Positions 1-35,456 of a stretch of 35,456 nucleotides of DNA are shown piece after piece. This DNA is from a virus. Position 1 is the stretch's first letter. Every line of letters starts with the position of its first letter. The translations under genes were made by a program, and so were the position numbers. The DNA lies in the IMG/VR virus record IMGVR_UViG_3300044960_000577, positions 1 to 35,456 of that record. The stretch is one strand, 5' to 3'. The notes beneath the pieces are model-generated. The model searched no databases and was not told the origin of the DNA. It saw only the letters and a list, made by a program, of their open reading frames with translations.

Positions 1-114
1 AATCTGCCGCTGCAAGTCACTGGGGGACTGCGCCAGGGCGGTGGCGACGTAGAGGACGCCGACCAGCACCGCGGCGGCCGCTGCGACAAGAAGGAGTCGA
101 TCCAGCCTGCTCAT
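1..114 (-). CDS. Partial small membrane-anchored or exported protein
   Basis: The first 38 codons of a gene that runs off the left edge. The ATG at 114 follows GGGAGG at a spacing of 8, and the gene starts 29 bases after the stop of the last fibre-type gene. The protein begins MSRLDRLLL, followed by a hydrophobic Ala/Val/Leu stretch (about residues 7-27) ending in ATALAQS, so it is a signal peptide or N-terminal anchor. Its place directly after the tail genes is where lysis genes or membrane-anchored accessory proteins often lie, but too little remains to assign a function. Confidence 0.6.
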   Translation of the reverse strand, partial: MSRLDRLLLVAAAAAVLVGVLYVATALAQSPSDLQRQI

Positions 115-143
115 GCTTCCATCCTCCCGGTGGGTGAAGTCCA

Positions 144-935
144 TCAGGCTCCCTCGTCGTACTCGATGAAGAACGCCACGTCCTCAATGCCGGTCCCCGC
201 GGTGTCCACATCGGCGTCCAGCACGTCCCCCGCCGCCAGGCTCGTCACGTCCGGCAGCGTGTGGGTCACGAGGCCCGTCCCCTGCGCGGCGGTGCGCACC
301 GGGCGGTTCGCCTGCGTGGTGTACAGCGTGACCCCGTTCTTGTTCAGGTCGAACGTGTAGTTGCTGGAGGGCGCCACGCGGCAGGTGCTGCGCACGGCCT
401 TGATGGTGCCCTTCACCGGCACCACCATGCGGTAGGAGGCGCCCGCGCCGCTTGGGCTGCCGGGGAGGATGACCGCGATGGAGAGCCGCCGCGCCGGGAC
501 CGCCTGCAGGCCGGCCGGGAAGATCCAGATGGTGTCCGCGTCCAGGGCCACGGCCACCGGGGGCTGGAACAGGCCGTCCGTGGGCGTCTGCGTCAGCGCC
601 CCCGGCGTGCTGGGGTGCGCGTAGAGCAGCGCCCCCGCCGTCCAGGACCAGCCGGTCTTCGTGAAGACGCCTTCGGTCTGCGCGAAGGCGTCCGTGCCGG
701 CCCCGGCGCCCGCCTGCACGAAGCCCACGAGCGGCCGGTCGGCGTTGGTGGCCTTGGCCAACTGCCCGCTGGCGTTGCGGTACACGAGGTCCCCCGCCGC
801 CAGGGCCGCCGCGGCCAGGGCCTTCATCGTGCGGCCGGCCTCGATGCGGTCGAAGTTGCCGTCGTACAGCGCCCACTTGTTGAGCACGCCGGCCGCCCCG
901 GCCTTCTGCAGGTTGTAGTGCTCGGTCGCAGACAT
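144..935 (-). CDS. Virion surface/tail fibre-type protein, 263 aa
   Basis: Starts at an ATG 7 bases after GGGAGG. The first 90 residues include a stretch (GDLVYRNASGQLAKATNADR, then PLVGFV) of the type seen in small beta-rich phage decoration or fibre domains. The C-terminal half (from about residue 150) is a beta-rich domain ending in GIEDVAFFIEYDEGA, as in phage fibre tips. There is no enzyme motif. It is the last complete gene of the tail operon, downstream of the tail hub, so a receptor-binding or decoration role is likely by position. No specific family is recognised with confidence. Confidence 0.6.
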   Translation of the reverse strand: MSATEHYNLQKAGAAGVLNKWALYDGNFDRIEAGRTMKALAAAALAAGDLVYRNASGQLAKATNADRPLVGFVQAGAGAGTDAFAQTEGVFTKTGWSWTAGALLYAHPSTPGALTQTPTDGLFQPPVAVALDADTIWIFPAGLQAVPARRLSIAVILPGSPSGAGASYRMVVPVKGTIKAVRSTCRVAPSSNYTFDLNKNGVTLYTTQANRPVRTAAQGTGLVTHTLPDVTSLAAGDVLDADVDTAGTGIEDVAFFIEYDEGA

Positions 936-956
936 CCCGTCCCCTCCCGGGGCGCC

Positions 957-2759
957 CTACGGCGCCACCTCAACCTCCAGCGCCTGCCGGCGGCTCTCCT
1001 TGCCGCCGCTGCGGCGCGTTGTGACCTCAAACTTGATGAACCGGTGGTACGCGCCGTTGTCGGCCAGGTTGTCTGCCGCCCCGTAGGTGTAGTCCTCGGT
1101 GCTCCTGCTCACCGCGCGGCGCAGTCCGTAGGCGCCGCCGGCCGTGGCCTTGGTGTAGACGCGCACCAGGTAGTCCAGCCACTGCGGCTCCTTGCCCTGC
1201 ACCTCGGCTCCGTTCACCAAGTCCGCGTCCTCGGGGTTGTCCCGGCGCGCGTACCGCCAGGCCACGGTCACGTCCACCTGCCCAGGCCCGATGACCCGCC
1301 GGCTGCCCTGGAGCACGCCGCCCTCCCGCACCTGCAGGCCGTGCACGGGTGCGGGCTCCTGCGCGACGCCCCGGACGGGGAACGCGTAGACGGGCAGGCC
1401 GGCCAGGTCTTGCTCCTGGCCGTGGGAGTTGACGCTGGCGAACTTGAAGTAGAGCGTGCGGCCCACGTAGGCGGGCGGGGGGTCGTAGATGGCGCCCCCG
1501 GTGAAGACGCCGATGAACCCGAAGGGGTACCCCACGCTGATGACGTTCTGCCCCCGGTCAAAGGGGCCGCGGAACAGCCCCCGCAGCGCGTAGCGCCCCG
1601 CCGCCAGCAGGTCGGCCTGCCGGTACGCCAGCGGCTCCGTGCCCACCACCGCCAGCGTCCGCAGCGCCAGGGCGTCATCGCGGGTGACCGAGGCCAGCGT
1701 GCCCCCGCTGGCGGCTAGGTCCACGTCCAGCCGCGCCAGGTCGTCGTAGGCCGGTGTTCCGCCCAGGCCGCTCTCCGTGTAGCCCACCGGCGCGCCGCCC
1801 AGCACCACCGCCACCCGCTGGTCCACCGCGTCCGGCGCCAGGCCCATGTACACTGACGCCCCCCGCCACTCGGGGTCCGCGCCGCCCACCAGGAACGCCA
1901 GGCGCACGACGCCTTCACCCGCCACCTCGGCCGGGAGTTCCCAGATCACGCCGGTCGTCGGGCCGGCGTCCTCGGTCGGGGGCGGCGGCGGGTCGCCGGG
2001 GTTGTCCGGCTGCACCTGGTAGGCGGCCAGCAGCAGCGACGCCGTGGGCTCCTCCAGCAACTGCGCCCGGTAGGCGCCGCGGCGCTCGTCCTCGCCCACG
2101 GCCACAACGCGGAAGCGGTGCTGCACGAGGCCGTGCTTCTTGCTGGTCAAGGTGACCACGTCACCGGGCGCCAGGGCCATGTCCTTCGGCCCCAGGGCCA
2201 CGGTGACGGTGACGCCGGGGGCGGCCCGCTGGTAGAGCATGGACGCCGCGATCTTCTTGGCCGGCTCGCTGGCGCAGTAGAACGGCATGGACACCCGGGT
2301 AATGCGCTCCCGCTGCAGCCGCTCGAAGTCATCCCCCACGTACACCTGCGCCGTGTTGTACCGGCGGTCGCGCTCCGGGTAATCGACCACGACCCGGTTC
2401 GCGGTGTCCCGCTCCCCGGGCATCTCGAAGGCCGGCTCGCCGTCCTGCAGGGCGTCGTCCACCACCAGGTCCCGCGTCGCTGGCTCATCCCGCCGGGCGC
2501 CGAACTTCAGGGTCCCCTGGTACCAGGCCAGCCAGCCGCCGTAGTGGGCCAGGATGGTCTCGATGGCCCGCAGGAGGTCCGTCTCGGACTCGATCAGGAC
2601 CGAGCCGCGGAAGTTCTGGTTGTCACAGAAATTCCACGTGTTCGTGTACGTGGCGCTATCGAGCAACGCCGGGTCCAGCCCCAGACCAAACCGAGTATTG
2701 ACCAGCAGTTCCCGGAGGGCCTCGGGGAGGATGATGTCGCAGGCGGTCGGCGCGCTCAT
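957..2759 (-). CDS. Tail hub/host-specificity protein, C-terminal part (Phage-tail_3-like), 600 aa
   Basis: The start ATG at 2759 overlaps the stop of the preceding gene (ATGA). The first 200 residues carry the pattern of the Phage-tail_3 domain of gene-transfer-agent and siphophage tail-tip proteins: a leading ALRELLVNTRFG helix, an Asp/Asn-rich segment, and ETILAHYGGWLAWYQGTLKF. A beta-rich middle follows (VTVALGPKDMALAPGDVVTL). The last 200 residues look like fibronectin-type or Ig-like modules. In related phages this region follows the N-terminal hub domain in one polypeptide; here that domain is encoded separately just upstream. It probably forms the tail tip with that protein and contacts the cell surface. 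Confidence 0.75.
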   Translation of the reverse strand: MSAPTACDIILPEALRELLVNTRFGLGLDPALLDSATYTNTWNFCDNQNFRGSVLIESETDLLRAIETILAHYGGWLAWYQGTLKFGARRDEPATRDLVVDDALQDGEPAFEMPGERDTANRVVVDYPERDRRYNTAQVYVGDDFERLQRERITRVSMPFYCASEPAKKIAASMLYQRAAPGVTVTVALGPKDMALAPGDVVTLTSKKHGLVQHRFRVVAVGEDERRGAYRAQLLEEPTASLLLAAYQVQPDNPGDPPPPPTEDAGPTTGVIWELPAEVAGEGVVRLAFLVGGADPEWRGASVYMGLAPDAVDQRVAVVLGGAPVGYTESGLGGTPAYDDLARLDVDLAASGGTLASVTRDDALALRTLAVVGTEPLAYRQADLLAAGRYALRGLFRGPFDRGQNVISVGYPFGFIGVFTGGAIYDPPPAYVGRTLYFKFASVNSHGQEQDLAGLPVYAFPVRGVAQEPAPVHGLQVREGGVLQGSRRVIGPGQVDVTVAWRYARRDNPEDADLVNGAEVQGKEPQWLDYLVRVYTKATAGGAYGLRRAVSRSTEDYTYGAADNLADNGAYHRFIKFEVTTRRSGGKESRRQALEVEVAP

Positions 2760-3682
2760 TCGACGCCGTACCCTCCGGTCAACTTTGCGCACACCTCATA
2801 GGTCAGCTGAGGCTTGGTCTTCGTCGCGCCCATGTTGAACTCGTGGACGTACACCTTGCACAGCAGCGGGTACCCCAGGGCCTCCTGTGCGGACGTGGCG
2901 GTGGCCGTCCGGTACAGGAACGTCACGCGGTAGGATGACTCAGAGCCGGACATCGGCCCCACAGTGAACACGCCAGTGGTCAGGTTCACGCTGTACTGGT
3001 TCACGCCGGGCGTGCCAGCCACGCGAGTGAGGAGCACACGTACCGGAGCGCTGCCTGGTGCCTCACCAGGGCGCTCGTACCACACGGAGTCTGATCCTGC
3101 CAGGATCGGCGTATGCTGGGCCGTATAGAAGCCTCCGCTACTGGCGATCACCGCCGACTCTGCATGTTGCGTCGTCGTGTTCCCTCCGCCCGACTGGTAG
3201 GCGGCCATGCGGGGGTCGGGCGCTTCGAAGTCACTTCCGGGGTAGAATGTGAAGTCAATCCCGGACGCTGTCCCTGGTCCTGGGTTCGCGGCGTCCCACA
3301 GCACGTCGTCCCCATTCCAAATCCGCAGCAGCGTCATGCTGGGCAGACCCTCGCAGAGGATGTCCAGCCAACTGCGCGTGTAGGTCGTCTCCCCGCCCCC
3401 GCCCTTCTTGGCGCCGCCCCCGCCGCCTTTCTTGCCGCCGCTATGCTCGCTGATGGGGCCGGCCCAGACCGTGTACCCGCGCAGCCGGCGCTGCCCGATG
3501 AGGATGGGGACGGGCGTACCGGGGGTGGGGCCAGCGATCTTGATGCTGGCCAGGTCCTCCGGCTTGACACCGCCCGCCGGCGGGAACAGCAGGCCCCCCA
3601 GCAGGCTGCCGGCAATGTAGCCTGGCCAGCCGCCGACCAGACCGCCGACGATTGCCAGCGCGGGCCGCGCCAGTTCAGCCAT
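2756..3682 (-). CDS. Tail hub/host-specificity protein, N-terminal part, 308 aa
   Basis: The chosen ATG at 3682 has AAGGAG at a spacing of 5; an in-frame start 11 codons upstream lacks a good site. It has a hydrophobic Gly-rich N-terminus (about residues 8-30), then TPVPILIGQRRLRGYTVWAG, a Gly/Lys linker (GGKKGGGGGAKKGGGG) and TTYTRSWLDILCEGLPSM. This order (port-like beta strand, Gly-rich loop, Tyr-rich strand, GEGP-like turn) is typical of the N-terminal part of host-specificity/tail-tip proteins of the gene-transfer-agent type. It lies between the NlpC/P60 gene and the Phage-tail_3 gene, in the expected order. A hairpin element lies directly upstream. Confidence 0.72.
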   Translation of the reverse strand: MAELARPALAIVGGLVGGWPGYIAGSLLGGLLFPPAGGVKPEDLASIKIAGPTPGTPVPILIGQRRLRGYTVWAGPISEHSGGKKGGGGGAKKGGGGETTYTRSWLDILCEGLPSMTLLRIWNGDDVLWDAANPGPGTASGIDFTFYPGSDFEAPDPRMAAYQSGGGNTTTQHAESAVIASSGGFYTAQHTPILAGSDSVWYERPGEAPGSAPVRVLLTRVAGTPGVNQYSVNLTTGVFTVGPMSGSESSYRVTFLYRTATATSAQEALGYPLLCKVYVHEFNMGATKTKPQLTYEVCAKLTGGYGVE

Positions 3683-3703
3683 CCGCACTCCTTGTAAAGG
3701 GGA

Positions 3704-3757
3704 GGGGCCAGCCACCGTAATGGCGACCGGCCCCGTCCCGTCTCATCGAGTCAGGGG
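3704..3757 (-). promoter_or_regulatory. Conserved hairpin leader element, copy 3 (diverged)
   Basis: Fills the gap between the NlpC/P60 stop and the ribosome site of the tail-hub gene. GGGGCC (3704-3709) pairs with GGCCCC (3729-3734), and inner GCCA (3711-3714) pairs with TGGC (3721-3724). The flank that precedes it in the transcript matches the other two copies: CCCTGAC-x-CGA-x-GAGACG-x-GACGGGGC. A short T run follows the stem, then the AAGGAG ribosome site. It could be a structured leader, a processing site or a leaky terminator. Confidence 0.6.
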
Positions 3758-3758
3758 T

Positions 3759-4244
3759 CTACCCTACTCCACCCGATAGTACACCAGCCCCGCCGGTTCC
3801 CTCACCCCCTGCCCACCGCCAGCCGCTCTCCAGCGTCGCCGCCAGCAGGCTGCTGCGCAGCGGCCAGGCCTGCACCCCGGCGCCGCGCACGGAGTGGATC
3901 AGTAAGCCGTCGCCGACGTAGATGCCGGCGTGCCCCGCGCTGGGCCAGCGGCGGCCCCGGAACACCAGGATGTCCCCCGGCTCCCACGGGCGCGGCGTCC
4001 GCCGGCAGTAGGCCGCGATGAGCCGCAGGTAGCGCTCGCTGCCATCATGCAGGTGCCAGTTGGGCGGCGGCGGCTCGTACCGCGGCGCCTCCCGCAGCAC
4101 CCCGGCCTCCAGGTAGACCGCGATGAGCAGGTTGCCGCAGTCCACGCCTACGCCCTTCACTCTCGCGCCGTGATGGAACGGCGTGCCCAGCCAGGACCTG
4201 GCCGCGGCCACCACACGCTCCTGTTGCTCCGGCGTCAGTCCCAT
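3759..4244 (-). CDS. NlpC/P60 tail-tip peptidoglycan peptidase, 161 aa
   Basis: Cell-wall endopeptidase carried in the tail tip. The NlpC/P60 catalytic set is visible: Cys36 in VDCGNLL, His105 in SAGHAGIYVG, and a third residue His117 in LLIHS. Length and position between the DUF2163 and hub genes match the gene-transfer-agent cell-wall peptidase slot. The start at 4244 lies a few bases after the preceding stop. The ribosome site is weak, so translation is probably coupled to the upstream gene. It likely opens peptidoglycan locally during DNA entry and is not the lysis endolysin. Confidence 0.85.
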   Translation of the reverse strand: MGLTPEQQERVVAAARSWLGTPFHHGARVKGVGVDCGNLLIAVYLEAGVLREAPRYEPPPPNWHLHDGSERYLRLIAAYCRRTPRPWEPGDILVFRGRRWPSAGHAGIYVGDGLLIHSVRGAGVQAWPLRSSLLAATLESGWRWAGGEGTGGAGVLSGGVG

Positions 4245-4248
4245 CCAA

Positions 4249-5151
4249 TCAGCCCACGAGTTCTTCCATCTCAGGCATGAAGGGGAACCCGCGGAAGCGC
4301 TGCCGCCAGTCCGCCGGCGCATCCCGCAGGTTCCCGAACTTGTCCCGGCAGTCCGCGATGTCCTTGTGGCACCCCGGCCACAGTTTGATGGCGCTGCCCA
4401 CGTCCGGCACCTCAGGCAACGGGTAGAAGAATGACACCACGCTGCCCACGTGCAGCCCGATGGTCTGCTTCAGGCCCAGCAGGTTCCCGCTCGTAAACTC
4501 GATCTGCCCCAGGTCGAAGTACCCGTCCACGTAGGCCGGCAGCACTGGCGGGGTCGCCGGCACGAGCGCCCCGTAGGTCACCGTGTCCGTCGTGGCCGAC
4601 TCCACCGTCGAGGTCACCTCAAAGGACGCCTTGATGACCCCGCAGATGCTGTCGTAGATGGCGTTGTTGCACTCGCGCTGGAAGACGGTCCTCGGGATGG
4701 CCATGGAGAGCCTGGAGAGGATGCTCTCCAGCAGGAACTCCACGGCGGTCATGGTCACCCGCGCGCCCTGGATGTACCAGATGGTGTCCAGCACGCTGGC
4801 CGCAGCGCGGTAGTCAAAGATGTACACCCTGACCTCCGCGCCGTGAAACTTCCGCACCTTCGCCCAGTGCCCGATGGGGCGCGTCACGCCGTTCAGGTCC
4901 AGGTCGGCGTTCCGCACCGTGACGGAGAGGGTGTCGATCTGCAGGTCCATCCCCGCCCGCATCTCCGTCCGCTCCACCCCGAACCCCCCGCGCCAGGTTT
5001 GCAGGCCGGCGCCGTCCCCCACGTCGTGCTGGATGTCCGCGTCGGTGTCGGCAAACCGCAGCACGGTGCCGTCCGTGAGGGTCACCTTCCACAGTTCGTG
5101 GAACTGCCGCTCCCCAGCGCCCGCCTGCAGCAGCCCTAGGTCCTTGGGCAT
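4249..5151 (-). CDS. Tail-tip protein, DUF2163/BR0599 family, 300 aa
   Basis: Matches the gene-transfer-agent tail-tip protein with an N-terminal DUF2163 domain (about residues 15-165) and a C-terminal BR0599-type end (PGCHKD, ADCRDKFGN, then FRGFPFMP). Four cysteines, Cys161, Cys170, Cys261 and Cys268, fall in two pairs. This is compatible with the 4Fe-4S cluster known in tail-tip proteins such as lambda gpL; cluster binding here is inference. ATG 5151 follows GGGGTGG at a spacing of 7 and shares one base with the stop of the glycosyltransferase gene (TGATG). An in-frame start six codons upstream is less likely. Confidence 0.85.
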   Translation of the reverse strand: MPKDLGLLQAGAGERQFHELWKVTLTDGTVLRFADTDADIQHDVGDGAGLQTWRGGFGVERTEMRAGMDLQIDTLSVTVRNADLDLNGVTRPIGHWAKVRKFHGAEVRVYIFDYRAAASVLDTIWYIQGARVTMTAVEFLLESILSRLSMAIPRTVFQRECNNAIYDSICGVIKASFEVTSTVESATTDTVTYGALVPATPPVLPAYVDGYFDLGQIEFTSGNLLGLKQTIGLHVGSVVSFFYPLPEVPDVGSAIKLWPGCHKDIADCRDKFGNLRDAPADWRQRFRGFPFMPEMEELVG

Positions 5152-5837
5152 CAGGCGGCCACCCCCCATGCCACGGCCCGGCGCTGCGCCAGCCTGGCGT
5201 AGCGCTGCTGCTCTGCGCGGAGCCGTGCGGAGAGGCTGTCGGGGTGCACGCGGTAGGTGTAGAGCACCCGCTCAATCTTGCGCACCCCGCCCACCGCGGC
5301 CATGCGCAGGGCCAGGTCGTAGTCCCCCGCCACGGGGAACGCCAGGTCCACACCACCGGCAGCCCACAGAGCCTCCCGCCGCATCAGCCGGAAGCCGAAC
5401 GCAATGAACCACTGCGCCAGGAGCGAGAGGGAGAACGGCGGCTCGCACCGCCGCCCCGGCCGGCGCAGACCCCCGGCCGTCTCGTCGAGGACCTCGTACC
5501 GGCTGTAGACGTAGGCCAGGCCGGGGTCGCGCTCCAGTACCTCCAGGGCCGCCTCCAGCGCCTCCGGCGCCCACAGGTCGTCGCTGTCCACCAGCGCCAC
5601 GTAGGGTGCGGCCGTCCGCCGCAGCGCGGCGTCCACGGCCGCCCACCGGCCAAGGGCCGGCGCGCGCGCCACCACGATCCGGTCATCCGCCGGCAGCGCC
5701 GGCAGCGGCCCCGCGGAGCCGTCGTCCCAGACCAGCAGCCGCCACTCCGGCAGCGTCTGGGCGCGTATGGATGTCACCGCGGCCAGCAGGTACGCCGGCC
5801 GCTGGTCCCGCACGGTCATGAGCAGGTCTACCATCAT
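5151..5837 (-). CDS. Family-2 glycosyltransferase inside the tail module, 228 aa
   Basis: GT-A fold enzyme. It has an N-terminal nucleotide-binding strand pattern (VDLLMTVRDQRPAYLLAAVT), VWDDGS at 37-41, the DxD-type metal motif VDSDD at 83-87, and a C-terminal acceptor region with GDYDLALRMA. No membrane segments are visible, so it is probably cytosolic. It sits between the DUF2460 and DUF2163 genes with ATGA and TGATG overlaps on both sides, so it is translated as part of the tail-tip operon. Possible roles are glycosylation of a virion protein or alteration of host surface sugars; the sequence does not decide between them. Confidence 0.85.
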   Translation of the reverse strand: MMVDLLMTVRDQRPAYLLAAVTSIRAQTLPEWRLLVWDDGSAGPLPALPADDRIVVARAPALGRWAAVDAALRRTAAPYVALVDSDDLWAPEALEAALEVLERDPGLAYVYSRYEVLDETAGGLRRPGRRCEPPFSLSLLAQWFIAFGFRLMRREALWAAGGVDLAFPVAGDYDLALRMAAVGGVRKIERVLYTYRVHPDSLSARLRAEQQRYARLAQRRAVAWGVAA

Positions 5838-6409
5838 GCCGCCACCGGCATCACGGAGTCCTGTTCCATCACCACGCGGGTCAACCAGCCCGCACCGCGG
5901 CCGACGCGCTGCTGCTCCATCTCATCCTCGTTGAAGGCCACGCGGAACCACTCGTTTGCCACGTCGGCGGTGACCCTGGCGCCGCTGGCGGGCGCGGTGG
6001 TGAAGGTGACCTTCCCGGTGCTCAGGTCCACCGTGTAGTCCACCCCGGGCGTCTGCACCACGCCGTCCACGTAGACGGTCACGGCGTCTGCCCGGTCCCC
6101 GTAGACTTTGAACTCCACCTGCTCCCCGTTCCCCTCGCCCAACTCCTCCCCCGCGCGGTCGGGCCGCGTCCAGTCCTGGAACAGGAAGGTCCGGCCCATG
6201 CCCCGGTGCCGCATGTAGAACGCCTCCAGCATGTCGAACAGGTCAGGCGGCAAGATCGGCGAGTAGTCGATCTGGAACCGGAACACGGGCGCCAGCCACC
6301 GGATATCCCGCTGCACCGCCCCGCTGGTGTAGCGCTTGACCAGGGTGTAGAACCGCGGGGTCACGGTCAGCCGCCCGTACCGCCGCAGTGCTTGGGGCCA
6401 CTGTTCCAT
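5834..6409 (-). CDS. Distal tail-type protein, DUF2460 family, 191 aa
   Basis: Matches DUF2460 (TIGR02217-type), the gene-transfer-agent distal tail family. The N-terminal half has a strand pattern with LAPVFRFQIDYSPILPPDLF and FYMRHRGMGRTFLFQDW. The C-terminal half has the usual beta domain (VTVYVDGVVQTPGVDYTVD, then GKVTFTTAPASGARVTADV). ATG 6409 lies 5 bases after the stop of the BppU-like gene. In the family it forms the ring joining the tail tube to the tip. Its order before DUF2163, NlpC/P60 and hub genes is conserved here except for the glycosyltransferase inserted after it. Confidence 0.82.
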   Translation of the reverse strand: MEQWPQALRRYGRLTVTPRFYTLVKRYTSGAVQRDIRWLAPVFRFQIDYSPILPPDLFDMLEAFYMRHRGMGRTFLFQDWTRPDRAGEELGEGNGEQVEFKVYGDRADAVTVYVDGVVQTPGVDYTVDLSTGKVTFTTAPASGARVTADVANEWFRVAFNEDEMEQQRVGRGAGWLTRVVMEQDSVMPVAA

Positions 6410-6414
6410 CGGCG

Positions 6415-6744
6415 CTACCCCTTGTCGGGCACCACGCGCACGATGATGTAGCCGTCCGTGGGCACCCGCATCACCTCGCCGCTGTCGAACGTCAGCACGA
6501 ACTCCGCCTCATACTCCCCGGCCGTGTCAGTGTCCGCCGCGGCCCAGGCGTACTCCACGATGCCTTCGCCCGCGTCAAAGATGAGACCGGGCGCGTTCAC
6601 CTTCACGGCGCTTCGCAGGTCCGTCATGACAAACTGCACGGCCGCCACACGCGAGAGGTCCAGGGGGCTGCCGTCCTGGGCACTCAGCACAGTGGCCTGA
6701 ATGTGCGGTAGGCGTGACCCTCGCTTGATAGTGAACTCCGCCAT
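6415..6744 (-). CDS. BppU-like baseplate/fibre adaptor, 109 aa
   Basis: Start ATG 6744 has GGAGGTG at a spacing of 7. The pattern IKRGSRLPHIQATVLS, then SPLDLSRVAAVQFVM and a C-terminal YIIVRVVPDKG resembles the N-terminal domain of BppU-type baseplate upper proteins, which bind fibres to the baseplate. It sits between the repeat-fibre gene and the distal tail gene, consistent with a fibre adaptor. Family assignment is by pattern only. Confidence 0.6.
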   Translation of the reverse strand: MAEFTIKRGSRLPHIQATVLSAQDGSPLDLSRVAAVQFVMTDLRSAVKVNAPGLIFDAGEGIVEYAWAAADTDTAGEYEAEFVLTFDSGEVMRVPTDGYIIVRVVPDKG

Positions 6745-6748
6745 GCGC

Positions 6749-8239
6749 CTACACCTCCGCCTTCCGCCGGCCCCCAGCCACCCGCACGCGCACGCGCCGA
6801 ACCAGCATGTCGTGCCGGCCGCTGTGCAGACGTGCCACCACGCGGCCAATCTGCACCGGTACCCCGAGCACCGCGCTCAACACCGCCCGTAGCACCGCCT
6901 CGCCATGCCAGTCCGCGTGACCGGCCAGCACCGTCCTGGGGCTGGCGATCAGCACGGCCTCACCAGACCACAGCGCACGTGCCAACCGGGCCGCCTGCGG
7001 CGTGGCCAACATGACCGCCTCGCTATCAAGCACCACGTTCCCGCGCAGCACGCGCACAGGCACCGTCAGGAGCACTGCGTCAGCCTCTAGCACGGCACCC
7101 ACGAATCGCACCCGCAGAGGAACGGCCAGCAGCGTGGCCTCGCCGTCCAGCGCCGCGCCGGCCCGCGTCATCCGGATGCTCGTGCCGCTCAGCACGGCCT
7201 CCGTCTCCATCGTGGCCGTACCGCCGAACACGATCCGTGATACCGCCTGGAGAGTGGCCTCCGACTCCAGCACTGCCCTGCCGAGAATGACGCCGCCCTC
7301 AAGCGCGATCGCCGTGATGACGGCCTCTCCTTCCAGGCCGACATGGCCGCTGAGCATCGCTCGGGCGGCGGCCTGCAGGACCGCCTCAGCCCCGAGCACG
7401 CTTCCGCCGCCCATGACGGCCCTCGCAGAGGCCTCCAGTATGGCCTCTGTCACCAGTACCGCGTCGGCGGCGCGGACTGCCCGGGGGAGGGCACCCAGCG
7501 TGGCCTCGCCTTCCAAGACGCCGTGACCACCAAACACCGCTCGGGCTGCTGCCTGGAGAACCGCCTCGGCGTTCAGCAGGGCCTGTGCGGGACGCACAGC
7601 CCTGGCTATGGCATTCAGAACCGCCTCGGCCTCCAGCGTGCTTTTGCCGCTCAGGATCGCTCGGGAGACCGCTTGCAGGACCGCCTCGGCCGAAAGTGCT
7701 GCCGTGACACGACGCACGGCCTGTGGAAGACCTTGCAGGACCGCTTCACCGTCCAGGAATGCCTGGCCTCCAGCCAGGGCCTGCGCAAGTCCCGCCAGCA
7801 CGGCCTCACCGTCCAACAGGGACTGCCCGCCGAAGAGGCCGCGGCCGCTGGCCTGCAACACCGCATCAGCATTGAGCGATGCGATGCCGCTCAGGACGGC
7901 GCGTGCATGACCATCCAGCACGCTCTCCCCGTTCAGCAGAGTATGGGCAAACCGTACCGCGGCAGGAGTCACCGCCAGCACACCTTCCCCGTCCAGCAGC
8001 GCCTTAGCCGACCTTACGGCCTGCCCGCTAGATGAGAGCACGGCCTCGCCGCTCCAGACCGCCTGCCCCGGACGTACCGCCCGACCGGTAGCCAAGAGCA
8101 CGGCCTCGGCCTCAAGCGCTGCCGACGCACGATACACGGTGCGGGCGGCCGCGGTCAGCGCGGCCTCCGCGGTCAGGATGGCCTGGCCGGACTGTACCTG
8201 GCCGCCAGTATCGAACGCGTCAAACAGGAGCCGCCCCAC
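6749..8239 (-). CDS. Repeat fibre protein with about 22 tandem 20-residue repeats, 496 aa
   Basis: Starts at GTG 8239, two bases after the preceding stop. Residues about 15-455 are tandem 20-residue repeats with consensus AVxxGxAxLxGEAVLxAxxR, mirrored as 60-bp DNA repeats. The fixed points are Gly/Ala, Leu, Glu-Ala-Val-Leu and a closing Arg. One repeat (near residue 320) has a two-residue insertion. The C-terminus (about 455-496) is Arg/Val-rich and not repetitive. A regular short repeat with periodic hydrophobics suggests a solenoid or stacked-strand shaft, probably an elongated tail fibre given its position among fibre genes. No known family is recognised. Confidence 0.7.
   Translation of the reverse strand: MGRLLFDAFDTGGQVQSGQAILTAEAALTAAARTVYRASAALEAEAVLLATGRAVRPGQAVWSGEAVLSSSGQAVRSAKALLDGEGVLAVTPAAVRFAHTLLNGESVLDGHARAVLSGIASLNADAVLQASGRGLFGGQSLLDGEAVLAGLAQALAGGQAFLDGEAVLQGLPQAVRRVTAALSAEAVLQAVSRAILSGKSTLEAEAVLNAIARAVRPAQALLNAEAVLQAAARAVFGGHGVLEGEATLGALPRAVRAADAVLVTEAILEASARAVMGGGSVLGAEAVLQAAARAMLSGHVGLEGEAVITAIALEGGVILGRAVLESEATLQAVSRIVFGGTATMETEAVLSGTSIRMTRAGAALDGEATLLAVPLRVRFVGAVLEADAVLLTVPVRVLRGNVVLDSEAVMLATPQAARLARALWSGEAVLIASPRTVLAGHADWHGEAVLRAVLSAVLGVPVQIGRVVARLHSGRHDMLVRRVRVRVAGGRRKAEV
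6860..8195 (-). repeat. Array of about 22 diverged 60-bp tandem repeats
   Basis: In-gene DNA repeats with a 60-base period. On the plus strand the recurring core is a GCCTC or CGCCTC word followed by a Ctccag or cTccag-type word. The copies have drifted at third positions while the protein consensus stays, so the array is old and maintained at protein level rather than a recent expansion. Confidence 0.75.
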
Positions 8240-8241
8240 TC

Positions 8242-8832
8242 CTAGATATCCACCAGGAGGAACGTGTCGCCTGCGGCTGGCGCGCTCGTAAACGCGCTCG
8301 CGACCGTGATCACCTTCGTGCTGCCGTTATATCCGGAGACCTTTCGAACCTGCCCGACGAGTGCCCCCGACGTGAACAGTAGGAGCGTGTCCTTCCAGTA
8401 GTCGTTCGTCGCCTCTGACAGGTCCGTCTTGAAACTCGTCGCCGAGTTCCCCGCGTCGGAGACAACCGCGCCGACCGGCTGACTGAATTCACGCAGGACC
8501 TTCCAGGGAAAGCCCCGTCCTGTCCCTTGGGTCTGCTTCAGCGTGAAGATCGCCTGCACACCCTGGTCGACGACGACCTCCGAGCAACCAACGATGCCCG
8601 CTGTGACGAGGCCGCCGACAGCGTTGAGCGCAGGATGGACCAGACGATCCGTGCCTCCCGAGAGCACCCGTGTTTTACTGCGGAGCTCCACGATGTCGGG
8701 AGTGTCTCCACCGACGAGCGCAGCGACATCAACGACGAGCCGGTACCGCCCCGGTGCGGTGACCGTCGCCAGCGTGTGCTCCGTCCCGACGGTGGCTGTC
8801 TGCGTTCCGGACGCCGCGACGATCCAGGCCAT
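8242..8832 (-). CDS. Fibre-type virion protein, 196 aa
   Basis: ATG 8832 lies two bases after the preceding stop. The N-terminal part (TEHTLATVTAPGRYRLVVDV) and C-terminal part (ATSFKTDLSEATNDYWKDTL, then GQVRKVSGYNGSTKVITVAS) match patterns common in phage tail-fibre or virion-surface proteins, where the second block forms a small beta domain. No catalytic motif is visible. It lies between two other fibre-type genes and probably contributes to the adsorption apparatus. Confidence 0.6.
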   Translation of the reverse strand: MAWIVAASGTQTATVGTEHTLATVTAPGRYRLVVDVAALVGGDTPDIVELRSKTRVLSGGTDRLVHPALNAVGGLVTAGIVGCSEVVVDQGVQAIFTLKQTQGTGRGFPWKVLREFSQPVGAVVSDAGNSATSFKTDLSEATNDYWKDTLLLFTSGALVGQVRKVSGYNGSTKVITVASAFTSAPAAGDTFLLVDI

Positions 8833-8834
8833 AC

Positions 8835-10232
8835 TTAACCCCCAGCAAGAAATAACGCGTAGAACGTCTGCGTGCCAAACTCCTGGCGTGCCTCCAGCGT
8901 GGCCCCAGCGGGCAGCGCCACGGGGATGGTCCATGCCGTCGTCTCCGCACCGCCATCGCTAGTCCCGCGGAAGAGAACAAACCCCGACCAGACCGGTGAC
9001 CCACCTGCACGCACGGTCAACAGCGCGCCGACACTGGTGACCGTCTGCCCGTTTGTCGGGCCAATGATAGCCACAAGACACCGTGTATCGAAGTCCAGTG
9101 TGCCAAATGACGTGAACGCGGTGCCGGGCGACAGCGCCGTCCCGCGCGATGCGGTTGTATCGGCACCAAGCGTCTGCCACCGTGTGCAGGTGGGTGCACC
9201 ACGGTTGGCAACGTTCCCGACAACATTGCAGGTGACACCGCCAGTCGATGCCTGAGCGCGCGCGACGAGTACTGTTCCAGCAGGAATCGTCCACGGCAGG
9301 TGGACCGGCATGCCACGCCCATTATTCAGAGTCCGTGCGTAGTGGAGATTTGCCAAGACGACTTGCTGTACGCCATTCACGACCACCCCGAGATCGTACA
9401 GGACGGTATAACTACCTGACGCCTCAACCCAGAAGGTCACGTACAGATCCGTTACATCGTGGTCCCATCCACCCGCCGGACTAATGACCTGCCATGCGCC
9501 TTTGCTATGCGCGCTCGCCCCAGCGGCAGGACCAACCCCGGCACCGAAGGCTTCAATGCTTCTGCCCTCCGTGCCCGGCCGCCAGAGCCCGCTCGGTGAG
9601 TGCAGAGTGGGAGGCCAAAAAATCATCGCATGCCCCTCTTCCGGTACCCGCACTGCTGCCCGGATTTCCACGGACACCGCACGCCAACCACTGGACGTTC
9701 CGCCGACAGAAACGGACTTCGCAGTCCAGACAAGCACACCATTGTTCGTGTCAAACGCTGACCCCTCATCGGTGGCGTCCACGTCGTTGACACGCCGCAC
9801 GGTGCCAGTCGGCGGGTTTTCCAGCGCCGTGTTCGTCGACCGGTGACCGGCGGCGCAGAAGACCATCGAGTTCCCGTTCGTCTGCTGCAGCGTGAGCGCT
9901 GGATAGGTGACGGTCGTGCTGGAACCGCCACCCTGCTCCGATGCCCCAATAGGAGTGGTCGTATCCTGCCCGCGATAGACACAGCACAGGACTGTCGTCG
10001 CATCTGTCCACGTACTGGTGGACGTATCGCCAGATTGCAGGACGCGGTAACCGACGCGCTGCGAGCACGTGTTGGCACCACCGTTGATGATGTTTGTCCA
10101 GCCCGTGGGTAGCGATGGCGCGGTCGTGCTGCCGTCGCGGAAGGCGAAGACGATGGCGAGATCGCCGGGCTGCCATCCGGTCGGAAGCGATGCGGACGTT
10201 GTCCCGGATGTGGCACCGACGAACTGTAGCAT
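8835..10232 (-). CDS. Large fibre/adsorption protein, 465 aa
   Basis: The start at ATG 10232 is chosen because it lies just after the stop of the 65-aa gene; longer in-frame versions would overlap two genes. The first 200 residues are a beta-rich, Ser/Thr-rich domain with PTGWQPGDLAIVFAF and WTDATTVLCCVYRG, a pattern shared by many phage and environmental surface proteins. Residues about 210-465 form a second beta-rich region (WDHDVTDLYVTFWVEASGSY, later VGALLTVRAGGSPVWSGFVL). The DNA here looks less GC-rich than the core tail genes, suggesting recent exchange. Function inferred from position only. Confidence 0.55.
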   Translation of the reverse strand: MLQFVGATSGTTSASLPTGWQPGDLAIVFAFRDGSTTAPSLPTGWTNIINGGANTCSQRVGYRVLQSGDTSTSTWTDATTVLCCVYRGQDTTTPIGASEQGGGSSTTVTYPALTLQQTNGNSMVFCAAGHRSTNTALENPPTGTVRRVNDVDATDEGSAFDTNNGVLVWTAKSVSVGGTSSGWRAVSVEIRAAVRVPEEGHAMIFWPPTLHSPSGLWRPGTEGRSIEAFGAGVGPAAGASAHSKGAWQVISPAGGWDHDVTDLYVTFWVEASGSYTVLYDLGVVVNGVQQVVLANLHYARTLNNGRGMPVHLPWTIPAGTVLVARAQASTGGVTCNVVGNVANRGAPTCTRWQTLGADTTASRGTALSPGTAFTSFGTLDFDTRCLVAIIGPTNGQTVTSVGALLTVRAGGSPVWSGFVLFRGTSDGGAETTAWTIPVALPAGATLEARQEFGTQTFYALFLAGG

Positions 10233-10237
10233 GATCG

Positions 10238-10435
10238 CTACCGCGTGACCATTCGTGCATGCTGAGCAACTTGCGCAGCCTCGGGATGACGGCTCCACGC
10301 GAACTGCTCATCCCACGCCATGACGTAGCAGCAGTCCGTGAACCACTTCGCGGTCCCTCCGGCGGTCGGGTTGACCACGCTGTGCGCCCAGAGGCCGCCA
10401 GTAGGAGTGGACAGGACGCTCACCGGCCCCACCAT
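10238..10435 (-). CDS. Small hypothetical protein, 65 aa
   Basis: Reads MVGPVSVLSTPTGGLWAHSV and continues to a C-terminal QVAQHARMVTR. ATG 10435 overlaps the upstream 47-aa gene by 16 bases; an alternative GTG at 10423 would give a GTGA overlap of the kind used at many junctions here. It contains a Trp/Phe-rich middle (KWFTDCCYVMAWDEQFAW). It is not recognised, and no membrane segment or motif is clear. Confidence 0.45.
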   Translation of the reverse strand: MVGPVSVLSTPTGGLWAHSVVNPTAGGTAKWFTDCCYVMAWDEQFAWSRHPEAAQVAQHARMVTR

Positions 10436-10563
10436 CCCAACAGACGCGCCACGACGCCAACGGCCGCAGCAAGGCCGAACATCGCAAAGACGATGAGAAA
10501 CGCCACGGCGGCAAACCACGCCCACGTGCGTCGGAGCAATTCCCGCAACTGCTCAGGCGTCAT
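10420..10563 (-). CDS. Small membrane protein, possible holin-like, 47 aa
   Basis: ATG 10563 overlaps the stop of the glycoside hydrolase gene (ATGA). A charged amphipathic N-terminus (MTPEQLRELLRRTW) is followed by one hydrophobic segment (about residues 15-40) and an Arg-ended tail. The shape resembles very small single-span phage holins or anchors. Coupling to a polysaccharide-degrading enzyme gene is suggestive, but lysis function is not shown and no endolysin is next to it. Confidence 0.5.
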   Translation of the reverse strand: MTPEQLRELLRRTWAWFAAVAFLIVFAMFGLAAAVGVVARLLGWWGR

Positions 10564-11579
10564 GGCAGTCCCGAGATCGTCACCACGCGCGGGTCGCGGA
10601 GAAGCTCGCGACCGTACCGGTTGCGCATCAGGCTCCATCCCTCGTTCCAAAACATCATCCACGATAGTGGTTGGTAGGAGATGGAGTCGAGGACCCTACG
10701 GCAATCCAGCGACCCGTCTGGCGGATCACTTGGACCGACTTCCGCGAAACAGTAGGGTTTATTGAGCGCCACCAGCTCCGGTGTGACCGGAATGACGCGC
10801 CCCCACTGCGTGGAACCGCGATACACCGTCGGCCCCACCATGTCTACAACCGTCGCGCCCGGGTACCGCTGCGAGCCGCCAACCGTTGCCATACAATTGT
10901 AGACCCAGATCAGGTCAGTTAGCCCGCGCGCCGTAAAGTCGTGATGCAACCGCGCCCACCAGTCTTTCACGGCAGGCTGCGACCACCAAAACCCCGGGTT
11001 GTTAACCTCGGGGAATGGTCGCCAGAGTATGACATACCCGAGCGCCAATAGCTGCTGGAGCCCAGCGGAGAAAACGTCGAGCGTCCGCCGCCACGATGAG
11101 TATGTCCACGGGTCGCCGCTGAAGGGCGGCGCAAAATCGGTGCCAATTTGCGGGTTCGGGAAGTGTCCGCTGACGAACACCAATGGCCGTCGGCCCGCCA
11201 CCGAAGTGTACTGCTCAATGGCGACCACCTCAGTATCCCACCCCAGTGACGACCCGGCCGCAGACACGAATGACACACCGATCAGGCCAGGATAGGGTTC
11301 ACCTTGTAGCCAACTACGCAACTCGGTGAGGCCGGCTGTTGCCGATGCACCGCCCCCACCGTGCCAACCGAGGTATTGGCCAACCACAGCCTGTCCGGTT
11401 GCCGGCAGCGATGCCAGCCACGCGACGACCGCGTCCTTCGTGCCCGTAGGCGGGGGCGGCGGTGGTGGCGGCGAAGGCGGCGGAGATGAGGCCGCGACTC
11501 GCACCGTGATCAGGTCGGACTGATAGGACGCGACGAGATTCCCGGAGGGATCGCGGATCTCTACAGTCGCCACCGTCAC
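10560..11579 (-). CDS. GH26-like glycoside hydrolase on the tail (putative depolymerase), 339 aa
   Basis: GTG start overlapping the preceding stop (GTGA). Residues 1-30 are a short beta strand region, 31-44 a polyproline linker, and about 47-339 a barrel resembling glycoside hydrolase family 26 (clan A). The two catalytic acids are seen: general acid Glu191 in WRPFPEVN followed by FWW, and nucleophile Glu280 in PYCFAEVG. Between them are LIWVYN and PGATVVDMVGPTVY, also typical of GH26. There is no signal peptide, so it is probably virion-borne, cutting a mannan-like or other beta-linked surface polysaccharide during adsorption. The substrate is unknown. DNA composition differs from the tail core, suggesting transfer. 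Confidence 0.72.
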   Translation of the reverse strand: MTVATVEIRDPSGNLVASYQSDLITVRVAASSPPPSPPPPPPPPTGTKDAVVAWLASLPATGQAVVGQYLGWHGGGGASATAGLTELRSWLQGEPYPGLIGVSFVSAAGSSLGWDTEVVAIEQYTSVAGRRPLVFVSGHFPNPQIGTDFAPPFSGDPWTYSSWRRTLDVFSAGLQQLLALGYVILWRPFPEVNNPGFWWSQPAVKDWWARLHHDFTARGLTDLIWVYNCMATVGGSQRYPGATVVDMVGPTVYRGSTQWGRVIPVTPELVALNKPYCFAEVGPSDPPDGSLDCRRVLDSISYQPLSWMMFWNEGWSLMRNRYGRELLRDPRVVTISGLP

Positions 11580-11983
11580 TTCTCCTCGATGCTCAGGTCC
11601 CCGGCGGCGAACTTGAACTGATCGTTGGTGTCGATGGTCTTACTGGCTTCGAGTGCTCCCTGGTAGAGCATGTTGCCACCGGATGCAGCGTCGAAGATCG
11701 CACAGTGCGTGATGGTCCCCCAGTTCGCCGTCGCTACTGGGAACGTGACCTCGGCGCTGTTGGCCACCTTCCGGCCGTCCACACCAGCCCCGGGCGCGCC
11801 AAACGTCACGGCCTGGCGCGCGTAACTGCCACCGCTCACCTCGGTGCCGCCACCGTTCTTGTTGGTCGCGGTGGTGAACAGCGCCACGTAGACCGTGGTC
11901 GGCGGGGCGTAGTTGGTCGCCCGAAGCACCTCGTTCAAAATGGCGTCGCTCAAGAAGTGCGTCTTTGCCATCGCAGACGGCAT
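11576..11983 (-). CDS. Phage fibre protein, 135 aa
   Basis: AAGGAGG lies 9 bases before ATG 11983. The sequence follows a widespread fibre/virion-surface pattern: FLSDAILNEVLRATNYAPPT, TVYVALFTT, TEVSGGSYARQAVTF, ATANWGTITHCAIFDAASG and GNMLYQGALEASKTI. Such proteins occur next to tape measure or tail-tip genes in siphophages. It is the first gene after the tape measure. The molecular role within the fibre is not known. Confidence 0.7.
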   Translation of the reverse strand: MPSAMAKTHFLSDAILNEVLRATNYAPPTTVYVALFTTATNKNGGGTEVSGGSYARQAVTFGAPGAGVDGRKVANSAEVTFPVATANWGTITHCAIFDAASGGNMLYQGALEASKTIDTNDQFKFAAGDLSIEEK

Positions 11984-12000
11984 GGCTCAATTCCTCCTTC

Positions 12001-15000
12001 CTATCGCGTCTCGCGCATGACTGGGTGAAACCCCCGCTTGGCCCACCGCACGGCGTCACCCACGGTGCGTGCGATGGCTGCCAGGTCACGGTCGCTGCGC
12101 ACGACCGGATTGGCGATGGTGATGTTGATCGGCCCGTCCTGGACGCCCCCGCGCTCCGCCGACGCGCCCATGCGCACCCACCGCGCCAGGTCCTCCGGCC
12201 GCAGCCCACTGGGCAGCGGTAGTGCCACCTCCGTCCCGCCGGCCTCCGCTAGCGCCGCCAGCAGCGGCCGGTGGGCCACCAGGCCGGCCTGGGCCGCCGC
12301 CACGCGCAGATGCCTGAGCACGCCGCCGTGTTGCAGGCCGAAGAGGCTGAACAGCCCCGCGCCCGCACCGGCACCCGCCGCTGCGCTGATGGCCGCCGCA
12401 GCCGCCTGGCCGGCTGTCACGATGGCCTGGGCCATGGCCGTGCCGGCCGTGGTGATGGCGGTGGAGGCGGTCGCCCCAGACGTGGTGATGGCGGTGGCCA
12501 CCTGTGCGCCCGCCGCCGCGGTCGCCGCCGCCATGTCCGGCCCGGCCGCCAGCCCAGGCACCTGCAGTCCGGGCAGCAGGCCCTGTACACTCTGGAGGAT
12601 GCGCTGGACCAACTGCTGCGCGATGGCGCGCTCCACTACGCGCAGCACCTCGTCGATCAGCCCCAGCGCCAGGTCGCGCAGCGCGGTGAGCACGTCCTTC
12701 TGCCCGGTGCGCACTGAGGCGAAGAACGTCTCAAACTGCCCAGTCACGCCCCGGATGGCGTCAAGCCATGCATCACGCCAGTTGAAGGCCAGCCGCAGCG
12801 TCTCCTCAATCGCCAGCCGTAGCCCGCGCCCCGGGTCGAAGGCGTTGGCCAGCACCACCAGTTCGCGCTGCAGGTTCCGGATGTCAGTCAGGACGCGCGC
12901 CTTCTCGCGCTGGTCGGTGATCTCCGCCAGCAGGGCCTGCCGGGCGGCGATCTGCTGCTCGATGATGGCGGCCAGATGGCGGCGGGCCTCCTCGCGCTCG
13001 TCCCGCGCCTGCTCGGCCAGCGTCCGCTGGGCGTCGGCCTCCTCCACGGCACGCTGCGCCCGCTCTCTGATGAGGTCACGAATCTCCGTCTCAATCCGCA
13101 GGCGCTCCTGGGCGTCTGTGATCTGCTGTAGTAAGGCCCGTCGAGCCGCGATCTGCTCCTCCGCAGTGGCCCGGCCCAGGCCCGCCAGCAGGTCGGTCTG
13201 CTCCACCACCTGCCGGGCCGCTTCCTGGCGCAACTGCGCGATCCGCTGCTCCGCCTGCGCCACCGCCAGCCGGTCCCTGGGGTCCAGCGCGGCCCGGAGG
13301 CGCTCCTCGGCGGCGATCACGTCCTGCATCGTGGCCTGGCCCAGAGACCGCCTGATTTCCGCCACGCGGGCGTCTTGCTCAACCGCTGCCAGGGCCTCGC
13401 GGCGGTTCACGGCGGCAATGGCCTCTGCCCGGGCGCGCTCGTTCTCCGCCAGGGCCGCCGCCGCGTCCTTGCTCAGTGCCAGACGTTTCTTGATCTCCGC
13501 CGCCTGCTCATCAAACCGGCGGTTGATGGCCCGCCGCTCGGCCTCGGCCTCCGTGAGGGTCAGGCGCTCGATCTCCTCAGTGAGGCTGCGCCGGATGGCC
13601 CTGATGCGGTCGGCGGCCTCCTGCTGCGCCTGGAACTGGAAGTCCGCCAGCGCCCCTTGCACCCGCTTCAGGGCTTCCGCCTTGCCCCGCGCGTCCACGA
13701 AGTCCGCGTCCCGGGCGGCCCGAATGCGGGTGATCACGCGCTGGAACGCCGCCAGCACCTCCTCCGCCGGCGCGCTGGCAGCAATCAGGCGGCCCTGGAT
13801 GAACTGCAGGCTGTCCTCCACGGCCTGGATGTTGGCACGGGCCTCCTCCTCCAACAGGGCCTTGCGGGCGCGGTGGATGCGCACGTCCAGGTCCAGACGC
13901 TCCTCCGCCGTCTTGGCGTGCGCCGCCTTGATCCGCTGCAGGTTACTGATCTGCTCCCGCAGCGTCAGCCTGTCCAGCGCCACCAACGCCTCATGCAGCC
14001 GCAGCGCGTTTTGCAGGGCCTCGTTCGTGGCCTGCTTCCCGCCCAGGCCCAGGTCCACGCGCTCCCCGCCCACAGCCTTCTGCGCGAACGCTTCCGTGCG
14101 CGGCTGCGTGGGGCGCGTGGGCCGCGGCGCCTCCAGCGGCCCTTCTGCCCGCCTGCGCAGCCCCAGAGCCTCCATGGCGCGGCCGACCAACTGGCCGAGG
14201 AAGTTGATGGCGCGCCGGATACGGTCAAGCAGGCCGTCGATGATGCCGGCGATCCCCGGGACCACGCTACGCACCAGGTCCCGGATACCGAACCAGTTGC
14301 GCTGCCAGGCCACGGCGAACAGCGTGATGGCGGCCGAGATGCCGGCGATCACCAGGCCCACCGGCCCCAGCGCCCCGGCCACCGCGTTCACCGCGGCGGG
14401 CACCAGCCGCAGGGCGCCCACCAGGGCGGGGATGGCCCGAGTGCCCAGCAGGGCGAAGCCGCCGGAGAGCACCGGGAGCACGCCGCGCAGCCCCAGCAGC
14501 GCCACGCCGACGTTGCCCAGCGACTGCAGGAACGGCCCGGCGATGGCGGAGGCGGCGTCTACAACCCGCTTCTTCAGCAGTTCCATGCGGACGTTGATGC
14601 CGGTGTCGAACTCGCGGCTGGCCCGGGCCACCGCCCCCTCACTGGCCTGAAGCTGCCGCACCAGTTCGCCCAGGCTGAACCCGCCCTCGTCCAGCAGGCG
14701 CGCCATGGCCGGCCCGGCCCGGGGGCCGAACAGTTGAATCGCGGCCTGGGCGCGGGCCGCGGCGTCCTGGATGGCGCCGATCTTGCGGGCCAGGCGGTCC
14801 AGTTCCTGGGGCGTCTTCACCCGCGCGGTGGCCTGGGCCAGCGCGAACATGGCCCGGCTGGGGTCCACGCCGGCCTTCGCCATCTTGCCCAGCAGCGCGA
14901 TGGTCTCATCGAGGCTGAACCCCAGGGCCTGGAACTGCCCCGCGCCGGCAGCGATCACCGCCTGCATGGCCTGGATGTCGGCGCCGGTCAATTCGGAGGC

Positions 15001-15543
15001 CCGCTTCAGGCGGTCCATCAGCGGCACCGCGTCCTCAATGGTCAGCCCCCAGGCGTCCATCACGTCATCCAGCGCCCTGATGGCCGTCGCGTTGTCCTGG
15101 CCGGTGACCTTGGCGAAGTCGAGGAACGCCTGCAGGCTGCCCGCCGCCTGCGCGGTGGTCAGGCCCATCTCCCGGCGTAGCGCGATCATCGCGCCGGTCA
15201 GGCTCTCTACGCTGTCCAGGTTGGTGCGGAAGGCTTGTCGGATGGCCCGGGCCGCCTGCTCGGCTTCCGCACGGCTGGCTCCCGTGGCGGCGGCGAACCG
15301 GGCGCGGGCGGCGTCCAACTGCCGCACGTGCTCCACGCCGATCTCCAACACCCGCCCGAACGCCGCGCCCGCACCAGTAATGAGACCTTTGAAGATCAGG
15401 CTAGGGGAGAGAATGCTCTGGAACCGCTGGGCGATGGTGCGGGCGCTGCGCTCCGCGGTGGCCTCAGCCTCTCGCAGGTCCCGCTGCAGGCCCTCCGGCG
15501 GGGCGGACAGTTTGATGACGGCCTCGGCCAGCGTGAACCCCAT
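12001..15543 (-). CDS. Tail tape measure protein, 1180 aa
   Basis: Sets tail length. The N-terminal 350 residues carry the PhageMin_Tail-type pattern (ATGASRAEAEQAARAIRQAF, LTIEDAVPLMDRLKRASELT, FSLDETIALLGKMAKAGVDP). Hydrophobic segments follow (about 335-430), then a long charged helical coiled-coil region (about 490-900), and a Gly/Ala-rich C-terminus with LFSLFGLQHGGVL. Using the usual rule of about 0.15 nm per residue, 1180 residues correspond to a tail near 170-180 nm (inference). ATG 15543 shares one base with the stop of the frameshifted chaperone. Confidence 0.93.
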   Translation of the reverse strand: MGFTLAEAVIKLSAPPEGLQRDLREAEATAERSARTIAQRFQSILSPSLIFKGLITGAGAAFGRVLEIGVEHVRQLDAARARFAAATGASRAEAEQAARAIRQAFRTNLDSVESLTGAMIALRREMGLTTAQAAGSLQAFLDFAKVTGQDNATAIRALDDVMDAWGLTIEDAVPLMDRLKRASELTGADIQAMQAVIAAGAGQFQALGFSLDETIALLGKMAKAGVDPSRAMFALAQATARVKTPQELDRLARKIGAIQDAAARAQAAIQLFGPRAGPAMARLLDEGGFSLGELVRQLQASEGAVARASREFDTGINVRMELLKKRVVDAASAIAGPFLQSLGNVGVALLGLRGVLPVLSGGFALLGTRAIPALVGALRLVPAAVNAVAGALGPVGLVIAGISAAITLFAVAWQRNWFGIRDLVRSVVPGIAGIIDGLLDRIRRAINFLGQLVGRAMEALGLRRRAEGPLEAPRPTRPTQPRTEAFAQKAVGGERVDLGLGGKQATNEALQNALRLHEALVALDRLTLREQISNLQRIKAAHAKTAEERLDLDVRIHRARKALLEEEARANIQAVEDSLQFIQGRLIAASAPAEEVLAAFQRVITRIRAARDADFVDARGKAEALKRVQGALADFQFQAQQEAADRIRAIRRSLTEEIERLTLTEAEAERRAINRRFDEQAAEIKKRLALSKDAAAALAENERARAEAIAAVNRREALAAVEQDARVAEIRRSLGQATMQDVIAAEERLRAALDPRDRLAVAQAEQRIAQLRQEAARQVVEQTDLLAGLGRATAEEQIAARRALLQQITDAQERLRIETEIRDLIRERAQRAVEEADAQRTLAEQARDEREEARRHLAAIIEQQIAARQALLAEITDQREKARVLTDIRNLQRELVVLANAFDPGRGLRLAIEETLRLAFNWRDAWLDAIRGVTGQFETFFASVRTGQKDVLTALRDLALGLIDEVLRVVERAIAQQLVQRILQSVQGLLPGLQVPGLAAGPDMAAATAAAGAQVATAITTSGATASTAITTAGTAMAQAIVTAGQAAAAAISAAAGAGAGAGLFSLFGLQHGGVLRHLRVAAAQAGLVAHRPLLAALAEAGGTEVALPLPSGLRPEDLARWVRMGASAERGGVQDGPINITIANPVVRSDRDLAAIARTVGDAVRWAKRGFHPVMRETR

Positions 15544-16216
15544 CAGTGAAACTCCACCTTGCCGCCCCAGCGGCGCAGCCGCTCATAGCGGTCCGTGGGC
15601 CGCTCATCCCTGGCGGGCTCCCGAATATCCCCGCCCCAGGCCCGGATAAGCGCCCGCAGTTTCTCCACTTCCCACTCCCGCTCCCTGGCCACGTGGTCGG
15701 CGTAGGCCCGGACCATCAGATACAGGTACTCGTCCGTCCACGCGGCCTCGATCTCGTCCCACGCCAGCCCCCACTCCCGCTGCGCCAGTTCGGCGATGTG
15801 CCGCAGGCGCAGGCGCGCTACCGGAGCGCGGCCGTCAGGCGCACCAGGTCGCTGGTCCTCCGCAAGAAAGGGAACGTGACCTCCAGCATCTTGACCAGCG
15901 CCTCGGTGGCCTCCTCATCGGTCACGTGCGCCTCGAACCACTCCCGGTCCAACTCCGGCGCGTAGGCCAGCACCAGGTCCGCGATCTTCTCTGGCACGGT
16001 CACGGCTACCAACTCCAGGGCCTTGCGCACCCCCTCCGGGTCCGCCAGGTTCAGCGTCCCCGCATCCAGTGCGCCCAACTCCGCGAAGGCCTCCGCCACG
16101 CGCTTGCGCCACTCGCGGCTGTCGCGGATCACCAGGGGGCGCACCAGGCGCTTCTCCCCGCCCAGGGTCACCTCCAGGGCCTGGCGGGTCAGCACCGCCT
16201 CATCAGTGCGTGCCAT
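15543..16216 (-). CDS. Tail assembly chaperone, -1 frameshift product (gpGT-like), about 224 aa
   Basis: The shorter chaperone gene ends at 15818, but a -1 frame is open across its last part and continues to a TGA at 15545-15543, overlapping the tape measure start. The extension reads through HIAELAQREWGLAWDEIEAA to a C-terminal RWGGKVEFH. This frame has no ATG, GTG or TTG between its upstream stop and the shift site, and the overlap holds a perfect slippery CCCTTTC. Lambda gpG/gpGT and most siphophages use the same arrangement between tube and tape measure genes; the fusion coats the tape measure during assembly. Confidence 0.85.
15818..16216 (-). CDS. Tail assembly chaperone, short form (gpG-like), 132 aa
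   Basis: Zero-frame product read as MARTDEAVLTRQALEVTLGG with acidic/hydrophobic helices (WRKRVAEAFAELGALDAG and LVLAYAPELDREWFEAHVTD), ending in VRLTAALR. Size, helical character and place between the tail tube and tape measure genes match siphophage short tail chaperones. Most ribosomes should make this form; a fraction would shift at 15872-15866 to make the long form. Confidence 0.82.
   Translation of the reverse strand: MARTDEAVLTRQALEVTLGGEKRLVRPLVIRDSREWRKRVAEAFAELGALDAGTLNLADPEGVRKALELVAVTVPEKIADLVLAYAPELDREWFEAHVTDEEATEALVKMLEVTFPFLRRTSDLVRLTAALR
15866..15872 (-). promoter_or_regulatory. -1 ribosomal frameshift slippery heptamer CCCTTTC
   Basis: Read in the zero frame as TTC CCT TTC, so both tRNAs can re-pair after slipping back one base (CCC, TTT). 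It obeys the X XXY YYZ rule exactly. It lies about 17 codons before the zero-frame stop, and the -1 frame beyond it is open to the tape measure start. Confidence 0.85.
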
Positions 16217-16243
16217 CGCGTAGCGCCTCCCCTACGGCCGCGC

Positions 16244-16810
16244 CTACAGGTTCTTCACCCGGATCGTGAACGGGTCCCCGCCGGCCGCCGGCACGAGCAT
16301 CCGCCACGTGACCTGGATGTTGGCCTTGTTGTCCTTGACGAACCCAATGGTCCGGGTGCCCTGCACCTTGGCCTCCGGCACCAGCAGGCGCACGGGCCGG
16401 CTCGTCTCATCCACGCCGTCAAACAGTAGCGCCCGGGCCACGCTGGCCCCGATGGCGGGCGGCGTGTACGCGTCGTACTCGTCCCCGCTGTTGGGCACCC
16501 CGTCGGGATCAACGGCCGTGAGGTTCCCGCCGGCGAACGCTTCCTGCAGCAGGCGGCCATTGATCTGCGCCAGCGTGGCGGCCACGGTCAGGCTGCGGCC
16601 GGTCTCAATGATCTTGACCGGGTCCAGTTCCTGGTCTACCTCGATCTCCGCTTCCTCCGTGGCGTACTCCACGGTCACCCCGCCGTCCGTGTAGCCCACG
16701 TGGTACCAGTTCCCGGCCGGCGCGTCGAAGTGGGAAGGGAACGGCTCCCCCACCGGCGCCACGTAGAGCGCGCCAACCCCCACCAGCACTTGGTCCTTGT
16801 CCTTGGGCAT
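16244..16810 (-). CDS. Major tail tube protein, 188 aa
   Basis: Starts at ATG 16810 with GGAGGTGA at a spacing of 6, a very strong site. The pattern GVGALYVAPVGEPFP, then YHVGYTDGGVTVEYATEE, EIEVDQELDPVKIIETGRSL and a late FVKDNKANIQVTWRMLVP is that of siphophage tube proteins. It lies directly before the frameshifted chaperone, the standard order. It has its own hairpin leader element upstream, shared with the major capsid gene, which fits a need for high expression. Confidence 0.85.
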   Translation of the reverse strand: MPKDKDQVLVGVGALYVAPVGEPFPSHFDAPAGNWYHVGYTDGGVTVEYATEEAEIEVDQELDPVKIIETGRSLTVAATLAQINGRLLQEAFAGGNLTAVDPDGVPNSGDEYDAYTPPAIGASVARALLFDGVDETSRPVRLLVPEAKVQGTRTIGFVKDNKANIQVTWRMLVPAAGGDPFTIRVKNL

Positions 16811-16833
16811 TGCGCGTCACCTCCTCTGCGGTG

Positions 16834-16936
16834 CCGAAAAGCGACGGGGCCAGCAGGCTGCGGAATCTCCGCGCCCGCCAGCCCCGTCACGTCTCGTCGC
16901 GTCAGGGACTAGCCTTAACGCCGGTATGCAGTTGGC
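16834..16936 (-). promoter_or_regulatory. Conserved hairpin leader element, copy 2 (upstream of tail tube gene)
   Basis: A near-copy of the element upstream of the capsid gene. The hairpin spans 16843-16888: GACGGGGC pairs with GCCCCGTC, followed inward by a GCGGA/TCCGC inner stem. On the transcript the hairpin is preceded by a conserved stretch from GCCAACTGCATACCGGCGTT to CCCTGACGCGACGAGACGTG and followed by GCTTTTCGG and the ribosome site. The inner stem differs from copy 1 but still pairs. Confidence 0.8.
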
Positions 16937-16959
16937 TTACCTGTCCTGCACCTGTCTGC

Positions 16960-17340
16960 TCAGATCGTCACCATCCGCCAGGTGCTGCTGCGGTGGCGCA
17001 CTCCGTCCGTCGCCGGCAGGTCAAACCACACGCCCTCCCGCCTGCAGTACTGCACCCGCCGGCCGGCGGTGGTGGTCAGCCTCGCCCCGTCGAGCGCGGC
17101 GTCGATCCGGTCGGCCAGCGCCTGCAGGTGCTCCGGGCGGTCCAGCGCCGCCCACACGTCGATCTTCCAGGTCGGCCACTCCAGCGGGTCATCCCGCAGG
17201 CCGCCGGTGAGCATGTACGTGATGGCCGGCAGCGCCGCCGCCGCCCGCTCCCCCTCCGGCCCGATGCGGGCGCCCACCAGGCGCCGGATCGCCGCGTCCT
17301 GGCGCAGCAGGCGGACGATCTCCGCCGCCACGTCATCCAC
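16960..17340 (-). CDS. Tail terminator/completion-type protein, 126 aa
   Basis: GTG 17340 overlaps the preceding gene by 8 bases. It has an N-terminal helix (EIVRLLRQDAAIRRLVGARI), then beta strands with LPAITYMLTGG, WKIDVWAALDRPEHLQALAD and a C-terminal WRMVTI. This alpha-beta layout and position between the gp10-like protein and the tube gene fit tail terminator proteins that cap the tube and join it to the neck. Assigned by context and general pattern. Confidence 0.68.
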   Translation of the reverse strand: MDDVAAEIVRLLRQDAAIRRLVGARIGPEGERAAAALPAITYMLTGGLRDDPLEWPTWKIDVWAALDRPEHLQALADRIDAALDGARLTTTAGRRVQYCRREGVWFDLPATDGVRHRSSTWRMVTI

Positions 17341-17698
17341 GCAGCACCCCCTGCGCGAAGGTGATCAGCCGGTGCAGGGACCGCAACAGGTAGGGGTTAG
17401 CCGGCACCTGGGTGAACGAGCCATCCTTCCGCTTGACGCGGTGCCCCAGGTTCACGAACGGGGCGTAACCCAACCCGTTGCCGTACACGGCCTCCGCCAC
17501 CTGCGGGTCAGCGTGCACCTGGAACTGCACGTCCCGGCGCAGCGCCCCGGTCAGCACCGGGCACTCCTCCTTGGCCAGCGCCACGCCTGTCGTGGCTAGC
17601 GTCTGGATCACGTCCCGGGCGCTTCTGGCCGCCGCGCGCAGCACGGCGTCGCGGTGGCTGCGGAAGTCGACTAACTCCCTGAACGGCACCCGGGGCAT
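17333..17698 (-). CDS. HK97 gp10-like neck/tail completion protein, 121 aa
   Basis: The pattern SARDVIQTLATTGVALAKEE, CPVLTGALRRDVQF, EAVYGNGLGYAPFVNLG and the C-terminal NPYLLRSLHRL is the HK97 gp10 family signature (N-terminal helix, TGxLR motif, YAxxxxxG loop, NPFL-like end). It acts at head-tail joining. It follows the stopper gene, with the 36-residue membrane protein gene between. Confidence 0.82.
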   Translation of the reverse strand: MPRVPFRELVDFRSHRDAVLRAAARSARDVIQTLATTGVALAKEECPVLTGALRRDVQFQVHADPQVAEAVYGNGLGYAPFVNLGHRVKRKDGSFTQVPANPYLLRSLHRLITFAQGVLRG

Positions 17699-17701
17699 GG
17701 G

Positions 17702-17812
17702 CTACCTCAGCGCCTGGATGAGGGCTGCCGCCACAATGGCAGCGATGATGATCTTGAGCGGCCCGGGAAGGTTCCAGTACCACTGCCACATCCTCACCAG
17801 CCCGTCTCGCAT
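17702..17812 (-). CDS. Mini membrane protein, 36 aa
   Basis: ATG 17812 has TTGGAGGT at a spacing of 7. The reading is MRDGLVRMWQWYWNLPGPLK, followed by a 14-residue hydrophobic segment (IIIAAIVAAALIQAL) and Arg-stop. Stop TAG at 17704-17702 lies just before the gp10-like gene. The good ribosome site and tight packing support a real gene. Function unknown; one of several tiny membrane proteins in this operon. Confidence 0.55.
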   Translation of the reverse strand: MRDGLVRMWQWYWNLPGPLKIIIAAIVAAALIQALR

Positions 17813-17828
17813 CTGCCGCACCTCCAAC

Positions 17829-18164
17829 CTATGCCGGGGGCGCCGGCACCAGGGTGGTCCTGATGAACCGGCCCTCCACGTTCATCAGGGTCTTCACGGT
17901 GAAGACTCGCCCCGCAATGGCGGGGTCGCTGCGCGCGATTCTGATCAGCACCCTCCGGTCCAACGTCATTTGAGAGTTGGCCGGGTGCCAGCCGTCATGC
18001 GTGGCCTGCACCTCCTGCCCGTACTCCCGCTGCCGTGCGCTGGTGCTCATCGGCGCCACCCGCGCCGGCTCCGTCCCCAGCAGCACCGGCTCCTCCACAA
18101 CCCGCCCCTGGTCATCCCGCGCCTGGGCCGCCTCGTAGACCTCCACGACGTCCGGCAGGTACAT
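17829..18164 (-). CDS. Head-tail joining (stopper-type) protein, 111 aa
   Basis: Beta-barrel type pattern: VVEVYEAAQARDDQGRVVEE, then ARVAPMSTSARQREYGQEVQ and a late IAGRVFTVKTLMNVEGRFIR. The size and position after the connector and before the gp10-like gene fit the SPP1 gp16/head-tail adaptor group. It starts 4 bases after the preceding stop. It would close the connector and receive the tail. Confidence 0.7.
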   Translation of the reverse strand: MYLPDVVEVYEAAQARDDQGRVVEEPVLLGTEPARVAPMSTSARQREYGQEVQATHDGWHPANSQMTLDRRVLIRIARSDPAIAGRVFTVKTLMNVEGRFIRTTLVPAPPA

Positions 18165-18167
18165 CCC

Positions 18168-18755
18168 TCACACCGCCAGCGGCACCGGTCCCGGCCGGTA
18201 CTCCTGCACGATCTGGTCCAGGTCCGGGTCCCCGAACGGCGCCGGCCCGGCCAACTGGCGCAGGGTGTAACTGCGCCCCGCCAGGCTCTCCTGGCTGAAC
18301 TTGCCGTAGGCCAGGTGCGGCCGGACGATGCGCTCGATGAGCATGGCCTGCAGGTCGCGGATGGCCTCGGGCACCTCCTCGTACCCGCAGTCCGCGCTGA
18401 TCTCCACGGTCTTGTCGGATGGGAACTCATCCTCCAGCCAGATGACCGCCCAGGGGTCCACGCGGAACTCGCCTAGCGGCTTCGCCTCGCCGCCCACCAG
18501 CACGCTCGTCACGGTGCGTAGCCGACCGTAGGGCGGCTCATCCCAGCGCAGCGCCGGGAACACTCTGGTGCCGTCACCCCAGCCCCGGATGATGCGGCTG
18601 TGGTCCTCGAAGCGCTGCTGACAGGCGAAGTCCACCATTCGCTTGGTCTGCCGGATCAGCGCCTCCAGGCGGTCGTTGGGGCACTCCTCCTGCAGGATGC
18701 GCCAGGGCCAGTCCCGCAGCGCTTGCTCCGTCACGTAGTACAGCGGCTCAGCCAC
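18168..18755 (-). CDS. Head-tail connector (gp6-like), 195 aa
   Basis: The chosen start is GTG 18755, with GGAG at a spacing of 7 and a short overlap with the preceding mini gene. Helix-rich protein with YYVTEQALRDWPWRILQE and RLEALIRQTKRMVDFACQQR, then the beta insert (RTVTSVLVGG, FRVDPWAVIWLEDEF) and a C-terminal helix (EAIRDLQAMLIERIV), the layout of HK97 gp6/SPP1 gp15 connectors. It binds beneath the portal. Confidence 0.72.
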   Translation of the reverse strand: MAEPLYYVTEQALRDWPWRILQEECPNDRLEALIRQTKRMVDFACQQRFEDHSRIIRGWGDGTRVFPALRWDEPPYGRLRTVTSVLVGGEAKPLGEFRVDPWAVIWLEDEFPSDKTVEISADCGYEEVPEAIRDLQAMLIERIVRPHLAYGKFSQESLAGRSYTLRQLAGPAPFGDPDLDQIVQEYRPGPVPLAV

Positions 18756-18876
18756 TACTGATCTCCAACCGCGTGAGCCACGATCCAATCAACCCACCGA
18801 TGATGAAGGCTACGGCGGCGAGCAGTTCCGCCACGCCGGGCGTCGCGCAGAGGGCGCGCGAGGCGTAGACCATCAT
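18748..18876 (-). CDS. Mini membrane protein, 42 aa
   Basis: ATG 18876 overlaps the preceding stop (ATGA), and its own stop overlaps the start of the connector gene. The reading is MMVYASRALCATPGVAELL, followed by AAVAFIIGGLIGSWLTRL, a single hydrophobic span, then EISSG. It bridges two head genes without gaps, which supports real translation. Unknown role. Confidence 0.5.
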   Translation of the reverse strand: MMVYASRALCATPGVAELLAAVAFIIGGLIGSWLTRLEISSG

Positions 18877-19220
18877 CCCGACACCTCATCGCTCGCCGCG
18901 CCGCCCCTGCGCCGGAGGCGCCTGCCGGCCGTCATGGCCTGCGCGCGGGCCCCCGCAGGCTCCGGTACCGGGGTGGAGCCACCCAGGGCGTCAGGCACGC
19001 TGCGGGCAGCCGCCTCGGGTGTCTCCTGTGCCTCTACAGTCTCCCCGGCGTCTCGCACCTCCATGCCGGGCACCGCCTCAAGTGCCGCAGCCGTCGCGTC
19101 GTCCACGAGTGTCCATCGGTCACTCGTGATCGTGAGGCGCACGCCGCGGTGCAGGTAGGTGGCCGGCCCATCCCGCGGGTCATCAGGCGGGCGAGGCGGG
19201 TTGTACCGCACCTCTTTCAC
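18873..19220 (-). CDS. Hypothetical head-region protein, 115 aa
   Basis: GTG 19220 has GAGGAGG at a spacing of 6. The N-terminal 50 residues (VRYNPPRPPDDPRDGPATYL, then GVRLTITSDRWTLVDDATAA) form a small beta unit like those encoded directly after capsid genes in many phages. The rest is Ala/Pro/Glu-rich and ends in a basic RRLRRRGG stretch, probably disordered. Function unknown. Confidence 0.6.
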   Translation of the reverse strand: MKEVRYNPPRPPDDPRDGPATYLHRGVRLTITSDRWTLVDDATAAALEAVPGMEVRDAGETVEAQETPEAAARSVPDALGGSTPVPEPAGARAQAMTAGRRLRRRGGAASDEVSG

Positions 19221-19245
19221 GGCGCGCCTCCTCTGCGGTCAGCGA

Positions 19246-20181
19246 CTAGAGGTGCTTGATGTTGGTGATCTTGACCACCGCGTCCTCTTCCTCGAACTTG
19301 AAGTCCACGCGGACGGTCGTGGTGCTCTCGATCACGCGCGCCCGGGGCTTGCGCTCCAGTTCGGTGCTGATCTCGCGGTGGAAGCCGCCGATCATGTTCT
19401 GCGGGTGCGTGAGCAGGGCGTCGCTCACGGTGTCCGGGCCCGACGTCCGGCTCTTGATGGCCGGCACGAAGACCACCGGCACGCCGCCCACGAACACCGG
19501 CGCGTTCTCCAGCAGGTACCGGTCCCCGGCCCCCGTCGCCCGCTCCGCCAGCAGGCTCCGGTAGTCCAGTTCCACGTTGCGGTGGACGTAGAACCGCCAC
19601 TCCGCCGGGTTCCGCATGTACTTCCCCGGCAGCGCCTTCAGGGCGTCGATGAACAGGTCCTGGCTGATGGCCGTGTTGCCGGCGTTCACCACATGGCTGG
19701 TCGCCTGCTTGAAGAACCCGTCTAGCAGCGCCAGGTACGGGTCGGCGTCGCCGGTGTCCCCGTGCAGCGCCAGTTCCTCAAGGTCGAGAGCCGCGCGCTC
19801 CGCGATCAGGTCCAGGATGGTCTGCTGCAGGTTCTGCCGCTCGATGTTGTCCTCCAGCGCGCTGTAGGTGATGTCCACAGCCGCCAGAGCCTCCTTGACG
19901 CTCAGTTCCACCTTGCTGGTGGCCGGCTTGTGCGTGGTAGTCGGCGCGGTGCCCTCAGTGGCCGCCTGCATGATGCGGCTGCCGAACCCGATCTTCTCGA
20001 TCAGCCGCTTCGCCGCGGCCATCGGCACCCGGCGCGCTTCGCGTAGGACCACGGTGGCGTCGATCAATTTCCTGATGAACGCCGCCGCCTGCTCGGGGTT
20101 CAGCAGGCCGCCGCTGGCGAGGTCGCCGGTGGCGAACGCCTTCTCGATGATCTCGTCAATGGTGAGCACCTTCATGGGCAT
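19246..20181 (-). CDS. Major capsid protein, 311 aa (HK97-fold type)
   Basis: ATG 20181 has AAAGGAGG at a spacing of 6, one of the best ribosome sites in the window; longer in-frame starts would lie inside the hairpin element. It has an N-terminal helix (LTIDEIIEKAFATGDLASGG), FIRKLIDATVVLREARRVPM, a spine-type region with LDLEELALHGDTG, WRFYVHRNVELDYRSLLAER, VFVGGVPVVFVPAI, and a C-terminal strand FKFEEEDAVVKITNI. This order is typical of HK97-fold capsid proteins. It follows scaffold and protease genes. The own leader element upstream fits very high expression. Confidence 0.85.
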   Translation of the reverse strand: MPMKVLTIDEIIEKAFATGDLASGGLLNPEQAAAFIRKLIDATVVLREARRVPMAAAKRLIEKIGFGSRIMQAATEGTAPTTTHKPATSKVELSVKEALAAVDITYSALEDNIERQNLQQTILDLIAERAALDLEELALHGDTGDADPYLALLDGFFKQATSHVVNAGNTAISQDLFIDALKALPGKYMRNPAEWRFYVHRNVELDYRSLLAERATGAGDRYLLENAPVFVGGVPVVFVPAIKSRTSGPDTVSDALLTHPQNMIGGFHREISTELERKPRARVIESTTTVRVDFKFEEEDAVVKITNIKHL

Positions 20182-20212
20182 GGCCGTCCTCCTTTGGCCC
20201 TGGTATGCGCTT

Positions 20213-20317
20213 GCGGAAAAACCGACGGGGCCAGCAGGCGCGGGGGCACCGCAGCCCGCCAGCCCCGTCACGTCTCGTCGCGTCAGGGGCTAGCCTGAAC
20301 GCCGGTATGCAGTTGGC
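20213..20317 (-). promoter_or_regulatory. Conserved hairpin leader element, copy 1 (upstream of capsid gene)
   Basis: The hairpin is at 20224-20269, 46 nt like copy 2. Outer arms GACGGGGC and GCCCCGTC are identical to copy 2; the inner stem is GCGG/CCGC around a different loop. It is followed in the transcript by GGTTTTTCC and then the capsid ribosome site. The conserved upstream flank begins two bases after the TAG of the 53-aa gene. Confidence 0.8.
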
Positions 20318-20318
20318 A

Positions 20319-20480
20319 CTACCTGATCTTCTCCTCCACCTCGCTTATGCGCAGCCGGATCAGCACGGGCTGCCCATGTTGGTACTCAACTGTGAGCAAC
20401 GCCTGCACCGCGCCGTAGGGCACGGCGTGGCGCTTCACCCAGTCCGCAAACTTGACTGACCATGTCGCCTCGTCCGGCAC
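20319..20480 (-). CDS. Small hypothetical protein, 53 aa
   Basis: GTG 20480 follows GGGAG at a spacing of about 5. The reading has WSVKFADWVKRHAVPYGAVQ and a C-terminal VLIRLRISEVEEKIR, a strand-rich mini protein resembling small DUF2292/YezD-like proteins. That resemblance is by eye. It is in the same frame as the scaffold gene, separated from it by one TAG and eight codons. Its stop directly abuts the hairpin element. Unknown function. Confidence 0.45.
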   Translation of the reverse strand: MPDEATWSVKFADWVKRHAVPYGAVQALLTVEYQHGQPVLIRLRISEVEEKIR

Positions 20481-20504
20481 ACCCGCTCCCACTGCCCTGG
20501 CGCC

Positions 20505-20903
20505 CTACGTGCGCACCGGCATCCTGAACCCGGGGTGGGGCGGCACGACGGGCGGGCGCCGATCTCTCACGGCGTCCCCGAACGGGTCATCACTGGTGCG
20601 CTTGTCCTTCGTGTCCTCATCCGGGTCCGGCTGCCTGCTCCGGGTGGCAAGCTTCTCCACGCCCTTCAGCCGCTCGTCCAGCGCCGTCAGCCGGTCCTCC
20701 AATGGCTTGGTGGCCCCGGCCACGGCCGACTTGATGGCCTCCGCGTCAGGCATGTGCGGCTGGTTCTGCTTGTCCGTGTCCTGCTGGTCGGCGGCCTTGT
20801 TCACCACCTTCTCCACGGCATCCAGGCGGGTCGTGATCTGGTCCAGCCGCTCCGCCACCGGCTTCAGAGCGGCCTCCACAGCGGCCTTGATCGGGTCGGT
20901 CAT
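20505..20903 (-). CDS. Nested in-frame short scaffold, 132 aa (predicted)
   Basis: Inside the scaffold gene, the in-frame ATG at 20903 is preceded by AAGGGAGG at a spacing of 7, as good as the site of a normal gene. The product from this start is the whole coiled-coil part. Lambda C/Nu3 uses the same nested arrangement to make scaffold. Prediction from the internal site only. Confidence 0.5.
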   Translation of the reverse strand: MTDPIKAAVEAALKPVAERLDQITTRLDAVEKVVNKAADQQDTDKQNQPHMPDAEAIKSAVAGATKPLEDRLTALDERLKGVEKLATRSRQPDPDEDTKDKRTSDDPFGDAVRDRRPPVVPPHPGFRMPVRT

Positions 20904-21254
20904 GTCCGTGCCTCCCTTCGTACGCATCTGATCCGTGAAGCCCTCGGGCTCCGGCTCCTCCTCCACTTCCTTGACCAGCGCCGCCAGACGGTCTGCGGCG
21001 GCTCGGGCCTGGTTCAGCGCCTCCTTGATGACCTTCAGACGCTCGGCGCTGATCTTGCGGCCGACCTTGGCCGCATCCGCGTCCTCCAGGCCGAAGAAGT
21101 CACGCACAGCGTCGGTGATCGCCTGCGTAAGCGACTTCCGCCGGTCCTTCGTGCCGTGCCTCCCATTGGCCAGGTCCTCCGGGGCCAGCCGGGCTAGGGC
21201 CTGGAGGTTGCGCTTCAGTTCCTCGGGATCAATCATCGGCGGCGGCCCTGCCAT
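20505..21254 (-). CDS. Capsid scaffold-type protein, 249 aa
   Basis: Upstream of the capsid gene, after the protease. Residues 1-105 contain GRKISAERLKVIKEALNQAR followed by an acidic stretch, as in the C-terminal segment of XkdF-type proteins. Residues 118-200 are a charged coiled coil (MTDPIKAAVEAALKPVAERL, DQITTRLDAVEKVV, PLEDRLTALDERLKGVEKLA), the hallmark of scaffolds. The end is Pro/Arg/Asp-rich. It probably guides capsid assembly and is removed by the protease. Confidence 0.7.
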   Translation of the reverse strand: MAGPPPMIDPEELKRNLQALARLAPEDLANGRHGTKDRRKSLTQAITDAVRDFFGLEDADAAKVGRKISAERLKVIKEALNQARAAADRLAALVKEVEEEPEPEGFTDQMRTKGGTDMTDPIKAAVEAALKPVAERLDQITTRLDAVEKVVNKAADQQDTDKQNQPHMPDAEAIKSAVAGATKPLEDRLTALDERLKGVEKLATRSRQPDPDEDTKDKRTSDDPFGDAVRDRRPPVVPPHPGFRMPVRT

Positions 21255-21268
21255 GTTCCTTCACCCCC

Positions 21269-21646
21269 TCAGTCCTCGGCCGGCCACTTCCCCGTCGCCT
21301 CGTGGTGCAGCCAGGCGCACAGGGCCTCCGGGTTGGTGATGCCTGGCTTGCCGGTCAGTTGCTCCACGCAGCGGGTGAATGACCCGGCCCACTCGTCCCA
21401 CGTGCTGATGATGGCCTCAATGTTGCCCTGTTTGCGGACCTCCGCGAAGAGGCCCTGTGCGTGCAGCGCCTTCGCGGCCTCAATCATCTGTGCGAGGCTC
21501 ATACCGCCACCCCCACGCTTCACGGCCGTGATCTGCGCGTCTGGCACGGCCGGGATGTCCACCAGGCTGATCTCATCTACGACGAACGACAGCCAGTTCG
21601 GCTGCTCCTTGGTCACGGCGTGCACGTACCGCTGCACCGCGTTCAT
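21269..21646 (-). CDS. XkdF-like protease, C-terminal part, 125 aa
   Basis: ATG 21646 overlaps the stop of the upstream protease gene (ATGA). The N-terminal part contains WLSFVVDEISLVDIPAVPDA, the strand that in XkdF-type prohead proteases follows the GxS motif in the same polypeptide (usually ISLVDxPA). The rest is helical (LAQMIEAAKALHAQGLFAEV and EAIISTWDEWAGSFTRCVEQ). So this looks like the tail half of a split protease; an independent head protein is the alternative. Confidence 0.55.
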   Translation of the reverse strand: MNAVQRYVHAVTKEQPNWLSFVVDEISLVDIPAVPDAQITAVKRGGGGMSLAQMIEAAKALHAQGLFAEVRKQGNIEAIISTWDEWAGSFTRCVEQLTGKPGITNPEALCAWLHHEATGKWPAED

Positions 21647-22212
21647 GCCGCCACCTGCACGATCTTCTTGCCGCGCACGCGGGCGCTCAAGCCTCGACGC
21701 GCGCCGCTCTTGATCGCCTGCCACACGACCTCGTCGAACACCTTGATGGCGACGGCCCACGAGCCCTCGGGAATGAACGTGCCGTACCAGTTCAGACCGC
21801 CAGGCGGGACAATGACGGACTCCACCACCTTCGCCTGCACCACGCGGCGGTGCATGTCGCGCACCTCGCCGCCCCGCAGCATGAACTCGTGGGCTGCGTC
21901 CATGATCTGGACGTCGCTGAACACGTCGCCCTGGGTGTCCCGCTTGAACGGCACCAGCACGATGCCGTAGACGAGGCGGCGCTCATCATTCTGCTTCAGG
22001 ATGTCGGCAGTGATGGTGAGGTCCTGCTCCTCCTCCACGAAGATGGGAAAGGTCAGGCCCTTGTTCGCCTGCACCGCGCGCTCCTGCGCCAGCGCCTCCT
22101 CTCTGGTGTCGTGGCAGCCCAGCTTCCGGCTACCGTCTGAAGTCCAGAGGCACCACCGGTCACCCTCGCGCCGGATGATCTTGGGGGCGGCGACCCACTC
22201 CTCAGTGATCAT
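21643..22212 (-). CDS. Prohead protease, XkdF-like, 189 aa
   Basis: Phage serine protease family related to PBSX XkdF. Seen: LVYGIVLVPFKRDTQGDVFS, the likely catalytic His121 in RDMHRR, KVVESVIVP, EGSWAVAIKVFDEVVWQAIK and Ser176 in RRGLSARVRG (GxS-type). An N-terminal extra segment (RWCLWTSDGSRKLGCHDTRE) precedes the protease core. It matures the capsid by removing scaffold. The start overlaps the preceding stop (ATGA). It ends right after the Ser motif, so the usual last strand is in the next ORF. Confidence 0.75.
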   Translation of the reverse strand: MITEEWVAAPKIIRREGDRWCLWTSDGSRKLGCHDTREEALAQERAVQANKGLTFPIFVEEEQDLTITADILKQNDERRLVYGIVLVPFKRDTQGDVFSDVQIMDAAHEFMLRGGEVRDMHRRVVQAKVVESVIVPPGGLNWYGTFIPEGSWAVAIKVFDEVVWQAIKSGARRGLSARVRGKKIVQVAA

Positions 22213-22433
22213 GGCTGCACCGGTACCAACTCAAACTTCAGGCAGCGCGCTCCCGGGCGGTCCTGCAGTTTCCCCAGCCCGTACACTTGCCCTGGCTCAA
22301 GCGCCTTGGTGACCAGGTGGACGCACTGCTCGGCGCGCACGTGCGGACCCCACGCGGCGATCATAGCCAGCAGCATCATGCTCAGCGCAGCAGCAAGGGC
22401 CATGCCGATGATCACCGCGGGCGCCGTTCTCAC
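22209..22433 (-). CDS. Small membrane or exported protein, 74 aa
   Basis: GTG start in a GTGA overlap with the preceding gene. It has a hydrophobic N-terminus (residues about 5-27, APAVIIGMALAAALSMMLLA) and then a polar domain of about 45 residues with two cysteines (EQCVHLV and ARCLKFELVPV) that could form a disulfide outside the cell. It is unusual between two head genes. Unknown function; superinfection or envelope roles are possible but not shown. Confidence 0.5.
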   Translation of the reverse strand: MRTAPAVIIGMALAAALSMMLLAMIAAWGPHVRAEQCVHLVTKALEPGQVYGLGKLQDRPGARCLKFELVPVQP

Positions 22434-22765
22434 GGTAGCCGGAACACCGCCAGGTTCAACTGCGCCGAGTCCACGTCCACGTACACCTTGCCGTCGCTCT
22501 GGCGGTAGTCGCTCGTGAAGGGCCCGATGTAGCGGGTGGCACTGGCCGGCACGCTCACCTGGCGGTCGGCTACGGCCAGGCTGTCCACGGTCACGGGCGT
22601 GATGATGGTGACAGTGTGGGCGCCCCCGGCGTCCGCATTTCTGGCCACCAGGAAGGTCCGGGCGCCGTGGTCGAACTGGTGCCCGTTCGCGACGTCCCCG
22701 GCCACCTCGGTCGGGGCCACGCCCGCGCGGGTGATCTCCACCACCGTGATGTTGGCACGCGGCAT
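22430..22765 (-). CDS. Beta-rich virion-type protein, possible head decoration, 111 aa
   Basis: ATG 22765 has GGAGG at a spacing of 8. Almost wholly strand-like: ITVVEITRAGVAPTEVAGDV, HTVTIITPVTVDSLAVADRQ, then VSVPASATRYIGPFTSDYRQ and KVYVDVDSAQLNLAVFRLP. Small beta proteins with this kind of GP-type middle occur as head decoration or virion proteins. The 130-base structured gap upstream suggests separate expression control. Confidence 0.55.
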   Translation of the reverse strand: MPRANITVVEITRAGVAPTEVAGDVANGHQFDHGARTFLVARNADAGGAHTVTIITPVTVDSLAVADRQVSVPASATRYIGPFTSDYRQSDGKVYVDVDSAQLNLAVFRLP

Positions 22766-22792
22766 CTTGTCAGCCTCCTCTCACGTCAGCAT

Positions 22793-22874
22793 GGGGGCCG
22801 GCGTCCGGCTGGAGGGAGGAGTGGACGGACCCATGTGCTGTCTCATGGAGCACAGGAACAGGCCGCCAGCCCCC
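22793..22874 (-). promoter_or_regulatory. Structured leader with long-arm hairpin upstream of the 111-aa virion-type gene
   Basis: Within the 130-base gap between two head genes. On the transcript GGGGGCUGGCG (22874-22864) can pair with CGCCGGCCCCC (22803-22793), 11 pairs with one G-U. Smaller palindromes lie in the loop (TGTGCT/AGCACA). It resembles the three conserved elements in outer stem sequence but lacks their flank. A loosely related fourth element is possible. Confidence 0.4.
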
Positions 22875-22897
22875 CAATGGTTGATGTTCCCGTACCG

Positions 22898-23248
22898 CTA
22901 CGCGGCGAACGTGACCGCCCTGCTGGCTTCCAGCGCGCCGTTGGGCATCACGCCCACCACGTACAGCGTCTTCGCGCCGGCGGCGTGCGTGATGTCCAGT
23001 TCGGCCTCGCCGTTCTCGTCAAACTGCACCAGCAGCACCTTGTCGGCCACCGGCTCCGCCAGGATGGCCCCCTTGGTCCCCGCGGCCACGCCGCCGTCGG
23101 GGGCGGCGGCGATCAGCCCGTCGCCCTCGGCGCCATCGCTCAGGTACATCCACAGGGCCGCCCGTGTGCGCCGGCCGGCGCGGCTGAGTCGCGCCGTCAC
23201 GCGGATCACGTTGGCGGCTTCAGGGCCAACGCTGAATCTCAGCCTCAT
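22898..23248 (-). CDS. Small beta-rich head-region protein, 116 aa
   Basis: Of two close ATGs, 23248 is preferred because AGGAGG then lies 7 bases upstream; 23254 leaves almost no spacing. The sequence is beta-rich: LRFSVGPEAANVIRVTARLS, then LWMYLSDGAEGDGLIAAAPD and VLLVQFDENGEAELDITHAA, ending TFAA. It lies directly after the portal-MuF gene. A virion surface protein is plausible; no family is recognised. Confidence 0.55.
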   Translation of the reverse strand: MRLRFSVGPEAANVIRVTARLSRAGRRTRAALWMYLSDGAEGDGLIAAAPDGGVAAGTKGAILAEPVADKVLLVQFDENGEAELDITHAAGAKTLYVVGVMPNGALEASRAVTFAA

Positions 23249-23269
23249 GCTCATCCCTCCTCGCGTGCG

Positions 23270-25621
23270 TTAGTCCCCGGCCCAGGCGTCCTCCGGGGCC
23301 AAGTCCACGTCCTCAAACCCCGGCAGCGCGTCGCAGCGACAGTTGACGACCTCCTCAGGAGGCCCCTCAGGGTCCAGCGGGAACCGCAGGCCATTGGGGA
23401 ACCGCTCCCCGACCCTGATGGTCACGCCGTCCAGCGCCTGGTGGCTCGGGCGCACCTTGTCGTCGCGGGTGGTGATCCAGGTGTAGGTCTGCACGCCGGC
23501 GCGGCGGAAGACCTCATCCTGCGTGACCGTCTGCGCCATGCCGGTTTCCGTGCGCGCGATGGTCTCAGCGCGGCGCCGGTACGTCTCCTCGATCTCCCCC
23601 GCCAGGTCGCGCCGTATGGCCCGCGCCACGTCTAGCGGGTTTTTGCCCTCCTCAAAGAACTTCTCAATGAGCAGGTCCTGCAGGTCCTGGCGCGCGGTGG
23701 CGGTGATGTCCCGGATGTGCTCGCCCGCGATGCGCCGGAAGGTGTCCACCAGCGCCGGGTTCTTCAAGTCGAAGGCCACCCGCAGGCCCATGGCGCTGTA
23801 GGCGGCCGTCCCGGCCCAGTTGGCCACGTCCCGCATGTGCTGCACGGTCGCCTCCAGCAGGTCGTCCGCGGAGAACGCATCTGGCATGTCAGCGAACAGC
23901 CCCTCCAGGATCGCCCGCTGCGTGGGGCTGAGCGGCCGGCGCGCCTTTTCCGCCACGGCCTCCGCCGCAGGCACCCCCTGGGCGCGCACGGCCTGCACGG
24001 CCGCCACCAGCCGCCGCTCCTCCAGACCGGCCAGGTACCGCGCGGCCTTGGCCGCCAGCAGGCGCGTGACCACAGCCTGGAACCGCTTGACCAGGCGCTC
24101 CCGCGCCCGCAGCGTGGCCGGCTGGGCTCGCTTGAGGCCCAGGCTCTCCAGCAGCCGCTGGTCCTCCGCGCTCACTCCGTCCCCGGCACCGTCCCCGCCG
24201 CCGCTGGCCCGCGCGCCGAGGGCCGGCAGGTCCGCTACGCGCACCGGCGCGGCCGGGTTGATCCAGATGATGCGCTCGTCCCCGCCCGGCACCGGCTCCT
24301 TGCCCAGGTGTACAGCAACGTCATTGGGCGACCACGCGCCGAGTTTCACGCGCCGCTCCGCCAGTTCCATGTCGCGCACTTCATCGCGCACGTCGATTTC
24401 CTGGAACCGCAGTTCCCAGTCCTTCACCCCCAGCACGTCCCGGAACAGCCGGTTGAGCACGGCCTCCAGGCGGGTCTGGCGGGGCTTGATTACAGACTCC
24501 TTGTAGATCTGCGTCATCTCCGCGGCCGTGGCCCCGCCCAGGCTGCCCACGATGGCCCAGCCCACGCGGTAGGGCGGCATCTTGTGCGCCACCAGAATCT
24601 CCGTGGCGTTGTCCAGTTTGAACAGCCTGAAACTGGCGTCCCGCACCTCCACAGCCAGCGGCTCCAGCGTGACGTCCACCGTCTGCCCGGCCACCCCCGG
24701 CAGGGCCTCCAGCAGCACGGTGCGGTGATGCTGCCCCCTCAGCTGCTCCCGGAAGAACGTCTCGATGTAGTTGCGGCTGTCGGGGCTCAGCCGGCCGCCC
24801 TTCACCACCACGGCGTATGCCGGCACCGCGCGGTTGTCAAAGAACTCGATGTTGAACTCATGGGCCTTCTGGCTCCCGAGCATGGCAGAGAGCGCGCCCA
24901 GCCACTGGGGCGCGCCGTAGAACTCGCTCAGGTGCGTGTAAAGTTTGAGGTGCAGGACCTCGCTGGCCGCGTGCTCCAGCGCCAGCGTGCCCTGGGCCTC
25001 CCGGCCCGTGCGGTTGTCAATGGTCCGGTCATCCCCGTACAGCTTGAAGTACCGCCGCCTGCCGCCCCGCACCTGCACGTAGCCCTCCCGGTGCCGGCGC
25101 ACGCGCACGGTGGGGGCGGGCATGTGGTAGACGGCCAGTTGCTGGTTCGGCCCGCGAATGACCTCCAGGTAGCCGTTGCCCACGGCCTCCCAGTCCGTCA
25201 CCCACCGGGACATGATCTCCGTGAAGGACTCGTCCGGGTTGGGCGCGTCCAGGAACGCCTGCAGGCGCTCCCGCTGGGCAGGGTCCGGCTCCGTGCCCTC
25301 CGGCAGGCCGGGCGCACGGACGATCTGGAACCCGCGCTCCACCGCGTCAATGGCCTTCTGCTGCACGCAGGCGCCGTGCAGGGGGTTCAGGTAGATCCAG
25401 TCGTACAGTTTGCTCAGGTCAAACGGCGGCTCGACGACCTGCGCGCCGAAGCCGACCTTCTCCAGTTCCTCCAGTTGCCGGCTGCTGGGCGGCCAGGCGC
25501 CGCCGATGGCTTGCTGCTTCAGGGCCTCGACGCTGACCACGCGGCCATCGCCGACGATGAAGGCCTCAACGGCCCCCGAGGCTTCGACTTCCCCGTTGTG
25601 GATGAAGGTAGCTCGGGCCAT
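23270..25621 (-). CDS. Portal protein fused to MuF-type minor head protein, 783 aa
   Basis: Residues about 45-480 are a PBSX/SPP-type portal (LSKLYDWIYLNPLHGACVQQ, VTDWEAVGNGYLEVIRGPNQ, PPYRVGWAIVGSLGGATAAE). Residues about 510-783 are a Mu gpF-like minor head domain: helical region, ARTETGMAQTVTQDEVFRRA near 689, YTWITTRDDKVRPSHQALDG, and the closing EEVVNCRCDALPGF. In most phages these are two genes. The portal forms the DNA gate at one capsid vertex; the MuF part normally enters the head. The gene starts right next to a divergent lipoprotein gene. Confidence 0.88.
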   Translation of the reverse strand: MARATFIHNGEVEASGAVEAFIVGDGRVVSVEALKQQAIGGAWPPSSRQLEELEKVGFGAQVVEPPFDLSKLYDWIYLNPLHGACVQQKAIDAVERGFQIVRAPGLPEGTEPDPAQRERLQAFLDAPNPDESFTEIMSRWVTDWEAVGNGYLEVIRGPNQQLAVYHMPAPTVRVRRHREGYVQVRGGRRRYFKLYGDDRTIDNRTGREAQGTLALEHAASEVLHLKLYTHLSEFYGAPQWLGALSAMLGSQKAHEFNIEFFDNRAVPAYAVVVKGGRLSPDSRNYIETFFREQLRGQHHRTVLLEALPGVAGQTVDVTLEPLAVEVRDASFRLFKLDNATEILVAHKMPPYRVGWAIVGSLGGATAAEMTQIYKESVIKPRQTRLEAVLNRLFRDVLGVKDWELRFQEIDVRDEVRDMELAERRVKLGAWSPNDVAVHLGKEPVPGGDERIIWINPAAPVRVADLPALGARASGGGDGAGDGVSAEDQRLLESLGLKRAQPATLRARERLVKRFQAVVTRLLAAKAARYLAGLEERRLVAAVQAVRAQGVPAAEAVAEKARRPLSPTQRAILEGLFADMPDAFSADDLLEATVQHMRDVANWAGTAAYSAMGLRVAFDLKNPALVDTFRRIAGEHIRDITATARQDLQDLLIEKFFEEGKNPLDVARAIRRDLAGEIEETYRRRAETIARTETGMAQTVTQDEVFRRAGVQTYTWITTRDDKVRPSHQALDGVTIRVGERFPNGLRFPLDPEGPPEEVVNCRCDALPGFEDVDLAPEDAWAGD

Positions 25622-25664
25622 GCTGTTGCGGTGGTTCCGGGGGGCCGTGGGTGCATTCCTTCAC

Positions 25665-25677
25665 CCCCTGGCAGGGG
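25665..25677. other. Perfect short palindrome CCCCTGGCAGGGG between divergent genes
   Basis: Lies in the 120-base gap between the portal start (minus) and the lipoprotein start (plus). Arms CCCCT and AGGGG around GGC. It could be an operator or a small hairpin in the portal leader. No clear -35/-10 pair was found around it on either strand. Confidence 0.25.
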
Positions 25678-25744
25678 ATCAGCTACCTTGCGGGCAATCC
25701 GCCTATGTGCCCAAATAGCATGACCCCTGCGGAGGTGACGGCCA

Positions 25745-26137
25745 ATGAGGTCGGTGAGATTGTTCATAGGGCTGGTTCTGATCGCTCTAGTAGTCACCGC
25801 CTGCACGGGTGCTTCCCTTGACCCCGCTCGAAGCAGCACAGTCGAGGGCGTCCCAATCCCCGCGGCCGCGCGAGAGTGGGGGCCGGCTACCCCATTTCAG
25901 GCCAACTACAAGGTGCCCGGCGCAGAGTACGCCCGCCTGCTGGCATGGTATGATGTGCAACTACCGTCGGGACGAGCCTGGAAGGATTGGCAGTGGTGCG
26001 AAATCGTCCGTGACGCCACGTTCGTGCAACGCAACTATCACGTGCCCGGCACCCGGCACATTCTGGGCGTCGTGCTTACCAAAGGGAACCCGCCCACCAT
26101 CCTCATCGGCCGCGACCAAAGCGGCCCGTGCCTGTGA
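25745..26137 (+). CDS. Small lipoprotein on the opposite strand (moron-type gene), 130 aa
   Basis: The only convincing plus-strand gene. GGAGGTGA lies 6 bases before ATG 25745. It has a basic start, hydrophobic core (LFIGLVLIALVV) and a lipobox ending VTAC, giving lipidated Cys20. The mature part contains YKVPGAEYARLLAWYDVQLP, then WCEIVRDATFVQRNYHVP and ILGVVLTKGNPPTILIGRD, a small alpha-beta domain of the kind where a WY-containing helix precedes strands. Its orientation against the late operon suggests expression in the lysogen. Phage-encoded lipoproteins of this kind (T5 Llp, streptococcal Ltp) block superinfection; that role is inference. Confidence 0.8.
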   Translation: MRSVRLFIGLVLIALVVTACTGASLDPARSSTVEGVPIPAAAREWGPATPFQANYKVPGAEYARLLAWYDVQLPSGRAWKDWQWCEIVRDATFVQRNYHVPGTRHILGVVLTKGNPPTILIGRDQSGPCL

Positions 26138-26161
26138 CCTCCCATATCACGCTGACCTGTG

Positions 26162-26193
26162 ATAGGCATAGCAAGTAGTACGCTATTCCCTAT
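26162..26193. terminator. Hairpin between convergent genes
   Basis: ATAGG pairs with CCTAT, and ATAGC with GCTAT inside it, around a 9-base loop. It is placed between the ends of the plus-strand lipoprotein gene and the minus-strand phosphoribosyltransferase gene. There is no clear T run, so terminator function is uncertain. An overlapping TATCAC/GTGATA inverted repeat lies at 26145-26164. Confidence 0.3.
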
Positions 26194-26233
26194 ACCCGGT
26201 TCGTGGCCGGTTCAAGTGGCTCTGGGCAGGCTA

Positions 26234-27475
26234 TTACGCGAACGGTCTTCCTTTCCTCCACAGGTCGAAAGACTGTGCTAGGAGCATCCCAGCCGATGGA
26301 TTTTCCTCCAGCCTAACCTGCTCTTGGCCAAAGTCGCGGGCGATATCGTAGTCCTTTAGCCCAAAGGGCTCAACTATGTCCGGCCTACGAGGAACATAGG
26401 TAACATACGGTTTGGGGTACTTGCCGATCGTGAGCAGGATGATTTCGCGGGCCCCAGCAGCGTACAGCAGGTTCCGGGCCCACTCCAGCGACATTCCGGT
26501 TGTCGTGAAATCGTCGAAGATGATGACGCTGCGGTCCTTGATCCCATCTCGATACTCCGGATTCACATGGACTGTGTTTGTTTGGTTGGAGAAGTCCACG
26601 GGGTCATCCTGTCGGCCTTGCTTCCGAGCTTCACTGCGCGCCATGCTGCTGTCGATGGCTGGTCTCCCCCGCATGAGAAGATCCTCCTTGAAGTACCCGT
26701 GGAAGAGGCTAGATGCGGGCGCGACGAACTCACGTAGGACGCCACTAATCTTGCCGGGTCTGCTGCCAGGGTATACTGCGAAGTACGAATGTGGACGCAC
26801 GCGCCCCTCGACATAGAGGCTGCTTATCGCGTGCATCATCAGGAGATCCCGTGCGGACCATTGTCCAACCGTGACTTTGAGCCCGTAAGTGAAGACATCC
26901 TGCAGCCTGAAGGTTGGTTGGCTGGTTGCGGGCAGATTGGCGTTCGCGCCTAGGAGACTCCGCAGAGAGAGCCGTATCTTGGGATCGTCAGCACGATATT
27001 CCCAGCGCGGCCGGAGCAGAAGAAAGTGCGTGACATACCGCAAAACATCACCTGGACTTCCAGCGGACAAGACGGCAGTGATGCCGGAAGGCGGCGATTG
27101 GACCCACCGAGCGTGCAGATAGAATGTAGCTGCGTGGATGGCAGTTAACCAGTCCTGCTTGTCACTGCCGATGTACAACAGTTCGAACGGCTGCAACGCT
27201 AGCCGTCTGGCCGACTCTTCGATCCAGAGCGGCGAGCCCTTCTTCTTTGCCCCAGGTATGTCGGTCAGAGTGAGGAAGATATCCACTCTAGGGAGAGAGC
27301 GTGCCGCCAATTCCTTGTCAATGTCCTTCGGGTGGGTGGAGAATATCCCCACCCTGAGGTTCCTGGTCTTGAGTTCGGTGATTAGATCCCGGATTTCGGT
27401 CAGGAGTGGCTGATTTTGGAGCGGGAGCAGAATCGTCGTGTGGTCGAAGATGACACCCTTAAGAATTCCCCTCAC
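26234..27475 (-). CDS. HAD-like/phosphoribosyltransferase fusion, ShosT-like, 413 aa
   Basis: The likely start GTG 27475 overlaps the DprA-like gene by 17 bases; longer in-frame versions would overlap it far more. Residues about 5-130 are HAD-like: motif I KGVIFDHTT with Asp11 but Thr13 in place of the second Asp, a Thr motif in VGIFSTHPKD, and LLYIGSDKQDWLTAIHAA as motif IV. Residues about 200-413 form a type I phosphoribosyltransferase with the PRPP-binding motif SVIIFDDFTTTGMSLEW (about 315-332). Pairing with a DprA-like protein matches the ShosTA toxin-antitoxin/defence type, where the transferase is the toxin. Confidence 0.72.
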   Translation of the reverse strand: MRGILKGVIFDHTTILLPLQNQPLLTEIRDLITELKTRNLRVGIFSTHPKDIDKELAARSLPRVDIFLTLTDIPGAKKKGSPLWIEESARRLALQPFELLYIGSDKQDWLTAIHAATFYLHARWVQSPPSGITAVLSAGSPGDVLRYVTHFLLLRPRWEYRADDPKIRLSLRSLLGANANLPATSQPTFRLQDVFTYGLKVTVGQWSARDLLMMHAISSLYVEGRVRPHSYFAVYPGSRPGKISGVLREFVAPASSLFHGYFKEDLLMRGRPAIDSSMARSEARKQGRQDDPVDFSNQTNTVHVNPEYRDGIKDRSVIIFDDFTTTGMSLEWARNLLYAAGAREIILLTIGKYPKPYVTYVPRRPDIVEPFGLKDYDIARDFGQEQVRLEENPSAGMLLAQSFDLWRKGRPFA

Positions 27476-28763
27476 CCTCCAATTCCCTGGCCCACTGAGA
27501 CAGCAGCGTAATGAGCCTCTCGAGTTCCCCCGGCTTGACGTTCCTGCTCCTGATCTCGCTCCGAAGACGCTTCTCCACGAGCGATAGCGGAAAGACTTCG
27601 TGCCCCGCTTGCTGTGCAAGTTGCTGAAATATCTGGTCGAGGTGTTTCCAGCCGGATGAAGTTAGTACATCGACGACAGGGGCTCCGTCCCGAATCAACT
27701 CCTCGACCAATCCGTTTGCCCCCCTCCATCGCACCGCCAGGACTTTGCGGCCATACCTGCGGGCGAATCGAATGGTGTGAACGGTTCCGCCTTTCGGCCC
27801 GGACTCTATCGGTACTACCATGTCAGCCAGCGCCGCCTGCAATCGATTGCGTTCAACAAATGTCGTTCTCCGGTAATGCTCATGGGGCAGGTACTCAGTA
27901 GCAACAGCCCCGCCCTTCTCTAGGATCATTTCTCTCAGAGGGGCTGTGGACGCAGGGAACACAATCCCGATGCCGTGGCCGAGGAAGGCGACATTCACGA
28001 CTCCCTCCTGGAGCGACGCGCGGTGAGCCTCCTCATCGACGCCCTCAGCGAGGCCCGAGATGAGCGTGATCGGATACGCAGCCAGGATCTTGGCGACGAT
28101 GGTCGCTGCTCTGCGACCCTGGGATGAGGGCTTTCTGGTGCCAACAACGGCCACTGCCGGCCTGTGATAAAGCGCCCTGGCATTCCCTTGAACGAAGAGC
28201 CATCCCGGGGGATCGAGGATTTCCCGTAAGGGCGCTGGCAGTTCGCGCGCCGGGATAACTCTCACGCCTTTACCGGAAAGCTCGGCCGCCTTCTCCTGGC
28301 CCCGGGACAAAAGAACCGGCGCCATACGGAGGATTTCACTTGTCATCCGGTCTGAGGCCCGGACCTTCGCCTTCACCAGAATGTCTCGAAGGAGGACGGG
28401 GTCTGCGTGCCATACCCTGCCAAGCTCGCCCTCGAAAGCCTCCACGAGTGCCCTAAGGCCTCTCAGGCCAAGCCCCTTGATGCCGCTCAGCGCCAGTAGA
28501 GACACGTCGAACGGCACGGATTCGCGGCGGTGGGCACCCTCTCTCGGCTCTGGGAACAGAGGGCCGATCGTTTTCTCCGGAGCCACCTTCACTGAGTCCA
28601 CCGTCATAGGCGAACCTGCATCAACGCGATCCTCGCTCCCAACGGTCACAGGCGCTGCCACCTCGGCACCCTGGTGCCCTCCGGGGCTGTCGTCCATCAC
28701 CCACGGTAGACCTTCCTGTAGGCCGGACGCGAAAGTGCCCTTAGCCCGACGATGCGTCTCCAA
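27459..28763 (-). CDS. DprA/SMF-like protein, ShosA-like, 434 aa
   Basis: TTG start at 28763 with AAGGGAG at a spacing of 8. The first 85 residues are low-complexity and acidic. Residues 92-115 form a helix-hairpin-helix-type unit (LSGIKGLGLRGLRALVEAF). Residues about 200-350 form the DprA Rossmann domain: VVGTRKPSSQG (206-216), ISGLAEGVDEEAHRA (235-249), FPAS (269-272), TFVERNRLQAALADMVVPIE (301-320) and a Gly-rich GPKGGTVHT. A C-terminal helical part follows. Host DprA loads RecA in transformation, but here the gene is inside the phage late region and overlaps the phosphoribosyltransferase gene, so an antitoxin or DNA-sensing role is favoured. Confidence 0.75.
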   Translation of the reverse strand: METHRRAKGTFASGLQEGLPWVMDDSPGGHQGAEVAAPVTVGSEDRVDAGSPMTVDSVKVAPEKTIGPLFPEPREGAHRRESVPFDVSLLALSGIKGLGLRGLRALVEAFEGELGRVWHADPVLLRDILVKAKVRASDRMTSEILRMAPVLLSRGQEKAAELSGKGVRVIPARELPAPLREILDPPGWLFVQGNARALYHRPAVAVVGTRKPSSQGRRAATIVAKILAAYPITLISGLAEGVDEEAHRASLQEGVVNVAFLGHGIGIVFPASTAPLREMILEKGGAVATEYLPHEHYRRTTFVERNRLQAALADMVVPIESGPKGGTVHTIRFARRYGRKVLAVRWRGANGLVEELIRDGAPVVDVLTSSGWKHLDQIFQQLAQQAGHEVFPLSLVEKRLRSEIRSRNVKPGELERLITLLSQWARELEGEGNS

Positions 28764-29074
28764 CGGGGGTTCTCCCTTGACTTGACACCGACAGAATCAG
28801 GCAGATGATTGCGCCTGGATATGTGGGAAAAGGAAGATCAAGCCCCGCCCCGCAGTTAGCCCACATAGGCCCACTTGTGTTCCCAATTTCTTGGGAGTGG
28901 ACCGTTTTCCTGCCGTGAACCCATGGCCCGGTCCTCGGTGGCCATCCCGGAAGGGAGGCGGCCAATTCCAAGCAGTTGACGCAGCCCTTACGGGCATTCT
29001 CAGCGCCTAGCGCACTCAAGCTGGCAACAGGGACCATCAGTGCCAGCGGATGGGGAGGGAGGCTAGGTGCACAC
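28764..29074. other. Intergenic region between large terminase and the DprA-like gene
   Basis: About 310 bases without a convincing gene. It must hold the signals for the DprA-like/phosphoribosyltransferase pair. It includes a perfect inverted repeat TCCCAA-tttc-TTGGGA at 28881-28896, which could be an operator or hairpin, and a repeated GTGGGC word next to it. No strong -35/-10 pair was identified. Short open frames here have no ribosome site. Confidence 0.4.
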
Positions 29075-30505
29075 TCAGATCACGCTCACCTGCACCGCGT
29101 CCGTGAGGCCCAGGCTGTGTACCAACTCAATACCCGCGTAGGCCGCCACATCCACCTGGTCATCATGCTCCGCGTTCGGGAACGCGGCCAACTCCTCCTC
29201 CCACTCTCCCAGCCACGGCGCGCCGCGCCGATGGTACACGGTGCCCAACTCGTAGCGCGCCGCCATGGTGCGGGCGCGCGCCACCTTGTCCCCCTCCGCG
29301 GGCAGGGGCTTGATGGGCAGGCCGGCCTTGGCTGCCCCTTGGATGATGTTTAACCCGAAGGCCGCACGCTCCACGCCCTGAAACGCCGGCTGCCAGCGCT
29401 GGTACTGCTGGCGCATGATCTGCTCATGGCTGGTGGTAGCCGCGTGGGTCCGAAACACGTCCAGCAGCAGCAGGTCCCCCTCCGGCGTCACCGCCCAGGT
29501 GGCCAGCGCGAACCAGTCTGACTGCTCGCTGGCCAGGGCGTTGGGATCGCAGGTCTGGAACCGCCAGCACTGGCTGGCCAGCACCCGCTTCACCGTGCCG
29601 TCCCGGGCGTGCAGCAGGTACAGCGTGTCCTCCCCGTGGGGTTCCTCCGTGAAGTACTGAAACCACTGCCGCTTGAACAGGTTACCCTCCGGCGGCGCCG
29701 GCCGCTGCTGGTACAGGGCGGCCCACCAGTAGGGGCCGATGCGTTGCCGGATGCGCTGCAGGCGCTCCGCCGGGTAGCGCTGCGGCCACAGCGCCTCCCC
29801 CGGCTCCCGGCGCCAGCCCGGCAACTCCTCCGGCTCCTCCGCCAGGGCCGGCAGGCGCACCACGGTCCACTCATGGTCGTCCTCTGCGGCCTCGGCCAGA
29901 ATCCGGCCGGCCAGGTCGTTCTGGTGCCACCGCGTCATCATCAGCACCATCACGCCGTCCGGCTCCAGGCGCGGCAGGGCCACGCTGCGGAACCAGTCAA
30001 TGGCGCGCTCCTGGTAGGTCTTGCTCTGCGCCTCCAACTGGTTCTTCACGGGGTCGTCGATGATGAACAGGTTGGCCCCGCGGCCGGTAATGGCACCCCC
30101 GATGCCAGCCGTGACCATGCCGCCGCCAGTGTTGGCCCACCGGCCGCCGGCGCGCCGCTGCACGTCCCAGGCGCTGGCGCTGCTGGTGAGCGGGTTCACA
30201 CGGATGCCCCACACGTCCGGGCCGAATTCATCCAGGGCGTCCCGGGCCTTGCGCCCCCACGTGGCCGCGTAGCCGGCCTCGTAACTGGCTAGGATGACGC
30301 GGTCCTCGGGGAACGTCCCCAGCCACCAGCCGGGGAAGTACTGGCTGATGAGCATGGACTTGCCCGAGCGGGGCGGCATGAAGACCATGAGGAACCGGAT
30401 GCGCCGGGCGGCCAGTTCAATCAGCGCGCGGTTCACCACCGCCAGGTGCGGCGCCACTGTCCACCGCCCCCGGCTGGCGTACATCGCCCACCCCGCCGGC
30501 GCCAT
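29075..30505 (-). CDS. terL: Terminase large subunit, 476 aa
   Basis: DNA packaging motor and nuclease. With the start at ATG 30505, Walker A is MPPRSGKS (43-50) and Walker B LFIIDD (146-151). The nuclease half has FQTCDPNALASEQSDWFAL and the last acidic motif HDDQVDV (447-453). Length and pattern match the psiM2/Terminase_6C-type group. The gene overlaps the small terminase gene by 89 bases; starts further upstream in frame would overlap still more and are less likely. It packs DNA through the portal protein encoded beyond the accessory island. Confidence 0.92.
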   Translation of the reverse strand: MAPAGWAMYASRGRWTVAPHLAVVNRALIELAARRIRFLMVFMPPRSGKSMLISQYFPGWWLGTFPEDRVILASYEAGYAATWGRKARDALDEFGPDVWGIRVNPLTSSASAWDVQRRAGGRWANTGGGMVTAGIGGAITGRGANLFIIDDPVKNQLEAQSKTYQERAIDWFRSVALPRLEPDGVMVLMMTRWHQNDLAGRILAEAAEDDHEWTVVRLPALAEEPEELPGWRREPGEALWPQRYPAERLQRIRQRIGPYWWAALYQQRPAPPEGNLFKRQWFQYFTEEPHGEDTLYLLHARDGTVKRVLASQCWRFQTCDPNALASEQSDWFALATWAVTPEGDLLLLDVFRTHAATTSHEQIMRQQYQRWQPAFQGVERAAFGLNIIQGAAKAGLPIKPLPAEGDKVARARTMAARYELGTVYHRRGAPWLGEWEEELAAFPNAEHDDQVDVAAYAGIELVHSLGLTDAVQVSVI

Positions 30506-31178
30506 CCGCGCCAGGTCCCGGCCCCGCAGCCCGGGTCCGGGCCAGGACGCCGAAGAGGTCAGCCACGATCCGGCTGGCGTCGGGGTCCTGAAGGATGAGC
30601 CGCGCGATGGCATCGGCATCGTGGTGCACCTTCCCAGTGACTTCTGCGTGCTCGGTCGGCAGCCCGCGGGCCAGGCGCTCAATGCGCACGGCCACGTCCG
30701 CCAAGCGCGCCAGATCGGTCGCGCTCATCTCCTCCGGGTGCAGGGCCGCCACCGGCACCTCCCTGGGCTGACCCTCGGGGGTCATCACCCGGTCCTTGCC
30801 GCCCCGCAGGCGCAGGATCACCTTCTGCAGCGCCAGGGCGGCGGCCGCCGCATGTCGGCGCAGCATCTCCTCCTGCTCCTTGCGCAGGGCCTGCTGGCGC
30901 AGCCGCTCCTGCTGGGCATCCCACTGCTCCGCCCGGAAGACCCACTGCCAGCGCACGGACAGCCGGCCGATGAACTGCCGGGAACGGCCCACACGCCGGG
31001 AAACCTCCTGCAAACTCCTCTCCAGCGGCCCCAGGTCCCGGTAGACGGCGAACATGGCATAGGCCCGGGCACCTTCACGGGGCTGCCGCTCCCACGGGTC
31101 CCGGTTAGTGGCCAGCTGGCGCACCCTGGGGTGGTACCCGGCCCAGGGGGCGCCCTCGATCTCCTCACGCCGGCTCAA
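30417..31178 (-). CDS. terS: Terminase small subunit, 253 aa
   Basis: TTG start at 31178 with AAGGAGG at a spacing of 9. It has an N-terminal HTH region (LERSLQEVSRRVGRSRQFIG, then RWQWVFRAEQWDAQ), a helical central part (RLRQQALRKEQEEMLRRHAA and SATDLARLADVAVRIERLAR) and a Gly/Pro/Ala-rich disordered C-terminus in the overlap with the large subunit gene. This layout fits a DNA-recognising small terminase that starts packaging. No other candidate lies upstream of the large subunit. Confidence 0.8.
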   Translation of the reverse strand: MSRREEIEGAPWAGYHPRVRQLATNRDPWERQPREGARAYAMFAVYRDLGPLERSLQEVSRRVGRSRQFIGRLSVRWQWVFRAEQWDAQQERLRQQALRKEQEEMLRRHAAAAALALQKVILRLRGGKDRVMTPEGQPREVPVAALHPEEMSATDLARLADVAVRIERLARGLPTEHAEVTGKVHHDADAIARLILQDPDASRIVADLFGVLARTRAAGPGPGADGAGGVGDVRQPGAVDSGAAPGGGEPRAD

Positions 31179-31284
31179 TGAGCGCGGCCTCCTTGCGCTG
31201 GCTCATCACCTTGGCCAGCCGCGTGACCACGGCCGCGGCCGCGACGACGGCCAGAAGACCCAGGATGAGTAGTATCGGCACCAT
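31165..31284 (-). CDS. Mini membrane protein, 39 aa
   Basis: ATG 31284 has a moderate GGGAG site 11 bases upstream. The reading is MVPILLILGLLAVVAAAAVV, then TRLAKVMSQRKEAALIEPA: one membrane span at the N-terminus and a basic tail. The end overlaps the small terminase start by 14 bases. Unknown function. Confidence 0.45.
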   Translation of the reverse strand: MVPILLILGLLAVVAAAAVVTRLAKVMSQRKEAALIEPA

Positions 31285-31303
31285 GCGAGGTTGCGCTCCC
31301 GCC

Positions 31304-31504
31304 TCAGTCGGAACGCTTCGCGCCCGTCGCGGCGTCGTACAGCCGACGCACGCCAGCCGCCCAGCGGGCCTCGAAGAGCGCCGCCGCCAGCGTGACCGTG
31401 GCCTCCCGGCTCGGCGTGATGCCCCAGTGCTCCCGCATGATGCCCTCCGCGTCATCTAGGCACTCGTGCATTAGGTCCTCAGTCATCTCGCGCACCACGG
31501 CCAT
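31304..31504 (-). CDS. Small hypothetical protein, 66 aa
   Basis: ATG 31504 has AGGAGG at a spacing of 8. Helical and acidic at the start (MAVVREMTEDLMHECLDDAE), with LAAALFEARWAAGVRRLYDA at the end. It overlaps the preceding gene by 26 bases. No known domain is seen. Its place just ahead of the packaging genes suggests a late-region or regulatory accessory role, but this is not supported by any motif. Confidence 0.5.
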   Translation of the reverse strand: MAVVREMTEDLMHECLDDAEGIMREHWGITPSREATVTLAAALFEARWAAGVRRLYDAATGAKRSD

Positions 31505-31799
31505 GCCATGCTCCTCCTCCCTTGCCGGGGGTCACCGCCAGCGGCTCAAACCGCAACTGCGTCCGGTCCCGCACGGGCCGCGCTCTGCCCAGCCGCGTGA
31601 ACGCCTCCACGATGAACCGCCACCCCTCATCCGTCACCACATCGCTCAGACGCAGGGACGCCCGGTGCGTCTCGCACACGCGGAGGTTGAAGCGCATCAC
31701 CGCCGGTGGGCCGTCATATGGCGGCGCCGGCCACAGATCCAGCGCCACGCTCCACGCCGCAGGGCACGCGCACCCGAGCCGGTCACACGTCATCGGCAC
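31479..31799 (-). CDS. Small zinc-knuckle-type hypothetical protein, 106 aa
   Basis: GTG 31799 has GGGAG at a spacing of 7. Cys/His residues are arranged as CDRLGCAC near the N-terminus and RVCETH about 35 residues later, compatible with one zinc site. The rest reads LSDVVTDEGWRFIVEAFTRL and a basic C-terminus. Similar small proteins that begin with a Cys-rich knuckle and contain a CETH motif are common in actinobacterial and high-GC phages. Function unknown. Confidence 0.5.
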   Translation of the reverse strand: MPMTCDRLGCACPAAWSVALDLWPAPPYDGPPAVMRFNLRVCETHRASLRLSDVVTDEGWRFIVEAFTRLGRARPVRDRTQLRFEPLAVTPGKGGGAWHGRGARDD

Positions 31800-31884
31800 G
31801 GATTGGCTCCCGGTTCAGCACCGGCGGGATGTACCAGTACTTCCATACCGCACCGCCTGCTCCGTCACGGTCATGCCCCGTTCG

Positions 31885-32127
31885 CTACCCCGCCACCTCA
31901 CTGGTGCTCAGCTCTACCCACAGTTCGGCCGGCTCCAAGTCCTCAAGCACCTCCTCCCAACTCAGGGCCGTCAAGCCAAGCATGGCCTCCGCCGGCGCCA
32001 TCGCGTCCCGCAGGTCCGCCTCCGGGCACTCCACCGCTTGAAACACGATTGTGCGGTCGTACCGCATCTCGGCCTTGTGCCACACCCACTTCACCCGCGC
32101 TGCAGTAATGCGCCCCACCACGTGCAT
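31885..32127 (-). CDS. Small hypothetical acidic protein, 80 aa
   Basis: ATG 32127 has AGGGGTGA upstream at a spacing of about 7. The reading includes GRITAARVKWVWHKAEMRYD, the acidic AVECPEADLRDAMAPAEAML and the end EEVLEDLEPAELWVELSTSE. No motif is recognised. A short gap of about 85 bases separates it from the next gene and shows nothing notable. Confidence 0.45.
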   Translation of the reverse strand: MHVVGRITAARVKWVWHKAEMRYDRTIVFQAVECPEADLRDAMAPAEAMLGLTALSWEEVLEDLEPAELWVELSTSEVAG

Positions 32128-32196
32128 CACACCTTCACCCCTGCCCTCGCCGACTCCGGGCGCTTCGACTCCGGGCTACTGCGCCTCCCCCACTGA

Positions 32197-32562
32197 TCAT
32201 TCGTGGCCGCACACCAGCACGTCGAGATAGCCCGCAATCGCTTCCAGTGCCCACGCCTGCTTGTGGGCCATGCTGCCTCCGTACCGACGTGCGGTCTCCA
32301 GGGCCATCCGCGCGTAGTGAGCCGCCGCTTCCGCCTCGGCTTGACTGTACGGCGTGAGGGTGACCTGTGGTCGATTCGCGCTGTCGAACGTCACCCGTTG
32401 CGTGCAGCGCAGGGCCGGCAGACGCCGCGCCTCTCCCCAAGGTGTGCCCACCTTCTCCTGTGCCATCTGTGCGCCTGCTGGCCGCTGCGCGCGCTCCAGG
32501 TACCCGCCCACGTGCAGCCCAGCGATCATGCCGATGACCAGCCCGAGCACCAACGCCTTCAC
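32197..32562 (-). CDS. Hypothetical membrane-anchored protein, 121 aa
   Basis: GTG start in a GTGA overlap with the upstream gene. Residues 3-22 are hydrophobic (KALVLGLVIGMIAGLHVGGY), an anchor or signal. The rest is soluble and helical (YSQAEAEAAAHYARMALETA and SMAHKQAWALEAIAGYLDVL), with cysteines in LRCTQRV and near the C-terminus (VCGHE). Function unknown. Confidence 0.5.
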   Translation of the reverse strand: MKALVLGLVIGMIAGLHVGGYLERAQRPAGAQMAQEKVGTPWGEARRLPALRCTQRVTFDSANRPQVTLTPYSQAEAEAAAHYARMALETARRYGGSMAHKQAWALEAIAGYLDVLVCGHE

Positions 32563-32912
32563 GTGGGTGCCCCGCTTTCAGCAGACGGCCCAGTGATACG
32601 CCACCGAACATGCTGACAGCGCAGGACTAACTCCGCAGCCGCTGCCTTGGCGTCCGCGCCCTCATCCCACAGCCGACGGATAGCCCGTTCAGTCTCGGCA
32701 ATCGTCGGAGCATAGATCTGTACCGTGTCCCCATAGAGCGGCCAGCACGAACACCCGCGGACATGCACGACCAGGTATCCGCGGCCTGCCACACGGAACA
32801 CGGCCATCGCGTCCAACTCCCAGGACGGGGAGATGTCGAGGAATGCCACAAGGCCAGTAATTGGGCGTTCAGGTGGCCGTTGATCAAACCATGGGGAGAC
32901 GTGCTCAGTCAT
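32559..32912 (-). CDS. Hypothetical protein, 117 aa
   Basis: The chosen start is ATG 32912, 18 bases after the stop of the preceding gene; the ribosome site is weak. The reading has WFDQRPPERPITGLVAFLDI, AMAVFRVAGRGYLVVHVRGC and the C-terminal VLRCQHVRWRITGPSAESG. An alpha-beta domain of unknown family with a Cys-x-Cys pair in the middle (RGCSCWPLYG). Confidence 0.45.
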   Translation of the reverse strand: MTEHVSPWFDQRPPERPITGLVAFLDISPSWELDAMAVFRVAGRGYLVVHVRGCSCWPLYGDTVQIYAPTIAETERAIRRLWDEGADAKAAAAELVLRCQHVRWRITGPSAESGAPT

Positions 32913-32929
32913 GGCGTCTCGGGACGCCC

Positions 32930-33124
32930 TCACGCCTGTCGGCGCCATCGCTCGCACGTGCGGAATCTCGGGTCGCCGTGCTCCGCAATGCGCCGGCCGC
33001 ATACTGCGCACGGAATCGGCTCGAAGAACTGCACCATGCCGTCCCTCGTGTTGACCACTGACAGGCGATAGCCGCGTGGTACGCGAGCGGAGCGTCTCAA
33101 CCGTCCCCTCCGTTGCTGAGTCAT
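32930..33124 (-). CDS. Small zinc-finger-like protein, 64 aa
   Basis: ATG 33124 shares one base with the preceding stop (TGATG) and has AGGGGGG upstream. It has a basic N-terminus (TQQRRGRLRRSARVPRGYRL) and a C-terminal knuckle, CAVCGRRIAEHGDPRFRTC, with three Cys and a His. Size and charge suggest nucleic-acid binding, perhaps an early regulator. No family is named. Confidence 0.5.
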   Translation of the reverse strand: MTQQRRGRLRRSARVPRGYRLSVVNTRDGMVQFFEPIPCAVCGRRIAEHGDPRFRTCERWRRQA

Positions 33125-33270
33125 CACCCGTCCCCCCTGAAGTCAGGACACCGACATACCCTACACGGCGCCGCCCGGTAGTCTCGCATGGGGTCAGGGT
33201 CGTGCACGGAGTTCGCGTGCCCGCAGTCCGCGCACGCGGCCTCAGGCGCCAGGTCTGGCGTCCCGCTCAC
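33124..33270 (-). CDS. Small zinc-ribbon protein, 48 aa
   Basis: GTG 33270 overlaps the stop of the loader-like gene (GTGA). Nearly the whole protein is a four-Cys ribbon: ACADCGHANSVH and, about 20 residues on, APCRVCRCPDF (CxxC pairs plus one extra Cys). Such mini ribbons are frequent next to phage replication genes. Function unknown. Confidence 0.5.
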   Translation of the reverse strand: MSGTPDLAPEAACADCGHANSVHDPDPMRDYRAAPCRVCRCPDFRGDG

Positions 33271-33920
33271 GGCTTCCCCGCGCCGCTTGCCAGCGCGGAC
33301 CGCGGCTGTGGGGCCGGGAGGCCGGGGATCTCCGCCGGCGGCGTGAACACGGCCTGCACGGTGGGCGGCTCCGGGAACCGCTCCGTCCCGTCTTCCGCGT
33401 ACAGGACGTGCGCGGGCCACGTGCGGTAGCGCGCGTTCCACGCCTCCGCAGCCGCGACGGGCAGCATCGGTGCGGCGTCCCCGGGGCTGATGCCGCGCCG
33501 GCGGTGCGCCCGGTACAGCCGCTTCGCGTCGCCGCGACGATACCGCCACTCGCCGGCGGTCATCATGGCCACCACGGCATCCGGGCCGCCGAGGTCCCGG
33601 ACGACGGCGTTCAGGGCCGGCCCCAGGTCCACGGCCACGTCATCGCGGATGTGCCGCTCCAGGTGGCTGATGGCCAGTTCGGCCTCGTCCTCCAGCGCGA
33701 CATCCGGGTCTGCGTGGCCACCCCGGGCCGCCCGGATGATGTCCGCAGGCTTCGGCGGGTACGAGGACGTCCGGCACAGCCGGATCACGGCCCGCCGCGC
33801 CTCATCGTCGGCCAGATCGCCCAGCAGCAGGAACCACGCCCGCTTGCGCTCGGGGCTGAACTCCAGCCCATAGGCCGCCTCGATCATCGCGATTACCGCG
33901 CCACAGCACTCGTCCGTCAT
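33267..33920 (-). CDS. Helicase-loader-like replication protein, 217 aa
   Basis: The N-terminal 65 residues follow the pattern of G39P-type helicase loaders: IAMIEAAYGLEFSPERKRAW, FLLLGDLADDEARRAVIRLC, then SSYPPKPADIIRAA (the YPPxxADI turn). The rest is helical, with a Pro-rich C-terminus. It lies directly after the initiator-like gene, as in SPP1-type replication modules. ATG 33920 has a short GAGGTG site. Exact family not proven. Confidence 0.6.
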   Translation of the reverse strand: MTDECCGAVIAMIEAAYGLEFSPERKRAWFLLLGDLADDEARRAVIRLCRTSSYPPKPADIIRAARGGHADPDVALEDEAELAISHLERHIRDDVAVDLGPALNAVVRDLGGPDAVVAMMTAGEWRYRRGDAKRLYRAHRRRGISPGDAAPMLPVAAAEAWNARYRTWPAHVLYAEDGTERFPEPPTVQAVFTPPAEIPGLPAPQPRSALASGAGKP

Positions 33921-33935
33921 CGCGCACCTCGCTGC

Positions 33936-34916
33936 TTAGGGCATGACCACGCCTGCAGGGCCGCCTGGCGGGCCTCGCCCCTGACCGCCATCGGCGGGCA
34001 GTGGAGGCAGCCGGCCCTCGGCGCGCATCCGCCGCAGGTCCTCCGCGTGGCGCCGTGCGCGCTCCTCCAGGGTCTCCTCGGCCGCAGGTGCCTGCCGTCC
34101 CCGCCGGCTGCCGCCGCGGTCCTGCTGGCGGGACATCCAGTTCGTCAGGAACCGCCGCCAGTTTCGCTTGCGACGCTCGGGGTTTGCGACCACCCACGCG
34201 TGGGCTCGCTTGAGTTCCGCCGCCACGTCCACCGCCGGATACGCTGCCGTCCACAGGGTCAGCAGGTCATCCACGACGGCGAAACCGTGTCGTTCGTCCC
34301 AGGTGACCGGCTTGTGAGAAGCCGGTGGCGGCGCAGAGCGATTCGGCGAATCGCTCGGCGCAAACGTAGTACTATCCTGCTCCTGCTCCTGGTCCTGTTC
34401 CTGCTCCTGTTCCTGCTCCTGTTCCTGAATTGGCATAGGTTTGGCCATAGGTTCCATATACGTATGGCCATACGTATGCCCATACGTATCCTGTAGGTAT
34501 CGCAAACGTTCGCGTAGCGTATCGGCTAGGTCATCCGGTAGGTATCGGGTCTGGCGCGCGAACTCCCCCAGGAGCGGGGTCTGAGGCACGTCATGCACGT
34601 CTTCCAGGCACCCAATGAGCACCTTTCGGTTCTCCGGCCGGTGGTACTTCCACCACGTCGGCAGGTAGAGAACGCGGGCGCGCGCATCCCACCTCCACTC
34701 TAGGGCTTGGAGCACTCGCTGAAACGCCCGCTTGAATGCGGTGGGCGTGATATTCAGGTCTTCAGCGGCCTGGGCGGGTGAGAACGCGAAGATGCCAATC
34801 CTGTTTGACTGCGCCGTGATCAGGTAGAGGGCGACCAGTTTCTCCACCGGGCTGAGCTGTGCAAACCGCTCATCTCGCCAGACGCGCGGGTCGATCTTGC
34901 GGTATCGCTGCGCCAC
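33936..34916 (-). CDS. Replication initiator-like protein, 326 aa
   Basis: GTG 34916 follows GGAGGTTA. The N-terminal 110 residues are a winged-helix type domain: RKIDPRVWRDERFAQLSPVE, LVALYLITAQSNRIGIFAFS, AAEDLNITPTAFKRAFQRVL and VLYLPTWWKYHRPENRKVL, typical of phage replisome organisers. Residues 145-153 read YGHTYGHTY, coded by the iterons. Residues 164-181 are a Glu-Gln run. A C-terminal helical domain (DDLLTLWTAAYPAVDVAAEL, then RRKRNWRRFLTNWMSRQQ) resembles the DnaD/loader-binding end. It probably binds its own origin and recruits loader and helicase. Confidence 0.72.
   Translation of the reverse strand: MAQRYRKIDPRVWRDERFAQLSPVEKLVALYLITAQSNRIGIFAFSPAQAAEDLNITPTAFKRAFQRVLQALEWRWDARARVLYLPTWWKYHRPENRKVLIGCLEDVHDVPQTPLLGEFARQTRYLPDDLADTLRERLRYLQDTYGHTYGHTYMEPMAKPMPIQEQEQEQEQEQDQEQEQDSTTFAPSDSPNRSAPPPASHKPVTWDERHGFAVVDDLLTLWTAAYPAVDVAAELKRAHAWVVANPERRKRNWRRFLTNWMSRQQDRGGSRRGRQAPAAEETLEERARRHAEDLRRMRAEGRLPPLPADGGQGRGPPGGPAGVVMP
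34374..34427 (-). repeat. Hexamer repeat coding for a Glu-Gln run
   Basis: About nine copies of CAGGA(A/G/C) in the replication gene, giving alternating Gln-Glu with one Asp. The plus strand shows TCCTGCTCCTG/TTCCTG words. Slippage-prone; the protein linker length may vary between relatives. Confidence 0.8.
34458..34489. repeat. Three ATACGTAT iterons at 12-bp spacing, putative replication origin
   Basis: ATACGTAT occurs at 34458-34465, 34470-34477 and 34482-34489, each palindromic and exactly 12 bp apart, so all on about the same helix face. It lies inside the initiator-like gene, as lambda ori lies in gene O. Nearby AT-richer sequence and the EQ hexamer run follow on the minus strand. Confidence 0.6.
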
Positions 34917-35319
34917 GGACGGTAACCTCCACGGTCTCCTCAGCGTGATCAGGTACAGTCACAGCCGTCACACGAGCATCAATGATGGCGCGGTCGTCGC
35001 TCCACAGCACCGCGTGAAGGGCGTCTGCAATGCCCTTCAGCACATTGTCCACGTCCGGTCGGCGCCGCCCCCGTAGCCGGATCACGACCTGCAGGCTGTA
35101 GGTGGTCCCCTCGCGCGGCCAGGGCCGCCCCGCCGCCCCTTCCCACTGCTGCCTGGCCTGCAGGGCGTAGATGGCCACCGTGCGGGCGTACTCCCGCGTG
35201 CGCTCGGGCGTGTACCACACGCGCCGCCGCCCGCCCCGCACCCAGCCCATCCGCGCCCGGGCCTTGGGCACCGGTCGTCCGGGCACGAGGAACCGGAGGG
35301 GTGGTATGGGCTCAGACAT
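34870..35319 (-). CDS. rusA: RusA-like Holliday junction resolvase, 149 aa
   Basis: RusA family endonuclease. The N-terminal part has PGRPVPKARARMGW, then YTPERTREYARTVAIYALQA. The metal site pattern is RRRPDVDNVLKGIADALHAV followed by LWSDDRAI, including the conserved Asp residues and Lys. The C-terminal beta strand is ETVEVTVRGA. It would resolve branched DNA before packaging. ATG 35319 lies in the end of the zinc-ribbon gene (8-base overlap). The C-terminus overlaps the initiator gene by 47 bases. Confidence 0.88.
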   Translation of the reverse strand: MSEPIPPLRFLVPGRPVPKARARMGWVRGGRRRVWYTPERTREYARTVAIYALQARQQWEGAAGRPWPREGTTYSLQVVIRLRGRRRPDVDNVLKGIADALHAVLWSDDRAIIDARVTAVTVPDHAEETVEVTVRGAAIPQDRPARLAR

Positions 35320-35456
35320 CCTCCACCAGCCTCACGGGGGCGTGGCAGCCCGCCTGTGGGCAGAGGAAACCGTCGAGAGATCGGATGGCCTGCACCTCCA
35401 GTCCGCGCCATCCGCAGGCGTCACAGTACAGGCTCCGGTAGCGCACCTGCGGGAGC
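35312..35456 (-). CDS. Partial zinc-ribbon protein (C-terminal 47 residues)
   Basis: Open from the window edge to TGA 35314-35312. It contains SLYCDACGWRGLEVQ and, 20 residues on, FLCPQAGCH, a four-Cys ribbon. The start is outside the window. Its end overlaps the RusA start, so they are in one operon. Likely a small zinc-binding early protein; function unknown. Confidence 0.6.
   Translation of the reverse strand, partial: LPQVRYRSLYCDACGWRGLEVQAIRSLDGFLCPQAGCHAPVRLVEDV

Follow-up and report, generated by a model that had tools for sequence, protein, structure and literature searches.

The DprA-like gene and the HAD-like/phosphoribosyltransferase (PRTase) gene found at positions 26234-28763 of the IMG/VR virus record IMGVR_UViG_3300044960_000577 (the window, that is the whole stretch of 35,456 bases that was analysed) form, judged from sequence profiles and structural models, a distant member of the known ShosTA family, not a system of a new type. 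We consider it highly likely that the pair is a phage-carried ShosTA that was inserted as cargo between terL and the portal gene and that serves abortive defence against competing phages. The homology, the intact genes, the fold match, the linkage and the position were computed here, and for toxicity, antitoxin action, defence and purine effect we rely on published work with E. coli ShosTA; by analogy with this work we infer that the window copy is expressed and has a role in defence.

Results

Profile, structure and fold comparisons

The gene for the DprA-like (SLOG/Rossmann) putative antitoxin, shosA, lies on the minus strand at 27459-28607 and encodes 382 aa from a likely ATG at 28607. We favour this start because L002, a related viral contig, carries an aligned methionine there ('MNIDSI', and 'MTVDSV' in the window). 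The reading frame is intact, and the maximal ORF, from TTG 28763, would encode 434 aa; of the extension that it adds, the N-terminal part included in the model was predicted to be disordered (pLDDT <50). ShosA of the window matched Pfam DNA_processg_A with 176 bits (cut-off 29.6), the PADLOC ShosA profile at 6.3e-66 (221 bits) and the solved ShosA structures in the PDB (8zva/9vzo) at about 7e-37. An AlphaFold2 model (pLDDT 88.6), which like that of ShosT was built on alignments of the loci collected from relatives, had 8zva as its top Foldseek match (1.9e-21), followed by true DprA proteins. Assignment as a housekeeping DprA orthologue was considered and rejected, as the score of 150 bits is below the TIGR00732 cut-off of 191.

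The putative toxin gene, shosT, follows at 26234-27475 on the same strand and encodes a HAD-like domain and a PRTase, 413 aa in total from a likely GTG at 27475, where homologues support a start. Its reading frame is also intact, with a maximal ORF of 461 aa from TTG 27619. With the starts that homologues support the two genes overlap by 17 nt, and it is only with the longest ORFs that the overlap reaches 161 nt. The initial annotation had noted an N-terminal extension, an overlap of the two genes and TTG/GTG starts, the starts as a possible mark of a variant. The extension, the size of the overlap and the TTG starts mostly trace back to over-long maximal ORFs: TTG 28763 and TTG 27619 belong to the longest ORFs, and the GTG at 27475 is retained as the likely start of shosT.

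The Pfam signals in ShosT were weak (HAD 1e-2, PRTase 1e-3), and the PADLOC ShosT profile matched at 7.2e-25 (86 bits), so that the profile comparison proposed in that annotation gave matches for both proteins. From sequence alone, the solved E. coli ShosT (8zvb) matched residues 53-394 of the window protein, HAD-like part included (7e-12), in an alignment that spans residues 11-364 of E. coli ShosT. Since 8zvb covers the HAD-like part, the HAD-PRTase architecture is the canonical one of ShosT; a novel fusion, as implied by the earlier description of the HAD-like domain as 'added', was ruled out by this alignment. The AlphaFold2 model of ShosT (pLDDT 91.2, pTM 0.87) matched solved ShosT over its whole length, with a Foldseek TM of 0.70-0.74 to 8zvb-8zvd. 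The best three Foldseek matches were ShosT, with 8zvc (with PRPP) at 7e-24, and were followed by plain HAD enzymes at 2e-5. We conclude from the agreement of profiles, solved structures and fold comparison that the pair is, as far as such comparisons can assign it, ShosTA.

The pair was compared with the E. coli/P2-like ShosTA, for which structures 8zva, 8zvb-8zvd, 9vzo, 9w2p and 9w2q served as references. Both have the order shosA-shosT, the DprA fold, the HAD-like and PRTase parts, the PRPP loop, and phage carriage next to packaging functions. However, they share only about 20-28% identity (about 20-24% for ShosT), HAD motif I has Asp in the window and Ser in E. coli ShosT, and the window ShosA has a longer and different C-terminus without the QLSLL-type end. 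The low identity to E. coli ShosT suggests that the target and the trigger of the window pair may differ. The PRPP-binding loop, IFDDFTTTG, lies at approximately 26490-26516 (minus strand); its D, D, T and G are present in 44/44 aligned ShosT, window included, although the scan pattern itself demanded both Asp in the genome loci. HAD motif I, IFDHTT (approximately 27430-27450, minus strand), keeps the Asp at the nucleophile position and lacks the D+2 Asp. This motif-I Asp is found in 27 of the 44 ShosT, comprising all actinobacterial rows, the window and L002, and Ser, Gly or Asn takes its place in the remaining 17, the E. coli type included; across the 44 proteins the D+2 residue is usually not Asp and the motif-IV Asp is invariant.

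Linkage and relatives of the pair

Scanning with the ShosT alignment, using one genome per species, gave 44 loci, with chromosomal copies being frequent. For the assessment of linkage the genome-scan loci were pooled with plasmid, phage and viral loci and only full-length proteins were kept, which left 44 ShosT. A ShosA-type DprA was present in the same locus for 43 of these, the exception (L042) beginning at a contig edge. Moreover, at least two DprA-type genes were found in each of the 17 genomes with ShosA relatives that were checked, the better-scoring copy being separate from ShosA. We conclude from this linkage, together with the second, separate DprA in 17/17 genomes, that shosA-shosT is a conserved unit and does not reflect an accidental position beside dprA. 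The proposal of a ShosTA-like DprA/PRTase pair is therefore borne out by profiles, structure, linkage and the gene order of relatives, and on the two points that could have spoken against it, the transferase proved to be related to ShosT and the pair to be linked in its relatives.

The ShosT alignment recovered only four loci from IMG/VR, of which three were new, and ShosA adjoined ShosT in all three new ones; for ShosA alone, IMG/VR gave no match with the pattern set used. The closest partner of the window in the ShosT tree is L002 (100/98), and both fall on the actinobacterial side. A clade of the ShosA tree (100/100) unites the window and L002 with the Streptomyces cadmiisoli plasmid (L004), Catellatospora (L012), Catelliglobosispora (L013), Microbispora (L015) and Kitasatospora (L035), and all seven have the order shosA-shosT. 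The actinobacterial pairs and L002 share with the window this gene order, the C-terminal extension of ShosA and the HAD motif-I Asp, at identities of 37-48% for ShosT and 39-46% for ShosA; the actinobacterial pairs are, however, located on a chromosome or plasmid, whereas that of the window lies in a phage late operon. ShosTA has been listed among the defence systems in actinobacterial prophages (PMC10023795).

A second ShosT/ShosA group, from Streptomyces, often has shosT first, has the genes in divergent orientation in some cases and has another DprA type. In the three annotated examples, on plasmids of Streptomycetaceae (L005:3983-7051, L006:2013-5233 and L009:2992-6128), ShosT adjoins this other DprA, and a gene of the ComF or PRTase family lies beside the DprA. 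These triads, and probably others, are a ShosTA variant of three genes in which the antitoxin has been exchanged: their ShosT is related to that of the window and has the HAD motif-I Asp, but they differ from the window in order or orientation, in DprA type and in the extra ComF-like PRTase gene.

An accessory slot between terL and portal

Gene calls and profile matches place the late genes of the window in a single, long operon on the minus strand, in the order DnaD-like helicase loader, RusA, small terminase, TerL, slot and portal, then head protease-like genes, major head protein, tape measure and tail genes. The relatives of its phage genes are scattered over unrelated phages; a search of IMG/VR for close relatives of the window terminase gave no match, and no tRNA was found in the window. 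The slot (25622-29074, 3453 bp, no strand assigned) stands out by the gene order of relatives and by its low GC. It is bordered upstream by terL (29075-30682, minus strand; phrog_38, 5.6e-90) and downstream by a portal gene fused to a Mu F-like head morphogenesis domain (23270-25621, minus strand; Pfam Phage_portal 1e-24, Phage_Mu_F 2e-14).

In 45 loci of related viruses, gathered via portal relatives and including one contig twice (L058 and L164), the terL stop and the portal start were <=45 bp apart or overlapping in 41, compared with 3453 bp in the window. The other four distances were 136, 290, 1242 and 2438 bp, the two larger gaps containing other small or tail-like genes. As this junction is closed in most relatives we conclude that the slot is accessory, in line with the initial annotation. 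The lower GC noted there was also recovered, the ShosTA region having 59.1% GC against a window mean of 68%, and third-position GC being 67-73% in the slot genes (67-68% in the pair) against 91% in TerL and portal. This contrast is real but not unique, as two other late genes are equally low, and low GC is therefore insufficient alone as proof of insertion, which comes instead from the gene order of relatives. The two genes in question (8835-10298 and 10560-11579, GC3 68-72%) lie in the tail region, one of them has no PHROG match, and they are possibly host-range modules acquired elsewhere.

In the 467 bp that separate the stop codon of terL from the likely start of shosA (28608-29074, minus strand) no sigma-70-type promoter or terminator was seen on the minus strand. 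Over the slot as a whole, searches for promoters, terminators and flanking repeats returned nothing that clearly exceeded chance and pointed to no boundary or mechanism of insertion. A second cargo gene of the slot is an ORF of 130 aa with a lipoprotein-type signal peptide (LVVTAC) at 25745-26137, which is on the plus strand, opposite to the late operon, within the low-GC region. It had no relative in the phage collection, and its product is a candidate superinfection-exclusion or other lysogenic-conversion lipoprotein.

Further observations were made on this part of related loci. Acetobacter phage phiAO1 (L091:3792-6495) carries stress-response cargo between its terminase and portal genes, namely genes for a sulfurtransferase, a peroxiredoxin and a Cu-Zn superoxide dismutase in reversed orientation, so that the terL-portal junction serves as a cargo slot there too. 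The Piscirickettsia salmonis plasmid NZ_CP039233 (L008:1992-7029), which is 41 kb, carries an ssb gene and is phage-plasmid-like, has shosA-shosT just upstream of phage terminase genes, so that ShosTA is again beside packaging genes. A large terminase ORF at L156:5436-7568 apparently contains two intein-like insertions, one in the Walker A region and one near the C-terminus.

C-termini of ShosA proteins

The ShosA alignment and model place a C-terminal extension of about 45 aa at 27459-27600 (minus strand), which in the AlphaFold2 model forms two helices (365-377 and 382-403). In the window clade this extension stands where other ShosA proteins have a C-terminal peptide of the form QxxL[FL]. 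Outside the window clade and the Streptomyces group the proteins, mostly from Proteobacteria, end in QQLSLL, QQLSLF, QMELF, QMTLF or QKSLF, with examples at L007:1150-1194, L038:5530-5572, L044:5220-5259, L037:5950-5989, L046:5940-5981 and L011:4910-4952, among others; those of Streptomyces mostly end in QLALAGL. The pattern Qxx[LIMF][FLI] was present in the last 14 residues of 14 of 17 such ShosA proteins and in 21 of 966 long ORFs taken as background, among which the ShosA frames are counted. A narrower pattern, Q[LM]xL[FL], was found in none of 918 background ORFs and none of 17 housekeeping DprA proteins.

These peptides resemble the beta-clamp-binding motif, which is of the QL[SD]LF type. 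The pattern was picked after viewing the sequences and the rows are related, and it is therefore put forward as a lead only; a search of the literature found no paper reporting a clamp-motif-like ShosA C-terminus. The peptide could tether the antitoxin ShosA to the replisome. A bolder proposal is that the window clade is a functionally distinct ShosTA branch, in which the clamp-binding peptide has been exchanged for a helical tail, the HAD centre is partly active, and the trigger and the way in which the antitoxin is held at DNA are unlike those of E. coli ShosTA; we regard this as tentative and, on balance, rather improbable.

Discussion

P2-like phages are known to carry a DprA-PRTase pair as anti-phage cargo in a hotspot next to cos (Rousset 2022, PMC9122126); the pair was seen here in L007. 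A passage of a review (PMC12593503, citing Pu 2025 Nat Commun 16:3141) attributes to ShosT phosphoribosyltransferase and pyrophosphatase activity and a disturbance of purine metabolism, with DNA duplications, filamentation and death as the outcome, and describes ShosA as a protein that binds DNA and likely recruits homologous recombination factors; the same passage names T7 Gp0.7 as a trigger of ShosTA. The initial annotation suggested that the DprA-like protein could sense single-strand DNA handling by a competitor. Another paper (PMC10732053) places ShosTA among systems whose response is to the single-strand-binding protein of the phage or to intermediates of replication/recombination.

Were the window pair to act in the same manner, ShosT would bind PRPP and, once released, would disturb the purine nucleotide pool, leading to DNA damage and arrest of the cell. 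ShosA, as a DprA-like DNA-binding protein, would restrain this effect, probably by aiding recombinational repair. A second phage that disturbs the host would tip the balance, and the infected cell would die or stall before the competitor is released. Certain points weigh against this reading: the identity to E. coli ShosT is low, the clade lacks the C-terminal peptide of ShosA, the genes lie on the late-operon strand with no promoter of their own found, and scanning of proteins from the window fragment revealed neither an integrase nor a repressor, so that a lysogenic state in which such cargo would pay is not evident.

It might be argued that the pair serves mainly for addiction or maintenance, so that the phage, or a plasmid-like prophage, is retained in the cell population, defence being secondary or absent. 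The toxin-antitoxin architecture would suit this, many relatives are plasmid-borne, and the neighbours of the nearest relative, L002, resemble by eye a plasmid PRTRC cassette. Yet the known DprA-PRTase pair (ShosTA) makes E. coli resistant to T7 and lambda (PMC9122126), copies on chromosomes are common, and a late-region cargo slot fits competition genes equally well; we think such a role unlikely. Still less probable, in our estimation, is use of the pair by the phage in its own lytic growth, with the DprA-like protein acting in DNA recombination and the PRTase altering the nucleotide pool. Its position directly downstream of terL on the same strand, with no promoter or terminator found between, would be compatible with this, and jumbo phages have DprA-like proteins that have been proposed as extra single-strand-binding proteins (PMC7824862). 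However, nearly all relatives lack the pair in this slot, which argues that it is dispensable for growth, and the matches are to chromosomal and plasmid ShosTA proteins, not to phage core genes.

We give hardly any credence to identity with PsyrTA or another DprA-linked toxin system. PsyrTA likewise has a DprA-like antitoxin, and the PsyrA profile scored 79 bits with the DprA-like protein of the window, but ShosA scored 221 bits, the PsyrT toxin was hardly matched (10 bits, E 0.046) compared with 86 bits for ShosT, and the whole-length fold match goes to ShosT. PsyrTA was rejected on this profile ranking, and ShosTA cargo acting in defence against competing phages is the reading that we prefer.

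The window adds a case of phage-borne ShosTA that is far from the E. coli type, and it shows that defence cargo can enter at the terL-portal junction, where the two genes normally leave no gap. As one half of the family has the motif-I Asp and the other half lacks it, catalysis by the HAD-like domain becomes testable. If the C-terminal peptide tethers ShosA to the replication clamp, this could identify the unknown factor that ShosA recruits.
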